Under the pieces are notes generated by a model. The model was given only the letters and a program-made list of their open reading frames with translations. It had not been told where the DNA came from and did no database searches. This document shows, piece after piece, positions 1 to 64,000 of a DNA stretch of 64,000 nt. The translations under genes were made by a program, and so were the position numbers. Each line of letters starts with the position of its first letter. Position 1 is the stretch's first letter. This stretch comes from Frischella japonica. Lineage in GTDB: Bacteria; Pseudomonadota; Gammaproteobacteria; Enterobacterales; Orbaceae. The stretch lies in NCBI RefSeq assembly GCF_014489845.1, contig NZ_JABURY010000006.1:310001-374000 (forward strand), read 5' to 3'.

Positions 1-39
1 AGTTAAAATGTTATCAATAATGAAATTAATTACGTTCAT
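1..39 (-). CDS. PTS EIIC component, first 13 codons only (cut by window edge)
   Basis: An ATG at 37-39 (minus strand) opens a frame of 13 codons (MNVINFIIDNILT) that runs off the left edge. A good ribosome binding site (AGGAGGA) lies just upstream, and the EIIB gene ends 20 bases before it. A hydrophobic start directly after an EIIB gene of the ascorbate/SgcB type suggests the membrane permease (EIIC, UlaA/SgcC-like) of the same phosphotransferase system. The family is inferred from position; 13 residues cannot prove it. Confidence 0.55.
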   Translation of the reverse strand, partial: MNVINFIIDNILT

Positions 40-59
40 AGTATCCTCCTATTTACCCT

Positions 60-362
60 CTAGATCAGTCCTTTTTGTTGTAAAACGGGACTTAGCTTTT
101 CCTCAATTTCGACTTTGGAAACAATATTTTTGAGAAACACAATGGTGGTTTTTTCACTAATATTGAACTTAGCAAATTGCGGACGGAAGTTTTCTGCGGT
201 TATGATAATATCGGCATTCATAGCGGCAGCAGAAGAAATATCAGTATGATCTAATTTAGCATTTACGCCTTTAGCTTTTAGTACATCTTCGGTTGCCATT
301 TGTGCAGCAAAACTACTTCCTAGTCCTGCACCACAAACAAATAAAATGGTTAAATTTTGCAT
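60..362 (-). CDS. PTS sugar transporter subunit IIB (ascorbate/lactose-type fold)
   Basis: A 100-residue cytoplasmic phosphocarrier. It passes phosphate from an EIIA to the sugar bound by the membrane EIIC. The N-terminus contains the P-loop-like segment FVCGAGLGSS, in which Cys10 is the expected phosphorylated residue; length and motif match the EIIB family of ascorbate-type and SgcB-like systems. It lies 26 bases downstream of the PRD regulator and 20 bases upstream of the putative EIIC start, so the three probably form one operon. No free-standing EIIA is visible; the EIIA-like domain of the regulator is next door, and a separate EIIA may lie beyond the left edge. The sugar cannot be told from the sequence. 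Confidence 0.85.
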   Translation of the reverse strand: MQNLTILFVCGAGLGSSFAAQMATEDVLKAKGVNAKLDHTDISSAAAMNADIIITAENFRPQFAKFNISEKTTIVFLKNIVSKVEIEEKLSPVLQQKGLI

Positions 363-388
363 TTACTCTTCTCCTACGTGTTAAAAGT

Positions 389-2491
389 TCAAACTTTATT
401 TAGTTCATTAAATAATATTGCTTTAAATTGTTGTATCGAATGACACATTATGAGTTGGTCTAGTTTCTGTTCATCATTGATGAGTTCAATCAAACTACGC
501 ATAATATTAAGGTGTGAAAATGAATCGATGGCTGCCAAACAAAAGATAATCTTTACCGGTCCCATATCTGGATTACAAAAATCAACCGGTTCACGCATAG
601 TGACCACACTGACCCCTAATTGCTTAACACCATCTTCAGGGCGAGCATGCGCTAATGCTAAATGCTTACCTATCACAATATACGGACCATACTGCTCGAC
701 CGAGTTAATCATAGCTTCGATATAGGAAGGTAAAATAAAGTGTTTTGTTAATAATGGCTCAGCAGCAAGGGTGATAGCTTGGCGCCAATCACGACAATGT
801 TGCTGTAAGATAATGTCTTCATCTGTCAGAATATCTTTCAACATAGGCTGAATTTTCCTTTTATTAATTTTAAGATTGTTAAGCGCTAGACACTGTTCGA
901 GTCGGTTATAAATGGGGGCAGATACAATACCGCCACTATCTTGAATTAAATCGACGAGTGAATAGAAAAGATCAGTTGCATCAGCTAAATGATTGACAAT
1001 GCGTTGATTAGCTCGATGTTTAGCTAAAAAATCGGTGATAATAGGATGATTTTTTTCTTTTAAAATGGGTTCTAATACTAAAACAGGATGCGCAGTATGC
1101 TGTAATGGAAATGTTGAAAAGATGAGGTCAAAATCAAGCTGTTCCAATAAGTCTAAATCATTACGTCCCAAAATTGCCAGGATATCAATATTAAAAAATT
1201 CTTTGAGTGTTTCAGCTAACAAATTGGAGGTAGCAATACCATGATCACATAGCACCACTGCTTTAAAATAGTAACTACGATCTTGATTTATCGCACTGGC
1301 AAACGTTGAAAAATGAATGGTTAAAAAAGCGATCTCATCATCTGAAACTTTATGACTTAATGTTGTTTCTAGCCCTTGTACAAAGTTTTTTATCGCTAAG
1401 TAAATTTCACCATAATTTTGTTTGATGCTATCAAGTAGTGGATTAATAATATGAATATTATTGCTCACTCGTGCAATCAATCCGGCTAGATGTTTGCAAA
1501 GATTTTCGTAAAGTTGTTCTTGTTTAGTTGAGAAAGGGATTTGTGTTTTTTCTTCGACATAGTTAACTAACTTGATGGCTAATAACTGTGCATTTAACCA
1601 CTCGACATAATTATTAATATCCTTAGTATTAAAGGCCTCTAGCATGTAAATGATATATTGCTGCTCTTGCCGATTAGCTTGCAAAGACATCCGTCGACAA
1701 ACTAAATCAATAAATTTGGTGATTTGGTCGGATTCAGTATGATTAAAATCGCTTCTGATCATTGTCAAATGATGTTGATGTATATTACGAATCAACCAAA
1801 TCGCGGTGAAAATAACAATTTGTTGTACATAAATTTCATCATGAATCTGGCTAATCGTTTGATGAGCAAGTTTTAATAAATTTTGAATAAGTTTATGTGG
1901 AATAAAGTTAAATAAAAGTTGTTGTATTGAACTTAATTCATGCAAAGGTTTATCAAGTTCAAGATTGCCATAAAATTGATTAATTGCTTCGTACATCATT
2001 AAGCGGATTGAACGTTCTAATCCGACAAATTGCATGCCTTGCTTAGGTAAACTGGTTAATTCAATATCATACTTTCTTAAACGGGCTTTAAGTTTGCGGA
2101 TATCTTCATCTAATACACTTTTAGATACAAAATAGATACTTTCTTTATGAGTTAAAATAGTTGGGCAAGCTGAAAAAGCGATTGACAATAATAAATCAAA
2201 TTGACGTTCGTCTTTACTTAAAAAGGGTGAAATAGCTACTCTCAATAATGCACTATGAATGGACTGTTTCTGATCGGTTGTTGCATCTAGTATAAAACCT
2301 TTACGACGTATCGTTGAAATGAAAGGTAACTGTCTATTTTGTAAAAAAACATTCATTTCATTAATTTCGTTACGAATGGTTCGGGCACTAATTTGAAATT
2401 CTTCTGATAACATTTCAATGGTTAATGGGTAGTCGACTGAAATAAATTTTTTAAATAATTCTATTGTTCTTGTTCTCATAAATTTATTCAC
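389..2491 (-). CDS. BglG/LicR-family transcriptional regulator with PRD, EIIB-like and EIIA-like domains
   Basis: A 700-residue PTS-controlled regulator. N-terminal helix-turn-helix segments (about 1-60, with the recognition-like stretch QISARTIRNEI) bind DNA. Two PRD domains follow (about 180-400), with candidate phospho-histidines in LAHQTISQIHDE and in FLTIHFSTF. An EIIB-like domain has Cys in the CDHGIATSN motif (about residue 415), and a C-terminal EIIA (mannitol/fructose class) domain has the active-site His in LALAHARPEDGV. This order is that of activators such as LicR/MtlR rather than short RNA-binding antiterminators. It probably senses phosphorylation by the adjacent EIIB and controls that operon. 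MNKF and the Met at residue 5 are both possible starts. Confidence 0.88.
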   Translation of the reverse strand: MNKFMRTRTIELFKKFISVDYPLTIEMLSEEFQISARTIRNEINEMNVFLQNRQLPFISTIRRKGFILDATTDQKQSIHSALLRVAISPFLSKDERQFDLLLSIAFSACPTILTHKESIYFVSKSVLDEDIRKLKARLRKYDIELTSLPKQGMQFVGLERSIRLMMYEAINQFYGNLELDKPLHELSSIQQLLFNFIPHKLIQNLLKLAHQTISQIHDEIYVQQIVIFTAIWLIRNIHQHHLTMIRSDFNHTESDQITKFIDLVCRRMSLQANRQEQQYIIYMLEAFNTKDINNYVEWLNAQLLAIKLVNYVEEKTQIPFSTKQEQLYENLCKHLAGLIARVSNNIHIINPLLDSIKQNYGEIYLAIKNFVQGLETTLSHKVSDDEIAFLTIHFSTFASAINQDRSYYFKAVVLCDHGIATSNLLAETLKEFFNIDILAILGRNDLDLLEQLDFDLIFSTFPLQHTAHPVLVLEPILKEKNHPIITDFLAKHRANQRIVNHLADATDLFYSLVDLIQDSGGIVSAPIYNRLEQCLALNNLKINKRKIQPMLKDILTDEDIILQQHCRDWRQAITLAAEPLLTKHFILPSYIEAMINSVEQYGPYIVIGKHLALAHARPEDGVKQLGVSVVTMREPVDFCNPDMGPVKIIFCLAAIDSFSHLNIMRSLIELINDEQKLDQLIMCHSIQQFKAILFNELNKV

Positions 2492-3074
2492 CTATTTACT
2501 TCTTAAAAGCAGTATAAGTGAGACAAATTTGCTTACCTAGTTGGTATTTTTGCAAATATAAATTGCAAAAATTATGGATAAAGGCATATAAATATAAGTA
2601 AGTTGATGATTAATAGTTAAAATTGTTAGCTATTAACATTGCGTATTCTCGGTCAATAAAGTTAACCGGTTTGACATTTAATAATTGATCTTAGCAAATT
2701 GGGTTTATTTGAAACGATATGAGTTGTGCAACATAAGCAATCTTTTTCAACATAAATGGCTATATGTTGGAATTAAAAGTAATCATACTGTTTTAGAAAA
2801 GATACATTATTTTGCTAACAATGAGTTGAACTTTTTTGGAGATATTAAAAGCACTCATCATTTATCGTGATGAAAACAAGCGGAAATTCTAGATCGGTTA
2901 TAAATCGGATAACCCAAGCCAAAATTCCTTTAACTTTAATAAATAAGATAACTAATTATTTATTAAAAAGTTAATAAATTTTGAAGATGGCGAAGTTAAT
3001 TCGAATTAGCTAATTGGTAAACAATATATTAAAAGTAAATATTATAAATGCTAAATAATTTTTAGTAAGAAAAG
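2492..3074. other. Intergenic region between PTS regulator and tRNA cluster
   Basis: About 580 AT-rich bases. It should contain the promoter of the minus-strand PTS operon and the 3' trailer of the tRNA transcript. I see one inverted repeat (2610-2636, listed separately) and no convincing terminator after the tRNA genes. A 61-codon frame at 2685-2870 has no ribosome binding site or recognisable composition and I do not call it a gene. Confidence 0.5.
2610..2636. repeat. Inverted repeat upstream of the PTS regulator, possible operator
   Basis: TTAATAG at 2610-2616 is the exact reverse complement of CTATTAA at 2630-2636. Inside it sits TGTTA-N5-TAACA (2624-2638 region). It lies about 120 bases upstream of the regulator start, a position suited to an operator for autoregulation. 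No known consensus is matched exactly. Confidence 0.3.
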
Positions 3075-3150
3075 TGGTGGGTCGTGAAGGATTCGAACCT
3101 TCGACAAACGGATTAAAAGTCCGCTGCTCTACCGCCTGAGCTAACGACCC
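3075..3150 (-). tRNA. tRNA-Lys (anticodon TTT)
   Basis: 76 nt on the minus strand. The acceptor stem GGGTCGT pairs with ACGACCC, the D-loop has AGCTCAGGCGGTAGAGC, the anticodon stem-loop CGGACTTTTAATCCG gives TTT, and the T-loop is GGTTCGAATCC. The CCA end is encoded. It is the last gene of a Val-Val-Lys cluster, only 10 bases after the preceding tRNA-Val. Confidence 0.97.
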
Positions 3151-3160
3151 ATCTTGCAGA

Positions 3161-3236
3161 TGGTGGGTGATACCGGGTTCGAACCAGTGACCCCCTCCTT
3201 GTAAGGGAGGTGCTCTCCCAACTGAGCTAATCACCC
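3161..3236 (-). tRNA. tRNA-Val (anticodon TAC), second copy in the transcript
   Basis: 76 nt on the minus strand with acceptor GGGTGAT/ATCACCC, anticodon stem-loop CTCCCTTACAAGGAG (anticodon TAC), T-loop GGTTCGAACCC and encoded CCA. By reading, it is identical to the other tRNA-Val at 3286-3361. Confidence 0.97.
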
Positions 3237-3285
3237 CAAAATGAAATTAAAAAAAGATCTAATTTCAAATTACACGGTTAAGAAT

Positions 3286-3361
3286 TGGTGGGTGATACCG
3301 GGTTCGAACCAGTGACCCCCTCCTTGTAAGGGAGGTGCTCTCCCAACTGAGCTAATCACCC
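3286..3361 (-). tRNA. tRNA-Val (anticodon TAC), first copy in the transcript
   Basis: 76 nt on the minus strand, same sequence as the tRNA-Val at 3161-3236, with encoded CCA. It is closest to the promoter at 3379-3406. The two identical valine genes and the lysine gene form a small polycistronic tRNA operon similar in content to the Val/Lys tRNA clusters of other gammaproteobacteria. Confidence 0.97.
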
Positions 3362-3378
3362 TGACCGTGTGGAAAAGC

Positions 3379-3406
3379 ATTATAAGGATCCTGACTTCTC
3401 AGTCAA
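3379..3406 (-). promoter_or_regulatory. Sigma-70 promoter of the tRNA Val-Val-Lys operon
   Basis: On the minus strand TTGACT (3401-3406) is followed after 16 bases by a perfect TATAAT (3379-3384). The -10 box ends 18 bases before the first tRNA. It is the best promoter match in this region. Confidence 0.8.
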
Positions 3407-3461
3407 CACTTTTTTTCATTTTTTTGGAGATAGTTATTCTTCCGATGTAAATTTAAACATA

Positions 3462-3483
3462 TTTTGCGTAAGCTTTCGCAGAA
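3462..3483 (+). promoter_or_regulatory. CRP-S (competence)-type regulatory site upstream of the DNA-uptake operon
   Basis: TGCGTAAGCTTTCGCA at 3465-3480 matches the competence-type CRP site TGCGA-N6-TCGCA at nine of the ten defined positions, flanked by T-rich sequence on the left and GAAA on the right, as in Pasteurellaceae sites. Such sites need both CRP-cAMP and the competence activator Sxy (TfoX). It lies about 80 bases upstream of the GTG of the first gene; a weak TTTAGAT -10 candidate near 3502 would place it about 41 bases before the transcription start. The match is read directly; the function is inferred. Confidence 0.65.
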
Positions 3484-3561
3484 ATACTATATTTGGGCGG
3501 TTTTAGATCAATCTTTTGTAGATAATCACGATTTCGCAAACTGATTAAAGGTTGATAAAAC

Positions 3562-4635
3562 GTGTATTACATTACAATTTTTGTTGAAGAATTTTTACTA
3601 AACTGCTGTATTGGTCAATTGAAAGGGCAAAAAATAATCATTTTAACCTCTCAAACGTTTAATAAAGATGAACAATCAATAGCAGATTTTACACTATATA
3701 TAAAAAAAAACTTGCCTCAGGTAAAAATAAAGCCGATTTGTCGGTGTATTTTAATAGATCATGGTACAAAAAAAGCCAGTTTGGCATTACCTAACATTCC
3801 GTTATTACCTTTTGAAATAGACAATTATGTCAAACAAAGTTTATCTAGAATATTTATTAACCAGGAAAGTTTAGCTTATGATTTTATAATTGAAGATAAA
3901 AGGCAAACGGCGGAAGGGAATCTACAAATTATTGTTTATGCTTATCCAAGTAGGCAAATTGATAGATTAATAAAACTATTCCCATGGCAAGTTATCTTTG
4001 TAGGTATTCCTAATCAGTTCATAAATGAATCAGATGTTCTAAAGTTTGACGTTAATGCGCTGGCAACAATGAAACAAATTGACGGTATTAATTTATTACC
4101 CTGGCGCAATTGGCAAAGAAAAGCGCGAAGAAAGCAATTTTTTTATGTATGTTTTAGTCTATTAATAGTTATAACATCAGTGTCAATAATCTTATACTAT
4201 TTGGCCTTACAAGCACTAAATCAACAAATTCATCGTAATACTCAATTACAAGATCTTTATTTAAAATCCAAATCACAGTTAACACAATTAATTGATATCA
4301 ATAAACAAAATAATCAATTAAAAGCGACTTTGACTCAACGACAATCGATTACTAACAATTATGCACACCTTATAGAATCATTAATGAGTTTATCGGAAAC
4401 GATTCCCAATAACCTATGGTTAAATTCACTTGAATATTACGATGATCACTTGAATATCAACGGTGTCAGTTATTTATATGATGATATTTTATTGTTTTCA
4501 CTGCAATTAGAACAGCATAATTTGATTATGAAGAGTGAAATTACAACCATAAAGAAACACTATGAACAATTGTTATTTAATATCAAGATTCAATTAGATC
4601 ACGCACAAAATAGTAGGGGATTAGATTATGAATGA
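3562..4635 (+). CDS. Fused PilM-like/PilN-like competence pilus assembly protein (HofM-HofN/ComA-ComB)
   Basis: 357 residues. The C-terminal half is a PilN/HofN protein: the conserved cytoplasmic motif INLLPWR (about 176-182), a basic stretch, one membrane helix (about 194-215), then a coiled-coil and periplasmic domain. The N-terminal 170 residues hold the place of PilM (HofM/ComA) but are shorter than the usual 260 or so and weakly conserved. In type IV pilus machines the INLLPWR tail of PilN docks into PilM, so here the two partners appear to be one chain. Start is GTG with AAAGG upstream. It overlaps the next gene by 8 bases. A run of nine A's (3712-3720) lies inside the PilM-like half. 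A degenerate, PilM-derived N-terminal extension is the alternative reading. Confidence 0.75.
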   Translation: MYYITIFVEEFLLNCCIGQLKGQKIIILTSQTFNKDEQSIADFTLYIKKNLPQVKIKPICRCILIDHGTKKASLALPNIPLLPFEIDNYVKQSLSRIFINQESLAYDFIIEDKRQTAEGNLQIIVYAYPSRQIDRLIKLFPWQVIFVGIPNQFINESDVLKFDVNALATMKQIDGINLLPWRNWQRKARRKQFFYVCFSLLIVITSVSIILYYLALQALNQQIHRNTQLQDLYLKSKSQLTQLIDINKQNNQLKATLTQRQSITNNYAHLIESLMSLSETIPNNLWLNSLEYYDDHLNINGVSYLYDDILLFSLQLEQHNLIMKSEITTIKKHYEQLLFNIKIQLDHAQNSRGLDYE

Positions 4636-5164
4636 AAAACTTGATTATTGGCTTTATCAACCGAATAAGTTCCGTTATAGCACTATTTTAATAATAGTAC
4701 TAATAATCTCCTATGCTATTTATCTCATTGGAATACGGCCTATTTATGATCAGCAAGAGCAACAAAATTTGCAATATCAAACATTAGAACAAGATATTAC
4801 ACATTTAGAGCAGGAAATAACTCAATTTCCAACATTTTCTATATTAAATCATGAGAATGAACAATTAGTTAGCCAATTACAAAAACTAACCTTCATGCTA
4901 AAACAACAAAATCATATCTTTATGCAACTGCTGGCGCAAAGTCATTTAAAACTAATGGAGTTCACTAATAAGAATGACACGGATGTTATTCATTATCATG
5001 TTAAAGTAAGCGGTTATTTTCATGATTTACTGATTTTCCTTGAAAGTTTAAGTCAGCGCTCAATTTTTCTTCAACTTGAGACAATTGGTATCGAGAGACA
5101 AAACGATAACCTGCTTGTTTCTTTGTCTTTTCTTTCTAAATATCATCAGGTTTCTTATGAATAA
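4628..5164 (+). CDS. hofO: Competence pilus assembly protein HofO/ComC (PilO-like)
   Basis: 178 residues: short cytoplasmic N-terminus, one membrane helix (about 18-37), a Gln/Glu-rich coiled coil (about 40-90) and a small C-terminal periplasmic domain, the build of PilO. With PilN it forms the inner-membrane alignment complex of the type IV pilus-like DNA-uptake machine. The assignment rests on size, topology and position between the PilN and PilP genes, since PilO sequences diverge strongly. Its start overlaps the end of the hofM/N fusion and its stop overlaps the start of hofP, indicating translational coupling. Confidence 0.75.
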   Translation: MNEKLDYWLYQPNKFRYSTILIIVLIISYAIYLIGIRPIYDQQEQQNLQYQTLEQDITHLEQEITQFPTFSILNHENEQLVSQLQKLTFMLKQQNHIFMQLLAQSHLKLMEFTNKNDTDVIHYHVKVSGYFHDLLIFLESLSQRSIFLQLETIGIERQNDNLLVSLSFLSKYHQVSYE

Positions 5165-5540
5165 ATATGTGGGGATTTTATTATTGCTTTATTCATTAAT
5201 AACGCATGCAGCTCAAAATAAAGATATGAAATTAAAAGATCCTTTTCAAATGCCACAATTAATCCCATGCGCAGATATAGAAACACAATTGCGAAATCAA
5301 ATAAATCAATGGCAATTTCAAGGTTATGTTGAGCAGCAAATGGGCAGTCAGCACATAATTGCAATTATTCATAAGGTTAATAACAAAATATGGTTAACGC
5401 TTTCTGATTTAACCGTTCCTATGCAGCTTTTGCCGTGGAAAATTATAACCATTACACGAACTGAGATCCATTGGCAAGCGAATTTACCTGATTATTGTCA
5501 GAAAAACTTAATTTTGACAATGAAATTACAAGGGGTTTAG
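5157..5540 (+). CDS. hofP: Competence protein HofP/ComD (PilP-like)
   Basis: 127 residues when started at the ATG at 5157, which overlaps the hofO stop by 8 bases and gives a clean signal peptide (MNKYVGILLLLYSLITHAAQ). A longer frame from 5076 would put the signal peptide inside the protein and is unlikely. The mature start contains DPFQMPQ, like the DPF motif of PilP proteins, and the rest could form the small beta domain that links the inner-membrane complex to the secretin. No lipobox cysteine is present, unlike classical PilP lipoproteins. The next gene begins 1 base after its stop. Confidence 0.7.
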   Translation: MNKYVGILLLLYSLITHAAQNKDMKLKDPFQMPQLIPCADIETQLRNQINQWQFQGYVEQQMGSQHIIAIIHKVNNKIWLTLSDLTVPMQLLPWKIITITRTEIHWQANLPDYCQKNLILTMKLQGV

Positions 5541-5541
5541 C

Positions 5542-6810
5542 ATGAATTATTATCGATATCTAAATCAATTGATTAAAAGTGGTATTTTATTAATTTTACT
5601 ATTAATTACCCGTCAAGGATACCCAGCTGAAAGCCATCAGCCAGATCGTATCTCGATTAATTTTTATCAAGCACATACCAGTATTATTCTTCAATCTTTG
5701 GCCGAACAGCAGCAGCTTAATTTAGTGTTTAATGATAGCATTGATCCTATCCAAACCATTAAACTTAATAATGTTAAATGGATTAAAGCACTGGATGTGG
5801 TGACCCAATCTGCAAAATTACAATATCAGATTGATGATAACTTATTACTGGTTAATCCTCTGCCCGATCCTAAAATTATCGCAGAACAAAAACTGCAACA
5901 ACAAAAAGATGAAGAGTTAAAATTGCCGCTAAGCTATTTATCAGTTGCAGTCAATCATGCCGAACCGAAAACAATTAGCACTATGGTTAGTGAACAAAAT
6001 TTATTATCAGAAAGAGGCAAAATTTTTATAGATGATCGCACTCATAATTTGATCATTTATGATATTGAACCAAATTTGCCCAAAATAGCCACCTTAATTA
6101 AACAATTGGATCGGCCTATTCCACAAATTCATATAGCGGCTCACATTATCACAATGAGTACGGAAAGTGCCGATGAGTTAGGGATAAAATGGGGATATAC
6201 CAAAAATTCTTCGCAATTTATTCAACAGTTAGATATTAATATGGGGGTTAGTAATGCGCCTGCTACTATAGGGTTTAACTTAGCTAAACGTTCTAGCAAT
6301 TTATTAAATTTAGAATTATCGGCTTTGGAAGCTGAAAATCAATTAGAAATTATTGCCAGCCCAAATTTATTAACTTCTCATCAACATACGGCCTATATTA
6401 AACAAGGAACAGAAATTCCTTACGAAGTCTCCGGAGAAAATAATGGAACCACAACTATTGAATTTAAGCAAGCCGTATTAGGGCTAGAAGTAACACCGCG
6501 GGTTTTAACTGAGCATCAACTGGAGTTAACTTTATCTATTACACAAAATACTATAGGGCGTTCAATCAAACGTAGTGATGGTGGCGAAGCCTTAGCAATT
6601 AATACCCAAGAAATTCATACTCAAGTATTAGTCAATAATAATGAGACATTGATCCTTGGAGGTATTTTTCAACAGAGTCATAACCAAAATCAACAAGCGG
6701 TACCTGGTATTAGTCATGTTCCTGTGATAGGGGAACTTTTCAAATATCGTGGCAAACAGTGGCAAAAAAGAGAGTTGATTATCTTTATAACCCCACAGTT
6801 AGTATATTAA
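5542..6810 (+). CDS. hofQ: Outer-membrane secretin for DNA uptake (HofQ/ComE/PilQ)
   Basis: 422 residues. A signal peptide (about 1-28) is followed by N-terminal secretin/TonB short domains (VNFNDS-like region about 35-100), an N1 domain around 125-190 (DDRTHNLIIYDIEPNLPKI), and the secretin core in the C-terminal half with the conserved VPGISHVPVIGELF and ELIIFITPQLV near the end. It forms the outer-membrane pore through which the competence pilus and incoming DNA pass. Length matches HofQ/ComE (about 410-445). It is the last gene of the uptake operon; a 134-base gap follows. Confidence 0.92.
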   Translation: MNYYRYLNQLIKSGILLILLLITRQGYPAESHQPDRISINFYQAHTSIILQSLAEQQQLNLVFNDSIDPIQTIKLNNVKWIKALDVVTQSAKLQYQIDDNLLLVNPLPDPKIIAEQKLQQQKDEELKLPLSYLSVAVNHAEPKTISTMVSEQNLLSERGKIFIDDRTHNLIIYDIEPNLPKIATLIKQLDRPIPQIHIAAHIITMSTESADELGIKWGYTKNSSQFIQQLDINMGVSNAPATIGFNLAKRSSNLLNLELSALEAENQLEIIASPNLLTSHQHTAYIKQGTEIPYEVSGENNGTTTIEFKQAVLGLEVTPRVLTEHQLELTLSITQNTIGRSIKRSDGGEALAINTQEIHTQVLVNNNETLILGGIFQQSHNQNQQAVPGISHVPVIGELFKYRGKQWQKRELIIFITPQLVY

Positions 6811-6904
6811 TTAATTTTACTTATATTATAACTAGTAATTTAGCGTTGATTTGGCCATCGTGTATAAACTATTCAATCCACTTTAATGGTAGTCTTGGTT
6901 AGTA

Positions 6905-6910
6905 TATAAT
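6905..6910 (+). promoter_or_regulatory. Candidate -10 element for yigL-tusA
   Basis: A perfect TATAAT lies 35 bases before the yigL ATG. The -35 region (TTTAAT at 6882-6887, 17-base spacer) is weak. Confidence 0.4.
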
Positions 6911-6944
6911 AAGGTCTACAAATTTCAATTATAACGAGTTTATT

Positions 6945-7763
6945 ATGTTCCATATTGTTGCATCGGATTTAGATGGTACCTTATTAAACACCGATCATGC
7001 TCTATCTGCTTATACAAAAGAAACGTTACAAAAGTTAAGAAAAAAAGACATACATTTTGTTTTTGCTACTGGCAGGCATCATATTGATGTGGCTCAGATG
7101 CGTGATAATATGGATATTGATGCCTACATGATTACCTCAAATGGTGCCAGAGTACATGATAGTAAGGGAAATGTTATTGTCAGTTTAAACTTACAACCCT
7201 CCATTGCTTATGAAATTGCTCAAGTTGCTATGGATGATTCATTAGTCTATACTCACATTTATCGTGGCGATGAGTGGTTGATTAACAAAGAAGATCCTGA
7301 GTCACTCGAATATTTTAGTGAAAGCCATTTTAAATACCGTTTATTTGAACCAATTGATTTTGCCACTGATGATATCGCAAAGATCTATTTTACGACTAAT
7401 GACGATTCTCATAATATTCGTTTAATTGAATTAAAAAACCGTTTAAAAGCCCATTATGGTAATGAAATTTCAATAGCTTTTTCAACAGCAAATTGTTTAG
7501 AAGTAATGGGTGCTAATGTGTCAAAAGGTAATGCTCTAGCAGCAGTGGTAAAAAAATTAGGCTACACGTTACAAGATAGTATTGCTTTCGGTGACGGTAT
7601 GAACGATTTAGAAATGTTATCGATGGCTGGTAAAGGATGTATTATGCAAAATGCTAGTGACGAATTAAAACAATGTTTGCCACAAATAGAAATTATTGGA
7701 TCTAATGCTGATGATGCGGTTCCTCATTATTTAAATAACCTTTATTTCAACTCAATTAAATAG
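6945..7763 (+). CDS. yigL: HAD-superfamily (Cof-type) sugar/pyridoxal phosphatase YigL
   Basis: 272 residues. The catalytic motif DLDGT holds the nucleophile Asp8 and acid/base Asp10; the C-terminal [10 protein letters not shown] motif supplies the magnesium ligands, with a C2-type cap between. Long stretches such as [18 protein letters not shown] and [10 protein letters not shown] match Escherichia YigL closely. E. coli YigL acts on pyridoxal phosphate and sugar phosphates and takes part in the glucose-phosphate stress response. The protein is cytoplasmic. tusA follows after a single base, so the two are probably cotranscribed. Confidence 0.93.
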
Positions 7764-7764
7764 T

Positions 7765-7992
7765 ATGTACGCAGATAGAGAACTTGATACCTTAGGATTA
7801 CGTTGCCCCGAACCAATTATGTTGGTGCGTAAAACTATACGGGAAATGAGTAATGGGCAAATTTTACACATTATTGCTGATGACCCAGCAACAATACGTG
7901 ATATCCCCGGATTTTGTCGTCATATGGAACACCAACTTATAGACGCACAAACCGAAACAGCACCATATCATTATTGGATAAAAAAGCATTAA
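7765..7992 (+). CDS. tusA: Sulfur carrier protein TusA
   Basis: 75 residues, the usual length of TusA. The family signature LGLRCPEP places the persulfide-carrying cysteine at residue 14. TusA takes sulfur from the desulfurase IscS and passes it through TusBCD/TusE to MnmA for 2-thiouridine at the wobble base of tRNA. It starts one base after yigL, so it depends on that transcript. Confidence 0.95.
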
Positions 7993-8091
7993 GAGTATTA
8001 AAGTTTCAATGCTTAATCGAAACTGTCAATATATCCAAGAATAGTTTCAAAATTCATAAAATGCTAAATTTTATCACTACCTACAAAAATA

Positions 8092-8125
8092 CAGCTGCCA
8101 AAACATAGTTTTTATTTGGCAGCTG
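8092..8125 (-). terminator. Intrinsic terminator of the phosphoethanolamine transferase gene
   Basis: CAGCTGCCAAA (8092-8102) pairs with TTTGGCAGCTG (8115-8125), an 11-bp stem. On the minus strand it is followed by TATTTTTG, so it fits termination of the minus-strand gene ending at 8162. It may also stop readthrough from tusA, although the plus strand lacks a T-run. Confidence 0.75.
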
Positions 8126-8161
8126 ATGCGAGCGTATTAATTATCAAAAATACCTTAAAAT

Positions 8162-9703
8162 TTATTGATCAATGATTTTATCATCAAGTAGCTCATCATA
8201 ATATGCTAATTCATCATAGGTTTTAACCATTATATTTGATTCTAGTGGAAATGCTTCAAATTTAAATTCGGTAGATAATTGATCTGATTTAACCCCAATT
8301 TCATTAGCAAAAAGATCTAAAAAGTGAAATGCTGATAAGTTTTTCTTTGTATAAATATGATCTTTTATATTCGATTTAATGATAAAAAGCGGGACTTTGT
8401 ATCCTTGTTTATATTTACCAGAATGTTGAATCATAACTTGATTGTTTTCATCAAATGACATTTTTTGCCCGTGATCTGAGAAATAGATTAATGAATAGTC
8501 TTTATTTGCTTGAATTAATTGATTATTAATATTCTCAATAAATGCATCAAGTTTATTCAATGTAGCTAAATAGCAGTTAAATTTAATACCATATTGTAAG
8601 TTATAGCTATTCGGATAATTAAATAATCGTTTACATGGATTGTTATGTGAACCATACATATGAACAAATATTATTTTAGGTGAAGGGTCTTCAACCAAAA
8701 TTTTATCTAATTCATCTAGTAAATCGAAATCATCCCGATATCTATTTATGGATGTTTTTTCATTAAGAAATTTAATATTATCAGCATACATAGCAATTTG
8801 ACTAATTAAGCTATCATGTATACCAATGACACCTTGATTTGAAATCCAATATGTTTTATAACCTGCTTGCTTAGCTAACGTAACGATATTATTAGCAAAA
8901 TTAATCTCTTCTTTATCCAAAGTTTGTGCTAATGTTCTTGATAAAGAATATGTTGTAAAAGGTGCAGTTGCTATATAGCCATCAATGAATATACCATTAG
9001 CTTTATTAAGAAATGGTGTGGTTTGATGATGATAGCCATATAGTGATAAGTATTCTCTATTAACACTCTCACCAATTACTACCACAATATTATTATTTTT
9101 CTTATCAACTGATATGATATCCCAGGTAGGTTGACTATTAAAAGACTGTTCAAATTTCTCAATATTTTCAAAAAAATAAATTGATTGTTTTACAGCATCG
9201 GTTACATGATCTCCACTAGGAAGCAAAATAAAGATGAATGGAAATAATATTAAAAATATCAATTGTTTTAAAATATGTTTAGATTTTTTTCCATATTTCC
9301 AATAAGAATATACATAATAACTACTAGATAATATTACCAGCAAACTTAATAAATAATAATAGCCTGGATAGATAAGTATATTATCAAAGGCTTCTGTTAT
9401 ATTTGTTTCTCTCAGTGCATATAGTAATCCACCATTAAGTTGACCATATGTAATCCCAAAAGGAAGATAAATCGCAGCTATTATTGAATATACAAACATG
9501 ATTATTACGGTAATAAAATGATATCTTGCAAAAAGGAATAACAATACCAGCATAAAAAAATTCATTAATTCAAAATTATAACCATATGCAATTGGAGATA
9601 TATAGGCGAGATAAATCATCGAAATAAATGTTAATGAAATGTGACATAGACTACTATTGAAAAAATTATAACCTCTTTTTATCATTTTTTGAGGTAGAGC
9701 CAT
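8162..9703 (-). CDS. Phosphoethanolamine transferase (sulfatase-fold, EptA/CptA/OpgE family)
   Basis: 513 residues. About four or five membrane helices occupy residues 20-162; a periplasmic sulfatase-type domain follows. Expected metal-site residues are visible: Glu in VVVIGES (about 212), the candidate nucleophile Thr in APFTTYSLSR (about 250), Asp-His in YFSDHGQK (410-411) and His in MIQHSGKYKQG (about 427). Such enzymes move phosphoethanolamine from phosphatidylethanolamine onto lipid A, LPS core or periplasmic glucan, often changing resistance to cationic peptides. Which acceptor is used cannot be told. It starts at ATG with AGAGGA upstream and stands alone, convergent with tusA. Confidence 0.82.
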   Translation of the reverse strand: MALPQKMIKRGYNFFNSSLCHISLTFISMIYLAYISPIAYGYNFELMNFFMLVLLFLFARYHFITVIIMFVYSIIAAIYLPFGITYGQLNGGLLYALRETNITEAFDNILIYPGYYYLLSLLVILSSSYYVYSYWKYGKKSKHILKQLIFLILFPFIFILLPSGDHVTDAVKQSIYFFENIEKFEQSFNSQPTWDIISVDKKNNNIVVVIGESVNREYLSLYGYHHQTTPFLNKANGIFIDGYIATAPFTTYSLSRTLAQTLDKEEINFANNIVTLAKQAGYKTYWISNQGVIGIHDSLISQIAMYADNIKFLNEKTSINRYRDDFDLLDELDKILVEDPSPKIIFVHMYGSHNNPCKRLFNYPNSYNLQYGIKFNCYLATLNKLDAFIENINNQLIQANKDYSLIYFSDHGQKMSFDENNQVMIQHSGKYKQGYKVPLFIIKSNIKDHIYTKKNLSAFHFLDLFANEIGVKSDQLSTEFKFEAFPLESNIMVKTYDELAYYDELLDDKIIDQ

Positions 9704-9817
9704 TTGATCCTCTCAGTTAATTATTATGTAATCAAATTTTGATTAAAATTATCTATATTAATTACTAATTGTCAAAATTAATTTAAAAATGTCATTTGGG
9801 TTAAAAAATTAAAAATC

Positions 9818-9845
9818 AATCAATTAATTAATTAATTAATTGATT
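9818..9845. repeat. 28-bp perfect palindrome made of (AATT)5 flanked by AATC/GATT
   Basis: Five tandem AATT units at 9822-9841 are bounded by AATC on the left and GATT on the right, giving a perfectly symmetrical 28-bp sequence. It lies 115 bases upstream of the phosphoethanolamine transferase ATG. It could extrude as a cruciform, change length by slippage, or bind a symmetric regulator; it could also be chance in AT-rich DNA. Confidence 0.7.
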
Positions 9846-9945
9846 AATTATTATTTTTTAATGTTTTACAATATAATTAAAATCTATTACATAGATAGCT
9901 ATCAATTTAATTTATTTAATAAATAATATTATTTTCAATTAGGAA

Positions 9946-9974
9946 TTGACTTTTACACTATAAATGATAATAAT
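9946..9974 (+). promoter_or_regulatory. Promoter of the sit operon
   Basis: TTGACT at 9946-9951 and AATAAT at 9969-9974, spaced by 17 bases. The -10 box lies inside the Fur box, so bound Fur would block RNA polymerase. Confidence 0.6.
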
Positions 9975-9984
9975 TCTCATTATC
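9966..9984 (+). promoter_or_regulatory. Fur box in the sitA promoter
   Basis: GATAATAATTCTCATTATC matches the 19-bp Fur consensus at 16 positions, with both outer hexamers intact. It predicts repression of the transporter when iron is sufficient. Confidence 0.82.
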
Positions 9985-10011
9985 TTTTAAAGTAAATAAT
10001 TGGAGTTGAAT

Positions 10012-10923
10012 ATGAATTGGTTTGTTGCAAGGATAAATAAAAAATTTTTTTCCTTAGTCGGTTTATCACTGCTTTTCTGTATTAGTCAATTTAGTCATGC
10101 TGCCGAAAAAAAATTCAAAGTGGTTACAACTTTTACAATTATTCAGGATATTGCGCAAAATATTGCTGGTAATGCGGCAATTGTCGAATCAATTACCGTT
10201 CCTGGTGCAGAAATCCATGAGTACGAACCCACACCAAAGGATTTAGTCAGAGCGCAATCTGCAGATCTGGTACTTTGGAATGGTTTGAATTTAGAACGTT
10301 GGTTTGAACGTTTTTTTGAGGATATTAAGGATGTACCGTCGGTAATAGTGAGTGAAGGTGTTGATCCAATGCCTATTCGTGAAGGTAGTTATAAAGGTAA
10401 CCCGAATCCTCACGCATGGATGTCCCCAACGGAAGGGTTAATTTATGTCGAAAATATCCGTAAAGCATTAGTGAAATATGATCCTAAAAATGCTGAAATT
10501 TATAACCAAAATGCGGCTAGCTATATCAAAAAAATTCAGGATATGGATCGGCCACTACGTGAAAAATTATCCCGTATTCCACAAGAAAATCGTTGGTTAG
10601 TAACCAGTGAAGGTGCATTTAGTTATCTAACGCGTGATTATGGTTTTAAAGAAGCCTATCTATGGCCAATTAACGCTGAGCAGCAAGGAACACCAAAGCA
10701 AGTTAAAGCGATAATTGATTTGGTCAGAGCTAATAAGATTCCGGTTATTTTTAGTGAAAGTACGATTTCAAATAAGCCAGCAATTCAAGTTAGTCGTGAA
10801 ACCGGCATTAAGTATGGTGGCGTATTATATGTTGACTCACTCTCACAGCAAGATGGTCCCGTACCGACCTATATTGATTTATTAAATGTCACTGTTGAAA
10901 CGATAGCAAAAGGTTTTGAATAA
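10012..10923 (+). CDS. sitA: Mn/Fe ABC transporter substrate-binding protein SitA
   Basis: 303 residues from the ATG at 10012, chosen over an upstream TTG because GGAG lies 6 bases before it. A signal peptide ends near SHAAEK (about 30). The cluster A-I metal-binding fold is clear: [32 protein letters not shown] (metal His), NPHAWMSP (second His), [10 protein letters not shown] (Glu) and the late Asp in LYVDSLS. It captures Mn2+ and/or Fe2+ in the periplasm and delivers it to SitCD. First gene of sitABCD; the stop overlaps the sitB start by one base. Fur control is predicted from the upstream box. Confidence 0.93.
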
Positions 10924-11816
10924 TGAATGATCATGTCCATCCTGTCACATTAGATGTTAAAAATCTTACAGTAACCTATAACAACGGTCATACTGCGATT
11001 CATGATGTTAATTTTACACTTCGTGGCGGAACTATTTGTGCTTTAGTCGGTGTAAATGGAAGTGGAAAATCGACACTATTTAAAAGCATCATGGGAATGG
11101 TAAAACCAAGTAAAGGTCATGTTGCTTTAAATGATACTCCTGTCACAGCAACATTAAAGCAAAATATTATAGCTTATGTTCCACAAACTGAAGAAGTCGA
11201 TTGGGATTTTCCTGTGTTAGTTTCTGATGTCGTGATGATGGGACGTTATGGCAAAATGTCTTTTCTTCGAATACCCTCGAAGGAAGATAAACGGCAGGTA
11301 GATATTGCATTAGAATTGGTAAATCTCTCCGCTTTAAAAAATCGGCAGATCGGTGAACTTTCTGGTGGTCAAAAAAAACGAGTATTCATTGCCCGTGCTA
11401 TGGCGCAACAAGGTAGGGTATTGTTACTCGATGAGCCGTTTACTGGTGTTGATGTTCAAACCGAAAATGCCATTATCGATTTATTGAAAACACTACGTGA
11501 AAAAGGGCATTTAATTTTAGTATCAACTCACAATTTAGGCAGTGTACCTGAATTTTGTGATCAAGTTGTGTTATTTAATCGTACGGTACTCACTTACGGC
11601 CCAACCAAAACGACATTTACGCCACAAAATCTTATGCAAACCTTTGGTGGTGCATTGCGTTATTTGAGTTTGTCTGGCAGTCAATTGCATGATGATGAAG
11701 ATTCGCGAATAGTATCTGTTTTAACTGATGATGAAAGAGCGGCTGTTTTTTATGGTGAAGGTGAAAATCAACCTCCTCATGATAATTTATTAATTGACGA
11801 GTTACGGACAAAATAA
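10923..11816 (+). CDS. sitB: Mn/Fe ABC transporter ATP-binding protein SitB
   Basis: 297 residues. Walker [10 protein letters not shown] (about 43-51), Q-loop VPQTEEVDW, signature LSGGQKKR, Walker B RVLLLDEP and the switch His in VSTHNLG are all present. It powers metal import through SitC and SitD. The ATG overlaps the sitA stop (TAATG), so the genes are translationally coupled. A C-terminal tail of about 40 residues after the ATPase core (from about 255) is acidic, as in other SitB/YfeB proteins. Confidence 0.94.
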
Positions 11817-11817
11817 T

Positions 11818-12684
11818 ATGTGGGATATCCTTTTAGAACCTTTTCAATATGAATATATGATTAAGGCAATTTGGGCGAGCAGTATTGTTGGCGCAGCCTG
11901 TGCATTTTTATCTGCCTATTTAATGTTAAAAGGTTGGTCACTTATGGGCGATGCATTATCACACTCAGTGGTACCTGGGGTCGCCGGAGCTTATGCACTA
12001 GGCTTACCTTATTCGATTGGTGCCTTTTTTACTGGTTTTTTAGCTGCAATATCAATTATTATCATTCGTTATGTAAGCCGTTTAAAAGAAGATGCCATTA
12101 TTGGTTTTATCTTTTCAACTTTTTTTGCTATTGGTTTATTAATCATTTCACTCAACCCAACTTCAGTCAATGTGAATAATATTATAATGGGCGATATTCT
12201 CACCATTCTTGACGAAGATATGTTTCAAGTTGAAATTATTATTGCAGCCTCCTTATTTGTACTGGTCTTTATTTGGAAAGACTTATTACTGGCTTTTTTT
12301 GATGAAGTTTATGCGCGTTCGATTGGCATTAATACTTTAGTCTTAAAGATTATATTTTTTACGATACTTAGTGCTTGTACTGTTGCTGCATTACAAACTG
12401 TTGGTGCAATACTAGTCATTGCAATGGTGATAACCCCTGGTGCAACGGCTTATCTATTAACTAATCGTTTTCCTATTTTATTAATCATCGCGGTATCAAT
12501 TGGTTTTGTGACAAGTGGCATTGGCGCTTGGATCAGCTATTATCTTGATGGAGCTACCGGAGGGGTAATTATTTCGTTACAAACCATGATTTTTATCTTG
12601 GCATTTCTGTTTGCGCCGCAACATGGATTAATTCCTAATCGACTGCGAATTCGCCGTAAATCGAGAAATAAGGAGCATGCATAA
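11818..12684 (+). CDS. sitC: Mn/Fe ABC transporter permease SitC
   Basis: 288 residues from the ATG at 11818, one base after the sitB stop; an upstream TTG frame inside sitB is less likely. The protein is nearly all membrane helices (about eight) and has the ABC-3 permease signatures LKGWSLMGDALSHSVVPG and AILVIAMVITPGATAYLL. Together with SitD it forms the metal channel. Ends with ATAATG, overlapping sitD. Confidence 0.93.
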   Translation: MWDILLEPFQYEYMIKAIWASSIVGAACAFLSAYLMLKGWSLMGDALSHSVVPGVAGAYALGLPYSIGAFFTGFLAAISIIIIRYVSRLKEDAIIGFIFSTFFAIGLLIISLNPTSVNVNNIIMGDILTILDEDMFQVEIIIAASLFVLVFIWKDLLLAFFDEVYARSIGINTLVLKIIFFTILSACTVAALQTVGAILVIAMVITPGATAYLLTNRFPILLIIAVSIGFVTSGIGAWISYYLDGATGGVIISLQTMIFILAFLFAPQHGLIPNRLRIRRKSRNKEHA

Positions 12685-13544
12685 TGGATTGGCTAAATAT
12701 TCTTATTGAACCGCTCAGTTATCCATTTATGCAGCGGGCTATTATTGTATCGATTACGACTGGATTTGTATGCGCTATTTTATCTTGTTTTCTGGTGCTT
12801 AAAGGTTGGTCATTAATGGGGGATGCGATTTCCCATGCGGTATTACCGGGAATTGTTTTGGCGTATTTAGGTGGTATTCCGATCGTAATAGGTGCTTTTA
12901 TTTCGGGCTTTTGTTGTTCGTTAGCGACTGGCTATATTAAGGAAAATTGCCGTGTTAAAGAAGATACGGTAATGGGGATTGTTTATTCTGGGATGTTTGC
13001 CTTTGGGCTAGTATTATTTTCCAAAGTCGATACCGAACAACATCTTAATCATATTTTATTTGGTAGTTTATTAGGCACAACCAAAGCAGAGTTATATCAA
13101 ATTGTCATTATTGCGACGATTGTTTCGTTAATTGTGTTATTCAAACGTAAAGATTTAATGTTATATTGCTTTGATCCGGTTCAGGCGAAAGTAATTGGTT
13201 TATCGGTAAGATTACTGCATTATGGTTTACTTGCCTTTTTAGCATTAACCATTGTGGCCTCATTGCAAGCTGTTGGCGTGATTTTGGTTATCGCCATGTT
13301 AATAGCACCAGGCATTATAGCGTTTCTCTTATCCAGAAGATTTGAACGAATGTTAGTGATAGCAGTTGTCGTTTCAATCAGTTCGTGCACTTTTGGAACG
13401 TTGATTAGTTTTCACTATAGCGCAAGTAGTAGTGCATGTATTGTTTTAATTCAAGCATTAATTTTTATTATTGCACAATGTTATCGCCTGGTGAGTAACT
13501 ATTATCATACAACACTTAATAAAAAATATGTTCATACATCATAA
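12684..13544 (+). CDS. sitD: Mn/Fe ABC transporter permease SitD
   Basis: 286 residues, paralogous to SitC: WSLMGDAISHAVLPG and VILVIAMLIAPGIIAFLL occupy the same places. Multiple membrane helices fill the length. The ATG overlaps the sitC stop and has AAGGAG upstream. Last gene of the operon, closed by the hairpin at 13567-13594. Confidence 0.93.
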   Translation: MDWLNILIEPLSYPFMQRAIIVSITTGFVCAILSCFLVLKGWSLMGDAISHAVLPGIVLAYLGGIPIVIGAFISGFCCSLATGYIKENCRVKEDTVMGIVYSGMFAFGLVLFSKVDTEQHLNHILFGSLLGTTKAELYQIVIIATIVSLIVLFKRKDLMLYCFDPVQAKVIGLSVRLLHYGLLAFLALTIVASLQAVGVILVIAMLIAPGIIAFLLSRRFERMLVIAVVVSISSCTFGTLISFHYSASSSACIVLIQALIFIIAQCYRLVSNYYHTTLNKKYVHTS

Positions 13545-13566
13545 AAGTAGTAAAGCTAAACTAAGT

Positions 13567-13594
13567 GGATGCCAGAGTTAATAACTTGGCATCC
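13567..13594. terminator. Hairpin between convergent sitD and pgl
   Basis: GGATGCCA (13567-13574) pairs with TGGCATCC (13587-13594), and the loop can extend the stem with AGTT/AACT. On the plus strand GCTATTTTAC follows, a modest U-tract. It probably separates the two convergent transcripts. Confidence 0.6.
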
Positions 13595-13637
13595 GCTATT
13601 TTACAAATATTTAATAAACTATAAAATTGTTTATTAA

Positions 13638-14333
13638 TTATTCAGTCCAAAAACCAACAACATTGACTTTGTCCTGTTGAAGAACCGCACGAATTGGCAT
13701 TTCATCAACGTCACTACCTTGCAATGCTTTTTCCAGTACTTGTTTCTTTGATTTACCATTCAATAATAAATAGATATGATGGCTGTTAAGAATAGCCGGT
13801 AACGTTAATGTCATTCGTTCATGCGGTGCGGTTAATGGCACCATGCCAACCACTAATTTACCCGAATTCATATCTAAACCATGATGTAGATTTTCAGCAT
13901 GAGGGAATAAAGAAGCGGTATGACCATCTTCCCCCATACCTAAAACAACGACATCAAACGGAAGAGGAATTTCACGCAGTTTTTCTTGGGTATACTCTTC
14001 GCCGGCAAATGGCGTTGGAGCATTATTTTTAAAACCAATAAAGTTAGCCATTTTAGCATTGTTAATTAGTAAATGTTTCATGACTAAATTTTCGTTGCTG
14101 TCTTGGTGTGTAGTATTAACCCATCGATCATCGACTAACGTGATATAGACTTTGTTCCATGCTAATGGTTGTTCGCTTAATTTTTTGAACAATGGAATAG
14201 GGCTACTACCTCCTGAAACCGCAATTGACGCTCGACCACGTTGTTCAATGGCATGTTGCAAATCCCTAATAATATTTTTGACCATATCATCAATAAGTAA
14301 TGATGATGAATTATATTGATTTAAATTAAACAT
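13638..14333 (-). CDS. pgl: 6-phosphogluconolactonase
   Basis: 231 residues, DevB-type lactonase of the SugarP isomerase fold. IAVSGGSSPIPLFKKL, LVDDRWV and VVLGMGEDGHTASLFP are the family's hallmark segments. It hydrolyses 6-phosphoglucono-lactone, the second step of the oxidative pentose phosphate pathway. It follows zwf by 14 bases with AAGGA upstream of its ATG, so the two enzymes of consecutive steps are made from one transcript. Confidence 0.95.
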   Translation of the reverse strand: MFNLNQYNSSSLLIDDMVKNIIRDLQHAIEQRGRASIAVSGGSSPIPLFKKLSEQPLAWNKVYITLVDDRWVNTTHQDSNENLVMKHLLINNAKMANFIGFKNNAPTPFAGEEYTQEKLREIPLPFDVVVLGMGEDGHTASLFPHAENLHHGLDMNSGKLVVGMVPLTAPHERMTLTLPAILNSHHIYLLLNGKSKKQVLEKALQGSDVDEMPIRAVLQQDKVNVVGFWTE

Positions 14334-14347
14334 TGCGCTACATCCTT

Positions 14348-15820
14348 CTATTCATAGCCATTCCATGAATGACCGTCTTTGGTGATTAAATCAACTGATG
14401 CCACTGGCCCCCACGTACCAGCCTGATAAGGTTTTGGTAGTTCTTTATCCTCAGCCCAAGCATTGAGAACCGAATCAGTCCATTTCCATGCAGCTTCTAC
14501 TTCGTCACGATGAACAAAGAGTGCTTGTCTACCATGCATCACTTCCAATAACAAACGTTCATAAGCATCGGCAATGTGTTGGCTGAATGTTTCATTAAAG
14601 CTGAGATCCAATTTTGTGGTTTGTAAACGATTGTGGTTTTCTAAACCGGGAACCTTATTTAAAATCTCGATATCAACTCCTTCGTCAGGTTGTAGGCGAA
14701 TAGTCAGCTTGTTTTGTGGCAAACTTGAATAATAATCTTTGAATAGGTTAATCGGTTGATTTTTAAAATAGATGACTATTTCGGAACATTTTGTTGCTAA
14801 ACGTTTACCGGTTCTCAAGTAAAATGGAACACCAGCCCAGCGCCAGTTATCAATGTCAACGCGAATTGCTACGAAAGTTTCGGTATGGCTGGTTTTATTC
14901 GCGCCATCTTCCTCTAAATAACCTGGAACATTGATATTATTAATAAATCCAGCAGTATACTGACCGCGCACGGTTTTTTCAGCAACATTAGATTTATCTA
15001 TAGGTCGTAACGCATTTAATACTTTAATTTTTTCCTGACGGAGGCTACTATCAGAAATATCCGATGGTGGCGACATAGCGACCATAGTAAGAATTTGCAA
15101 CAAATGATTTTGAACCATATCGCGCATTTGACCCGCTTTATCAAAATACCCCCAACGTCCTTCAATGCCAACCTGTTCGGCCACCGTAATTTCGACATGG
15201 TCAATTGAGTTTCGATCCCATAAATTGGACAATATGGGATTTGCAAAACGTAATGCCAATAAATTAAGTACGGTTTCTTTACCTAAATAGTGGTCTATGC
15301 GGTAAATTTGTGACTCTTGAAAATAGCTAGCTGCTGCATCATTAATTTTTTGCGATGATTTTAAATCAGTACCTAATGATTTTTCTAATACAATGCGATT
15401 TTGTGGTTGATTAAGTCCCGCTTCGCCCAAGCCTTGACAAATTGAGCCAAAAATAGTGGACTGGGTTGCAAAATAAAAGATAGCAGGTCGATTATCATTA
15501 AGTTTATCTTTTAATCCTTTATATGCAACAATATCATTAACATCCAATTTATGAAAATCTAAACGATTAGCAAAACGTTGCCAAATATGTTCATCAATCT
15601 CTTCATTCATGAACATTTGCAATGCTTCTTTGGCAATTTTAGCATACTCTTGTTGATTCCAATCGGCACGACCAACACCGAGTATTTTGGTTTCTTTAGG
15701 CAGATAGCCACTTTTTTCAAGTTGGTATAAAGATGGGAGAAGTTTTCGTCTTGTCAAATCTCCTTTAGCGCCAAATATAACCAGATCACAGGCAGGAATT
15801 GCCATATTATCTACGGACAT
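14348..15820 (-). CDS. zwf: Glucose-6-phosphate 1-dehydrogenase
   Basis: 490 residues, the standard length. The N-terminal dinucleotide motif is IFGAKGDLTRRKL (about 15-27), and the active-site signature RIDHYLGKE (about 174-182) holds the substrate-binding Asp-His and Lys. It oxidises glucose-6-phosphate to 6-phosphogluconolactone, producing NADPH. It heads the zwf-pgl operon with AGGAGAG upstream of the ATG, and runs divergently from gcd, which oxidises free glucose in the periplasm. Confidence 0.97.
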   Translation of the reverse strand: MSVDNMAIPACDLVIFGAKGDLTRRKLLPSLYQLEKSGYLPKETKILGVGRADWNQQEYAKIAKEALQMFMNEEIDEHIWQRFANRLDFHKLDVNDIVAYKGLKDKLNDNRPAIFYFATQSTIFGSICQGLGEAGLNQPQNRIVLEKSLGTDLKSSQKINDAAASYFQESQIYRIDHYLGKETVLNLLALRFANPILSNLWDRNSIDHVEITVAEQVGIEGRWGYFDKAGQMRDMVQNHLLQILTMVAMSPPSDISDSSLRQEKIKVLNALRPIDKSNVAEKTVRGQYTAGFINNINVPGYLEEDGANKTSHTETFVAIRVDIDNWRWAGVPFYLRTGKRLATKCSEIVIYFKNQPINLFKDYYSSLPQNKLTIRLQPDEGVDIEILNKVPGLENHNRLQTTKLDLSFNETFSQHIADAYERLLLEVMHGRQALFVHRDEVEAAWKWTDSVLNAWAEDKELPKPYQAGTWGPVASVDLITKDGHSWNGYE

Positions 15821-16078
15821 GAATACTCTCCTAAAACTAACTAAATTTACATACTACAATCTAATGGTGTAATTATGATGATTTAGCGCTAAAAATCCAG
15901 TTATTTATATAAATTATAACAATCTGTATGATTGATGATGATAAACCTATTCGGGCAACATCCTAATTCTGCTGGTATGTTTTTAATATTACTCTTTGTT
16001 TTTATTGATATTTTTCATAAATTCTATTTTTTAAACAATCTTTTTAGCGTAAACTGCTTAAACGACGATTGGAATAGG

Positions 16079-18505
16079 ATGAAAGTGTTTTTTATGATTA
16101 AAAACAAAATGTTATTGTATTTTATCTCGCTAGTTTTGTTGTTAATAAGTGTGGTTTTAATTATTGGTGGCGGATGGTTGATAAGTCTGGGCGGATCATT
16201 TTATTACTTACTTTGTGGCGCCGCTATTATGGCAAGCACTGTTTTGTTGGTAAAGCATAATGCCTGGGCCTTAATTCTTTATGCCGGTATGCTAGGATTG
16301 TCGACAATTTGGTCCGTTTGGGAAGTGGGTTTAAATTGGTGGCAATTAGTACCACGATTGTGGGTATGGTTTGTTATCGGTTTAGTATTGTTATCTCCTT
16401 GGCTTAGGCAAACGATTATTAAACCATGTGTTGCTTCTTGGTTACTGCTCGTTAGTATAATATTTACAGCAATCGTGGGTATCGCTTCGTTATTTACGTC
16501 TCCTAATGAGATTAATGGTAAAATTGAAAATACCGATTTAATTAGTGTCAACCCGTCACAAGCAGCCGGCGAGGAATGGATAGCATATGGTGGGACGAAT
16601 GCCGGATTACATTATTCTCGTTTACATCAGATTGTTCCAGAAAATATTCACAAGTTAAAAGAAGTATGGCATATTCAAACGGGTGATTTACCTACCGCTG
16701 ATGATCCAGTTGAACTAACCAACGAAAATACTCCCTTAAAAGTGAATGATAAACTTTATACCTGTACTGCTCATGGCTGGGTTCTGGCACTCGAACCTGA
16801 AACTGGTAAAACACTATGGAAATATGATCCCGCTATCTCAAATGGCGGTACAGGTACATTTAAAGGTTGGGCACATATGACATGCCGAGGTTTATCATAT
16901 TACGATAGTGATCGTTATCTCAAACAATCACCGAATAATGCGATTGCGAGAAAAGTAAAAAGCAGTCCGTGTCCACGGCGGATATATTTACCAACAGCTG
17001 ATGCACGTTTAATTGCTTTAAATGCAGACAATGGTGAAAGGTGTAATAGTTTTGGTAAAGATGGACAAGTAGATTTGACACAGGGAATCGGACCGTTTAC
17101 GCCTGGCGGTTACTATTCAACGTCGCCGGCATTAGTTACAAAACAACTTGTTATTGTTGGCGGTCATGTGACGGATGATGAATCAACCAATGAACCTTCA
17201 GGTGTTGTTAGAGCATTTGATATTCATGACGGTCATTTAGTTTGGAATTGGGATAGTGGAAATCCAGAACACACTTCACCAATAGCCAAAGGTCAACACT
17301 ATACCCGTAATTCACCGAATGTGTGGTCGATTACTAGTGTTGATGAAGCATTAGGTTTGGTGTATTTACCCTTAGGAAATCAAACTCCGGATCAATATGG
17401 CGCTGATCGTACCGCCGCAACTGAAAAATATGCTGCTGGTCTAGTGGCTTTAGATATTGCAACCGGTAAGGTAGCATGGAATTATCAATTTACCCATCAT
17501 GATTTGTGGGATATGGATGTACCAGCACAACCAATATTAGTTGATTTAAAAACCCAAAATGGTATTGAACCTGCGGTTATTCAACCAACAAAACAGGGAA
17601 GCATATATATATTGAATCGTAAAACAGGTGAACCAATAGTGCCAATTGATGAGGTTAAAGTCCCGCAAGGTGCGGTTAAAGGGGATTGGACATCACCAAC
17701 TCAAGCCCGTTCCCGACTCAATCTTACCCCTCCACCATTACAAGAACGTGATATGTGGGGAGCAACACCTTTTGATCAACTAAGCTGTCGTATCAGATTT
17801 AAATCCTTACGTTATGAAGGACAATATACCCCACCTTCATTGCAAGGGAGTTTGATCTATCCGGGTAATGTTGGCGTAATGAATTGGGGGGGCGTAGCCG
17901 TTGATCCAGTCAGAAAAATTATTTTCGCTAGCCCTAATTATATGGCTTTTACATCGCAATTAGTTCCACAGTCTGAAGTTCAAAAAGATGAAACACAAGC
18001 TTCTGAGGGCGCAGGTTTACAGCCGAATCGCGGTGCGCCTTATGCGGTGATTATAAAACCGTTTTTATCTATTATGGGGTTTCCGTGTCAAGCGCCATCT
18101 TGGGGCAATGTTGCTGGTATTAATCTTGCGGATAATCGGATAACTTGGATGCATCCGAATGGTACATCGCGTGATAATACCCCAATTATACCTTTACCAT
18201 TCCCAGTAGGGGTACCTGCTATGGGTGGCCCCATGACCACTGCTGGTGGTATTGCGTTTTTAAGTGGTACGTTGGATCAATATCTTCGAGCTTATGACAT
18301 TACTAATGGTCGAGAGCTTTGGTCTGTAAGGTTACCCGCCGGTGGACAAGCGACACCAATGACATTTTTGGGCAAAGATGGTCGCCAATATGTTGTTTTA
18401 GTCGTTGGCGGTCATGGATCTTTCGGTACTAAAATGGGTGATTATATTATTGCCTATGCGTTACCTAAAAGTAAATATGAAGTTTTTCGTGGCAAAATTC
18501 ACTAA
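16079..18505 (+). CDS. gcd: Membrane-bound PQQ-dependent glucose dehydrogenase
   Basis: 808 residues if started at 16079; a longer frame begins at 15932 and a shorter start is at 16094. I prefer 16079 because the membrane domain of known Gcd proteins (about 796 residues) begins just after it and GGAATAGG precedes it. Five N-terminal membrane helices (to about residue 150) are followed by a periplasmic eight-bladed quinoprotein propeller with EEWIAYGGTNAGLHYS, HHDLWDMDVPAQP, LRYEGQYTPPSLQGSLIYPG and the C-terminal GGHGSFGTKMGDYI. It oxidises glucose to gluconolactone and passes electrons to ubiquinone. No PQQ biosynthesis genes are in the window. Divergent from zwf-pgl. Confidence 0.92.
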   Translation: MKVFFMIKNKMLLYFISLVLLLISVVLIIGGGWLISLGGSFYYLLCGAAIMASTVLLVKHNAWALILYAGMLGLSTIWSVWEVGLNWWQLVPRLWVWFVIGLVLLSPWLRQTIIKPCVASWLLLVSIIFTAIVGIASLFTSPNEINGKIENTDLISVNPSQAAGEEWIAYGGTNAGLHYSRLHQIVPENIHKLKEVWHIQTGDLPTADDPVELTNENTPLKVNDKLYTCTAHGWVLALEPETGKTLWKYDPAISNGGTGTFKGWAHMTCRGLSYYDSDRYLKQSPNNAIARKVKSSPCPRRIYLPTADARLIALNADNGERCNSFGKDGQVDLTQGIGPFTPGGYYSTSPALVTKQLVIVGGHVTDDESTNEPSGVVRAFDIHDGHLVWNWDSGNPEHTSPIAKGQHYTRNSPNVWSITSVDEALGLVYLPLGNQTPDQYGADRTAATEKYAAGLVALDIATGKVAWNYQFTHHDLWDMDVPAQPILVDLKTQNGIEPAVIQPTKQGSIYILNRKTGEPIVPIDEVKVPQGAVKGDWTSPTQARSRLNLTPPPLQERDMWGATPFDQLSCRIRFKSLRYEGQYTPPSLQGSLIYPGNVGVMNWGGVAVDPVRKIIFASPNYMAFTSQLVPQSEVQKDETQASEGAGLQPNRGAPYAVIIKPFLSIMGFPCQAPSWGNVAGINLADNRITWMHPNGTSRDNTPIIPLPFPVGVPAMGGPMTTAGGIAFLSGTLDQYLRAYDITNGRELWSVRLPAGGQATPMTFLGKDGRQYVVLVVGGHGSFGTKMGDYIIAYALPKSKYEVFRGKIH

Positions 18506-18535
18506 TAAATAATAACGATTGATCCTGTCAAAAGT

Positions 18536-18565
18536 TATCCTCATCAACAATGTATGATGAGGATA
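18536..18565. terminator. Bidirectional hairpin between gcd and the EF-hand protein gene
   Basis: TATCCTCATCA (18536-18546) pairs with TGATGAGGATA (18555-18565), an 11-bp perfect stem between two convergent genes. The minus-strand side is followed by ACTTTTG; the U-tracts are weak in both directions. Confidence 0.65.
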
Positions 18566-18587
18566 GCTTGTTAGTTCATTATTCAGC

Positions 18588-20798
18588 TTAAGAATTAGCG
18601 GTTGATTGACTCAGATGCGTTTGTTCATTGCTAAAATCAGGAATGATTTGTTGCAAATGACCACTATGCCATAGCCATACACCACTTACTATAATTCCAA
18701 TTGCTAACGCAATGAAAAATACGATCCAATATTTATAAACTTTTTTTCGCATCGGATCGATATAGGTTCGAGAAGCATTAGGAGGTAGTTCTGCTTTCGA
18801 CGTTAATTGCCCACCTAAGAAAAGATTAATTTTCACTTGTCCATTAATAGCCCAACCTGAAGCTTCCAACAGTGGTCCAAGTGTTCGTTGGCGTAATTTT
18901 ATCCAGGCTAAAACGACGGAAGGCCCAGAAATCACTAAAAAAATACCTAAAAAGACTAAAGGAAATTGCCACCATTTTAATTGGAAAAGTGAACTGGCAA
19001 TGCTAGCAAGCGCTGTACCTAAAGCACCTAACGCTAAACCTATAGCGGCAAAAATTCCCATACTTTTACTAAGATCAAACTTTTGGGTTTCTGGTGTCTG
19101 CACCGCTTTATTGGCAGAGTCCATAAGTGCTGAGTCTTTCGAACTGGCCCATTTATTGATTTGATCGGTAATAAAACGACCTATTCGTTTATAAGGGTCC
19201 CATATGGCTTGGCTTATGCTAATTGGTTTACTAATAATCTTAACGACTTTCGCATCCCAGTCATGTCCTTCATTATCAATGAACACGCCATTACGCCCTT
19301 CAAGTAAGAAATCTGCGTCACCAGCAGTCATGGCGGCCACAATGGTTTTCTTTTCTTGATTACCGGTTACTGGCGGATTTTTACGAGTACATTCACAATA
19401 AAGTAAGAACAGTTCGGAGTAATTGGCTAAAACAGTATGTTTACTGATATCGTTAACCGGAATACATAGCGAACAACAGCGACCATCAATAAATAAGCGT
19501 CCGGCCTGAAATGCCGCACGACGAGTATCTAAATCAAAGAAATCTTCAAAGGTAACAAAATTCATTAATAAACGATAAAGATGCCGGTGATAAATTATTA
19601 ACTTTTCTACATCAGCAACATCAGCGGCAGCAGCAGGGGTTTTGCTGTCTTTTTCAGCTAAGTTTTCAAATTGCTCAAATAAATCACTGTTTAAAATTTC
19701 TTTTATCCGAGCTTCACCCAGTTTATCGATAGTCATTTTGGGTTGAATTGTAATATCTACGTTGGCTAATGCTGGTTTAGAAGTTACGGCAAGGGCATAC
19801 GGCGATAATAATTTTTGCACATGTAACCAATCATCACGGGTGAGTTGATTTTCATTAGCAAGAAATGGTTTTATTAAATGCGCTAGCCGAGTTATTTTAT
19901 CCCGCCATATTGGATTTAAACCACTATCAAGAATTAAAGGTCGATCAGCAATAACTTTTGATAAGGGTAATTCTGCAAGGGTAGCGTCAGAAAGTAAGCC
20001 ATTATCACTTGGTACAATGTATTTTTCATCTACATTTAAAGCATTTTGTGCTTGGGGGGCGTAACTAGCTAATTCAATTCGCAAAAAGTAATCATTAACC
20101 TTATCTTTAACATCTTGCACTAATTGCCATGCTTCGGCAGTGTCTTCACCCAGTGGCGTGGTGGTAGAACCAACACTATCATGCCATAATATCCACTCTT
20201 GTAACGAATGCTTAAAACCCTGTGTAATTTGACAATTAACACCATCTAAACCGCTGGCGTCTTTTACCCCCCCCATCACATTTAGCGTATCTTTAATAAA
20301 GTCTTGTAATTCTTGTGAGATTTTATTGGTAATCGGAATAATTCCGTCACCATTATAGAGATTACTACTATTAAGTAAGGTCGAGGCATTTAAATCGGAT
20401 AAACAAATCGTGGTCTTATCAGACTTATTAATATTTGCAAGTATTGCTTGGGCCGTGATTAGTAGTGTTTTACCGTCATCAATCTCTGTATTAATAGCGG
20501 CTAAAGGAAGCTCTTCTGCACAATCAATAATACTATCGAGTCGTTTAAGTCGAGCTTTCAGCCATTTTACTGCATCAATAACTTCCGGAATACGGATGCG
20601 ATCATCCTTATCTTCGTCCAGTAATGCTAATGTTTTATCGTCAAAATCAAAACCAGATGCAGGACAGCTTAGTGCGACCCAAAGTTTCGGATCTAATTCA
20701 TCTAAGTGGGCAATATCTTCAGCACTATTAAGTATAACTTGATCTATACCCCCAACACGTTTAAATTTCCAATGATATTTTGTTATGTTTCCTGTCAT
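18588..20798 (-). CDS. Uncharacterised membrane protein with an EF-hand calcium-binding loop
   Basis: 736 residues; I do not recognise a named family. A canonical 12-residue EF-hand loop occurs at about 61-72 (DEDKDDRIRIPE), with Asp at positions 1, 3 and 5 and Glu at 12. No signal peptide is visible. The middle is a soluble, mostly helical region with a Cys-rich patch (GRCCSLCIP and LLYCECTRK, about 455-490). The C-terminus holds about three hydrophobic segments (about 590-615, 622-650 and 690-712), so the large N-terminal part is anchored by its C-terminus. A clear ribosome binding site (GAAAGG) precedes the ATG. It is monocistronic, convergent with gcd. Function unknown; calcium sensing is only suggested by the loop. 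Confidence 0.8.
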   Translation of the reverse strand: MTGNITKYHWKFKRVGGIDQVILNSAEDIAHLDELDPKLWVALSCPASGFDFDDKTLALLDEDKDDRIRIPEVIDAVKWLKARLKRLDSIIDCAEELPLAAINTEIDDGKTLLITAQAILANINKSDKTTICLSDLNASTLLNSSNLYNGDGIIPITNKISQELQDFIKDTLNVMGGVKDASGLDGVNCQITQGFKHSLQEWILWHDSVGSTTTPLGEDTAEAWQLVQDVKDKVNDYFLRIELASYAPQAQNALNVDEKYIVPSDNGLLSDATLAELPLSKVIADRPLILDSGLNPIWRDKITRLAHLIKPFLANENQLTRDDWLHVQKLLSPYALAVTSKPALANVDITIQPKMTIDKLGEARIKEILNSDLFEQFENLAEKDSKTPAAAADVADVEKLIIYHRHLYRLLMNFVTFEDFFDLDTRRAAFQAGRLFIDGRCCSLCIPVNDISKHTVLANYSELFLLYCECTRKNPPVTGNQEKKTIVAAMTAGDADFLLEGRNGVFIDNEGHDWDAKVVKIISKPISISQAIWDPYKRIGRFITDQINKWASSKDSALMDSANKAVQTPETQKFDLSKSMGIFAAIGLALGALGTALASIASSLFQLKWWQFPLVFLGIFLVISGPSVVLAWIKLRQRTLGPLLEASGWAINGQVKINLFLGGQLTSKAELPPNASRTYIDPMRKKVYKYWIVFFIALAIGIIVSGVWLWHSGHLQQIIPDFSNEQTHLSQSTANS

Positions 20799-21272
20799 GC
20801 AATTTACCTTTCTAATCTGATTAGCGCAATTAAATTTATTCAGTTGATTTAAAGCCTTATCCTGCTTTTTAAAGCAAAATTAGGTAGTGATAAAAACATC
20901 GTGCACATTTTCATGTTAGTAAATGTTTTTGGACCTTGCTTTTAACATAGTCTTTAAAATTTTTTTGTAGTTTATTATGCTATAGATGATTTTTTTATGC
21001 TATTAAAATAAGTCATTAATTATAAAGAGTTTTTGTTTTTGGCATCATAATTAAAGCATATAAAATACGTTAATCAATTAAGTTATTATTACCTATTTAA
21101 GTCTTTAATATTGTCTTTTAATGATATTTAACCATTGAATTTCTTTTAATATCGATTTTAGTATAAATTTATAACGAAATAATCCGATTTTTTATAACTT
21201 TATTATGTAAAGTCAGTAATAACATGGCATAATTCGGCATGAGTTTAATCCTTATTCAAATAATTAATATCT
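20799..21272. other. Intergenic region between EF-hand protein and uup
   Basis: About 474 AT-rich bases between divergent genes. It must hold both promoters. I see no frame, strong inverted repeat or known operator. Confidence 0.5.
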
Positions 21273-23192
21273 ATGGCTTTAATTACATTACATAATGCAT
21301 ACTTGTCTTTTAGTGATGCCCCACTACTGGATCATGTCAATTTATCCATTGAGCGTGGCGAAAGAGTTTGTTTGGTTGGGCGAAATGGTATGGGGAAATC
21401 AACATTATTAAAAATCCTCAATCGAGAAATTCCGCTTGATGACGGACAAATGATTGTTGAAAATGATATCGTGATAGCCCGCTTACAACAAGATCCACCA
21501 CGCAATATCGGTGGAACAATTTATGATTTTGTTGCAGAAGGTTTGCAAGATGTTGCTGATTTACTTAAACAATATCATTATTTATCACGCTTAATTGAAC
21601 ATGATGCTAGTGACGAAAAATTAGCACAACTAGCGCGTTTACAAGAACAGTTAGATATTAAAAACGGTTGGCAAATGGACAATCGTATTAACAATGTGTT
21701 ATCTGAACTTGCGCTTCAACCTGATATTGAACTATCCAGTTTATCGGGCGGGTGGTTACGTAAAGCTGCACTAGCGAAAGCATTAGTGAATAAACCCGAT
21801 CTTTTATTACTCGATGAACCAACAAACCACTTAGATATTGACGCGATTGCTTGGTTGGAAGAGTTTTTAAAAGGATTTAGTGGCAGTATCGTTTTTATAT
21901 CCCATGACCGTTCATTTATTCGCCATATGGCGACACGAATTTTAGATCTTGACCGTGGTAATATTACCTCGTGGCCTGGGGATTATGATCAATATCTCCT
22001 TGGCAAAGAAGAAGCTTTGCGTGTTGAAGAGTTGCAAAATGCTGAATTTGATAAAAAGTTAGCACAAGAAGAAGTTTGGATTAGGCAAGGTATTAAAGCC
22101 AGACGTACCCGCAATGAAGGTCGTGTCAGAGCCCTTAAAGCGTTACGTCAGGAATATGCTAACCGTCGACAAGTGATGGGAACAGCGAAAATGCAAATTG
22201 AGGAAGCATTACGATCTGGGAAAATCATTTTTGACTTAGAAAATGTTAGTTATCAGATTGAAAGTAAAAAATTAATCACTAATTTTACCGCACAGGTATT
22301 GCGTGGTGATAAAATTGCCTTAATTGGACCCAATGGGGTTGGTAAAACCACATTAATTAAATTAATGCTAAAAGACATTGCGCCAACTTCCGGTTCAATA
22401 CATTGTGGGACAAAACTAGAAATTGCTTATTTTGATCAACATCGTGCCGATCTTGATCCAGACAAAACCGTTATGGATAATCTTGCTTATGGTAAACAAG
22501 AAGTCACCGTAAACGGGCGTAATCGACATGTGCTTGGTTATTTGCAAGATTTTTTATTTCATCCTAAACGTGCCAGAACTCCGGTTAGTGCATTATCTGG
22601 TGGCGAAAAAAATCGCTTATTGTTAGCAAAATTATTTCTGAACCCCAGTAACTTATTAATTCTTGATGAACCTACTAACGATCTAGATATTGAAACGTTG
22701 GAATTATTGGAAGAATTGATCAGTGACTATAAAGGAACCGTTCTTTTAGTGAGTCACGATCGACATTTTGTTGATAATGCGGTGAATCAATGCTGGTTTT
22801 TTGAAGGGAATGGCAAGGTTGTTGCTTATGCCGGTGGCTATTATGATGCATATCATCAACAGCAAAACACAAAACTCATTGCCAAACAATCGCCTATAAA
22901 AAATGAAGCAGTAAAGACGGATGTAAAAGGGGGACAGGAAAAACCTTTATCCAATAGTAAAAAGCTAAGTTATAAACAAACTCGTGAACTTGAAGCGTTA
23001 CCAGCTAAAATCGAGCAATTGGAACAAACAATTAGTCAATTGCAACAACAAATTGCAGCGCCAGGTTTTTTTGAGCAATCCCATGAGGTAACTAATAAAA
23101 TACTTAGTGAGGTTGCTGAACATGAACTAGCACTAGAGCAAGCGTTCAATTTATGGGAAGAACTTGAAGGGATTAAAAATGGTGCTCACTAA
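21273..23192 (+). CDS. uup: ABC-F ATPase Uup
   Basis: 639 residues with two ATP-binding cassettes and no membrane helices. Cassette 1 has Walker A GRNGMGKST, signature LSGGWLRKA and Walker B LLLLDEPTNHLD. Cassette 2 has GPNGVGKTT, LSGGEKNR and LLILDEPTNDLD. A charged linker lies between them and a C-terminal coiled coil (about 565-635) gives the DNA-binding domain typical of Uup. ABC-F proteins act on ribosomes; Uup loss in E. coli raises precise excision of transposons and affects replication-fork recovery. The gene is apparently monocistronic. Confidence 0.93.
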   Translation: MALITLHNAYLSFSDAPLLDHVNLSIERGERVCLVGRNGMGKSTLLKILNREIPLDDGQMIVENDIVIARLQQDPPRNIGGTIYDFVAEGLQDVADLLKQYHYLSRLIEHDASDEKLAQLARLQEQLDIKNGWQMDNRINNVLSELALQPDIELSSLSGGWLRKAALAKALVNKPDLLLLDEPTNHLDIDAIAWLEEFLKGFSGSIVFISHDRSFIRHMATRILDLDRGNITSWPGDYDQYLLGKEEALRVEELQNAEFDKKLAQEEVWIRQGIKARRTRNEGRVRALKALRQEYANRRQVMGTAKMQIEEALRSGKIIFDLENVSYQIESKKLITNFTAQVLRGDKIALIGPNGVGKTTLIKLMLKDIAPTSGSIHCGTKLEIAYFDQHRADLDPDKTVMDNLAYGKQEVTVNGRNRHVLGYLQDFLFHPKRARTPVSALSGGEKNRLLLAKLFLNPSNLLILDEPTNDLDIETLELLEELISDYKGTVLLVSHDRHFVDNAVNQCWFFEGNGKVVAYAGGYYDAYHQQQNTKLIAKQSPIKNEAVKTDVKGGQEKPLSNSKKLSYKQTRELEALPAKIEQLEQTISQLQQQIAAPGFFEQSHEVTNKILSEVAEHELALEQAFNLWEELEGIKNGAH

Positions 23193-23311
23193 AATAATTA
23201 AATAATGCTTTTAGTAGGTTATTAAGGTATTCTAGATAAAATAATAATTCAGTATTTTGATTAATTTTATTACTATTAAATTTTGAAAGTGATTTTATTT
23301 ATCTAGAAAAT

Positions 23312-23340
23312 CAGGTTATCTTAATTAATAAGATAATCTG
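23312..23340. repeat. Perfect hairpin between uup and pqiA
   Basis: A 12-bp stem (CAGGTTATCTTA with TAAGATAATCTG, one G-T pair) around a 5-base loop, ending 24 bases before the pqiA ATG. There is no U-tract, so it is not a standard terminator. It may be an operator or a leader hairpin affecting pqiA translation. Confidence 0.5.
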
Positions 23341-23364
23341 AGTGGAGTCAAGTTAAGTTATTTT

Positions 23365-24606
23365 ATGACATCAAATACTGAATCAAAGGTCCAGTACGCT
23401 TTATGTTTTCATTGTGATTTACTCAGTGAATTGCCGGATATCACTAATCACCACAAAGCTATTTGCCCACGCTGTCATACTCGCTTAGCGCGAGCAAGTT
23501 TGCATATGAAACGCGATACGCTAATTTATTCGATTTGTGCGCTTATTATGTTGATTTTGGCTTGCAGTTTTATCTTTATTCATATTCGTGTAGTTGGTAA
23601 TACTAATAATTTGAATTTACTTGAGATCTCTACTCTTTTACTCGAAGATCATTATATTTCGTTAATGTTCTTATTTGTTTTGTTTGTTCTCTCACTACCT
23701 ATTTTGTCGCTAAGCATTCAAATTATTGTATGCAGTAATTTACCATTATCCAAATTTCGTAAACGTGACTTGATGATTTTATATGATAAGCTAAGCCATT
23801 GGTCAATGCCGGAAATTTTTATGGCAGGCGTATTAGTAAGTTTTGTGAAATTAACGAATTATGGTGATATTGGTATTGATCAGGCTTTTTGGGCGTTTTG
23901 CTTATTTATTATTTTTCAACTGAAATCAACATTGGAATTTTCATCCAGAAAAATCTGGAATGAAATTGCCACATTTAATTTTGTTAATAGCAAGTTGTTA
24001 CCTGGTAAAATTGGCATTAAACAAAATATCCGCTTATGTTTATGTTGTCATGCTATTTTACCTGCTTTACAACGTCATTGCCCACGTTGTAAGCAAAAAG
24101 GTAAATTGCGTGAAAATGATAAAATACAATGGACAATGGCGTTATTGATTACCTCGCTTATTCTTTATATTCCAGCAAATCTATATGGCATTATGAACAC
24201 GATATTTTTAGGATCTGCGTCCAGTTCAACCATTATCGATGGGGTAATTTATATGTGGCAAGAAGGTGACTATCCAGTGGCATTAGTTATCTTTACGGCG
24301 AGTATCATCATTCCTGTTCTAAAGATTCTTGCGCTGAGTTGGCTATGTTGTTTTGTTTTATTCAAACACCAAAAAAAACAGCGTGATTGTATAAAAATGA
24401 GCCGATTATATAAAATGGTTGAGTTTATTGGACGTTGGTCAATGATTGATATTTTCGTCGTTGCTGTTATATCAACTTTAATTCGTAATGGTGAATTAAT
24501 TTCAGTCTACCCTGATATTGGAGTCATATATTTTGCTGCGGTTGTGATTATTACCATGATAGCATCACATCAATATGATCCTCGGCTAATTTGGGATAAA
24601 CATTAA
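23365..24606 (+). CDS. pqiA: Intermembrane transport protein PqiA
   Basis: 413 residues. Two repeated halves each begin with a zinc-ribbon: CFHCDLL...CPRCHTRL near residue 15-37 and CLCCHAIL...CPRCKQK near 225-248. Each half is followed by about four membrane helices, the PqiA-domain architecture. PqiA is the inner-membrane partner of the MCE protein PqiB, which forms a tunnel across the periplasm for lipids; in E. coli the set is induced by paraquat through SoxRS. First gene of pqiABC. Confidence 0.92.
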   Translation: MTSNTESKVQYALCFHCDLLSELPDITNHHKAICPRCHTRLARASLHMKRDTLIYSICALIMLILACSFIFIHIRVVGNTNNLNLLEISTLLLEDHYISLMFLFVLFVLSLPILSLSIQIIVCSNLPLSKFRKRDLMILYDKLSHWSMPEIFMAGVLVSFVKLTNYGDIGIDQAFWAFCLFIIFQLKSTLEFSSRKIWNEIATFNFVNSKLLPGKIGIKQNIRLCLCCHAILPALQRHCPRCKQKGKLRENDKIQWTMALLITSLILYIPANLYGIMNTIFLGSASSSTIIDGVIYMWQEGDYPVALVIFTASIIIPVLKILALSWLCCFVLFKHQKKQRDCIKMSRLYKMVEFIGRWSMIDIFVVAVISTLIRNGELISVYPDIGVIYFAAVVIITMIASHQYDPRLIWDKH

Positions 24607-24681
24607 TTTGGTAAATTTTGAAACATTAAAACTCAGTCAATGGCATTATTATTAGTATTGAATGTAATTATTAGGTGAACT

Positions 24682-26319
24682 ATGTCTGCACTATCACGCA
24701 AAATTGCTAAAACTGTAAAAATAGATCGTATTTCAGCAATTTGGATTATCCCAATTGTTACATTGGGTATTGGAATATGGATGTTATATAGTCATTTTGC
24801 CGAACAAGGTAAGAGCGTGACTTTATTAGCTCATGATGCCAGCGGTATTGTTGCCGGCAAAACGGTGATTAGAAGCCGGAGCGTCGATGTTGGGATAGTA
24901 GAGTCTGTAACATTAAGTAAAGATTATAAAAAAGTGGTTATTCATGGTCGAATAAATAAAGATATGGAACCCTTAGTCAAAAATGATTCAATCTTTTGGA
25001 TTGTTAAACCGCAAATTGGTCGAGAAGGCGTTACTGGTCTTGGTACATTACTATCTGGTGTGTATATTGAGCTGGTAGCAGGTAAGGATCAATCTGATTT
25101 TAATGATAAACCATTTAGTTTATCTGATACACCGCCATTAACTGCACCAAATGAAGCTGGAATCAGAATTAATTTGGAAAGTAGTCAAAGTGGCGTCATT
25201 CCGCGAGGTGCATCTGTTTTATTTAGAGGATATCGGGTAGGTAACGTTGAAACTTCCGATTTTGATATTCAATCTCGCAAAATGAAATATCAATTATTTA
25301 TCTCAAAGCCATACGATACATTGATCACGCAAAATGTGAGATTTTGGAAAGAAGGTGGCGTGAATTTATCATTATCTTCACAGGGTGCCAATTTAGATAT
25401 TCCCTCGATTGACGTTTTACTTTCAGGCGGAATTAGCTTTGATGTGCCAGACGGGACTAAATTTGGTGAACCGGTTAAACCTTTCGCAACTTATCAACTT
25501 TATCAAAATAAAAAATCTATTCAGGATTCTCAATATACTGATTATCATGAATTTTTATTGTTTTTTAATGATTCTATCTCTGGTTTGGAGGTAGGTGCAC
25601 CAGTGGAATATCGAGGTATTCGTATTGGTTCGGTGAGTCAGGTTCCGTTTTATACCAGAAAAATTCTGGCTACAAATCCCATTTCAAATCACAATATACC
25701 GGTTTTAATTCGAATTGAACCAGGGCGATTAAGTGATGTCTTAGAGCAACCTACCGATTTAGCCAAGATTATTATCAATGAACAACATAATGGCTTAAGA
25801 GCTGCGCTTAAGTCAGCTAATTTTATTACTGGGGCATTATATATTGATCTTAATTATTATTCCGAATACCAAAATACACCGTTCGAAACACAAAGCCAAG
25901 CATTTGGTTATGATACAATTATGACAGTGCCAGCAGGACTATCCCAATTGCAAGCTAAGTTGCTACAAACGTTAGACAATTTTAATAAATTACCTTTAGA
26001 TAAAACCGTGAATGAATTGAATCAATCATTACAGAAGAGCCAAAAATTATTGGAATCTTTAACGGCAATAACTAATAGTAAAGATATGCAAAATTTACCT
26101 AAAGAGCTGAAAACAACTATTGAGTCGCTTAATAAAACCTTACAAAGCCTTCAACCCGGTTCAGCCTTGCATAATCAATTACAAACCGATTTGCAGAAAT
26201 TTGAAAGTATGATGGACCAACTTTCACCAGTGCTTGATACGTTGAATGATAAAAGTAATTCTTTAATCTTTGCAGCACCGAAAAAACAGGATCCACAACC
26301 TAAAGCGCGAGGACATTAG
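24682..26319 (+). CDS. pqiB: MCE-domain intermembrane transport protein PqiB
   Basis: 545 residues, equal to E. coli PqiB. One N-terminal membrane helix (about 20-40) is followed by three MCE domains (about 45-145, 160-275 and 285-410; each with a core like GIVAGKTVIRSRSVDVG or GAPVEYRGIRIGSV). A long C-terminal amphipathic helix (about 425-530) forms the needle-like tube. It bridges inner and outer membranes for lipid movement. It starts with ATG after AGGTG and is followed 2 bases later by pqiC. Confidence 0.93.
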   Translation: MSALSRKIAKTVKIDRISAIWIIPIVTLGIGIWMLYSHFAEQGKSVTLLAHDASGIVAGKTVIRSRSVDVGIVESVTLSKDYKKVVIHGRINKDMEPLVKNDSIFWIVKPQIGREGVTGLGTLLSGVYIELVAGKDQSDFNDKPFSLSDTPPLTAPNEAGIRINLESSQSGVIPRGASVLFRGYRVGNVETSDFDIQSRKMKYQLFISKPYDTLITQNVRFWKEGGVNLSLSSQGANLDIPSIDVLLSGGISFDVPDGTKFGEPVKPFATYQLYQNKKSIQDSQYTDYHEFLLFFNDSISGLEVGAPVEYRGIRIGSVSQVPFYTRKILATNPISNHNIPVLIRIEPGRLSDVLEQPTDLAKIIINEQHNGLRAALKSANFITGALYIDLNYYSEYQNTPFETQSQAFGYDTIMTVPAGLSQLQAKLLQTLDNFNKLPLDKTVNELNQSLQKSQKLLESLTAITNSKDMQNLPKELKTTIESLNKTLQSLQPGSALHNQLQTDLQKFESMMDQLSPVLDTLNDKSNSLIFAAPKKQDPQPKARGH

Positions 26320-26321
26320 TC

Positions 26322-26882
26322 GTGAAAAAATTATTTATCTTGATAATGTTATTTTTAGTTGTTGGTTGCGCTTCTTCGTTACCAAATAAAACCTATTATC
26401 AACTAAAGAGTGATTTTAGTGATAGCCATATTTTGCATTCACATAAAGTCAAAGATGTAATATTGATTAATAATATTCAAGTGGCGAATTATTTGGATAA
26501 AAATGGTATTGTTTATCAAACCAATGATATGCAATATGTTACAGCAAATAATAATTTATGGTTAACGCCATTATCAGATCAAATCAAACAGCGTTTAGTG
26601 CAAGACTTAGCTGTTTTAATGCCTAATTATTTGCTTACGACTCAACCCACTAACAATCCCAAAGCAACATTAACGCTTTATATTGATAGTTTTCATGGAG
26701 TGTATACTGGCGATGCAGTGATTAAAGGGCATTGGGTGATTACGACGGTTAAGGATGTTATCACCAAACATTTTGATTATCGACTTCGCCTGACTGATGA
26801 CGGTTATTTAGCTGTCGTTAAAGCGTTATCCCAAGGTTGGCAAGAAGAAGAAATTGATCTAGTTAAAAGTATGCAGTTTTGA
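26322..26882 (+). CDS. pqiC: Outer-membrane lipoprotein PqiC
   Basis: 186 residues starting at GTG with GCGAGGA upstream. A lipoprotein signal with lipobox VVGCASS puts the lipidated cysteine at residue 16. The rest matches the ABC-type transport auxiliary domain (DUF330) of PqiC, for example NKTYYQLKSDF and LWLTPLSDQIKQRL. PqiC anchors the distal end of the PqiB tube at the outer membrane. Last gene of pqiABC, followed by a terminator. Confidence 0.9.
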   Translation: MKKLFILIMLFLVVGCASSLPNKTYYQLKSDFSDSHILHSHKVKDVILINNIQVANYLDKNGIVYQTNDMQYVTANNNLWLTPLSDQIKQRLVQDLAVLMPNYLLTTQPTNNPKATLTLYIDSFHGVYTGDAVIKGHWVITTVKDVITKHFDYRLRLTDDGYLAVVKALSQGWQEEEIDLVKSMQF

Positions 26883-26893
26883 ATTAGAATAAT

Positions 26894-26914
26894 AGCGAGC
26901 TAATACTGCTCGCT
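26894..26914. terminator. Terminator of pqiABC (convergent with yeaD)
   Basis: AGCGAGC (26894-26900) pairs with GCTCGCT (26908-26914) around a 7-base loop, followed on the plus strand by TTATATTATA. Confidence 0.7.
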
Positions 26915-26946
26915 TTATATTATAACCAGATTAGTCGGCACCGAAA

Positions 26947-27822
26947 TTACTTTTCAACGCTAATTTCGACCCCATAGCGTGCAAATTGCTGTGGTGTTAA
27001 CATAATCGGATGATGGATTCGACAGGTTTCAACACAAACAAAATGTTGATAGCTATTATCAGCAAGATCACTCATCGCCTTTGCTTTTTCTACCCATGGA
27101 TTCCAAACTACAACATCACTGTATGTAAAATGTTGAATCTTAATTGAACGATGGCGATCTTTAATATAGCTAATCGGTTCTGGTTGAGTATAAATACGAT
27201 CCACTTCTTGATCAAACGTCATGGAACCAACATTTTTAGGGGGATTAACTGTCGATAATTTATCAATATAATCTGCACCTAAACCTTCGATGGTTACTTG
27301 ATGAATATCACTAACGCCAAAATAGCTATGTAAGGCACTGGTAGCCGAAAAATCACCTTGACACGATAGTTCTACTTTGCACGTTTTACCTAATTGAAAT
27401 CGCATTTCTAAGCCAAATTCGTGAGGCCAATATTGTAATGTTTCATCAGTCTGATGCAATGATAATAGTAGCTCAACGCCTTGGTCATCTTCATGGACAT
27501 ATTTCAATTGCCAATCTACTATTCGGGCAAAACCATGTGCGGGTGACAAGGTGTTACCAAACCAAGGCCAGCAGACGGGAATACCACCACGAATCGCTTT
27601 TCCGCGTTTAAATAACGCATTATCACTTAACCAAACCACAGGAGATGCTTCATCGGTTGGTTGCCAGTAAAGAAGATGAGCACCTTGTAATGATATTGCT
27701 GCTTGGCACAGTGGATGATCAATAACACATAAAGTGTGTTCATCAAATTGAATTTGATTGACGTGTTGACTAATTGTTTTTATATGATTACGACAGTTTT
27801 GAATAGCTTGAATGATAGGCAT
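26947..27822 (-). CDS. yeaD: D-hexose-6-phosphate mutarotase (YeaD)
   Basis: 291 residues, aldose-1-epimerase fold. Family-typical segments include KRGKAIRGGIPVCWPWFG, PAHGFARIVDW and VVWNPWVEKAKAMSDL. The likely catalytic His lies in PAHGFAR and the Glu in CVETCR. It interconverts alpha and beta anomers of glucose-6-phosphate and related sugars, feeding Zwf among others. Its promoter should lie in or next to the first unit of the tandem array upstream, since that array fills the space between it and deoB. Confidence 0.9.
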   Translation of the reverse strand: MPIIQAIQNCRNHIKTISQHVNQIQFDEHTLCVIDHPLCQAAISLQGAHLLYWQPTDEASPVVWLSDNALFKRGKAIRGGIPVCWPWFGNTLSPAHGFARIVDWQLKYVHEDDQGVELLLSLHQTDETLQYWPHEFGLEMRFQLGKTCKVELSCQGDFSATSALHSYFGVSDIHQVTIEGLGADYIDKLSTVNPPKNVGSMTFDQEVDRIYTQPEPISYIKDRHRSIKIQHFTYSDVVVWNPWVEKAKAMSDLADNSYQHFVCVETCRIHHPIMLTPQQFARYGVEISVEK

Positions 27823-27873
27823 AAGTATACGCTCCCAAATGGATTTTCTTGCTCGCTATTTTACGCTTTCTTT

Positions 27874-28745
27874 GCCATGGATTAAACCCTGTATTTTAGA
27901 TCAAATTAAAACGATACACCTATGAAGAGCGGTGATGACTATACAGGAAAAATGAGATTAATCGTTCGCTCGAAACAAAAGCAGATAATGTAATGACTAA
28001 TTAATATCACCATCATTCCAGATGGTGATTTTTAACTATAAGAGATAGTTTACTTATGATTGAATTTAATTAAAGGGTTAGCATAATCCATGCCATGGAT
28101 TAAACTCTGTATTTTAAATCAAATTAAAACGATACACCTATGAAGAGCGGTGATGACTATACAGGAAAAATGAGATTAATCGTTCGCACGAAACAAAAGC
28201 AGATAATGTAATGACTAATTAATATCACCATCATGCCAGATGGTGATTTTTAACTATAAGAGATAGTTTACTTATGATTAAATTTAATTAAAGGGTTAGC
28301 ATAATCCATGCCATGGATTAAACTCTGTATTTTAAATCAAATTAAAACGATACATCTATGAAGAGCGGTGATGACTATACAGGAAAAATGAGATTAATCG
28401 TTCGCACGAAACAAAAGCAGATAATGTAATGACTAATTAATATCACCATCATGCCAGATGGTGATATTTAACTATAAGAGATAGTTTACTTATGATTGAA
28501 TTTAATTAAAGGGTTAGCATAATCCATGCCATGGATTAAACTCTGTATTTTAGATCAAATTAAAACGATACATCTATGAAGAGCGGTGATGACTATACAG
28601 GAAAAATGAGATTAATCGTTCGCACGAAACAAAAGCAGATAATGTAATGACTAATTAATATCACCATCATGCCAGATGGTGATATTTAACTATAAGAGAT
28701 AGTTTACTTATGATTGAATTTAATTAAAGGGTTACCGTAATCCAT
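27874..28745. repeat. Four tandem copies of a 218-bp unit containing the deoB 3' end
   Basis: Units begin at GCCATGG at 27874, 28092, 28310 and 28528, each exactly 218 bp long and almost identical (I count 5, 3 and 3 differences between neighbours). The right end of every unit copies the last codons of deoB on the minus strand. In the three outer copies this reads [13 protein letters not shown]-stop, and the copy inside deoB reads [13 protein letters not shown]-stop. Each unit also holds a hairpin (TATCACCATC with GATGGTGATA) and an AACTAT/ATAGTT hairpin. The array looks like a local tandem amplification of the deoB-yeaD intergenic region. No transposase, CRISPR-type spacers or integrase are present. 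Confidence 0.95.
28659..28684 (-). terminator. Hairpin downstream of deoB (copy 4; same hairpin in all four units)
   Basis: TATCACCATC (28659-28668) pairs with GATGGTGATA (28675-28684), a 10-bp stem with a 6-base loop, about 20 bases past the deoB stop on the minus strand. The following U-tract is poor, so efficiency is uncertain; the array gives four in a row. Confidence 0.55.
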
Positions 28746-29945
28746 TGGAGAGGTAGCAAAATAGTGAGCTATCGTTTGCCCAATATCGGCAAAAGTAGGA
28801 CTTAATCCTAAATTTTTCGGTGCGACATTAGGACTATACATTAAAACTGGAATGTGTTCGCGAGTATGGTCACTTCCTTTCCATGATGGATCACAGCCAT
28901 GATCAGCCGTAATAATCAGCAAGTCATCGTCTTTAACTAATGCTAACATTTCCGGTAAACGGCGATCAAATAACTCTAATGCTTCAGCATAACCTTGAAT
29001 ATTACGACGATGACCATAATCAGAATCAAAATTAACAAAATTAGTGAACACAATAGTATTATCTTTTGCTTGTTTAATTTCAGTTAAACTTGCATCGAAT
29101 AACGCATCGATACCAGTAGCTTTGATTTTTTTAGTAATTCCAACATGCGCATAGATATCAGCAATTTTACCGATTGAAACAACTTCACCTTGTTTTTCTT
29201 CCACCAATTTTTGTAAAACAGTTTTTGATGGTGGTTCTACAGCATAATCATGACGATTGCCTGTACGCTCAAATTCTCCCGCCTTTTTTCCAATAAAAGG
29301 ACGGGCAATAACACGCCCAATATTATAACCACCGTCGGTTAATTCTTGACGGGCAATTTCACAGAGTTGATATAAGCGTTCTAAACCAAAGGTCTCTTCA
29401 TGACAGGCAATTTGAAAAACGGAATCCGATGAAGTATAAAAAATCGGTTTGCCGGTTTTCATGTGTTCTTCACCTAACTCATCCAATACTACGGTACCAG
29501 AAGAGTGACAATTACCTAAATAACCCGGTAGATTTGCTTTTTTCACTAGATTATCTAATAACTCTGCAGGAAAACTGTTTTGTTTTTCATGAAAATAACC
29601 CCAGTCAAATAGTACAGGTACACCGGCAATTTCCCAATGACCCGATGGAGTATCTTTACCAGAAGAAATTTCAGCCGCATAGCCATAAGAACCAATGATT
29701 TTGGCATCTTTGTCTAAGCCAACTGGAAAAACGCCACAGGATTCCTCGGCTGCTTTACCTAAACCAAGTTGGCTTAAATTTGGTAAAGACAGTGGTTGGT
29801 AGCTACCATCGGCATTTTTACGATGTGATGCACACCATTGTGCAATATGTCCTAAAGTATTGGCACCGACATCGCCGAATTTATCCGCATCTGATGTTGA
29901 ACCAATGCCAAAGGAATCTAACACCATAATAAAAACTCTTTTCAT
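28704..29945 (-). CDS. deoB: Phosphopentomutase DeoB
   Basis: 413 residues (E. coli 407). Alkaline-phosphatase-type fold with metal-site motifs [10 protein letters not shown] at the start, [11 protein letters not shown] (containing the phospho-threonine) near 94-104, and [20 protein letters not shown] near 345-365. It converts deoxyribose-1-phosphate or ribose-1-phosphate to the 5-phosphate, linking nucleoside phosphorylase products to DeoC. Third gene of deoC-deoR-deoB. Its last 13 codons are reproduced in the tandem array downstream. Confidence 0.96.
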
Positions 29946-30021
29946 AACACTTAATCTCTATTATTTTAAAAGAAAAATATAGTGCATTTATAAGTTGTAT
30001 TCATTGTCATTGCAAGCAATC

Positions 30022-30780
30022 TCACTGATAGGCTTTTATATTATTTTGGTGACAATAAGACAAATATTTTTCACTAATATGATCGCTTATAAGTATATCA
30101 AAATCAGATAATTTACCAAAATAAGCAGCTTTTAATTCATCAAATTTACTACTATCAGCGATTAAAATGTTTAAATTCGATTTATGAATTGCTTTAATTT
30201 TCCAATTCACTTCATTGAGATTAAAACAAGTTACACCTTTTAAACTGATTCCAGCGGCAGAAATGAATGATTTGGATGGGCAAATGATATCCAAAGGTGT
30301 AGATTCAATAATTGGTGTAAAAATCGCATTATCGATTTCAAGTTGTCCACCACATAGAATAACTTTACAATTTTTCTTTTTTTGTAATGCTAAAAATACA
30401 TTGAGTGAGTAACAAACTCCAGTAAATTTGATATGTTCGGGAATATTCTCAATAACATAAGGTATGGTTGTGCCACAGTCAAAAAAAACAATATCGTTAT
30501 TTTTAACCATTTTACCAGCAATCAGACCAATATGAAATTTTTCTTCAGTATGGCGTTGTTGTTGTTCCAAAACCAGATAATGTGAAAATTGATTAGGATC
30601 CTGATTCCTGACAATGTAACCGCCCAATAAACAAAGCGGAAAGCAATGACTATGATTAATATCACGCCTAATCGTCATTTCAGACACATTAAGTTGTTTT
30701 GCTGCATCTTTAACATGTAAATTGACAGATTGATTCGCTAATTCGATTAATTGTAGTAATCGCTCTTCACGCTTGCTCAT
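30022..30780 (-). CDS. deoR: Deoxyribose operon repressor DeoR
   Basis: 252 residues. An N-terminal HTH (about 18-45; KDAAKQLNVSEMTIRRDIN) closely matches E. coli DeoR, including the following LLGGYIVRN. The C-terminal DeoR sensor domain contains FFDCGTTIPYVIENI and the conserved CYSLN and ILCGG segments. Its ligand in E. coli is deoxyribose-5-phosphate. Here it lies inside the operon it should control, between deoC and deoB, and the likely operator is the perfect palindrome at 31536-31551. Confidence 0.93.
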   Translation of the reverse strand: MSKREERLLQLIELANQSVNLHVKDAAKQLNVSEMTIRRDINHSHCFPLCLLGGYIVRNQDPNQFSHYLVLEQQQRHTEEKFHIGLIAGKMVKNNDIVFFDCGTTIPYVIENIPEHIKFTGVCYSLNVFLALQKKKNCKVILCGGQLEIDNAIFTPIIESTPLDIICPSKSFISAAGISLKGVTCFNLNEVNWKIKAIHKSNLNILIADSSKFDELKAAYFGKLSDFDILISDHISEKYLSYCHQNNIKAYQ

Positions 30781-30805
30781 AAAGACTTATCTCGGCCTAA
30801 AGCCA

Positions 30806-31489
30806 TTAATAATTGCTATTAGATTTTAAACCAGAAACAATGGATACACCAGAACTACTACCTAAACGTGTCGCACCTGCATCAATCATTGCTTTAGCAG
30901 TGTCTTTATCACGTACACCACCTGAAGCTTTAACGCCTAATTTTGCTCCGACCGTTTCACGCATTAAACGTACATCTTCAATTGTTGCACCGCCAGTACT
31001 AAAGCCAGTTGACGTTTTAACAAATTCAACCTCTAGGTCACGACATATTTCGCAAACTTGTTTAATTTCCGCTTTACTTAGTAGACAAGTTTCTAAAATG
31101 ACTTTTAAAAGCGCCCCCTTAGCTTGAGTAACCGCTTTAACCTGACGAATATCATCAATAAAGGCATCCATGGCATGACTTTTTAATAAACCAACATTGA
31201 TTACCATATCAATCTCATTAGCACCAGCATCTATTGCGGCTTGTGTTTCAAATACTTTTACAGAAGTTAAACAAGCACCTAATGGAAAACCAATGACCGA
31301 GCAAGTTTTTACCGTAGAGCCTGCTAACAATTTAGATACTAATGGTACATAACAGGAATTAACACACACAGAAAAAAAATGATGTTCAATGGCTTGTTCA
31401 CAAATTTGTTTAATTTCTGTTTCAGTTGCATCCATTTTTAAAAGAGTATGATCAATATATTTTGCTAAATCAGTAGATTGTGAAATCAT
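30806..31489 (-). CDS. deoC: Deoxyribose-phosphate aldolase DeoC
   Basis: 227 residues, the short form found in Pasteurellaceae and Firmicutes rather than the 259-residue E. coli form. The Schiff-base lysine is in [11 protein letters not shown] (about 155), with the relay lysines in [10 protein letters not shown] and [10 protein letters not shown]. It splits deoxyribose-5-phosphate into glyceraldehyde-3-phosphate and acetaldehyde. First gene of the minus-strand deo operon, with AGGAG upstream of its ATG. Confidence 0.95.
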
Positions 31490-31535
31490 TATGCAATTTC
31501 TCCTTGAATTCTAGAATATGAGTTTCCCTAAATTT

Positions 31536-31551
31536 TGTTAAAATTTTAACA
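31536..31551. promoter_or_regulatory. Palindromic DeoR-type operator between deoC and nupC
   Basis: TGTTAAAATTTTAACA is a perfect 16-bp palindrome. It differs from the E. coli DeoR operator TGTTAGAATTCTAACA only by the symmetrical G/C to A/T change in each half. It lies 47 bases upstream of deoC and 130 bases upstream of nupC, so one site could control both directions. Confidence 0.75.
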
Positions 31552-31618
31552 TAAATAGTGAATTTTTTAACTATAATAATTAAAAAATGTGATCTAATTT
31601 ATAAATTTATGATTTAGA

Positions 31619-31666
31619 CTGACAAATAGATCCACTTTAGTTTAAAATAATGTGATTTTAATAACA
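31619..31666 (+). promoter_or_regulatory. Candidate nupC promoter with a CRP-like site
   Basis: CTGACA (31619-31624) and TAAAAT (31643-31648) with an 18-base spacer form a plausible promoter 34 bases before the nupC ATG. TGTGATTTTAATAACA (31651-31666) resembles a CRP site with one half imperfect, but its place after the -10 box would not suit activation. A second TGTGA at 31589 has a poor right half but a better position. Confidence 0.4.
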
Positions 31667-31681
31667 TTTATTGAGGTAAAA

Positions 31682-32890
31682 ATGAAGTATCTAATCGGTA
31701 TTATAAGTATTCTCGTTATTTTACTGTTGGCTTGGGTAGCGAGTTTTAATCGTAAAAAAGTACGGTTTAAACCGATTTTGGTGATGCTAACAGTACAAAT
31801 TATTTTAACCTTTATTTTATTAAATACTTCTTTCGGTCAGTTTTTTATTGGTGGAATTACAACTGGATTCAATTTTTTACTTGGTTATGCTCAGCAAGGG
31901 GTGGACTTTGTATTTGGTGGTCTGGTTAATGTTGATCAAAAAGGTAACCACGGGTTCTCATTCTTTATTAATGTCTTGTTACCGATAGTATTTATTTCCG
32001 CATTAATTGGAATTTTACAATATCTTAAAATTATGACTCTCGTTATCAAAGGTTTAGGTTATGTCATTAGTAAAATTAATGGTATGGGAAAACTGGAATC
32101 TTATAATGCCGTAGCTGCATTAATTTTAGGTCAACAAGAAGTATTTATTTCGATCAAAAATCAACTCGATCATCTCCCTGAAAAACGATTATACACGTTA
32201 TGTACCTCAGCAATGTCAACGGTTTCAATGGCTATTATTGGCGCATACATGAATATTCTTAATCCACAATATGTGGTTATTGCGGTGATATTGAATTTGT
32301 TTGGTGGTTTTATCATTGCTTCAGTTATCAATCCGTATTCGGTTAATCGTAATGAAGAAGCCATTGAGTTCAAAGAAGAAAAACGACAAGCTTTTTTCCA
32401 AATGTTAGGGGAATATATTATTGATGGCTTTAAAGTGGCAGTTATCGTAGGAGCAATGTTAATTGGCTTTATTGCCTTAATCGCTATGGTAAATGGAATT
32501 TTTGCAGCTATTTTTAATGTTACGTTTGTGCATGCATTAGGTTACTTATTTTCACCATTTGCTTTTTTAATTGGTGTTCCCTGGAATGAGTGTATTGATG
32601 CAGGTGAAGTAATGGCAACAAAACTGTTAACTAATGAATTTGCTGCAATGACTTTATTTTCTGAAAATATCAGCAAATTTTCCGCACATAGTCAGGCTGT
32701 GATCTCTGTATTTTTAGTCTCTTTCGCTAACTTTTCTTCAATCGGCATTATTTCTGGCGCTTTAAAGGCGCTCAATGAAAAACAAGGAGATGCGATTGCT
32801 AAGCATGGTTTAAAATTACTTTACGGTGCTTCATTAGTTAGTTTATTGAGTGCTACTATTGTTGGTTTAGTTTTTGGATTACAATTCTAA
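31682..32890 (+). CDS. nupC: Concentrative nucleoside transporter NupC
   Basis: 402 residues from the ATG at 31682 (GAGG upstream), matching the 400-residue E. coli protein; an upstream GTG frame is unlikely. A CNT-family inner-membrane protein: N-terminal helices, the nucleoside-binding region with KINGMGKLESYNAVAALILGQQE and AMSTVSMAIIGAYM, and the C-terminal VSFANFSSIGIISGALK. It imports nucleosides by proton symport. The GQQE motif replaces the GQSE/N seen in E. coli NupC. First gene of nupC-cpdB-pdp. Confidence 0.94.
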   Translation: MKYLIGIISILVILLLAWVASFNRKKVRFKPILVMLTVQIILTFILLNTSFGQFFIGGITTGFNFLLGYAQQGVDFVFGGLVNVDQKGNHGFSFFINVLLPIVFISALIGILQYLKIMTLVIKGLGYVISKINGMGKLESYNAVAALILGQQEVFISIKNQLDHLPEKRLYTLCTSAMSTVSMAIIGAYMNILNPQYVVIAVILNLFGGFIIASVINPYSVNRNEEAIEFKEEKRQAFFQMLGEYIIDGFKVAVIVGAMLIGFIALIAMVNGIFAAIFNVTFVHALGYLFSPFAFLIGVPWNECIDAGEVMATKLLTNEFAAMTLFSENISKFSAHSQAVISVFLVSFANFSSIGIISGALKALNEKQGDAIAKHGLKLLYGASLVSLLSATIVGLVFGLQF

Positions 32891-32899
32891 GGCTGGAAT

Positions 32900-34861
32900 A
32901 TGACAACACTCAAATGGGGTTTATTTGCTTCGCTGTTTATTCATGTTGCTTGTGCCAATACCGTCGATCTGAGAATCTTAGAAACATCAGATATCCACGC
33001 TAATATGATGGATTATGATTTTTATAAAGATGATTATACCCAACGATTTGGTTTTACCCGAACGGCTTCATTGATTCGCAAGATGCAAAATGAAGTCAAA
33101 AATAGTGTATTAGTGGATAATGGTGATTTAATTCAAGGTAGCCCAATGGCAGATTGGGCATATAGCAACTATTTAAATGATCTAAACGATCAGCGCACTC
33201 ATCCTGCCTATAAAGCGTTAAATGCAATGCATTATACGGTTGGAGGTTTAGGGAATCATGAATTTAATTATGGTTTGGATTTCTTGAATCGTGTTTTAGC
33301 TGGAGCAACATTTCCATACATAAATGCTAATATTTTTGATGTAAAAACGGATAAACCTTATTTTAGACCATATGTTATCATTGATACATTAGTTATTGAC
33401 CGTGATGGTAAGCCACAGCATTTGAAAATTGGTTATATCAGTTTCGTTCCTCCACAAGTCATGGAGTGGGATAAAAATAACCTTTCTGGCAAAGTCTATG
33501 CCAAAGATATTACCGAAACTGCAAAACTATTTGTTCCAAAGATTAAGGCGGAAGGTGCTGATGTGATTATTGTGATCGCTCATTCAGGCTTATCTTCAGA
33601 ACCTTATAAATTAATGGCAGAAAATTCAGTTTATTACTTAAGTACAGTCAAAGATATTGATGCAATTTTATTTGGTCATACTCATAGTATCTTCCCTGGT
33701 AAAAATTTTAATAATATTGCTGGAATTGATAATCACAATGGTCTGGTAAATGGTATCCCAGCGGTAATGCCAGGACAATGGGGAGATCATCTAGGTGTGA
33801 TCGATCTTACACTTGAACAGCGAGAAGGTCGTTGGCATGTGATACAATCTAAATCACAAGCTAAACCAATATTTGATACAATTAATAATAAGGCCTTAGT
33901 TGATCCCGATCAATCGGTTAGAGCAGTATTAGTTGATGATTTTAAACAAACACGTCACTATATGGGGCGCATTATAGGAGAATCATCCGATGATCTCTTT
34001 AGTACGTTAGCATTGGTGCAAGATGACCCGACTATTCAGCTGATTAATAATGCGCAGATCGATTACGTTAAATATTACATTCAAGGTGATCCTGATCTAG
34101 CCAATTTACCCGTTATTTCCGCTGTTGCTCCCTTTAAAGCTGGTTCTCGTAAAAATGATCCAACCGCTTATATAGAAATACCAAAAGGAAAATTAAGCGT
34201 TAAAAGCGTCGCCGATCTTTATGTTTATGCTAATACTTTAGCTGCAGTGAAAATTAATGGTACAAAGCTTAAAGAGTGGTTGGAATGTAGCGCAGGGCTA
34301 TTTAATCAAGTTGATATTCAAGATACTCAACCACAATACCTAATTAATTGGCAAAAATTTCGCTTATATAATTTTGATATTATTGATGGGGGAATTGGTT
34401 ATGAAATTGATATTACACAACCACCACGTTATGACGAAAATTGTCAACTTATTAATCCAAATTCGCAAAGGATTAAAAATCTTACCTTTAATGCGAAACC
34501 AATTGATTCAAAACAAAATTTTATCTTAGCATCCAATAATTATCGCGCTTTAACCGGAATATTCCCTGGGTCAGGTGAGCAAAATATTGTGATTAACTCC
34601 CCCGATCCAGTTAAAGAAATTTTGGCACGTTATATCGAAAAAGTTACCCTACAGCAAGGAAAAGTGGAAGTACAACCTGATAATAATTGGCGATTAAGAC
34701 CAATCACTAGTCCAGTGATACTAGATCTAAGAATTGAAACATCGCCAACATTAGAGGCAAAAGCGTATATTGACAAACATGCACAGTACCCAATGTCTTA
34801 TCTTAATAACGACAGTGTGGGTTATGCTGTTTATCGTATTAATTTACAAACCGAAAATTAG
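32900..34861 (+). CDS. cpdB: 2',3'-cyclic-nucleotide 2'-phosphodiesterase/3'-nucleotidase CpdB
   Basis: 653 residues. A signal peptide ends near VACANTVDLR. The metallophosphatase domain (about 20-290) shows metal ligands in LETSDIHANMMDYDFYKD, LVDNGDLIQGSP, GLGNHEFNYGLDF and FGHTHSIFPG. A C-terminal 5'-nucleotidase domain binds the substrate. It releases nucleosides from 2',3'-cyclic and 3'-nucleotides in the periplasm. It sits between the nucleoside importer and the nucleoside phosphorylase, so the operon forms a scavenging pathway for RNA-derived nucleosides. Confidence 0.95.
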   Translation: MTTLKWGLFASLFIHVACANTVDLRILETSDIHANMMDYDFYKDDYTQRFGFTRTASLIRKMQNEVKNSVLVDNGDLIQGSPMADWAYSNYLNDLNDQRTHPAYKALNAMHYTVGGLGNHEFNYGLDFLNRVLAGATFPYINANIFDVKTDKPYFRPYVIIDTLVIDRDGKPQHLKIGYISFVPPQVMEWDKNNLSGKVYAKDITETAKLFVPKIKAEGADVIIVIAHSGLSSEPYKLMAENSVYYLSTVKDIDAILFGHTHSIFPGKNFNNIAGIDNHNGLVNGIPAVMPGQWGDHLGVIDLTLEQREGRWHVIQSKSQAKPIFDTINNKALVDPDQSVRAVLVDDFKQTRHYMGRIIGESSDDLFSTLALVQDDPTIQLINNAQIDYVKYYIQGDPDLANLPVISAVAPFKAGSRKNDPTAYIEIPKGKLSVKSVADLYVYANTLAAVKINGTKLKEWLECSAGLFNQVDIQDTQPQYLINWQKFRLYNFDIIDGGIGYEIDITQPPRYDENCQLINPNSQRIKNLTFNAKPIDSKQNFILASNNYRALTGIFPGSGEQNIVINSPDPVKEILARYIEKVTLQQGKVEVQPDNNWRLRPITSPVILDLRIETSPTLEAKAYIDKHAQYPMSYLNNDSVGYAVYRINLQTEN

Positions 34862-34880
34862 TTTACAGAGGATATAATAA

Positions 34881-36182
34881 ATGAGAATGGTAGACATTAT
34901 TGCCAAAAAACGAGACGGGCATGAACTTACCACGGCAGAGATTGATTTTTTTATTCAAGGTTATACAGCGGGTACCATACCCGATTATCAAGCCAGTGCA
35001 TTAGCTATGGCTATCTATTTTCAAGATATGACCGACCGTGAACGCGCAGATCTTACTATGGCAATGGTTCATTCTGGGGAAACCATAGATCTTTCTGGCA
35101 TTAAAGGGATTAAAGTTGATAAACACTCAACCGGAGGTGTGGGTGACACAACAACCTTAGTATTAGCGCCGTTGGTAGCTGCGTTGGATATTCCTGTGGC
35201 AAAAATGTCGGGACGTGGGCTTGGTCATACAGGTGGTACAACGGATAAATTAGATTCAATTGCAGGTTTCCAAACGGAAATCAGTAAAGAAGATTTTATT
35301 CGTTTAGTTAATACCGATAAAGTTGCGGTAATTGGTCAAACAGGTAATTTAACACCAGCCGATAAAAAATTATATGCATTACGTGATGTCACAGGCACAG
35401 TCAACTCAATTCCACTTATTGCAAGTTCAATTATGAGTAAAAAAATTGCCGCTGGTAGTGATGCAATTGTATTGGATGTGAAAACCGGTGCAGGGGCCTT
35501 CATGAAAAATATTGCAGATGCTGAACAGTTAGCACATGCGATGGTTAAAATCGGTAATAATGTTGGTCGACGCACTATGGCTATCATTTCCGATATGTCA
35601 CAGCCACTTGGTTATGCGATTGGCAACGCCCTAGAAGTGAAAGAAGCCATTGATACTTTAAAAGGTCAAGGTCCAGCAGATTTACATGAATTGGTACTCA
35701 CTTTGGGAAGTCAAATGGTAGTATTGGCTAATGGCGCAAAAACCTTAGCGGAAGCCAGAGAACGATTAGAAGAAGTCATGCATAATGGTAAAGCCATCGA
35801 AAAATTTAAAGTGATGCTAAAAAATCAAGGTGGTGATCCTTCAGTAGTGGATCATCCGGAAAAGTTACCCGAAGCCAAGTATAAAATTGATCTGCCAGCT
35901 AAACAAACTGGCTATGTGGCCGAAATTGTTGCCGATGAAGTGGGCGTTGCTGCGATGCAATTAGGTGCTGGTCGAGCCACAAAAGAAGATAATATTGATG
36001 TTGCTGTAGGTATTATCATGCACAAAAAAGTTGGCGATCATGTTGAAACAGGTGAATCATTATTAACCATTCATACTAATCGTGAAGATATCAACGCAAT
36101 CAAGCAAAAATTGTATGAGAATATTAAAATTGCTGATCATGCAGAAAGAATCCCATTAATTTATTCAGTGATAACTGAATAA
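34881..36182 (+). CDS. pdp: Pyrimidine-nucleoside phosphorylase, Firmicutes type
   Basis: 433 residues, the exact size of Bacillus Pdp (E. coli DeoA is 440). Signature segments are [24 protein letters not shown] and [15 protein letters not shown]. As I recall the families, it matches Bacillus Pdp nearly word for word (for example the first 12 residues and [23 protein letters not shown]) and is clearly further from enterobacterial DeoA. It splits uridine, thymidine and deoxyuridine by phosphorolysis. It takes the place of deoA as last gene of nupC-cpdB-pdp. Horizontal gain from a Firmicute is likely but needs a tree. Confidence 0.92.
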
Positions 36183-36245
36183 AAATATAAAATTGATTTA
36201 TGTATAATAACTGTATGTGGTTATTTATTTTTAATTAAAATTTAT

Positions 36246-36280
36246 ACCCGGTTAATTTTTGTTACAATTGTTAATCGGGT
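36246..36280 (+). terminator. Terminator of nupC-cpdB-pdp
   Basis: ACCCGGTTAA (36246-36255) pairs with TTAATCGGGT (36271-36280; one G-T pair), followed by CTGTTGTTTA. The stem is good, the U-tract mediocre. Confidence 0.6.
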
Positions 36281-36472
36281 CTGTTGTTTAATAATTTGAG
36301 TTGACTTAAAATTTCCGCCATTCAATAAGTAAGATTATTCACTTGCCTAATAAAATATATTAAATCATTTAGTTATATTGTTTGTATTATGTCTATTCAA
36401 ATAATATTCGATCACTTTTAAACTCACTAACGATTGACCGTTTGATAAATTATTACTCATGTTTTTTTATAT

Positions 36473-36493
36473 AGTATTGCTTTATAAGCAATA
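36473..36493. repeat. Small inverted repeat in the pdp-mukF gap
   Basis: GTATTGCTT and AAGCAATAT pair (one G-T) around TAT. It has no U-tract and is far from any gene start; function unknown. Confidence 0.45.
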
Positions 36494-37012
36494 TACATAA
36501 AGTCTTCGCAACTTAATTGTGATGATCATAATTAGACTAAATCAAAAGATAAGTAATACGATAAAGTGATAAGAGTGGCTAAGTTTAAAATTTTGTGCTC
36601 TTGAAAGTGAACTTTATCATAACGTCTAAATCACTATTATCGGATTGATTAGTCTTTTTCTTTCAAAACTCTTCCAGAAATGATGATCAGTGATGTTTAC
36701 AAGAGGATTATGCCTTTGAAGAATAAGTCATTAAGACCGATGATAACGCAAACTATGATAAACAAGAGAAAATTATTAGTAACATAAATGTCAACCTGAT
36801 GTTGACTACCAATTTAGAAAGTGATGATTTATGAAGTTTAAATATCAGAGTTTTCAATTAACGTTGTGTTGTACCCCAACAATCCCATTACAATTTATTT
36901 ACATTTGTTATATAATTAATGATATTTAAGTTTATTACACAACACTTCTCAAACAGATAATAATAACGTTGTTTTAAGCTAGTTAATTAACCGTTTGCTA
37001 TCAAGGAAAACT

Positions 37013-38335
37013 ATGACTGATTTTTCTCAATCAGTGCCAGAACTCGTCTCATGGGCAAAAAAAAATGATTTTTCGATCTCACTACCTGCGGAAAGATTAG
37101 CTTTTTTATTAGCCATTGCCGCCCTTAATGGAGATCGGTTTAATGGTGAAATGAGTGAAGCTGAATTAGTTGATGCATTTCGCCATGTTTCTAAAGTGTT
37201 TGCGCAGAGTAATGATACTATAATTGTGAGATCGAACAATGCTATCAATGACTTAGTACGTCAACGTTTAATTAATCGTTTCACCAGTGAAATAAGTGAT
37301 GGATTAGCCATTTATCGACTTACTCCACTGGGGATTGGTATTACAGATTATTATATTCGTCAACGTGAGTTCTCTTCTTTAAGATTATCCATCCAATTGT
37401 CGATTGTGGCACAAGAGCTAAAAAGGGCCGCTGATGCCGCATTAGAAGGGGGAGATGAATTACATTGGCATCGGAACATATTTGCACCATTAAAATATTC
37501 AGTTGCCGAGATTTTTGATAGTATTGATATGACGCAACGCATTATGGATGAGCAACAAACTGAGGTAAAGCAAAATATTGCTGCCTTACTGAGCCAGGAT
37601 TGGCAATCAGCAATAGCGAATTGTGAACGTTTATTATCAGAAACTTCCCTAACTTTACGTGAATTACAAGATACCCTTGAAGCCACCGGCGATAAATTAC
37701 AAGCAAGCCTATTGTTAATTCAAGATGCTACATTAGGTGATCCCACACTTGAAAAAATTAGTAATGTGGTCATCGATCTGCAAGGCAAACTTGACCGTAT
37801 TATGAGTTGGGGACAACAAGCGATTGATTTGTGGATTGGTTATGATCGCCATGTTCATAAATTTATCCGTACAGCAATTGATTTAGATAAAAATCGTGTT
37901 TTCTCACAACGACTGCGTCGTTCTATTCAAAGTTATTTCACTGCGCCATGGGCATTAACCTATGCTAATGCAGAACGATTGTTAGATATGCGTGATGAAG
38001 AACTTGCTTTACAAGATGATGAAGTAATGGGTGAGTTGCCTTCAGAACTGGAATTTGAAGATATTAAACAAATTCAAGAACACATCATTGCTCATATAGA
38101 ACAAAATCTATTGGTTTTTAAAGAAAAGCAACTACCGCTAGATATGAGTAATGCTATTCATAGTTATTTAACACAATTCCCGCGTGAACAACATTTCGAT
38201 GTTGCCCGTTTATTTATCGATCAGGCGATCCGCCTTGGGATTGCCGAGGCGGATTTAGCTGGTTTACCTGCTAAATGGAAACCAATCAACGATTATGGAG
38301 CTAAGGTACAAGCACATGTCATCAATAGATATTGA
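37013..38335 (+). CDS. mukF: Chromosome partition protein MukF (kleisin)
   Basis: 440 residues, as in E. coli, from the ATG at 37013 with AAGG upstream; an upstream TTG is not needed. The N-terminal winged-helix dimer domain ([22 protein letters not shown]), a central coiled helical part and the C-terminal winged helix ([20 protein letters not shown]) are all intact. MukF bridges the two MukB heads and carries MukE, forming the bacterial condensin that folds the chromosome. First gene of mukF-mukE-mukB; its end overlaps mukE by 20 bases. Confidence 0.96.
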
Positions 38336-39104
38336 ACAACTTGATCAAGCGCATAGTGCTGCGCGTAATGAGGGGATTAATCGAGCTAATATTTCATCTC
38401 AAGCTTCGATTGAAAAATATATGCCAGTCAAATTGGCACAGGCGATTGCGGCACCATTATTTCCTGAATTAGATAGTATATTGCGTTCAGGACGTCATAT
38501 TGGCATTGATGATCTTGATAATCATGCTTTTTTAATGGATTATCAAACTGAGCTGGAATTATTTTATCAACGTTATAATGTGGAACTTATTCGTGCACCA
38601 GAAGGTTTTTTCTATTTGCGACCACGTTCAACTACATTGATTCCTCGTTCAGTATTATCTGAATTAGACATGCTAGTGGGTAAAGTATTGTGTTACCTCT
38701 ATTTGAGTCCAGAAAGATTGGCTCATGAAGGAATCTTTAGCTTACAAGAGTTGCATGAAGAGTTAATCGCATTGTCAGATGAAAGTAAATTATTAAAATT
38801 AGTTAATCAACGTTCCACTGGGTCAGATTTAGATCGACAAAAATTATATGACAAAGTGAAAACATCACTTAATCGCCTACGTCGATTAGGGATGGTGTTT
38901 TTTATTGTCGGCAATGACAGTAGTAAATTTCGGATTAATGAAGCGATTTTCCGTTTTGGGGCTGATGTTAGAAGTAATGATGATATGCAAGAAGCGCAAC
39001 TGCGCTTAATTCGGGATGGTGAAGCAATGACGATTGAATCGTCGTTATCTTTAACTGATGATACCAATGATTTAACAGATGCTAATGACGAGACGGAGGA
39101 ATAA
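38316..39104 (+). CDS. mukE: Chromosome partition protein MukE
   Basis: 262 residues from the ATG at 38316, which starts MSSIDIEQ like E. coli MukE (234 residues). About 27 residues (roughly positions 9-36, before [21 protein letters not shown]) are extra compared with E. coli. The remainder matches closely, including [15 protein letters not shown] and NRLRRLGMV, with an acidic Asp/Glu/Thr-rich tail. MukE binds MukF as a dimer and tunes MukB ATPase and DNA loading. Overlap with mukF implies coupled translation. Confidence 0.95.
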
Positions 39105-39106
39105 TT

Positions 39107-42100
39107 ATGATGAAACACGGTAAATTTCGTTCATTAACATTAGTTAATTGGAATGGTTTTTTTGCTAGAACGTTCGATTTAGATGAGTTAGTTACAACTT
39201 TATCAGGAGGTAATGGGGCTGGAAAATCTACCACCATGGCGGCATTTGTCACGGCTCTAATCCCCGATTTAACCTTACTCCATTTTAGAAACACTACCGA
39301 AGCAGGGGCAACAGGAGGGTCACGTGATAAAGGATTACACGGTAAATTACGCCCAGGTGTATGTTATTCACTTTTAGAAACAGTTAATTCACGCCAGCAA
39401 CGAATTATCTGCGGAGTTAGATTACAACAGATCGCAGGACGTGATAAAAAAGTTGATATTAAACCTTTTATTATTCAGGGTGTAGAACATAGCATTGTAC
39501 CGATAGATTTAGTTACCGCTCGAATTGATGAACGTCAGGCTCGAATATTGTCGTTAGCCGAATTAAAAGAGAAGCTAGACAATATCGAAGGTGTCATTTT
39601 TAAACAGTTCAATTCCATAAGTGATTATCATTCATTAATGTTTGATTTTGGGATTCTACCTAAAAGGTTACGTTCACCATCTGATCGCAGTAAATATTAT
39701 CGTTTAATTGAAGCCTCATTGTATGGCGGTATATCAAGCGCAATTACTCGTTCATTGCGTGATTATTTATTGCCAGAAAATAGTGGTGTGCGCAAGGCAT
39801 TTCAAGATATGGAAGCGGCATTGCGCGAAAATCGTATGACATTGGAAGCGATACGAGTGACACAGTCAGATCGCGATTTATTTAAGCATTTGATCACCGA
39901 ATCAACCGATTATGTGGCTGCTGATTATATGCGCAATGCTAATGAACGTAAAACACATGTTGAAATGGCATTAATGTTACGTCGTGATTTGTTAACCACA
40001 AAGCAGCAATTGAACCATAATCAATATCGTCATGTTGAAATGGCAAGAGAACTACAAGAAAGTAGTGAAGCGCAATCTATATTGGAAATGGATTATCAAG
40101 CGGCTAATGATCACCTTAATCTGGTACAAACTGCTTACCGACAACAAGAAAAGATCAACAATTATCAACATGATTTGGATGATCTGAACGAAAAGTTACT
40201 TGAGCAGGGTGAAATTGTTGCCGAAACTAATGAACAATATTTAATTTATCAAGAACAAGCCCAAGCCACTGAACAAGAAGTTGATGAGATCAAGACCCAA
40301 CTAGCTGATTATCAACAGGCATTAGATGTTCAGCAAACTCGTGCTATTCAGTATCAACAAGCTTTACAAGCATTAGAAAATGCTAAACAACTTTGTGCTA
40401 TGCCAGATTTAACGGTAACAAATGTTGAAAAATATTTTACGATGTTTAAAGCGCAAGAAGAGCAAATAACGGAAACCGTATTACAACTGGAACAAAAACT
40501 TGGTGTGGCAGATGCCGCAGTTAATCAGTTTGATCGCGCTTATCAACTCGTGACTAAATTGGTTGGCGAGGTAACGCGGAGTGAAGCATGGCAAGTGGCA
40601 AAACAGGCAATGCAAGCTTGGCCCTCAATGCAATATCAAGCACAAAACGCTGAGATATTGCAATTACAATTAGCAGAGTTAGAACAACGTTTTCATCAAC
40701 AAAAAGATGCCGAAACGTTATTACAGCAATTTTGTAAGCGAATTGGTCGTCAAGTCAATTTTGATGAATTGGATGAGGTTAAATTCACATTGGAAGCGTC
40801 GCTAGATGAAAAAGCGACTATGGCAACTGAATCGAGTGAAAAACGCATTGCCATTAAGCAAGAATTAGAACACATTCAACTACAAATGGCTGATTATCGC
40901 CAAAAAGCACCGAATTGGTTAAAGGCTCAAGATGCATTAATGACTTTGTGTGAACAAATCGATTCGTCATTATCTGACAGCCAGCAAGTTACCCAATATC
41001 TGCAAAAACTATTAGAGCAAGAACGTGAGTTAACCCAAGAGCGCGATAGAGTAGTACAGCGTCGTGATGAATTAGATAAATTTATTAATCAATTAAATCA
41101 ACCTAATGGTTCTGATGATGGCCGTTTAAGTGCCTTAGCTGAGCGATTTAATGGGGTATTACTTTCTGAAATTTATGAAGATGTTACTATTGAAGATGCC
41201 CCTTATTTTTCTGCATTATATGGACCATCTCGTCAAGCAATAGTTGTGCCAGATTTAAGTCAAGTTAAAGCTCAGTTAAATAATTTAGATGATTGTCCAG
41301 ATGATCTTTATTTTATTGAAGGTGACCCATCATCTTTTGATGACAGTGTGTTTGATAATGAAGAATTAACTAACGCCGTTTTAGTCAAAACCGGTGATCG
41401 GCAGTGGCGTTATTCACGTTTTCCACAGGTTCCATTGTTCGGTCGTGCAGCACGTGAAAAACATTTAGAAAAGTTAACTCACGAACGCGATGAATTGCAT
41501 GAACATTATGCTAGGTTATCGTTTGATTTACAAAAAATTCAACGCATTGAACAAAATTTCAGTCAGTTCGTTGGTCAACATTTAGCGGTTGCTTTTGAAG
41601 TTGATCCAGAGGCGGAAATCCAAAAATTAACGGTTCGCCGTAATGATATTGAGCGTGATTTTAATCAGCAACTGATTGTTGATCAACAAAATCAACAACA
41701 GGTGACTGAAATCAAAGAACAGCTTAATTTAGTAAATAAACTATTATCTTATTTGCATTTATTAGCTGATGAAGAATTGGCTGATCGTATCGATGAATTG
41801 CGCGAACAAGTGCTAGAAGCTCAGGATGCGGTAAATTATGTGGTTAAAAATCAACAATTGATTGTTGAACTTGAACCATTAGTGAATGTGTTACAAAGTG
41901 ATCCACAACAAAATGATAATTTGCATCAACAATACGATCAAACTATCCATCAACAACGTAAGATTAAGCAACAAATATTTGCATTAACTGAAGTGATACA
42001 ACGCCGAGTACATTTTAGTTATGCTGATTCAGCCGGTATGTTAACAGAAAATTCTGATCTCAATGAGCAGTTACGTCATCGCTTAGAAATTGTAGAACAA

Positions 42101-43513
42101 GATCGGCTTACAGCACGTAATAAAATGCGCGACGCCCAGGAGAAATACAATCAAAGCCACCAGACTTTAGCATCGCTAAAAAGTGCCTATGATACTAAAC
42201 GGGCTGTTCTGGAGGATTTAAGGCAAGAGATTGAACAGATTGGCGTTAAGGCTGATGAAACTACCGAAGAACGTGCTCGTCATCGTCGTGATGAGATACA
42301 TCAGAAAGTTAATCAAAATCGTCAACAGTGTTCATCACTTGAAAAACAAATTGTTATGTGTGAAAACGAAATGACCCAATTACAAAAGAAATTGCGTCAA
42401 GTTGAAAAAGACTATCAAGCACAACGAGAGCAGGTTGTTCAAGCAAAAATTGGTTGGTGTATTGTATTACGTTTAGTGAAAGATCATCGTATCGAACGTC
42501 GTTTGCATCGCCGTGATCTGGCTTATTTAAGTGGTGATGAATTACGTTCAATGTCGGATAAGGCATTAGGTTCATTACGTTTAGCCGTTGCCGATAATGA
42601 ACATTTACGAGATGTTTTGCGATTATCTGAAGATTTAAAACATCCTGAACGTAAAATTCATTTTTATATTGCCGTTTATCAGCATCTGCGTGAACGCATT
42701 CGTCAAGATATTGTGAAAACTGATGATCCCATTGAGGCGATTGAACAAATGGAAATTGAACTTAATCGCCTAACCGAAGAGTTAACCACTCGCGAACAGC
42801 AACTAGCAATTAGTTCAAAGAGTGTAGCCAATATTATTCGTAAAACAATCCAACGCGAACAAAACCGTATTCGTATGCTTAATCAAGGTTTACAGGCAGT
42901 ATCATTTGGTCAGGTCAACGGGGTTCGTTTAAATGTAAATATTCGTGAAGCTCATGCTACTTTATTAAGTGCTTTGTCTGATGAACAAGAGGGACATCAA
43001 GATCTGTTTACCAGTAACAAAATGACATTTTCAGAAGCATTGGCAAAATTATATCAACGTTTAAATCCACATATCGATATGGGGCAACGTACTGCTCAAA
43101 CTATCGGTGAGGAACTACTTGATTATCGTAATTATCTTGATTTAGATGTAGAAGTAAATCGTGGTGCAGATGGTTGGTTACGGGCCGAAAGTGGTGCGTT
43201 ATCCACTGGTGAGGCAATTGGTACGGGGATGTCAATTTTATTAATGGTGATTCAAAGCTGGGAAGAAGAATCAAAACGATTACGTAGTAAAGATATTTTA
43301 CCATGTCGTTTACTTTTTCTTGATGAAGCAGCACGGCTTGATGCCAAATCAATTGCGACATTGTTTGAATTATGTGAAAAATTGGCAATGCAGTTAATTA
43401 TCGCAGCACCTGAAAATATTAGTCCTGAAAAAGGAACCACCTATAAATTAGTGCGTAAAGTGGTTAACAATCATGAGTATGTTCATGTGGTTGGTTTAAA
43501 AGGTTTTGCCTAA
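39107..43513 (+). CDS. mukB: Chromosome partition protein MukB (SMC-like condensin ATPase)
   Basis: 1468 residues (E. coli 1486). Walker [10 protein letters not shown] at 34-42; a long coiled coil (about 270-640) leads to the hinge (about 650-780), and a second coiled coil (about 780-1200) returns to the C-terminal head with signature [17 protein letters not shown] and Walker [12 protein letters not shown] near the end. GGAGGA lies before the ATG, 2 bases after mukE. It compacts and segregates the chromosome and binds topoisomerase IV through the hinge. A strong terminator closes the operon. Confidence 0.97.
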
Positions 43514-43516
43514 TAG

Positions 43517-43547
43517 AAGATGCCTCCAATAGGCATCTTTTTTATTT
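43517..43547 (+). terminator. Intrinsic terminator of mukFEB
   Basis: AAGATGCCT (43517-43525) pairs with AGGCATCTT (43531-43539) around CCAAT, followed directly by TTTTTATTT. A textbook intrinsic terminator a few bases after the mukB stop. Confidence 0.92.
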
Positions 43548-43999
43548 GCAACATCAATATCAGTGATTAAATATATCATTAACATATTTTACTTTGTTAA
43601 GCATTGTTTCATTAAATGGTAGTTATTTTTGAAAATCTGGCTTGAGGATGATGTGACAATTAAGCGTATTTTTAAAATTAGATATAGCGAACCATTATCT
43701 TTAATTGATTATTGCGCTAAGACTTGGCTATTTAATCATTGTTAATAATATTAGATTGTATAATTTAATTTGGTTGTCATCTTTTTTCTTGATTTTACGC
43801 AATTTTTAGGAAAAAAATAATCGTTTCAAAGTTTTTTTAAACATATCTTTACATAAATAATTTCTAGATTTTAAATTGTTATTTTATAATTTTTAAACAT
43901 TAATAATATTATCTTTTATTAAAAAAATAAAAAATAGTCAGTAATAATAAAAAAAAACAATCATATAACATTAACAAGTATTCAAGGAAAGATAAAAAT
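43548..43999. other. AT-rich region upstream of the repeat-containing gene
   Basis: About 450 bases, among the most AT-rich in the window. It should contain the promoter of the adhesin-like gene. AAGGAAAG at 43984-43991 is a good ribosome binding site for the ATG at 44000. I see no other gene or clear operator. The composition suggests silencing by H-NS-like proteins is possible. Confidence 0.45.
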
Positions 44000-45589
44000 A
44001 TGATACAATATGGTCTTAAATCGGGCATCGGGCATCGGGCATCGGGCATCGGGCATCGGGCATCGGGCATCGGGCATCGGGCATCGGGCATCGGGCATCG
44101 GGCATCGGGCATCGGGCATCGGGCATCGGGCATCGGGCATCGGGCATCGGGCATCGGGCATCGGGCATCGGGCATCGGGCATCGCTTAGTTAAAAAACTA
44201 TCATTTTTTGATAAAACAGCATTTTGGTTTAAACTTTTAGTATTATCTGTTTTATGGATGGTGAGTTATTATAGTCATGGTATTTTGTCAAATACATCCC
44301 AAAGATCCATTATGGGTAATGCTCCAGAAATTATCGTCCTTCCTTCTTTACTCAATTCATTTGGTTTTACTATCAATAATGAATTTTATAGTCAAAGTAA
44401 CAATAATATTGCACAAGATATGATTAAACTCGTTGATGGTAACTTAACTTTCAATGATTTTAAGCAGCAAGATATACATGCATTATTGGCGAATTTTGAT
44501 ATTGCACAACATTATTATGATCAAGAAGGCGATCCAGTTGATTTAACCGAACCATTCACTATACAATCTGTTAAACATATTTGGTATGACAATAAAGATC
44601 AACAGATTCCTGAAAGTGATTTTGGTAAAATTATTGGTTGTGGTAGTGGGTATTCCATGCCATTAAAACTAAATATTAAAGTAACGGTTTCAACACAATC
44701 GCAGTTTGGTTCCCCTAGACAGAGTGAACCAGTAACGCTGAGTAAATCTTACCAAATTGCTCCAATATCAGAATTATGTTATGCGAAACCTAATTCAATG
44801 ATTGTGAAACCTGATAAACAATGGGGTGGTGTTGATAAAACCACTGATACTTATTTTTGGAATCAAGCAAAGTATGCTATGCGTGATTCGTTAACTGGGG
44901 GAGGTTATACTCAGGACTTTGTTCCCAATTATGGATTTAAAGCTGAGCCAGTTTTATCTGATAAAAAATTTCCAACTACTGGATTTCCGGGAGCAAAATT
45001 TCAATTAGTGATGACTGGAGCCCAAACTGACTATCGTTTTGAGCTTTTAAATAATCAAGGACAAGCTGTAACGATTGATCAAAATGGTATGGTCCAATTA
45101 AATGCTAAGCCTAGTGGTGCAATAAAGGTACGAGCAACATTGTTAAGAGATGATTCAATAATGCATGATTATGTATTTAATCCCACTAATCCTTGGATTG
45201 AACCACAAGATTTCAGGAGTAATTTTGACGATACTCTAGGGAAATGTGGTGGATTGCAATATATGTTAACTATGGAGGAATTAACTAATTCACCACGATA
45301 TGAGGTAAAGGCAAACGTACAAGATTCAGGAGATACTGTACTAATATTATCTAATACTTATACACGGGAAATAGGCAATTCTGTTCTTGGGGAATGGGGA
45401 TGGACGACAAAAACAACTTACCCCGATTCACAATGGCAAGATTATTCTATGCCTTTTAAAAGTCGATATTGGACAACGAAAATCAATGCTTATTTGATGA
45501 CTGGGTACGTGGTACATAATCACGATGGTTTTGTTGGCGCCTTTTTATTATATGATGATAGATTGGGATATGCTGTTTGTAAAAAATAG
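44000..45589 (+). CDS. Phase-variable adhesin-like surface protein with heptanucleotide repeat tract
   Basis: 529 residues. Seven residues are followed by a repetitive tail of the heptapeptide SGIGHRA (about 8-61), encoded by 23 GGGCATC units. Next come a basic stretch, one hydrophobic segment (about 74-91, [17 protein letters not shown]) and a long, probably exported part. Residues about 310-400 resemble a bacterial Ig-like repeat of invasin/intimin-type proteins (KFPTTGFPGAKFQLVMTGA). The last 130 resemble their C-type-lectin-like tip (LTMEELTNS, GEWGWTTKTTYP, YWTTKINAY, a final Cys in YAVCKK). No beta-barrel is seen, so anchoring is unclear. No in-frame start exists between the repeat and residue 87, so expression requires reading through the repeat; a change of one or two units shifts the frame. 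A second ATG at 44010 is in another frame. Domain calls are by eye and moderate. Confidence 0.75.
   Translation: MIQYGLKSGIGHRASGIGHRASGIGHRASGIGHRASGIGHRASGIGHRASGIGHRASGIGHRLVKKLSFFDKTAFWFKLLVLSVLWMVSYYSHGILSNTSQRSIMGNAPEIIVLPSLLNSFGFTINNEFYSQSNNNIAQDMIKLVDGNLTFNDFKQQDIHALLANFDIAQHYYDQEGDPVDLTEPFTIQSVKHIWYDNKDQQIPESDFGKIIGCGSGYSMPLKLNIKVTVSTQSQFGSPRQSEPVTLSKSYQIAPISELCYAKPNSMIVKPDKQWGGVDKTTDTYFWNQAKYAMRDSLTGGGYTQDFVPNYGFKAEPVLSDKKFPTTGFPGAKFQLVMTGAQTDYRFELLNNQGQAVTIDQNGMVQLNAKPSGAIKVRATLLRDDSIMHDYVFNPTNPWIEPQDFRSNFDDTLGKCGGLQYMLTMEELTNSPRYEVKANVQDSGDTVLILSNTYTREIGNSVLGEWGWTTKTTYPDSQWQDYSMPFKSRYWTTKINAYLMTGYVVHNHDGFVGAFLLYDDRLGYAVCKK
44023..44183. repeat. Simple-sequence repeat (GGGCATC)x23 in the coding start of the adhesin-like gene
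   Basis: Exactly 161 bases, 23 perfect copies without a single interruption. Seven is not a multiple of three, so every change in copy number alters the reading frame. Because 7 leaves remainder 1 on division by 3, all frames encode the same cyclic heptapeptide and contain no stop. The perfect tract, surrounded by AT-rich DNA, is the mark of a recent slippage-prone contingency locus. Confidence 0.97.
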
Positions 45590-45624
45590 TGCATTTTGTC
45601 TTTATAGCCAATAGTTAAATATTA

Positions 45625-45656
45625 AAAGTCGTGTAGTCAGTTATCTGCACGACTTT
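45625..45656. terminator. Bidirectional terminator between the adhesin-like gene and yajQ
   Basis: AAAGTCGTGTAG (45625-45636) pairs with CTGCACGACTTT (45645-45656), 12 bp with one G-T. On the minus strand TTTTAATATTT follows, so it should end yajQ; on the plus strand it ends the adhesin-like gene less efficiently. Confidence 0.8.
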
Positions 45657-45673
45657 GATTATAATTAATTCTA

Positions 45674-46165
45674 TTAATCTCTAAAATTATTAAATTGAAA
45701 AGGCTGGCCAAGATCTGCGCCCTTTATTAATGCAATAACGCTTTGTAAGTCATCACGCGCTTTACCAGTAACGCGCACTTGCTCGCCCTGAATTTGCGCT
45801 TGCACCTTGAGTTTACTATCTTTAATTAATTTCACGATTTTTTTGGCAAGTTCTTTATCAATCCCTTGTTTAAGTTTAACGTTAGTAGAATAAGTTTTTC
45901 CACTGTGTTCTAACTCTTCGGATATATCTAATGCACCGCCATCAATACCACGTTTAGCGAGTTTATCTCGAAGAATATCAAGTAGTTGCTGTACCTGAAA
46001 ATCCGATTCACTCGATACTTTGATGGTTTCATTTTTTTCATTTAATTCAAAAGAAGCAGGAATATTGCGAAAATCCCAACGGGTGTTTAATTCACGGGTG
46101 GCATTTTCAACACCATTACGAACCTCAGGCATATCAATTTCTGAAACAATATCAAATGAAGGCAT
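45674..46165 (-). CDS. yajQ: Nucleotide-binding protein YajQ
   Basis: 163 residues, the normal length. [34 protein letters not shown] and [15 protein letters not shown] are typical of the UPF0234 (YajQ) family, which has two ferredoxin-like folds. Members bind nucleotides; in Xanthomonas a homologue binds cyclic di-GMP. The cellular role here is unknown. It lies downstream of dapD on the same strand, with a hairpin between them. Confidence 0.94.
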
Positions 46166-46184
46166 GATTTACTCCCATAATAAA

Positions 46185-46203
46185 CGTCGCTACTAGAGCG
46201 ACG
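46185..46203 (-). terminator. Hairpin between dapD and yajQ
   Basis: CGTCGCT (46185-46191) pairs with AGCGACG (46197-46203) around a 5-base loop. On the minus strand it is followed by TTTATTATGG, so it may end the dapD transcript. Confidence 0.6.
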
Positions 46204-46245
46204 AAAAAACTGATTAATTTACGTTAAAATAGAATTATACGTGAA

Positions 46246-47070
46246 TCAATCGATAGTACGAAGTAATTCATTAATACCGACTTTACCAAGCGTTTTGGCA
46301 TCGACCTTTTTAACAATTACAGCACAATATAAACTGTAAGAGCCATCTTTAGAAGGTAAATTTCCAGATACAACGACTGAACCAGCTGGTACACGGCCAT
46401 AGTGTATTTCACCGGTAGTGCGATCATAAATTCGGGTACTTTGACCAATGAATACACCCATGGAAATCACGCTGCCTTCTTCTATGATCACCCCTTCTAC
46501 GATTTCACTACGCGCACCAATAAAGCAATTATCTTCAATTATAGTTGGATTTGCTTGTAATGGTTCTAACACACCACCAATACCGACCCCTCCAGATAAA
46601 TGAACATTTTTACCTATTTGAGCACAAGATCCTACCGTCACCCAAGTATCGACCATTGTTCCTTCGTCAACATAAGCACCAATATTGACATAAGATGGCA
46701 TTAATACTGTATTGCGGGCAATATAAGCGCCTTTACGAGCAATGGCAGATGGAACCACCCGGAATCCTTCTTCTTTAAAACGTGCTTCATCATAATCAGC
46801 AAATTTTAGTGGCACTTTGTCATAGTAGTTGGTTTCACAACCATCAATTAATTGATTTTCGTTAATACGAAACGATAATAATACTGCTTTTTTTAACCAT
46901 TGATGGGTTACCCAAACACCATTGATTTTTTCAGCTACACGCATTTTACCGCTATCTAAAAGTTTGATAGCTTGATTAATGGCATCGCGAGTTGCAGCAT
47001 CAACGTTATTAGGGGTAATTTCTGCACGACGTTCAAAAGCCGCTTCAATGATTGTTTGTAATTGTTGCAT
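46246..47070 (-). CDS. dapD: Tetrahydrodipicolinate N-succinyltransferase DapD
   Basis: 274 residues (E. coli 274). A helical N-terminal domain precedes a left-handed parallel beta helix made of hexapeptide repeats (about 105-230), with [30 protein letters not shown] and [29 protein letters not shown] as core. It succinylates tetrahydrodipicolinate on the way to diaminopimelate and lysine, for peptidoglycan. ATG with AAGGAC upstream. Confidence 0.96.
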
Positions 47071-47418
47071 GATTGTTTTGTCCTTATTAGATCGGATTTG
47101 TTAACCCATACGGATTAAAATTAGCCCAACAGTATAATATAAATTTACATAGATTTTAATGGTAGCGATAGTTTTCTTATAATCGTGAAAGTTTAATAAT
47201 ATTTAGTTATTTTGGATTGTTCTTCATCAAACATAGTTTAGCGTAATCAAATGATCTTTATGTTACTGTGAAAGCATGTCATTTATACGCGTTAAACAGT
47301 TTTGCAGCGATATTCCGATAAAGTGATCTTATATAACTTATCTTGTATTCTCTGGTTATTCACCCTACAATAGCCAAATCGAGTAAAAGTGTAATAAACT
47401 TAGGGCATCAGGGCTGTT
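47071..47418. other. Intergenic region between dapD and prmB
   Basis: About 350 bases between divergent genes, with both promoters presumably inside. I find no clear operator, hairpin or frame. Confidence 0.5.
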
Positions 47419-48321
47419 ATGAGCAATATCATTAATCAATTACATACTATTGGGGACTATATACGTTGGGCGACATCTGAATTTAACTGTTCCGATATAT
47501 ATTATGGGCATGGTACCGACAATGCTATTGATGAAGCTAAACTGCTTGTGCTGTCAGTGTTGCATTTACCATTAACTATCCCTGCTGAGTTTTATACAGC
47601 TAATCTGACTAATGAAGAAAAACAACAAGTTATCAAATATGTGTTAGCAAGAACCCAAGAACATATTCCAACCCCTTATTTAACCAATAAAACCTGGTTT
47701 TGTGGTCATGAATTTTATGTTGATGATCGTGTGCTTATTCCACGCTCACCAATTGGTGAATTAATCACTCAACATTTAGCCGGCATTATTGAGTTTGAAC
47801 CAAGGAATATTTTAGATCTTTGCACGGGTAGTGGTTGTATTGGTATTGCGTGTGCTTATGAATACCCAGAGGCTGAAATTGATGTTGCGGATATTTCTGG
47901 TGAGGCATTAGAAGTGGCTCAAATTAATATCGAAGGTCATCATTTACAACATCGGGTTTTTCCTATTTTATCCGATCTGTTTGATGATTTACCCGAAGTT
48001 GAGTACGATGTTATCATTTCTAATCCGCCTTATGTTGATCAAGAAGATATGGATGACTTACCGAAAGAGTTTACCGTTGAACCTGAATTGGCATTAGCAG
48101 CGGGTGCTGACGGCTTAGATATTGTGGTGCGTATTTTGAAACAGGCCGCTGATCATTTATCTAAATATGGCGTTTTAATCTGTGAAGTTGGCAACAGTAG
48201 TGTGGCATTACAACAACGTTTTCCTCAAGTTCCTTTTAAGTGGTTGCAATTTAAGCATGGTGGTGATGGTGTTTTTATGCTAACGAAAAAACAGCTCATG
48301 GAATATAATAATTTATTCTAA
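47419..48321 (+). CDS. prmB: Ribosomal protein L3 glutamine N5-methyltransferase PrmB
   Basis: 300 residues. The SAM-binding motif is [20 protein letters not shown] (about 134-153), and the catalytic NPPY (in [10 protein letters not shown], about 200) binds the glutamine side chain. The N-terminal helical domain is typical of PrmB/HemK. PrmB methylates Gln150 of ribosomal protein L3. It is followed by aroC after 44 bases, the same pair as in E. coli. Confidence 0.95.
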
Positions 48322-48365
48322 TTATATTCTTCAGTATAAAATTATTTACCGATAAAAGGTTAATT

Positions 48366-49451
48366 ATGGCAGGAAACTCAATAGGCAAACTCTTTAAAGT
48401 CACAACATTTGGTGAGTCACACGGATTAGCATTAGGTTGCATTGTTGATGGAGTACCACCAGGATTAGATTTGGCGGAGTCGGATCTGCAACATGATTTA
48501 GATCGGCGTAAACCGGGCACTTCACGTTATACCACCCAACGCCGAGAAGCGGATCAGGTGAAGATTTTATCGGGTGTATTTGAAGGTAAAACGACGGGTA
48601 CCAGTATCGGTCTATTAATCGAAAACGCTGATCAACGTTCACAAGATTATAGCCGTATTAAAGATATATTCCGTCCCAGCCATGCCGATTATACCTATCA
48701 ACAAAAATATGGCGTGCGTGATTATCGTGGCGGGGGGCGTGCGTCGGCCCGTGAAACGGCAATGCGAGTAGCTGCTGGCGCTATAGCCAAAAAATATCTA
48801 TTTGAAAAATGTGGGATTACGATTCGTGGTTATTTAGCCCAAATGGGCGACATACAATGCGAATTTAAAGATTGGCAACAAGTATCACAAAATCCGTTTT
48901 TCTGTGCTGATGAAGAGAAGTTAATACAGCTAGATGAATTATTACGAGAATTGAAAAAAACTGGCGATTCTATTGGTGCCAAGGTGACAATCGTTGCCGA
49001 AAATGTCCCTGTTGGCCTAGGTGAGCCCGTATTCGATCGGTTAGATGCCGATTTAGCACATGCCTTAATGAGCATTAATGCCGTTAAAGGAGTGGAAATT
49101 GGTGATGGATTTGCCGCTGTTACTCGGCGAGGAAGTCAAAATCGCGATGAAATAACTTCAGCGGGATTTCTGTCTAATCATGCCGGCGGCATTTTAGGTG
49201 GGATCAGTTCTGGTCAAAAAATCTGTGCAAATATTGCTTTAAAAGCAACGCCGAGTATTGAAATAGTAGGCAAATCAATTGACATTCATGGCAAAGATGT
49301 TGATGTGTCAACACATGGTCGTCATGATCCGTGTGTTGGGATTCGAGCAGTGCCGATTGCTGAAGCAATGATGGCGATCACGCTCATGGATCATTATCTG
49401 CGGCATAGAGCACAGTGTAATGATGTTGATGCTATTAATTACTTTAAATAA
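48366..49451 (+). CDS. aroC: Chorismate synthase AroC
   Basis: 361 residues, as in E. coli. Signatures [17 protein letters not shown] (start), [24 protein letters not shown] (about 118-141) and [21 protein letters not shown] (about 318-338) are complete. It converts EPSP to chorismate using reduced FMN, the last shared step to the aromatic amino acids, folate and ubiquinone. ATG preceded by AAAGG. Confidence 0.97.
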
Positions 49452-49460
49452 GAAAAATTT

Positions 49461-49658
49461 ATGCCGCTATATGAATTTGAATTCTATTTTATTTGTTTTT
49501 TAAGTTTGTTTTTAGTGATTAGCATTTTAATTGATCGGTTTTTATTTAATGGAAAATTAGCTGAGCTATCTTATTACGCAATGGGATTTTTAATCGGTAT
49601 TTTGACTGTTATTGGTATTGCTATTTATGTTTATTTAAGGCTCAAACTTGTTCATTAA
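49461..49658 (+). CDS. Small two-helix membrane protein of unknown function
   Basis: 65 residues with two predicted membrane helices (about 7-24 and 37-58) joined by a short polar loop. It starts 9 bases after aroC and ends 16 bases before yfcA, so it is probably cotranscribed with both. In E. coli the penicillin-insensitive endopeptidase gene mepA occupies this place; this protein is unrelated to it. I do not recognise a family. The ribosome binding site is weak (AAGAAA), but the tight spacing supports a real gene. Confidence 0.65.
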   Translation: MPLYEFEFYFICFLSLFLVISILIDRFLFNGKLAELSYYAMGFLIGILTVIGIAIYVYLRLKLVH

Positions 49659-49674
49659 ATAATGGAGAAAGGTA

Positions 49675-50433
49675 ATGGAAATAAGCTACGAATTACTCAC
49701 CCTTTTATTTGCCGTGGCTTTGGTTGCCGGATTCATTGATTCAATTGCTGGTGGTGGAGGACTACTTACAGTTCCAGCTTTACTCGCAGTGGGGATTCCT
49801 CCAGCAAATGCGTTAGCGACGAATAAATTGCAAAGTTGTGGTGGCTCTTTTTCCGCAAGTCTTTATTTTGTTCGTCGACGTATGGTTGATTTACACGACA
49901 TAAAATTATCCATAGCGCTCGCTTTTATTGGTTCACTATTTGGTAGTTTTTTAATACTCAATATTAATGCTGAATATTTACGTATCTTATTACCGGTTTT
50001 AACTATTAGTGTTGGTCTCTATTTTCTGTTTTGTCCGAAGATTGGAGAACAAGATCGTAAACGAAGATTATCAGAATCACAATTTGCTATTTTAGCCGCG
50101 ATGGTGATTGGTTTTTATGATGGCTTTTTTGGACCAGGTGCGGGATCATTTTATGCTTTAGCGTATGTGACCTTAGCCGGATTCAATCTTACTAAAGCAA
50201 CCGCACATACTAAAGTGCTCAATTTCACATCTAATTTAGCAGGATTAGTTTTTTTTATTTTTAGTGGTAAAGTCTTTTGGATAATTGGGTTAATAATGTT
50301 GGTTGGACAGTTTATTGGTGCGAGATTAGGCGCCAAAATGGTCATCTCTAAAGGTAAAAAATTAATTCGTCCCATGCTGATTATTGTTTCTAGTGTGATG
50401 AGTATTAAATTAATTTGGGAAAACTTTTTTTGA
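49675..50433 (+). CDS. yfcA: TauE/SafE-family membrane permease YfcA
   Basis: 252 residues, about seven membrane helices in two related halves. DSIAGGGGLLTVPALLAVGIPP (about 22-43) and YDGFFGPGAGSFYALAYV (about 144-161) are the paired family motifs. The family exports sulfonates or other small anions, but the substrate of YfcA is not known. It keeps the E. coli neighbourhood downstream of aroC. AGAAAGG before the ATG. Confidence 0.9.
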   Translation: MEISYELLTLLFAVALVAGFIDSIAGGGGLLTVPALLAVGIPPANALATNKLQSCGGSFSASLYFVRRRMVDLHDIKLSIALAFIGSLFGSFLILNINAEYLRILLPVLTISVGLYFLFCPKIGEQDRKRRLSESQFAILAAMVIGFYDGFFGPGAGSFYALAYVTLAGFNLTKATAHTKVLNFTSNLAGLVFFIFSGKVFWIIGLIMLVGQFIGARLGAKMVISKGKKLIRPMLIIVSSVMSIKLIWENFF

Positions 50434-50719
50434 TGACTGTTATCTATCTTTATTTAGTTGAATAAAAAATATTTTTACTTTTCAATTAAATAATTTTGTT
50501 TGTGATAATGCTATTTATTTTATTGAGAATAGTGAAAATTCATTTCATATACATTATAAATAAGTATTTATAATTCATTAGGTTATGTCATATTTCTTTC
50601 ATATTGAAATCTGCATATAATTGATATATTTTTCTCACAATTACTGATATAGTAAGCGAATTTAAGTGAACATATTTGTTTAAAATATTTTAGTTTCAGC
50701 GTCGATAAAGAAGAGATAC

Positions 50720-53557
50720 ATGTCAATCAAAGATATTGAAATTCGTGGTGCCAGAACGCACAATCTTAAAAATATTAATGTAACCATTCCTCGAGATAAA
50801 TTAGTTGTTATTACTGGATTATCTGGTTCGGGAAAATCATCCTTAGCGTTTGATACGTTATATGCCGAAGGACAACGTCGTTATGTTGAGTCATTATCTG
50901 CCTACGCACGTCAATTCCTATCCTTAATGGAAAAACCGGATGTTGATCATATTGAAGGTTTATCACCAGCAATCTCAATTGAACAAAAATCCACCTCACA
51001 CAATCCACGCTCTACAGTTGGCACAATAACGGAAATTTATGATTATTTGCGTTTACTATATGCGCGCATTGGTGAACCACGTTGCCCAATTCATCATTTA
51101 CCCCTTGCGGCACAAACTGTATCGCAAATGGTAGATAGCATTATGGCTCTAGCACCATCTGAAAATCGCTATATGCTTTTGGCGCCAGTGATTACGGAAC
51201 GAAAAGGTGAATTTGTTAAATTATTTGAACAACTTGCCGCAAGTGGCTATACCCGTGTTCGTGTCGATGGTGATATTTATGATCTGTCTGAACCACCGCA
51301 ATTAGAATTGCAAAAGAAACATACTATTGAAGTCGTGGTCGATCGTTTCCGAATTCGCGATGATCTTAAATTACGGTTAGCTGAATCGATCGAAACCACA
51401 TTAGCCATTACCAATGGTATAGTAAAAGTTGCTAACATAGATGATTCAAGCAGCCAGGAACTTATTTTATCTGCAAATTTTGCCTGTCCAATTTGTGGTT
51501 ACAGTTTACCTGAACTAGAACCTCGCTTATTCTCATTTAATAATCCAGCAGGGGCTTGTCCTGAGTGTGATGGTTTAGGTGTTCAACAGTTTTTTGATCC
51601 CAAACGGATTGTACAAATGCCTGAAGTATCCTTAGCAGCTGGAGCAATAAAGGGTTGGGATCGCCGTAATTTTTATTATTTTCAAATGCTTAAATCGCTA
51701 GCCGAGCATTATCATTTTGATATCGATTTACCATTCAATGAGATTCCCGAACAGATTCAAGATATTATTATGAATGGCTCAAATGGAGAAGCAATTCAAT
51801 TTGTCTATACTAATGATCGGGGGGATTCGGTTATCCGTAAGCACCCTTTTGAAGGGATTTTAAATAATTTAAGCCGCCGTTACAAAGAGACTGATTCACA
51901 AACAATACGTGAAGAGCTGGCAAAATATATCAGTCACCGCTCATGCGCTAGTTGTCATGGTTCCCGTTTACGAACAGAGGCACGTAATGTCTTTATCAAT
52001 GATACTAATTTACCGACTATCACTGAATTGAGTATTCAAAATGCTAAAGGTTTTTTTGATTCGTTAACGTTAACGGGTCAAAAGGCGCAAATTGCTGATA
52101 AAATTCTTAAAGAAATCAATGAACGATTACAATTTTTAATTAATGTTGGTCTCAATTATTTAAATTTATCACGTTCTGCAGAAACACTATCAGGCGGAGA
52201 AGCACAACGGATCCGGCTTGCCAGTCAAATTGGTGCCGGATTGGTAGGTGTAATGTATGTTTTAGATGAACCCTCAATTGGTCTTCATCAACGTGATAAT
52301 TCTAAATTAATTGATACCTTAACCCATTTACGTGATTTAGGTAATACAGTAATTGTTGTTGAGCATGATGAAGAAGCTATGTTAGCGGCTGACTATCTCA
52401 TTGATATTGGTCCGGGAGCTGGCGTTCATGGTGGTGAAATTGTAGCGCAAGGTACGCCTGCACAAGTGATGGAAAATTCAAACTCGATCACAGGGCAATA
52501 TTTAGTCGGTAAACAAAAAATTGCTGTACCAGCAAAGCGAACCAAAATCGATAAAAAGAAAATATTATCTTTGATTGGAGCAACTGGAAATAATTTAAAA
52601 AATGTTACCTTAAATATTCCAGTGGGTCTATTTACCTGTATTACTGGTGTATCGGGTTCGGGTAAATCAACATTAATTAATGATACGCTTTATCCTTTAG
52701 CCCAGAATGAGTTAAATCGAGCAGAAAAAAGCGATATTGCTCCTTATAAAGCCATTAATGGACTTGAGTATTTTGATAAAGTTATTGCAATTGATCAAAG
52801 TCCGATTGGTCGTACTCCGCGTTCTAATCCAGCAACTTACACCGGTTTTTTTACTGCGATTCGTGAGCTTTACGCGGGTGTACCTGAATCACGAGCTCGT
52901 GGTTATAATCCTGGGCGTTTTAGTTTTAATGTTAAAGGTGGGCGCTGTGAAGCTTGTCAGGGTGATGGTTTAATTAAAGTTGAAATGCATTTCTTACCAG
53001 ATATCTATGTAGCTTGTGATCAGTGTCACGGTAAACGTTACAATCGTGAAACATTAGAAATCAAATATAAAGGTAAATCGATCAATGAAATACTTGATAT
53101 GACCGTTGAGGAAGGTCGAGAATTTTTTGATGCTGTGCCTATGATCGCTCGTAAATTGCAAACCTTAGTGGATGTCGGTTTAGCCTATATTACCATTGGT
53201 CAATCAGCTACCACTTTATCAGGTGGTGAAGCGCAACGCGTCAAACTTTCTAAAGAGCTCTCTAAGCGCGATACCGGCAAAACGCTATATATCCTTGATG
53301 AACCTACGACGGGATTACATTTTGCGGATGTAAAACAATTACTTAATCAATTGCATCTACTCAGAGATCGCGGTAATACTATTGTGGTTATCGAACATAA
53401 TTTAGATGTCATTAAAACTGCCGATTGGATTGTCGATCTTGGTCCAGAAGGTGGAAGTGGTGGGGGTGAGATTGTTGCTGAAGGAACACCAGAAGACATT
53501 GCAAAATGTAAAAACTCTTATACGGGCATTTATTTAAAACCGATATTAGCAAAATAG
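50720..53557 (+). CDS. uvrA: Excinuclease ABC subunit A
   Basis: 945 residues (E. coli 940). Two ABC modules with Walker [10 protein letters not shown] (about 33) and GVSGSGKST (about 643), signatures [11 protein letters not shown] and [11 protein letters not shown], and two zinc fingers (CPIC...CPEC near 255-283 and CEAC...CDQC near 744-770). UvrA finds bulky DNA lesions and loads UvrB in nucleotide excision repair. I found no LexA box (CTGT-N8-ACAG) in the 286 bases upstream, unlike E. coli uvrA. Confidence 0.97.
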
Positions 53558-53629
53558 TAAAGTTAACCTAAAGTTAATGAGTTTTTTAACTTAAATACAA
53601 TAAATGTAATAACGGAAGAGGAAAAATTA

Positions 53630-54223
53630 TTGCTATTAATTACGGTAATGATAATTGTTGCCTATTTATGTGGTTCTTTATCAGGAGCATTTATTGTCAG
53701 CGAGCTAATGCATTTGCGAAATCCTCGTGATTATGGTTCACATAATCCAGGGGCGACCAATATGTTACGTGTCAATGGCAAGTTACCTGCACTGTTCGTG
53801 CTAATCTTTGATATGTTAAAAGGATTATTACCGGTTTATATTGCTTATCGGTTAACGATACCATCATTTTATTTAGGAATTATTGCTATTGTTGCTTGTT
53901 TAGGGCATATTTTTCCGTGTTTTTATCATTTTCGTGGTGGTAAAGGTGTTGCAACCGCATTAGGCTCGATGATGATGATTGGTTTTGATTTTACCGGGCT
54001 ATTTATTGCAACTTGGATTACAACTGTTCTTATTACGGGTTATGCATCAGTGGCGGCAATTATCAGTTTTTTACTTGCTCCGCTTTATGTCTGGTTCATT
54101 CGTCCCGAATTCACAATGCCTGTAGCCATGTTATCTTGTTTAGTGTTGATTAAACATCATAGTAATATGGTGCGACTCTCAAAGGGGTTAGAACCTAAAG
54201 TTGTTTTTCCTATGAAGAAATAG
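53630..54223 (+). CDS. plsY: Glycerol-3-phosphate acyltransferase PlsY
   Basis: 197 residues from a TTG with AGAGGA 8 bases upstream; an ATG at 53648 is the alternative. Five or so membrane helices, and the PlsY motifs YGSHNPGATNMLRV (about 35-48) and FRGGKGVATALG (about 102-113) that bind glycerol-3-phosphate and acyl phosphate. It makes lysophosphatidic acid from acyl phosphate, the first step of membrane lipid synthesis. Monocistronic, 72 bases after uvrA. Confidence 0.93.
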   Translation: MLLITVMIIVAYLCGSLSGAFIVSELMHLRNPRDYGSHNPGATNMLRVNGKLPALFVLIFDMLKGLLPVYIAYRLTIPSFYLGIIAIVACLGHIFPCFYHFRGGKGVATALGSMMMIGFDFTGLFIATWITTVLITGYASVAAIISFLLAPLYVWFIRPEFTMPVAMLSCLVLIKHHSNMVRLSKGLEPKVVFPMKK

Positions 54224-54369
54224 GGTATTGTAGTAAATGATAATTATGTATAACTAATGTCTAATTTGCTCTTAGTTGAGCGAAATACATTGAAGGCTGA
54301 CCAGTCTTTAATCAGGGCATTAATAAATATTAATGTTGTACTTCTACTATTCATGTCCGCCCCTATAGT

Positions 54370-54389
54370 TTAAGAAACACGTTTCTTAA
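54370..54389. repeat. Inverted repeat TTAAGAAAC/GTTTCTTAA
   Basis: Nine-base perfect arms with a 2-base centre (54370-54378 and 54381-54389), about 150 bases past plsY. No U-tract follows. It could be an operator or a remnant end of a mobile element. Confidence 0.5.
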
Positions 54390-54664
54390 CTTGCAAACTC
54401 ACTGCTATTGTTAATAATTGTGAACCGATGCTTTCATGATAACTCCGCTATGCATTTCCATTTTCAAGCAACGGCACAATATACGGTTGAGGGTGCTCAG
54501 ACAACCTGAAGGTTTGTAAACAAAATTCCTGGCTACCGTTTTCTGTTGTTCAGGGCGGAGATTGAGAAGTACCTAGTGATGTTTCAAATTATCAATCTGT
54601 TAATTAAATAATGCTGTTTAGCTTTCCTACTTAATGATAATTGAGTGAAGCGATTATCATAGAA

Positions 54665-54686
54665 TATTCGGCAGGGATGCCGAATA
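54665..54686. repeat. Hairpin TATTCGGCA-GGGA-TGCCGAATA
   Basis: Nine-base perfect arms (54665-54673 and 54678-54686) with a tetraloop. It lies within the decayed region downstream of the receptor gene; flanking U-tracts are poor, so terminator function is uncertain. Confidence 0.5.
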
Positions 54687-54939
54687 AGCTGTGGGTGTAT
54701 AGCGGATCAACCAAACGCGTGGTAAGTCTTATTGTGAACAAAAGAAGTCACGTTGTGGTGGAGCGCTAGTGGTTTGGGGTGTGAGACTCGCTTACGCCCC
54801 TTAATTCGGCCATGAGTAACATGTTTAATATCACACTGCTGCTGTAAATACCTGAAACAATCATGATGGTAAAAAAGAAAATTACTCATTAATCCTTGCG
54901 TTAGCAAGTCGGTTTTATTGGTTAACGTTAGCCCAATCC

Positions 54940-57294
54940 TTAAAATTTAACGATGATACTCGCTTTTATATTGCGGCCCATTCCATAAGTATTTTCACCT
55001 AAATAAAGTCGATAATCTTTATTAAATAAATTATCTACAGCAAACTGAATTTCTGCCCTTGGCGTATAAGTAGGTTGCCAAGTAGCAAATAAATTATGTA
55101 AGGTATAACCAGACGAAGGTCCTAATGCGTAAGCGCCTAAATCGCTAATACCATCATGATTGCGATCTTCTTTACCCGTTCGATCTTGTTTACGAACAAA
55201 TTGAGCATTCCATCCTGCTTTTATATTCCAAGAGGGTATTTTAAAACCGGTAGTTAATGTTGCTGTGCGTGGTGCAATGGTTGCCACATAAGTCTTATTA
55301 TTTATCCATGGTGCTTGTGGTGCGGTATCACGTTCACCTTTTTGAATCGAATAAGTCGCGCTAGCAAACCAGTATCGACTATCATAATATGTTTCAAACT
55401 CTAATCCTTTAATTATCTTTTTACCGGGAATATTATGGTAATTAGATTGACCTAGTGGACATTGTCGACCTGGACCACAAATGGTTCCATTAAAACCACG
55501 GGTAATAAAGATTTCATTGCTGACACGTTGTTTAAATAGCGTTGTTCTAATTTGTAATTTATCATCGTATGAAAATATATTATTAAAATCTAACATGTTA
55601 CCTATTCTAAATGATAAATCACGTTCTTTATCTAAATGTCGACTTGTGGCACTAATTTTACCTGAACCACCGTTACTTGGTGTAAATTGTACCTCATAAC
55701 TTTCATCAACAGTTGGTGCGCGCCAGGCATAACTAATATCGCCGAAAAAGCCAAGATTATTGGTTGCTTGCCAGTAACTACCAAAACGCGGTGTCCAACC
55801 AGAATAGCTAACGGGTGAATAGTCATGACCAAAGCGAGGATCAGGATCATTGTAAGCTTGAGCGTAATTTTTTTTACCATGATTACGTACATAATCATAA
55901 CGCAAACTTGGTGTTAACACTAAATTAGCAATCGACAGTTGATCTTCGATATAAAAACTATAAGTTTGTTGTGTACCTGATGGCATGTAAGCAGGTTGGA
56001 AATAACCGTTATTATAATTAGGATTGTTTTTGTATCGTTCATAGTACATTAATGTGTCACGATCATGTAAATGGATTTGCGTTCCAATTAATAATTTGTG
56101 GTCTAAAATACCGGTATCAAAAGTACTGATATTTTCCAACTCAAATGTTTTATCAGTGTAACTGACCCAACTCTCATTTCCCATAGTACCTAATGATGCA
56201 ACTGGATTGTATTTTTTAGGGCGAGTATCATGCTGTTTCGTTTTTGAATATGTGGTATGAAAAGTTAAATCAATTAATGGATTATATGTAGGTTGATAAT
56301 TCCATTTGAATTGCGCTGAACTATCGGTTTGATCACGTTTTACTAACTTTCTTAACCAGGCACCTTTATAGCCGTATCTTTGGATTTGTTGAGCGGTAGG
56401 TGGTGTCATTTTTTCAACAAATTTTGCAGCCCATGGTTGCCATGAATCGCGTTTTGATCTTAATCCCGATATGGTGAAGGTATGTTCTTCATTTGGTCGA
56501 AAATTCAATTTTCCCATATAGCTATCCATATCATCTTCTGAAAACATAAATCGACTTCCATCGGGACGTTTAAAATTACCACTATTACGCTTGGTATAAT
56601 AAATGAGCCCATCCAAGAGATCATCTTCTGTTCTACCATAAATCGCACCGGTGACTAGGTTTTGATGATTATTAGAATGAAAGCTGTGTTTAATCATTCC
56701 ACCTAATAATCGATTAGGTCCAAGTAAATCAATAGCATCTTTAGTTTCCATTCTAATGACCCCACCAAATCCACCATTCCCAAACTTGACGTCATGAGGA
56801 CCTTTATTCACTTCAACTTGTTTGAGTAACTCAGGTTCAACAAAAATTGACCCTTGTTGATATTTTTGAAAGCCTTTATGTGCACCATCAACAATAATTT
56901 TGACATCTTCGACTTTACTAAATCCCCAGATATTGATCGATTGTCCTCCAGGTCTAACCGATCCGGCTGTGCTAACCCCAGGCAAAGTATTTAATAATTC
57001 AGCGACGTTATCAGCCTGTTTTTGTTCGATTAAACCTAAAGACAGCGTTGAGCGTCCTGCTATTATGCTATTCATCTTTTTTAATTGCTCGGCTGATGTT
57101 GTATCGGCAATAACCGTCATTACATCTTCAACTTCTTTATTACTTTTAGTTTGTTTTGATCTTGAGCCATTATTAGTATGTGACGATTGTTCTTCTTCTG
57201 TATTTTGTTGCTCATTCTCCATGACGGTCGATTGCTGTGCATGGCTCGTAAAACCAAGGAAAAGCAGTAAGATACCTGTCTTTTTAAAATGCAT
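54940..57294 (-). CDS. TonB-dependent heme/hemoglobin-type outer-membrane receptor
   Basis: 784 residues from the ATG at 57294, which has AAAGGAAT upstream and gives a signal peptide ending at TSHAQQ; a frame from 57342 would bury it. After a Glu/Gln-rich spacer comes a TonB-box-like DVMTVIADT, the plug domain (about 75-190; LPGVSTAGSVRPGGQSINIWG) and a 22-strand barrel ending in aromatic VKF. YAWRAPTVDESYEVQF resembles the FRAP-type motif of heme/hemoglobin receptors. It imports heme or a heme-protein ligand with energy from TonB; the exact ligand is not certain. A near-perfect Fur box lies upstream. No heme ABC transporter is nearby. Confidence 0.85.
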   Translation of the reverse strand: MHFKKTGILLLFLGFTSHAQQSTVMENEQQNTEEEQSSHTNNGSRSKQTKSNKEVEDVMTVIADTTSAEQLKKMNSIIAGRSTLSLGLIEQKQADNVAELLNTLPGVSTAGSVRPGGQSINIWGFSKVEDVKIIVDGAHKGFQKYQQGSIFVEPELLKQVEVNKGPHDVKFGNGGFGGVIRMETKDAIDLLGPNRLLGGMIKHSFHSNNHQNLVTGAIYGRTEDDLLDGLIYYTKRNSGNFKRPDGSRFMFSEDDMDSYMGKLNFRPNEEHTFTISGLRSKRDSWQPWAAKFVEKMTPPTAQQIQRYGYKGAWLRKLVKRDQTDSSAQFKWNYQPTYNPLIDLTFHTTYSKTKQHDTRPKKYNPVASLGTMGNESWVSYTDKTFELENISTFDTGILDHKLLIGTQIHLHDRDTLMYYERYKNNPNYNNGYFQPAYMPSGTQQTYSFYIEDQLSIANLVLTPSLRYDYVRNHGKKNYAQAYNDPDPRFGHDYSPVSYSGWTPRFGSYWQATNNLGFFGDISYAWRAPTVDESYEVQFTPSNGGSGKISATSRHLDKERDLSFRIGNMLDFNNIFSYDDKLQIRTTLFKQRVSNEIFITRGFNGTICGPGRQCPLGQSNYHNIPGKKIIKGLEFETYYDSRYWFASATYSIQKGERDTAPQAPWINNKTYVATIAPRTATLTTGFKIPSWNIKAGWNAQFVRKQDRTGKEDRNHDGISDLGAYALGPSSGYTLHNLFATWQPTYTPRAEIQFAVDNLFNKDYRLYLGENTYGMGRNIKASIIVKF

Positions 57295-57344
57295 ATTTAT
57301 TCCTTTCATTATGATTAAAATAGTAGCCAACTTGTAAATCACAA

Positions 57345-57363
57345 GTTAATGATAATCATTATC
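57345..57363 (-). promoter_or_regulatory. Fur box upstream of the TonB receptor gene
   Basis: GTTAATGATAATCATTATC matches the 19-bp Fur consensus at 18 positions and is about 50 bases upstream of the start codon. It predicts iron repression of the receptor. Confidence 0.88.
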
Positions 57364-57498
57364 AATTAATAAGGTTTGGCAGTATATGTTGTCTAATTAT
57401 TAATAGAAAGAAAAAAATGAAATTTTTTTGTTTTTTTTAACGAAATGATGAAGAAATTACCAAGAGGATACCTAATCCTCTTTGATTGATTAACTTGA

Positions 57499-58137
57499 TT
57501 ATTCATTAAACTTACTCGTTTTAATACAAATAGCTGGTAATTTTAATTTGCAATAGATCGCTAATAACCGAATCGTTAAAGTAGTGACTATGCCGAATAA
57601 AGTAGCGGTTTCTATTGATAAATTCAAATAGCAATAAGAAACCGCATGAATAGTGCCACCGATTAAGCAAGCCGTGGCATAGATATCAGTACGAAATACC
57701 ATAGGTATATCACGTGCCAGTACATCACGTAAGATACCACCGCCAACACCAGTTAGTACTCCCATACAGATCATAACAAGCTGATTTACTTGCGAAGCAA
57801 CCGCTTTATTTACGCCAATCCCAACAAATACCGCTAAACCGATAGCGTCTAATACTGGCATCAACCACTTGGGATATTTATCATAGCAAGAATAGCGTAT
57901 AAATAGCATAGACACTAATGAGGTAATGATCGCAACCCATAGATCGGTTGAATCGGTGATCCAAAAAATGGGACCATTATTTAAAATGATATCGCGAATT
58001 GTGCCACCACCTATCGCCGTTATCACTCCTAAAACTAAAGCACCAATTGGATCCATCTCTTTTTTCGCAGCTAACAGCACACCAGAAATTGCAAAGACAA
58101 TTGTACCTAAAATATCACACCAAAAAATATAATTCAT
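57499..58137 (-). CDS. yadS: TRIC-family membrane protein YadS
   Basis: 212 residues from the ATG at 58137; a TTG 12 bases earlier is also possible. Seven membrane helices in two related halves, each with the glycine motif: VLGVITAIGGGTIRDIIL (about 37-54) and CMGVLTGVGGGILRDVLA (about 124-141). Bacterial members of this UPF0126/TRIC group are cation or amino-acid channel-like proteins; YadS itself has no settled substrate. It follows mtnN by 15 bases; E. coli has mtn-btuF-yadS, so btuF is missing here. Confidence 0.9.
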   Translation of the reverse strand: MNYIFWCDILGTIVFAISGVLLAAKKEMDPIGALVLGVITAIGGGTIRDIILNNGPIFWITDSTDLWVAIITSLVSMLFIRYSCYDKYPKWLMPVLDAIGLAVFVGIGVNKAVASQVNQLVMICMGVLTGVGGGILRDVLARDIPMVFRTDIYATACLIGGTIHAVSYCYLNLSIETATLFGIVTTLTIRLLAIYCKLKLPAICIKTSKFNE

Positions 58138-58152
58138 ATTATCAAACAATCA

Positions 58153-58851
58153 TTATTTTTCGGCTAGATGTTGTAACATTGTTTCAACAATCAAAGAGGA
58201 TTGTTTAGCAGCGAGAGGTAAAAATTCTTCAAAGTTTACCGCTGAGGCTTTATCACCATTATCAGAAATGGCTCTTACCACAATGAAAGGAATCGAAAAT
58301 AACCAACACACATGCGCAATGGCAGCTGCTTCCATTTCAACGGCGATAGTTTCAGGGAATAGATTTTTGATTGTTGCTATTGCTTGCTCACCATTAATAA
58401 AACTGTCGCCACTGGCAATCATTCCTTCAACAGCATTTACACCTTGTGCTTCAATCGCTTGTTTAGCGATATGACGTAAGTTATCATCAGTAGTAAAGGT
58501 AATGGGGCAACCAGCCATTTGTCCGGGCTTGTAGCCAAATGGGGTTAAGTTAACATCATGATAAGCTGCTTGGGTAGAAACCACAACATCACCAATTTTA
58601 AGACGTCGATCAGTACCACCTGCTGAGCCTGTATTAATCACAGCATCGACTTCGTAACGATCTAATAATAAAGTGGTTGCCGTAGCAGCAGCAACTTTAC
58701 CGATACCACTTTGTAATAATACTATATCACAGCCTTGAATTTGACCGGTTAAGAATTCAAAACCTTGAATATTTTCGATTTGGCAGTCGATAATTTTGGT
58801 TTTCAAAATAGCGACTTCTTCTGCCATTGCAGCAATAATTGCAATTTTCAT
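58153..58851 (-). CDS. mtnN: 5'-methylthioadenosine/S-adenosylhomocysteine nucleosidase
   Basis: 232 residues (E. coli 232). MKIAIIAAMAEEVAILK at the start, INTGSAGG, the substrate Glu in VEMEAAAIAHVC and the catalytic Asp in VRAISDNGDK define the enzyme. It removes adenine from methylthioadenosine, S-adenosylhomocysteine and 5'-deoxyadenosine, recycling by-products of methylation and making the precursor for autoinducer-2. AAAGG precedes the ATG. Heads a two-gene unit with yadS. Confidence 0.96.
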   Translation of the reverse strand: MKIAIIAAMAEEVAILKTKIIDCQIENIQGFEFLTGQIQGCDIVLLQSGIGKVAAATATTLLLDRYEVDAVINTGSAGGTDRRLKIGDVVVSTQAAYHDVNLTPFGYKPGQMAGCPITFTTDDNLRHIAKQAIEAQGVNAVEGMIASGDSFINGEQAIATIKNLFPETIAVEMEAAAIAHVCWLFSIPFIVVRAISDNGDKASAVNFEEFLPLAAKQSSLIVETMLQHLAEK

Positions 58852-58976
58852 ATTAACCTTTTTCGTAATGAGAAAATATTATTAAATAATTGGTTATGTT
58901 ATGATAAGCAGTTAATTACAAATTTACAATATGAAAGCTGATTGATACGCTTAATTAAATGAAGGAATATTCAATC

Positions 58977-59747
58977 ATGAAATCCATTTTTATAACCGGT
59001 TGCTCCAGTGGCATAGGTTTTTTAGCCGCTAATGCATTAAAAGCCAGAGGTTACCGCGTTATTACATCTTGCCGTAAACCGCACGATGTTGAACGCTTGG
59101 TAGCTTTAGGATTTGAATCGGTTTTGCTAGATTTAGATGATCCTCAGTCGGTCACACAAGCCGCCCAACAAGTATTAGCCTTAACGGATAATAATCTGTA
59201 TGCGTTATTCAATAATGCAGGTTATGGTGTTTATGGTAAATTATCAGCAATCAGTCGACAACAGTTGGAACAACAATTTTCAACTAATTTTTTTGCGGTA
59301 CACCAATTAACACAATTACTTTTACCGGCCATTGAGGCACATGGAGGTGGGCGTATTATTCAAACTAGCTCAATTGTTGGCTTTATTGCTACTCCTAGGC
59401 GAGGCGCCTACAGTGCTAGTAAATATGCCTTAGAAGCTTGGTCAGATGTAATGCGTTTAGAATTGGCCTCAAATAATGTGAAAGTGTGTTTAATTGAGCC
59501 GGGCCCGTTAACGACTGATTTTAAAGCTAATGTTCAACAAGTAGAACATAATCATACTGTGAATAATCCGCCAATTGCAAAACGATTCACTTTATCACCA
59601 GAAGCAATCTTACCTAAACTTTATCATGCTCTGGAAAGCCGATCGCCTAAAGTTCGTTATCGGGTCACAATAGTAACAAAATTAGCTGCCATTGCTAAAC
59701 GTGTACTACCTGATAAACTAATGGATAAAATCTTAGTGACGAAATAG
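58977..59747 (+). CDS. ybbO: Short-chain dehydrogenase YbbO
   Basis: 256 residues from the ATG at 58977, chosen because AAGGAAT lies before it; an in-frame ATG at 58959 is possible. Rossmann motif TGCSSGIG near the start, NNAGYG, catalytic Ser in TSSIVG and the YxxxK motif in YSASKYALEAW. Closely matches E. coli YbbO, an NADPH-dependent reductase acting on fatty aldehydes. It is followed by cnoX (ybbN) as in E. coli, so the pair is conserved. Confidence 0.92.
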   Translation: MKSIFITGCSSGIGFLAANALKARGYRVITSCRKPHDVERLVALGFESVLLDLDDPQSVTQAAQQVLALTDNNLYALFNNAGYGVYGKLSAISRQQLEQQFSTNFFAVHQLTQLLLPAIEAHGGGRIIQTSSIVGFIATPRRGAYSASKYALEAWSDVMRLELASNNVKVCLIEPGPLTTDFKANVQQVEHNHTVNNPPIAKRFTLSPEAILPKLYHALESRSPKVRYRVTIVTKLAAIAKRVLPDKLMDKILVTK

Positions 59748-59772
59748 TGTTTAATTATTGATGGAAAAAACG

Positions 59773-60642
59773 ATGCAAACCTCATTCATTTTCGAAGTTA
59801 ACGAGCAAAATATTCAACAAATTTTGCAACAATCAACTGAACTACCAGTAATGTTTTATTTTTGGTCTGAGCGTAGTAATCAGTGTCAAGAACTAACAGC
59901 TACGCTTGAACGTATTGCAAAAGAATATCAAGGTCGCTTTATTTTGGCAAAACTAAACTGCGATCAAGAGCAAATGCTGGCAGCGCAATTCGGATTGCGT
60001 GCAATCCCAACCGTCTATTTGTTTCAAGATGGACAACCGGTGGACGGATTTCAGGGGCCGCAACCTGAGGCTACAATTAAAACTCTATTAGACAAGGTGT
60101 TACCAAATGAAGATGAATTGAAACTGATTGAAGCTAAGCAATTAATTGAAGCACAAAATTACGCGGATGCTTTACCATTACTGAAAAAAGCTTGGCAAAA
60201 TCTGACTGATCATTTAGGTAAATCACGCAGTGATATTGCTTTTTTATTAGCTAAAGCACAAATAGAGTTAAAACAACTTGATGACGCCAAAGCAACTTTA
60301 ATAACGATCCCATTACAAGACCAAGATTCAACCTATCATGGTTTGATTGCGGAAATTGAATTACTGGAACAAGCTGCTAATTCACCAGAAATTCAGCAAT
60401 TACAAGCGGCCTTACAACAAGATCCTAATAATATCGAACTTTTGACGCAATTAGCCACTCAATTTATGCAAGTTGGTCGACAAGAGGAAGCGTTAGAATT
60501 AGTATTTAAGCCATTAAGTAACGATCTTAATGCGGGCGATGGTCAACTTAAAAAAACCTTACTGGATATGCTCGCTGCACTTGGTACGAGTAATCCACTT
60601 GCGGCCAGTTATCGTCGCAAATTATATACTTTACTATATTAA
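59773..60642 (+). CDS. cnoX: Chaperedoxin CnoX (YbbN)
   Basis: 289 residues from the ATG at 59773 (GGAAA 6 bases upstream), which aligns with the start of E. coli YbbN; ATG at 59761 is an alternative. An N-terminal thioredoxin fold (about 1-110) has WSERSNQC in place of WCGPC, so only the second cysteine remains, as in E. coli, with cis-Pro in [10 protein letters not shown]. Four or so TPR-like helical repeats follow (about 120-289). CnoX protects proteins from oxidation and hands them to GroEL and DnaK. Confidence 0.94.
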
Positions 60643-60672
60643 TTTATTAGTTAATCATTAAATTTATATTTT

Positions 60673-60700
60673 AACAGGGCGCATTAACTATCGCCCTGTT
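60673..60700. terminator. Bidirectional terminator between cnoX and the repeat-protein gene
   Basis: AACAGGGCG (60673-60681) pairs with CGCCCTGTT (60692-60700), followed on the plus strand by ATTATTATG and on the minus strand by AAAATATAAATTT. Convergent genes end on both sides. Confidence 0.75.
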
Positions 60701-60712
60701 ATTATTATGAGA

Positions 60713-63700
60713 TTAACGTAATGGCATTTCCGATTGAACTACCTTAATCATAGAATTGCTATGTTTCGATTTCCTAAAATGGTTGGTGATCCATAATTTA
60801 TGGTGAGGCTGACATTGTGGCCCTAAATAAACTTTGGCAATAAACTCTTCCACTTTACCATAATTAATAAATAGGCTATCTGCTAATCCATATTCATTTG
60901 GTGCTTGAATTTTTTCATCAGCAATATGGGTGATATACATAGCTCGACATTCATCCTCATCTTCAAATGCGGCATGTTTGATTAGGCTAGTAATCGGTAA
61001 GAGAGCCAAGGTGATAAGTTGATCTAAATTGGTCAATTGTTTTAATTTCTTCGATGAGTTCATTTTATCTATTATTTTTTTAATTTTTTCTAATTTTTTG
61101 CGAATCGTAGCAATTTTATTTTCTTCATCTAATACCTGAATATAATGACGCCATTTTTCGTCGATTTCATCTGGCGTATAGCCTTGATATTCCATGTAAA
61201 ATGAAAATTTATTTCGTTTGGCAATACTGAGATAACCATTATTTGGATCAAAATAAAGACAGCGGAATAATGGTAAAGTATCAAGAATATTGTCTTTTAT
61301 TATATTGAGGCTTTTATCTGGTGTTTGATTCGTAATCATTGTGGTTTTTGCACATAGCGCAGATATATTTTGGCTTAAGTGACAAAAATCTTCGGGATTA
61401 ATTTCTTTGACGATATTGTTGGCAAAAAAATCCGGCTTAAGTATGATACTAACACTAGAACCATTAATGTTATTTTCATTACCATAAATCCGAAATTGAT
61501 TTAATGAGTTATGATTAAATGAAAAACTGGCTAGAAAACTTTTGATTTCAGCATTAGGATCCGTTTTAACATTTAACCAGTTAGTGAGAAGTCGGTTTTC
61601 TGTTGGATCACTCATAAAATCAACCACATTTAAGCGAAAATCACTCGGCTGTTTTAATAAACTAAATAATACATCTGGACGGGTATAATGCGCTACTTGG
61701 CGTTCAGGTTGTATGACTTGGGCATTTTTCGATTTGTCCAAACTAAAATTAACCAATAGCTGTTGTTGAATATCTAAAGTCAGTTGTCTGATTTTAGTAA
61801 GTGGTTTGATTAGAAACTCATCACGTTGAGATTTATCTTCAAAAATAGTTTGAGATTTATGTTTAATCACTTCTAACATAATTTGCGCTGTTAAATATCC
61901 GTGAAATGCGGCATTAGAATAGGGAATGCTCTGATAATAGTATTCGGCAGATTTCAAATCAGTAACAACATTTTTATTAAAATAGACACAATCTCCTAAT
62001 CGGCAATTAATATAACTAAATAGATATTGATCTTCACTTTGACAACATTCTAAAAAAAATTTACTCGCTTGTGGCAGATTATTTTTATTATCTTGATAAA
62101 TGACACCCAACAAAAATTGAGCTAATTCAAAGGCCTGTTTATTAGCATTTTTGTCAATGTTTAAGTAATGCTGTTCTGCTTGATCGAGATTTTTTTCCTC
62201 TATTTGAAAAATATAACCTAAATTTAGTTGTGCTTGGGAGTAAATCAAGGCGTTACTTTTATCAATGTTTAAGTAATGTTGTAGCGCAAGCGCAACATTT
62301 TTTTTGTCAAATTGATAAATTTGGCCCAAATTAAATTGTGCTTGAGTATAAATTAACGGATCAACGCCATTTTCAATATTTAAGTAATGTTGTTGGGCTA
62401 GCTCTAAATCATTCTTTTCGAATTGGTAGATTTGACCTAAATTAAATTGTGCTTGAATATATATTTTAGGATCATAAGTTTGATCTATATTGAGATAGTG
62501 TATTTCAGCTTGCTCATAATCGGCTTCATTAAAATAAAACTGAGCTAATTCGAATTGTGCTTTAGTATAGGCTTTAGGATCATCTTGCTGAGCCACATTT
62601 AAATAATGACGTTTAGCTTGTGCCAAATCTTTCCTATCATTTTGATATATCATACCTAAATTAAATTGTGATTTTGCATAAGCTTGCGGTTCATCATTTT
62701 GCGTTACACTTGAATAATGGTATTGCGCTCGTTCAAGATCATTTTTTTCAAACTGATAAATATAACCTAAGTTGAATTGTGCTTTTGCATAAGCTTCACT
62801 ATCATCATTTTTGGCAACATTTAAATAATGAAATTCGGCATATTCAAGATTATTTTTTTGAAATTGCTCAATATAACCCAAATTAAATTGCGCTTTTGCA
62901 TAAGCTTCGCGGTCATCATATTTTTCAACATTTAAATAATAACGTTTAGCTTGTTCAAAATTATTTTTCTCAAATTGGTATATAAACCCTAGGTAGATTT
63001 GAGCCTTAGCAAAGGTTTCAGCATTATCAGCTCTTTTAATATTTAAATAATGTAATTCGGCTTGTTTAGGATCTTTTTTATCAAATTGATAAATTTCTGC
63101 TAAATTTAGTTGTGCCAACGCATATGCTTCAGGATCATCTGTTTGACTTATATTTAAATAGTGCTGCTCCGCCTGCTGAAAATTTTTTTTCTCATTAAGA
63201 CAAATTTGTGCTAAATTGAATTGAGCCTTTGCATAAAGTTCTGGATCGCCCTCTTTAATCACGCATGAATAATATTTTTCAGCCATTGCAAGATTATTTT
63301 TTTCCAGTTGATAAATCTCACCTAGACTAAATTGTGCTTTAGTATAATATTCAAGGTCATTTTCTTTCTTTATGTTCAAATAATGCTGTTCGGCTAATTC
63401 AAGGTTGTTTTTCTCATGTTGATAAATTTCAGCTAAATTAAATTGTGCTTTGGCATAAGTTTGTGTGTTATCGCTTTTCTTTATTTTTAAGTAATAGCGT
63501 TCGGCAAGTTCAAGATTATTTTTTTCCAGTTGGTAAATTTCAGCTAAATTATATTGTGCTCTGATATAAGCTTCGGCATAGTCGGTTTTATTAATATTCA
63601 AATAATAGCGTTCGGCAAGTTCAAGATTTTTTTTCTCAAACTGGTAAATTTTACCTAAATTAAACTGTGCTTGCGCATATATTTTAGCATTATCTTTTTT

Positions 63701-63973
63701 TTCTATGTTTAAATAATGTGATTCTGCTTTATCAAAGTTATTTTCTTCAACTCGATAAATATTTCCTAAATTAAATTGCGCTCTTGCAAAGGCTTTAGCA
63801 TTATCATCTTTGCTAATGCTTAAAAAATATTTTTCTGCTCGTCCGATATCTTCTTTATCAAAGTAATAAATGACACCCAATTCGGATTGGGCCTGTGCGT
63901 AACTCGCTTTACCATCTTTAAGCGTGATTTTTTTGAGTTGCCGAATTCTTTTGTCAATATTTTTTCCATCCAT
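60713..63973 (-). CDS. Long tandem-repeat (TPR/Sel1-like) protein with DUF2971-like C-terminal domain
   Basis: 1086 residues, no signal peptide or membrane helix. Residues about 25-690 are some 17 tandem repeats of 37 residues, consensus AKAQFNLGxIYQFEKNN-LExAEqhYLNIxKxDxxxAY, giving a 111-bp rhythm in the DNA; this is a TPR/Sel1-like helical solenoid. A helical linker leads to a C-terminal region (about 765-1086) with HYTRPDVLFSLL, FMSDPTENRLLTNWL and later EDEDECRAMYI. These resemble the pattern of DUF2971 proteins (a HYT start, a DP-E motif and a late acidic-E-R motif). The gene stands alone, with AGGAT before the ATG. Function unknown; the repeats suggest protein binding, the C-terminus an enzymatic or effector role. 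Confidence 0.8.
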   Translation of the reverse strand: MDGKNIDKRIRQLKKITLKDGKASYAQAQSELGVIYYFDKEDIGRAEKYFLSISKDDNAKAFARAQFNLGNIYRVEENNFDKAESHYLNIEKKDNAKIYAQAQFNLGKIYQFEKKNLELAERYYLNINKTDYAEAYIRAQYNLAEIYQLEKNNLELAERYYLKIKKSDNTQTYAKAQFNLAEIYQHEKNNLELAEQHYLNIKKENDLEYYTKAQFSLGEIYQLEKNNLAMAEKYYSCVIKEGDPELYAKAQFNLAQICLNEKKNFQQAEQHYLNISQTDDPEAYALAQLNLAEIYQFDKKDPKQAELHYLNIKRADNAETFAKAQIYLGFIYQFEKNNFEQAKRYYLNVEKYDDREAYAKAQFNLGYIEQFQKNNLEYAEFHYLNVAKNDDSEAYAKAQFNLGYIYQFEKNDLERAQYHYSSVTQNDEPQAYAKSQFNLGMIYQNDRKDLAQAKRHYLNVAQQDDPKAYTKAQFELAQFYFNEADYEQAEIHYLNIDQTYDPKIYIQAQFNLGQIYQFEKNDLELAQQHYLNIENGVDPLIYTQAQFNLGQIYQFDKKNVALALQHYLNIDKSNALIYSQAQLNLGYIFQIEEKNLDQAEQHYLNIDKNANKQAFELAQFLLGVIYQDNKNNLPQASKFFLECCQSEDQYLFSYINCRLGDCVYFNKNVVTDLKSAEYYYQSIPYSNAAFHGYLTAQIMLEVIKHKSQTIFEDKSQRDEFLIKPLTKIRQLTLDIQQQLLVNFSLDKSKNAQVIQPERQVAHYTRPDVLFSLLKQPSDFRLNVVDFMSDPTENRLLTNWLNVKTDPNAEIKSFLASFSFNHNSLNQFRIYGNENNINGSSVSIILKPDFFANNIVKEINPEDFCHLSQNISALCAKTTMITNQTPDKSLNIIKDNILDTLPLFRCLYFDPNNGYLSIAKRNKFSFYMEYQGYTPDEIDEKWRHYIQVLDEENKIATIRKKLEKIKKIIDKMNSSKKLKQLTNLDQLITLALLPITSLIKHAAFEDEDECRAMYITHIADEKIQAPNEYGLADSLFINYGKVEEFIAKVYLGPQCQPHHKLWITNHFRKSKHSNSMIKVVQSEMPLR

Positions 63974-64000
63974 TTTGATATCCTATTCTTTTTTCTTATG

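Follow-up and report, generated by a model that had tools for sequence, protein, structure and literature searches.

The 64,000-nucleotide stretch of Orbaceae DNA analysed here (the window) carries on its forward strand a single open reading frame of 357 codons, which starts with GTG, contains no internal stop and joins a PilM-like to a PilN-like pilus protein in one chain. We refer to it as hofMN. Within it, the INLLPWR motif begins at residue 176 (window position 4087), as originally predicted. The gene, its parts and its neighbours are laid out as follows:

3465..3480, plus strand: putative CRP-S-like (Sxy-dependent CRP) site TGCGTAAGCTTTCGCA, 97 nt ahead of the hofMN start and agreeing with the consensus at 9 of 10 positions
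3562..4635, plus strand: hofMN fusion gene, 357 aa
3562..4011, plus strand: half PilM/HofM domain, about residues 1-150, comprising the N-terminal part of subdomain IA and subdomain IC (hhalign to HofM 1-157, structure model, PDB matches)
4012..4086, plus strand: linker, residues 151-175 (alignment of 23 fused proteins; two short helices in the model)
4087..4107, plus strand: INLLPWR motif, residues 176-182
4138..4209, plus strand: membrane helix, about residues 193-216, preceded by a K/R-rich stretch (read from the sequence)
4384..4605, plus strand: PilN/HofN periplasmic ferredoxin-like domain, about residues 275-348 (PF05137, hhalign to HofN, XcpY match)
4628..5164, plus strand: HofO/PilO-like protein (T2SSM), 178 aa (PF04612, E 1e-6)
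5157..5540, plus strand: HofP/PilP-like protein, with the start inferred at ATG 5157 (operon position and sequence; relatives keep the order)
5542..6810, plus strand: HofQ/PilQ secretin, 422 aa (NCBIfam HofQ, E 1.8e-124; PilQ, E 9e-103)

Because HofO-like, HofP-like and HofQ genes follow, hofMN occupies the place that hofM and hofN hold in E. coli. Upstream, on the opposite strand, lie tRNA genes for Lys, Val and Val. The CRP-S-like site is the sole match with at most one mismatch in the 64 kb window, where 1.3 are expected by chance, so that the weight of this candidate rests on its position; in many relatives, the best such sites are found at -92 to -103. Elsewhere in the same genome, genes for HofB, HofC and a pilin stand together, and a PilT-like ATPase, ComEC and a Sxy homologue are encoded as well. 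The competence (hof/com) gene set is present in the form of HofB, HofC, pilin, PilT, secretin, ComEC and Sxy, and this gene content suggests that the system may serve DNA uptake. We found no description of competence in Orbaceae in the open-access literature, and a search for related loci with HofQ as query returned none.

Profile-profile comparison (hhalign) aligns the N-terminal part of the fusion with residues 1-157 of the 259 in HofM (probability 98.9%, E 1.7e-17). HofM 3-159 aligns in turn with residues 7-165 of 372 in a classical PilM, which we take to be subdomains IA and IC by analogy with the FtsA/PilM fold; the direct similarity of the N-terminal part to a classical PilM is weak. The Pfam model PilM_2 is matched by only 2 of the 23 fused proteins, and the one inspected lies under the cut-off; the N-terminal part of member L008 covers positions 1-157 of 340 in this model (E 8e-5, under the curated cut-off). 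Homology thus ends at position 157 both in HofM and in PilM_2. The PilM part had been described as shortened, and this can now be made specific: as judged from the alignments, actin domain II is absent, and what is retained is IA and IC, the half that receives PilN. The nucleotide site of the FtsA/PilM fold requires domain II, and with this domain absent no nucleotide binding is expected.

The C-terminal part is recognised by PF05137 in the window protein (E 9e-9) and in all 23 members, and it aligns with HofN at E 3e-22 (hhalign); neither PF05134 nor a GspL model matched the window protein. In the motif between the two parts, all 23 aligned proteins share N177, L179, P180, W181 and R182. The motif begins at residue 155-191 of the chain across members and, unlike in the tail of PilN or HofN, never forms the extreme N-terminus. 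The linker that precedes it varies in length within the family and is much shorter in Gilliamella. Comparison of relatives showed the start codons inside the gene near the motif to be scattered and not conserved (an ATG at -18 occurs in the window and in L002). Production of a free PilN from an internal start is therefore unlikely as a general rule, and we rejected this option.

The predicted structure has a mean pLDDT of 86, with most blocks of the N-terminal part at 80-91. In the model, IA consists of strands, a helix and a strand, and IC of strand-helix-strand-strand-helix-strand. Its best PDB matches are FtsA, PilM (5eoy, 5eq6, 5eou, 2ych) and the cytoplasmic domain of GspL (5tkw), in agreement with the PilM-like N-terminal fold expected from the sequence. 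The C-terminal part matches the periplasmic domain of the GspL protein XcpY (6ghu, TMt 0.82), and the membrane helix falls inside one long model helix (181-280). A sequence-only PDB search found PilN and gave no match for the N-terminal part; a single-sequence fold of residues 1-191 (pLDDT 36) was left out. In the Thermus PilM-PilN structure, the IA-IC cleft holds the PilN tail, mostly against IA (PMC7613929). Our model shows a short strand at 175-177, and it is plausible that INLLPWR docks in the groove of its own PilM part. The short linker may prevent the motif from folding back in-chain, so that docking into a neighbouring copy is equally likely.

To assess conservation, we built a profile from the 23 fused proteins and searched 44 genomes of the family, which includes Gilliamella and Orbus among its named records and consists mostly of insect-gut bacteria. 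The profile matches 42 of the 44 genomes. These come from all five genera and include each of the 39 genomes with a completeness of 90% or more. Together with the intact frame and the HofM and HofN profile matches, this establishes the natural PilM-PilN fusion that the original prediction had proposed for the window and recommended checking in related genomes. A test of a single origin of the fusion on the HofN tree gave a p-AU of 0.51, which neither establishes nor rejects it; a single origin is suggested mainly by the presence of the fusion in every genus.

Genomes outside the family carry two genes instead of one: HofM and HofN in E. coli and eight relatives, a pair of the competence type in three genomes of another, Pasteurellaceae-resembling family, and the classical PilM and PilN in further genomes. 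The fusion profile itself finds a separate HofM (8-146) and HofN (159-308) in one of the genomes (G053). Four phylum genomes that had been picked for long open frames were rejected as carriers of a fusion: in G446, PilM and PilN are separate; G473 has a separate PilM too, and its PilN frame merely stays open further upstream, in a different phase from pilM; and the PilN frames of G494 and G433 include no PilM part. A second PilM was not found in the window's genome, where the sole candidate and only PilM_2 match is MreB, and the idea of a hidden copy was dropped. A plasmid search without matches carries no weight, its query having been a made-up PilN-like peptide.

The closest counterparts by gene order are E. 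coli HofM and HofN and Haemophilus ComA and ComB, which are homologous to the two parts and share the position ahead of HofO-HofP-HofQ. They are, however, encoded by two genes, and HofM has about 260-290 aa, the second half of which is absent from the Orbaceae fusion. PilM of type IVa pili (2YCH, 5EOU) likewise shares IA and IC, and differs by the domain II that the fusion is missing. The closest counterpart by architecture is GspL/PulL/EpsL, also a single chain, in which one membrane helix links an actin-like domain in the cytoplasm to a ferredoxin-like domain in the periplasm. Compared with GspL, the cytoplasmic part of the Orbaceae protein is half-size, and its partner genes are hofO-hofP-hofQ, whereas GspL belongs to a type II secretion operon. 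The GspL/EpsL/XpsL proteins of that system have themselves been described as a PilM-PilN fusion (PMC10191384, PMC6325625). The earlier contrast with the separate genes of Haemophilus and E. coli holds, but joining as such has a precedent in GspL.

The short form probably has a type II secretion precedent too. A short XpsL-type GspL (L081/L118, 355 aa, genome G127) matches T2SSL over positions 35-134 of 231, just under the cut-off, as well as PF05137. It differs from the Orbaceae fusion in lying between GspK-like and XpsM-like genes and in lacking the LPWR motif; its cytoplasmic domain has likely been reduced in parallel. The PilM-like NCBIfam model of the Amuc_1101 family (NF045709, 608 positions) was matched weakly by the motif and helix region (357-474, E 0.05, under the cut-off), and this family may be another PilM-PilN fusion. 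A PilM-PilN fusion of this kind in Orbaceae is not described in the open-access literature that we searched. Within that literature, three things appear to be new: the DNA-uptake pilus setting, the family-wide fixation and a reduction of the ATPase to match. A GspL-like chain would occur here in a DNA-uptake pilus.

The reduction of the ATPase concerns HofB. In the window's genome, HofB (L076, G000:C36:172960-174081) is 388 aa long and lacks the MshEN/GSPII domain, with which such ATPases touch PilM or GspL in known systems; it starts a few bases past the stop of the pilin gene, which leaves no room for a longer N-terminus. Among the 44 family genomes, those of Orbus, Gilliamella and the window's genus (together g1, g3 and g5) have a HofB open frame of 370-392 aa, and those of the two other genera (g2 and g4) one of 469-489 aa. 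The Pfam model MshEN (PF05157) matches HofB of E. coli at E 1e-5; its matches to three HofB proteins of g2 and g4 are weaker and lie under the cut-off (8e-4, 0.014 and 8.5e-5). There was no Pfam match to it in the window's HofB or in one Gilliamella-type HofB, where the ATPase domain starts at residue 3-11. The absence of MshEN in g1, g3 and g5 is thus read from frame length, and from Pfam where scanned. In the HofN tree, the other three genera form a group (support 85/76) that excludes g2 and g4; this fits one later loss of MshEN, though not strongly.

In an order-wide sample outside the family, the frames of HofB orthologues or paralogues among the matches listed have at least 460 aa, except in G057. 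This genome has a HofB frame of 337 aa (G057:C1:743677-744666), yet its HofM and HofN are separate (L038), which indicates no strict tie between the fusion and the loss of the ATPase end.

We consider it probable that hofMN, in which a halved HofM/PilM is fused to HofN/PilN throughout the family, acts as a GspL-like scaffold, and that the MshEN domain of HofB was lost later. The N-terminal IA and IC half would be cytoplasmic and be followed by one membrane helix and the periplasmic ferredoxin-like domain, which should pair with HofO and, via HofP, with the secretin HofQ. The retained IA-IC cleft would most likely grip the INLLPWR segment of its own or a neighbouring copy. In this way, the fused protein would form a single-chain, nucleotide-independent scaffold of a DNA-uptake pilus, with the layout of a small GspL. 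Domain II would have been lost in the family ancestor, with or before the fusion; the loss of MshEN/GSPII from HofB would have followed in the lineage that comprises Orbus, Gilliamella and the genus of the window. The PilM-ATPase interface seems to have been cut back on both sides, one step at a time, and the halving of PilM and the loss of the HofB end may be causally tied. The simplified DNA-uptake platform envisaged in the original prediction is in line with the hof/com operon; the simplification goes beyond the fusion, as HofB has lost MshEN in most of the family.

The loss of MshEN suggests that PilM-ATPase coupling had become dispensable or had been replaced. A stronger version is possible, and we propose it tentatively: after PilM had been cut to half its size and joined to PilN, the ATPase dropped MshEN, and the motor of a working Orbaceae pilus now runs without the docking of PilM or the PilM nucleotide. 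PMC10191384 raises as an open question why type IV pili have PilMNOP, given that the simpler Com pili get by with an ATPase and a platform protein. Orbaceae might serve as a natural experiment on which pilus parts are essential, with PilM down to its PilN-binding half and the docking end of the ATPase lost, and the two genera that keep this end would permit a before-and-after comparison.

Alternatively, the fusion could anchor the ATPase in the manner of GspL, with a short cytoplasmic domain that still binds HofB and passes on force or signals as XpsL and EpsL do. The shared GspL layout is consistent with this role, as is the XpsL-type L081, which aligns over most of the family profile, and EpsL and XpsL do bind and stimulate their ATPase (PMC6325625). 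However, EpsE and XpsE make this contact through N-termini that hold the MshEN/GSPII domain (PMC6325625), and the corresponding end of HofB is missing in g1, g3 and g5. We therefore regard an anchor as rather unlikely, although it could hold for g2 and g4.

It is improbable that the N-terminal part is a decaying HofM remnant without a role, next to a PilN part that works alone. Decay would agree with the loss of domain II, the loss of the linker in Gilliamella, the breakage of the gene in two genomes (G011 and G007) and the low identity of the N-terminal part to that of the window protein (16-41% across the family), which may also mean that its function has drifted. Against it, the frame is uninterrupted in 40 of the 42 matched genomes and in five genera, the fold is confidently predicted, and P77, L81, E85, F98 and D107 are conserved in the IC part. 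A frameshift around the motif, a misassembly or a strain-specific accident can be dismissed, as independent genomes of five genera carry the same fusion in an open frame.

The gene is broken in a different way in each of the two exceptions. In G007 (L082), a single in-frame TAG follows the membrane helix, and the rest of the fusion is intact. In G011 (L116 and L117), the gene is split between a contig end and a spot beside Mu-like phage genes, which we recognised by eye. TTGGA stands at both edges of this break, as expected of a 5-base target duplication, and the insertion of a Mu-like prophage seems to be what broke the gene there.
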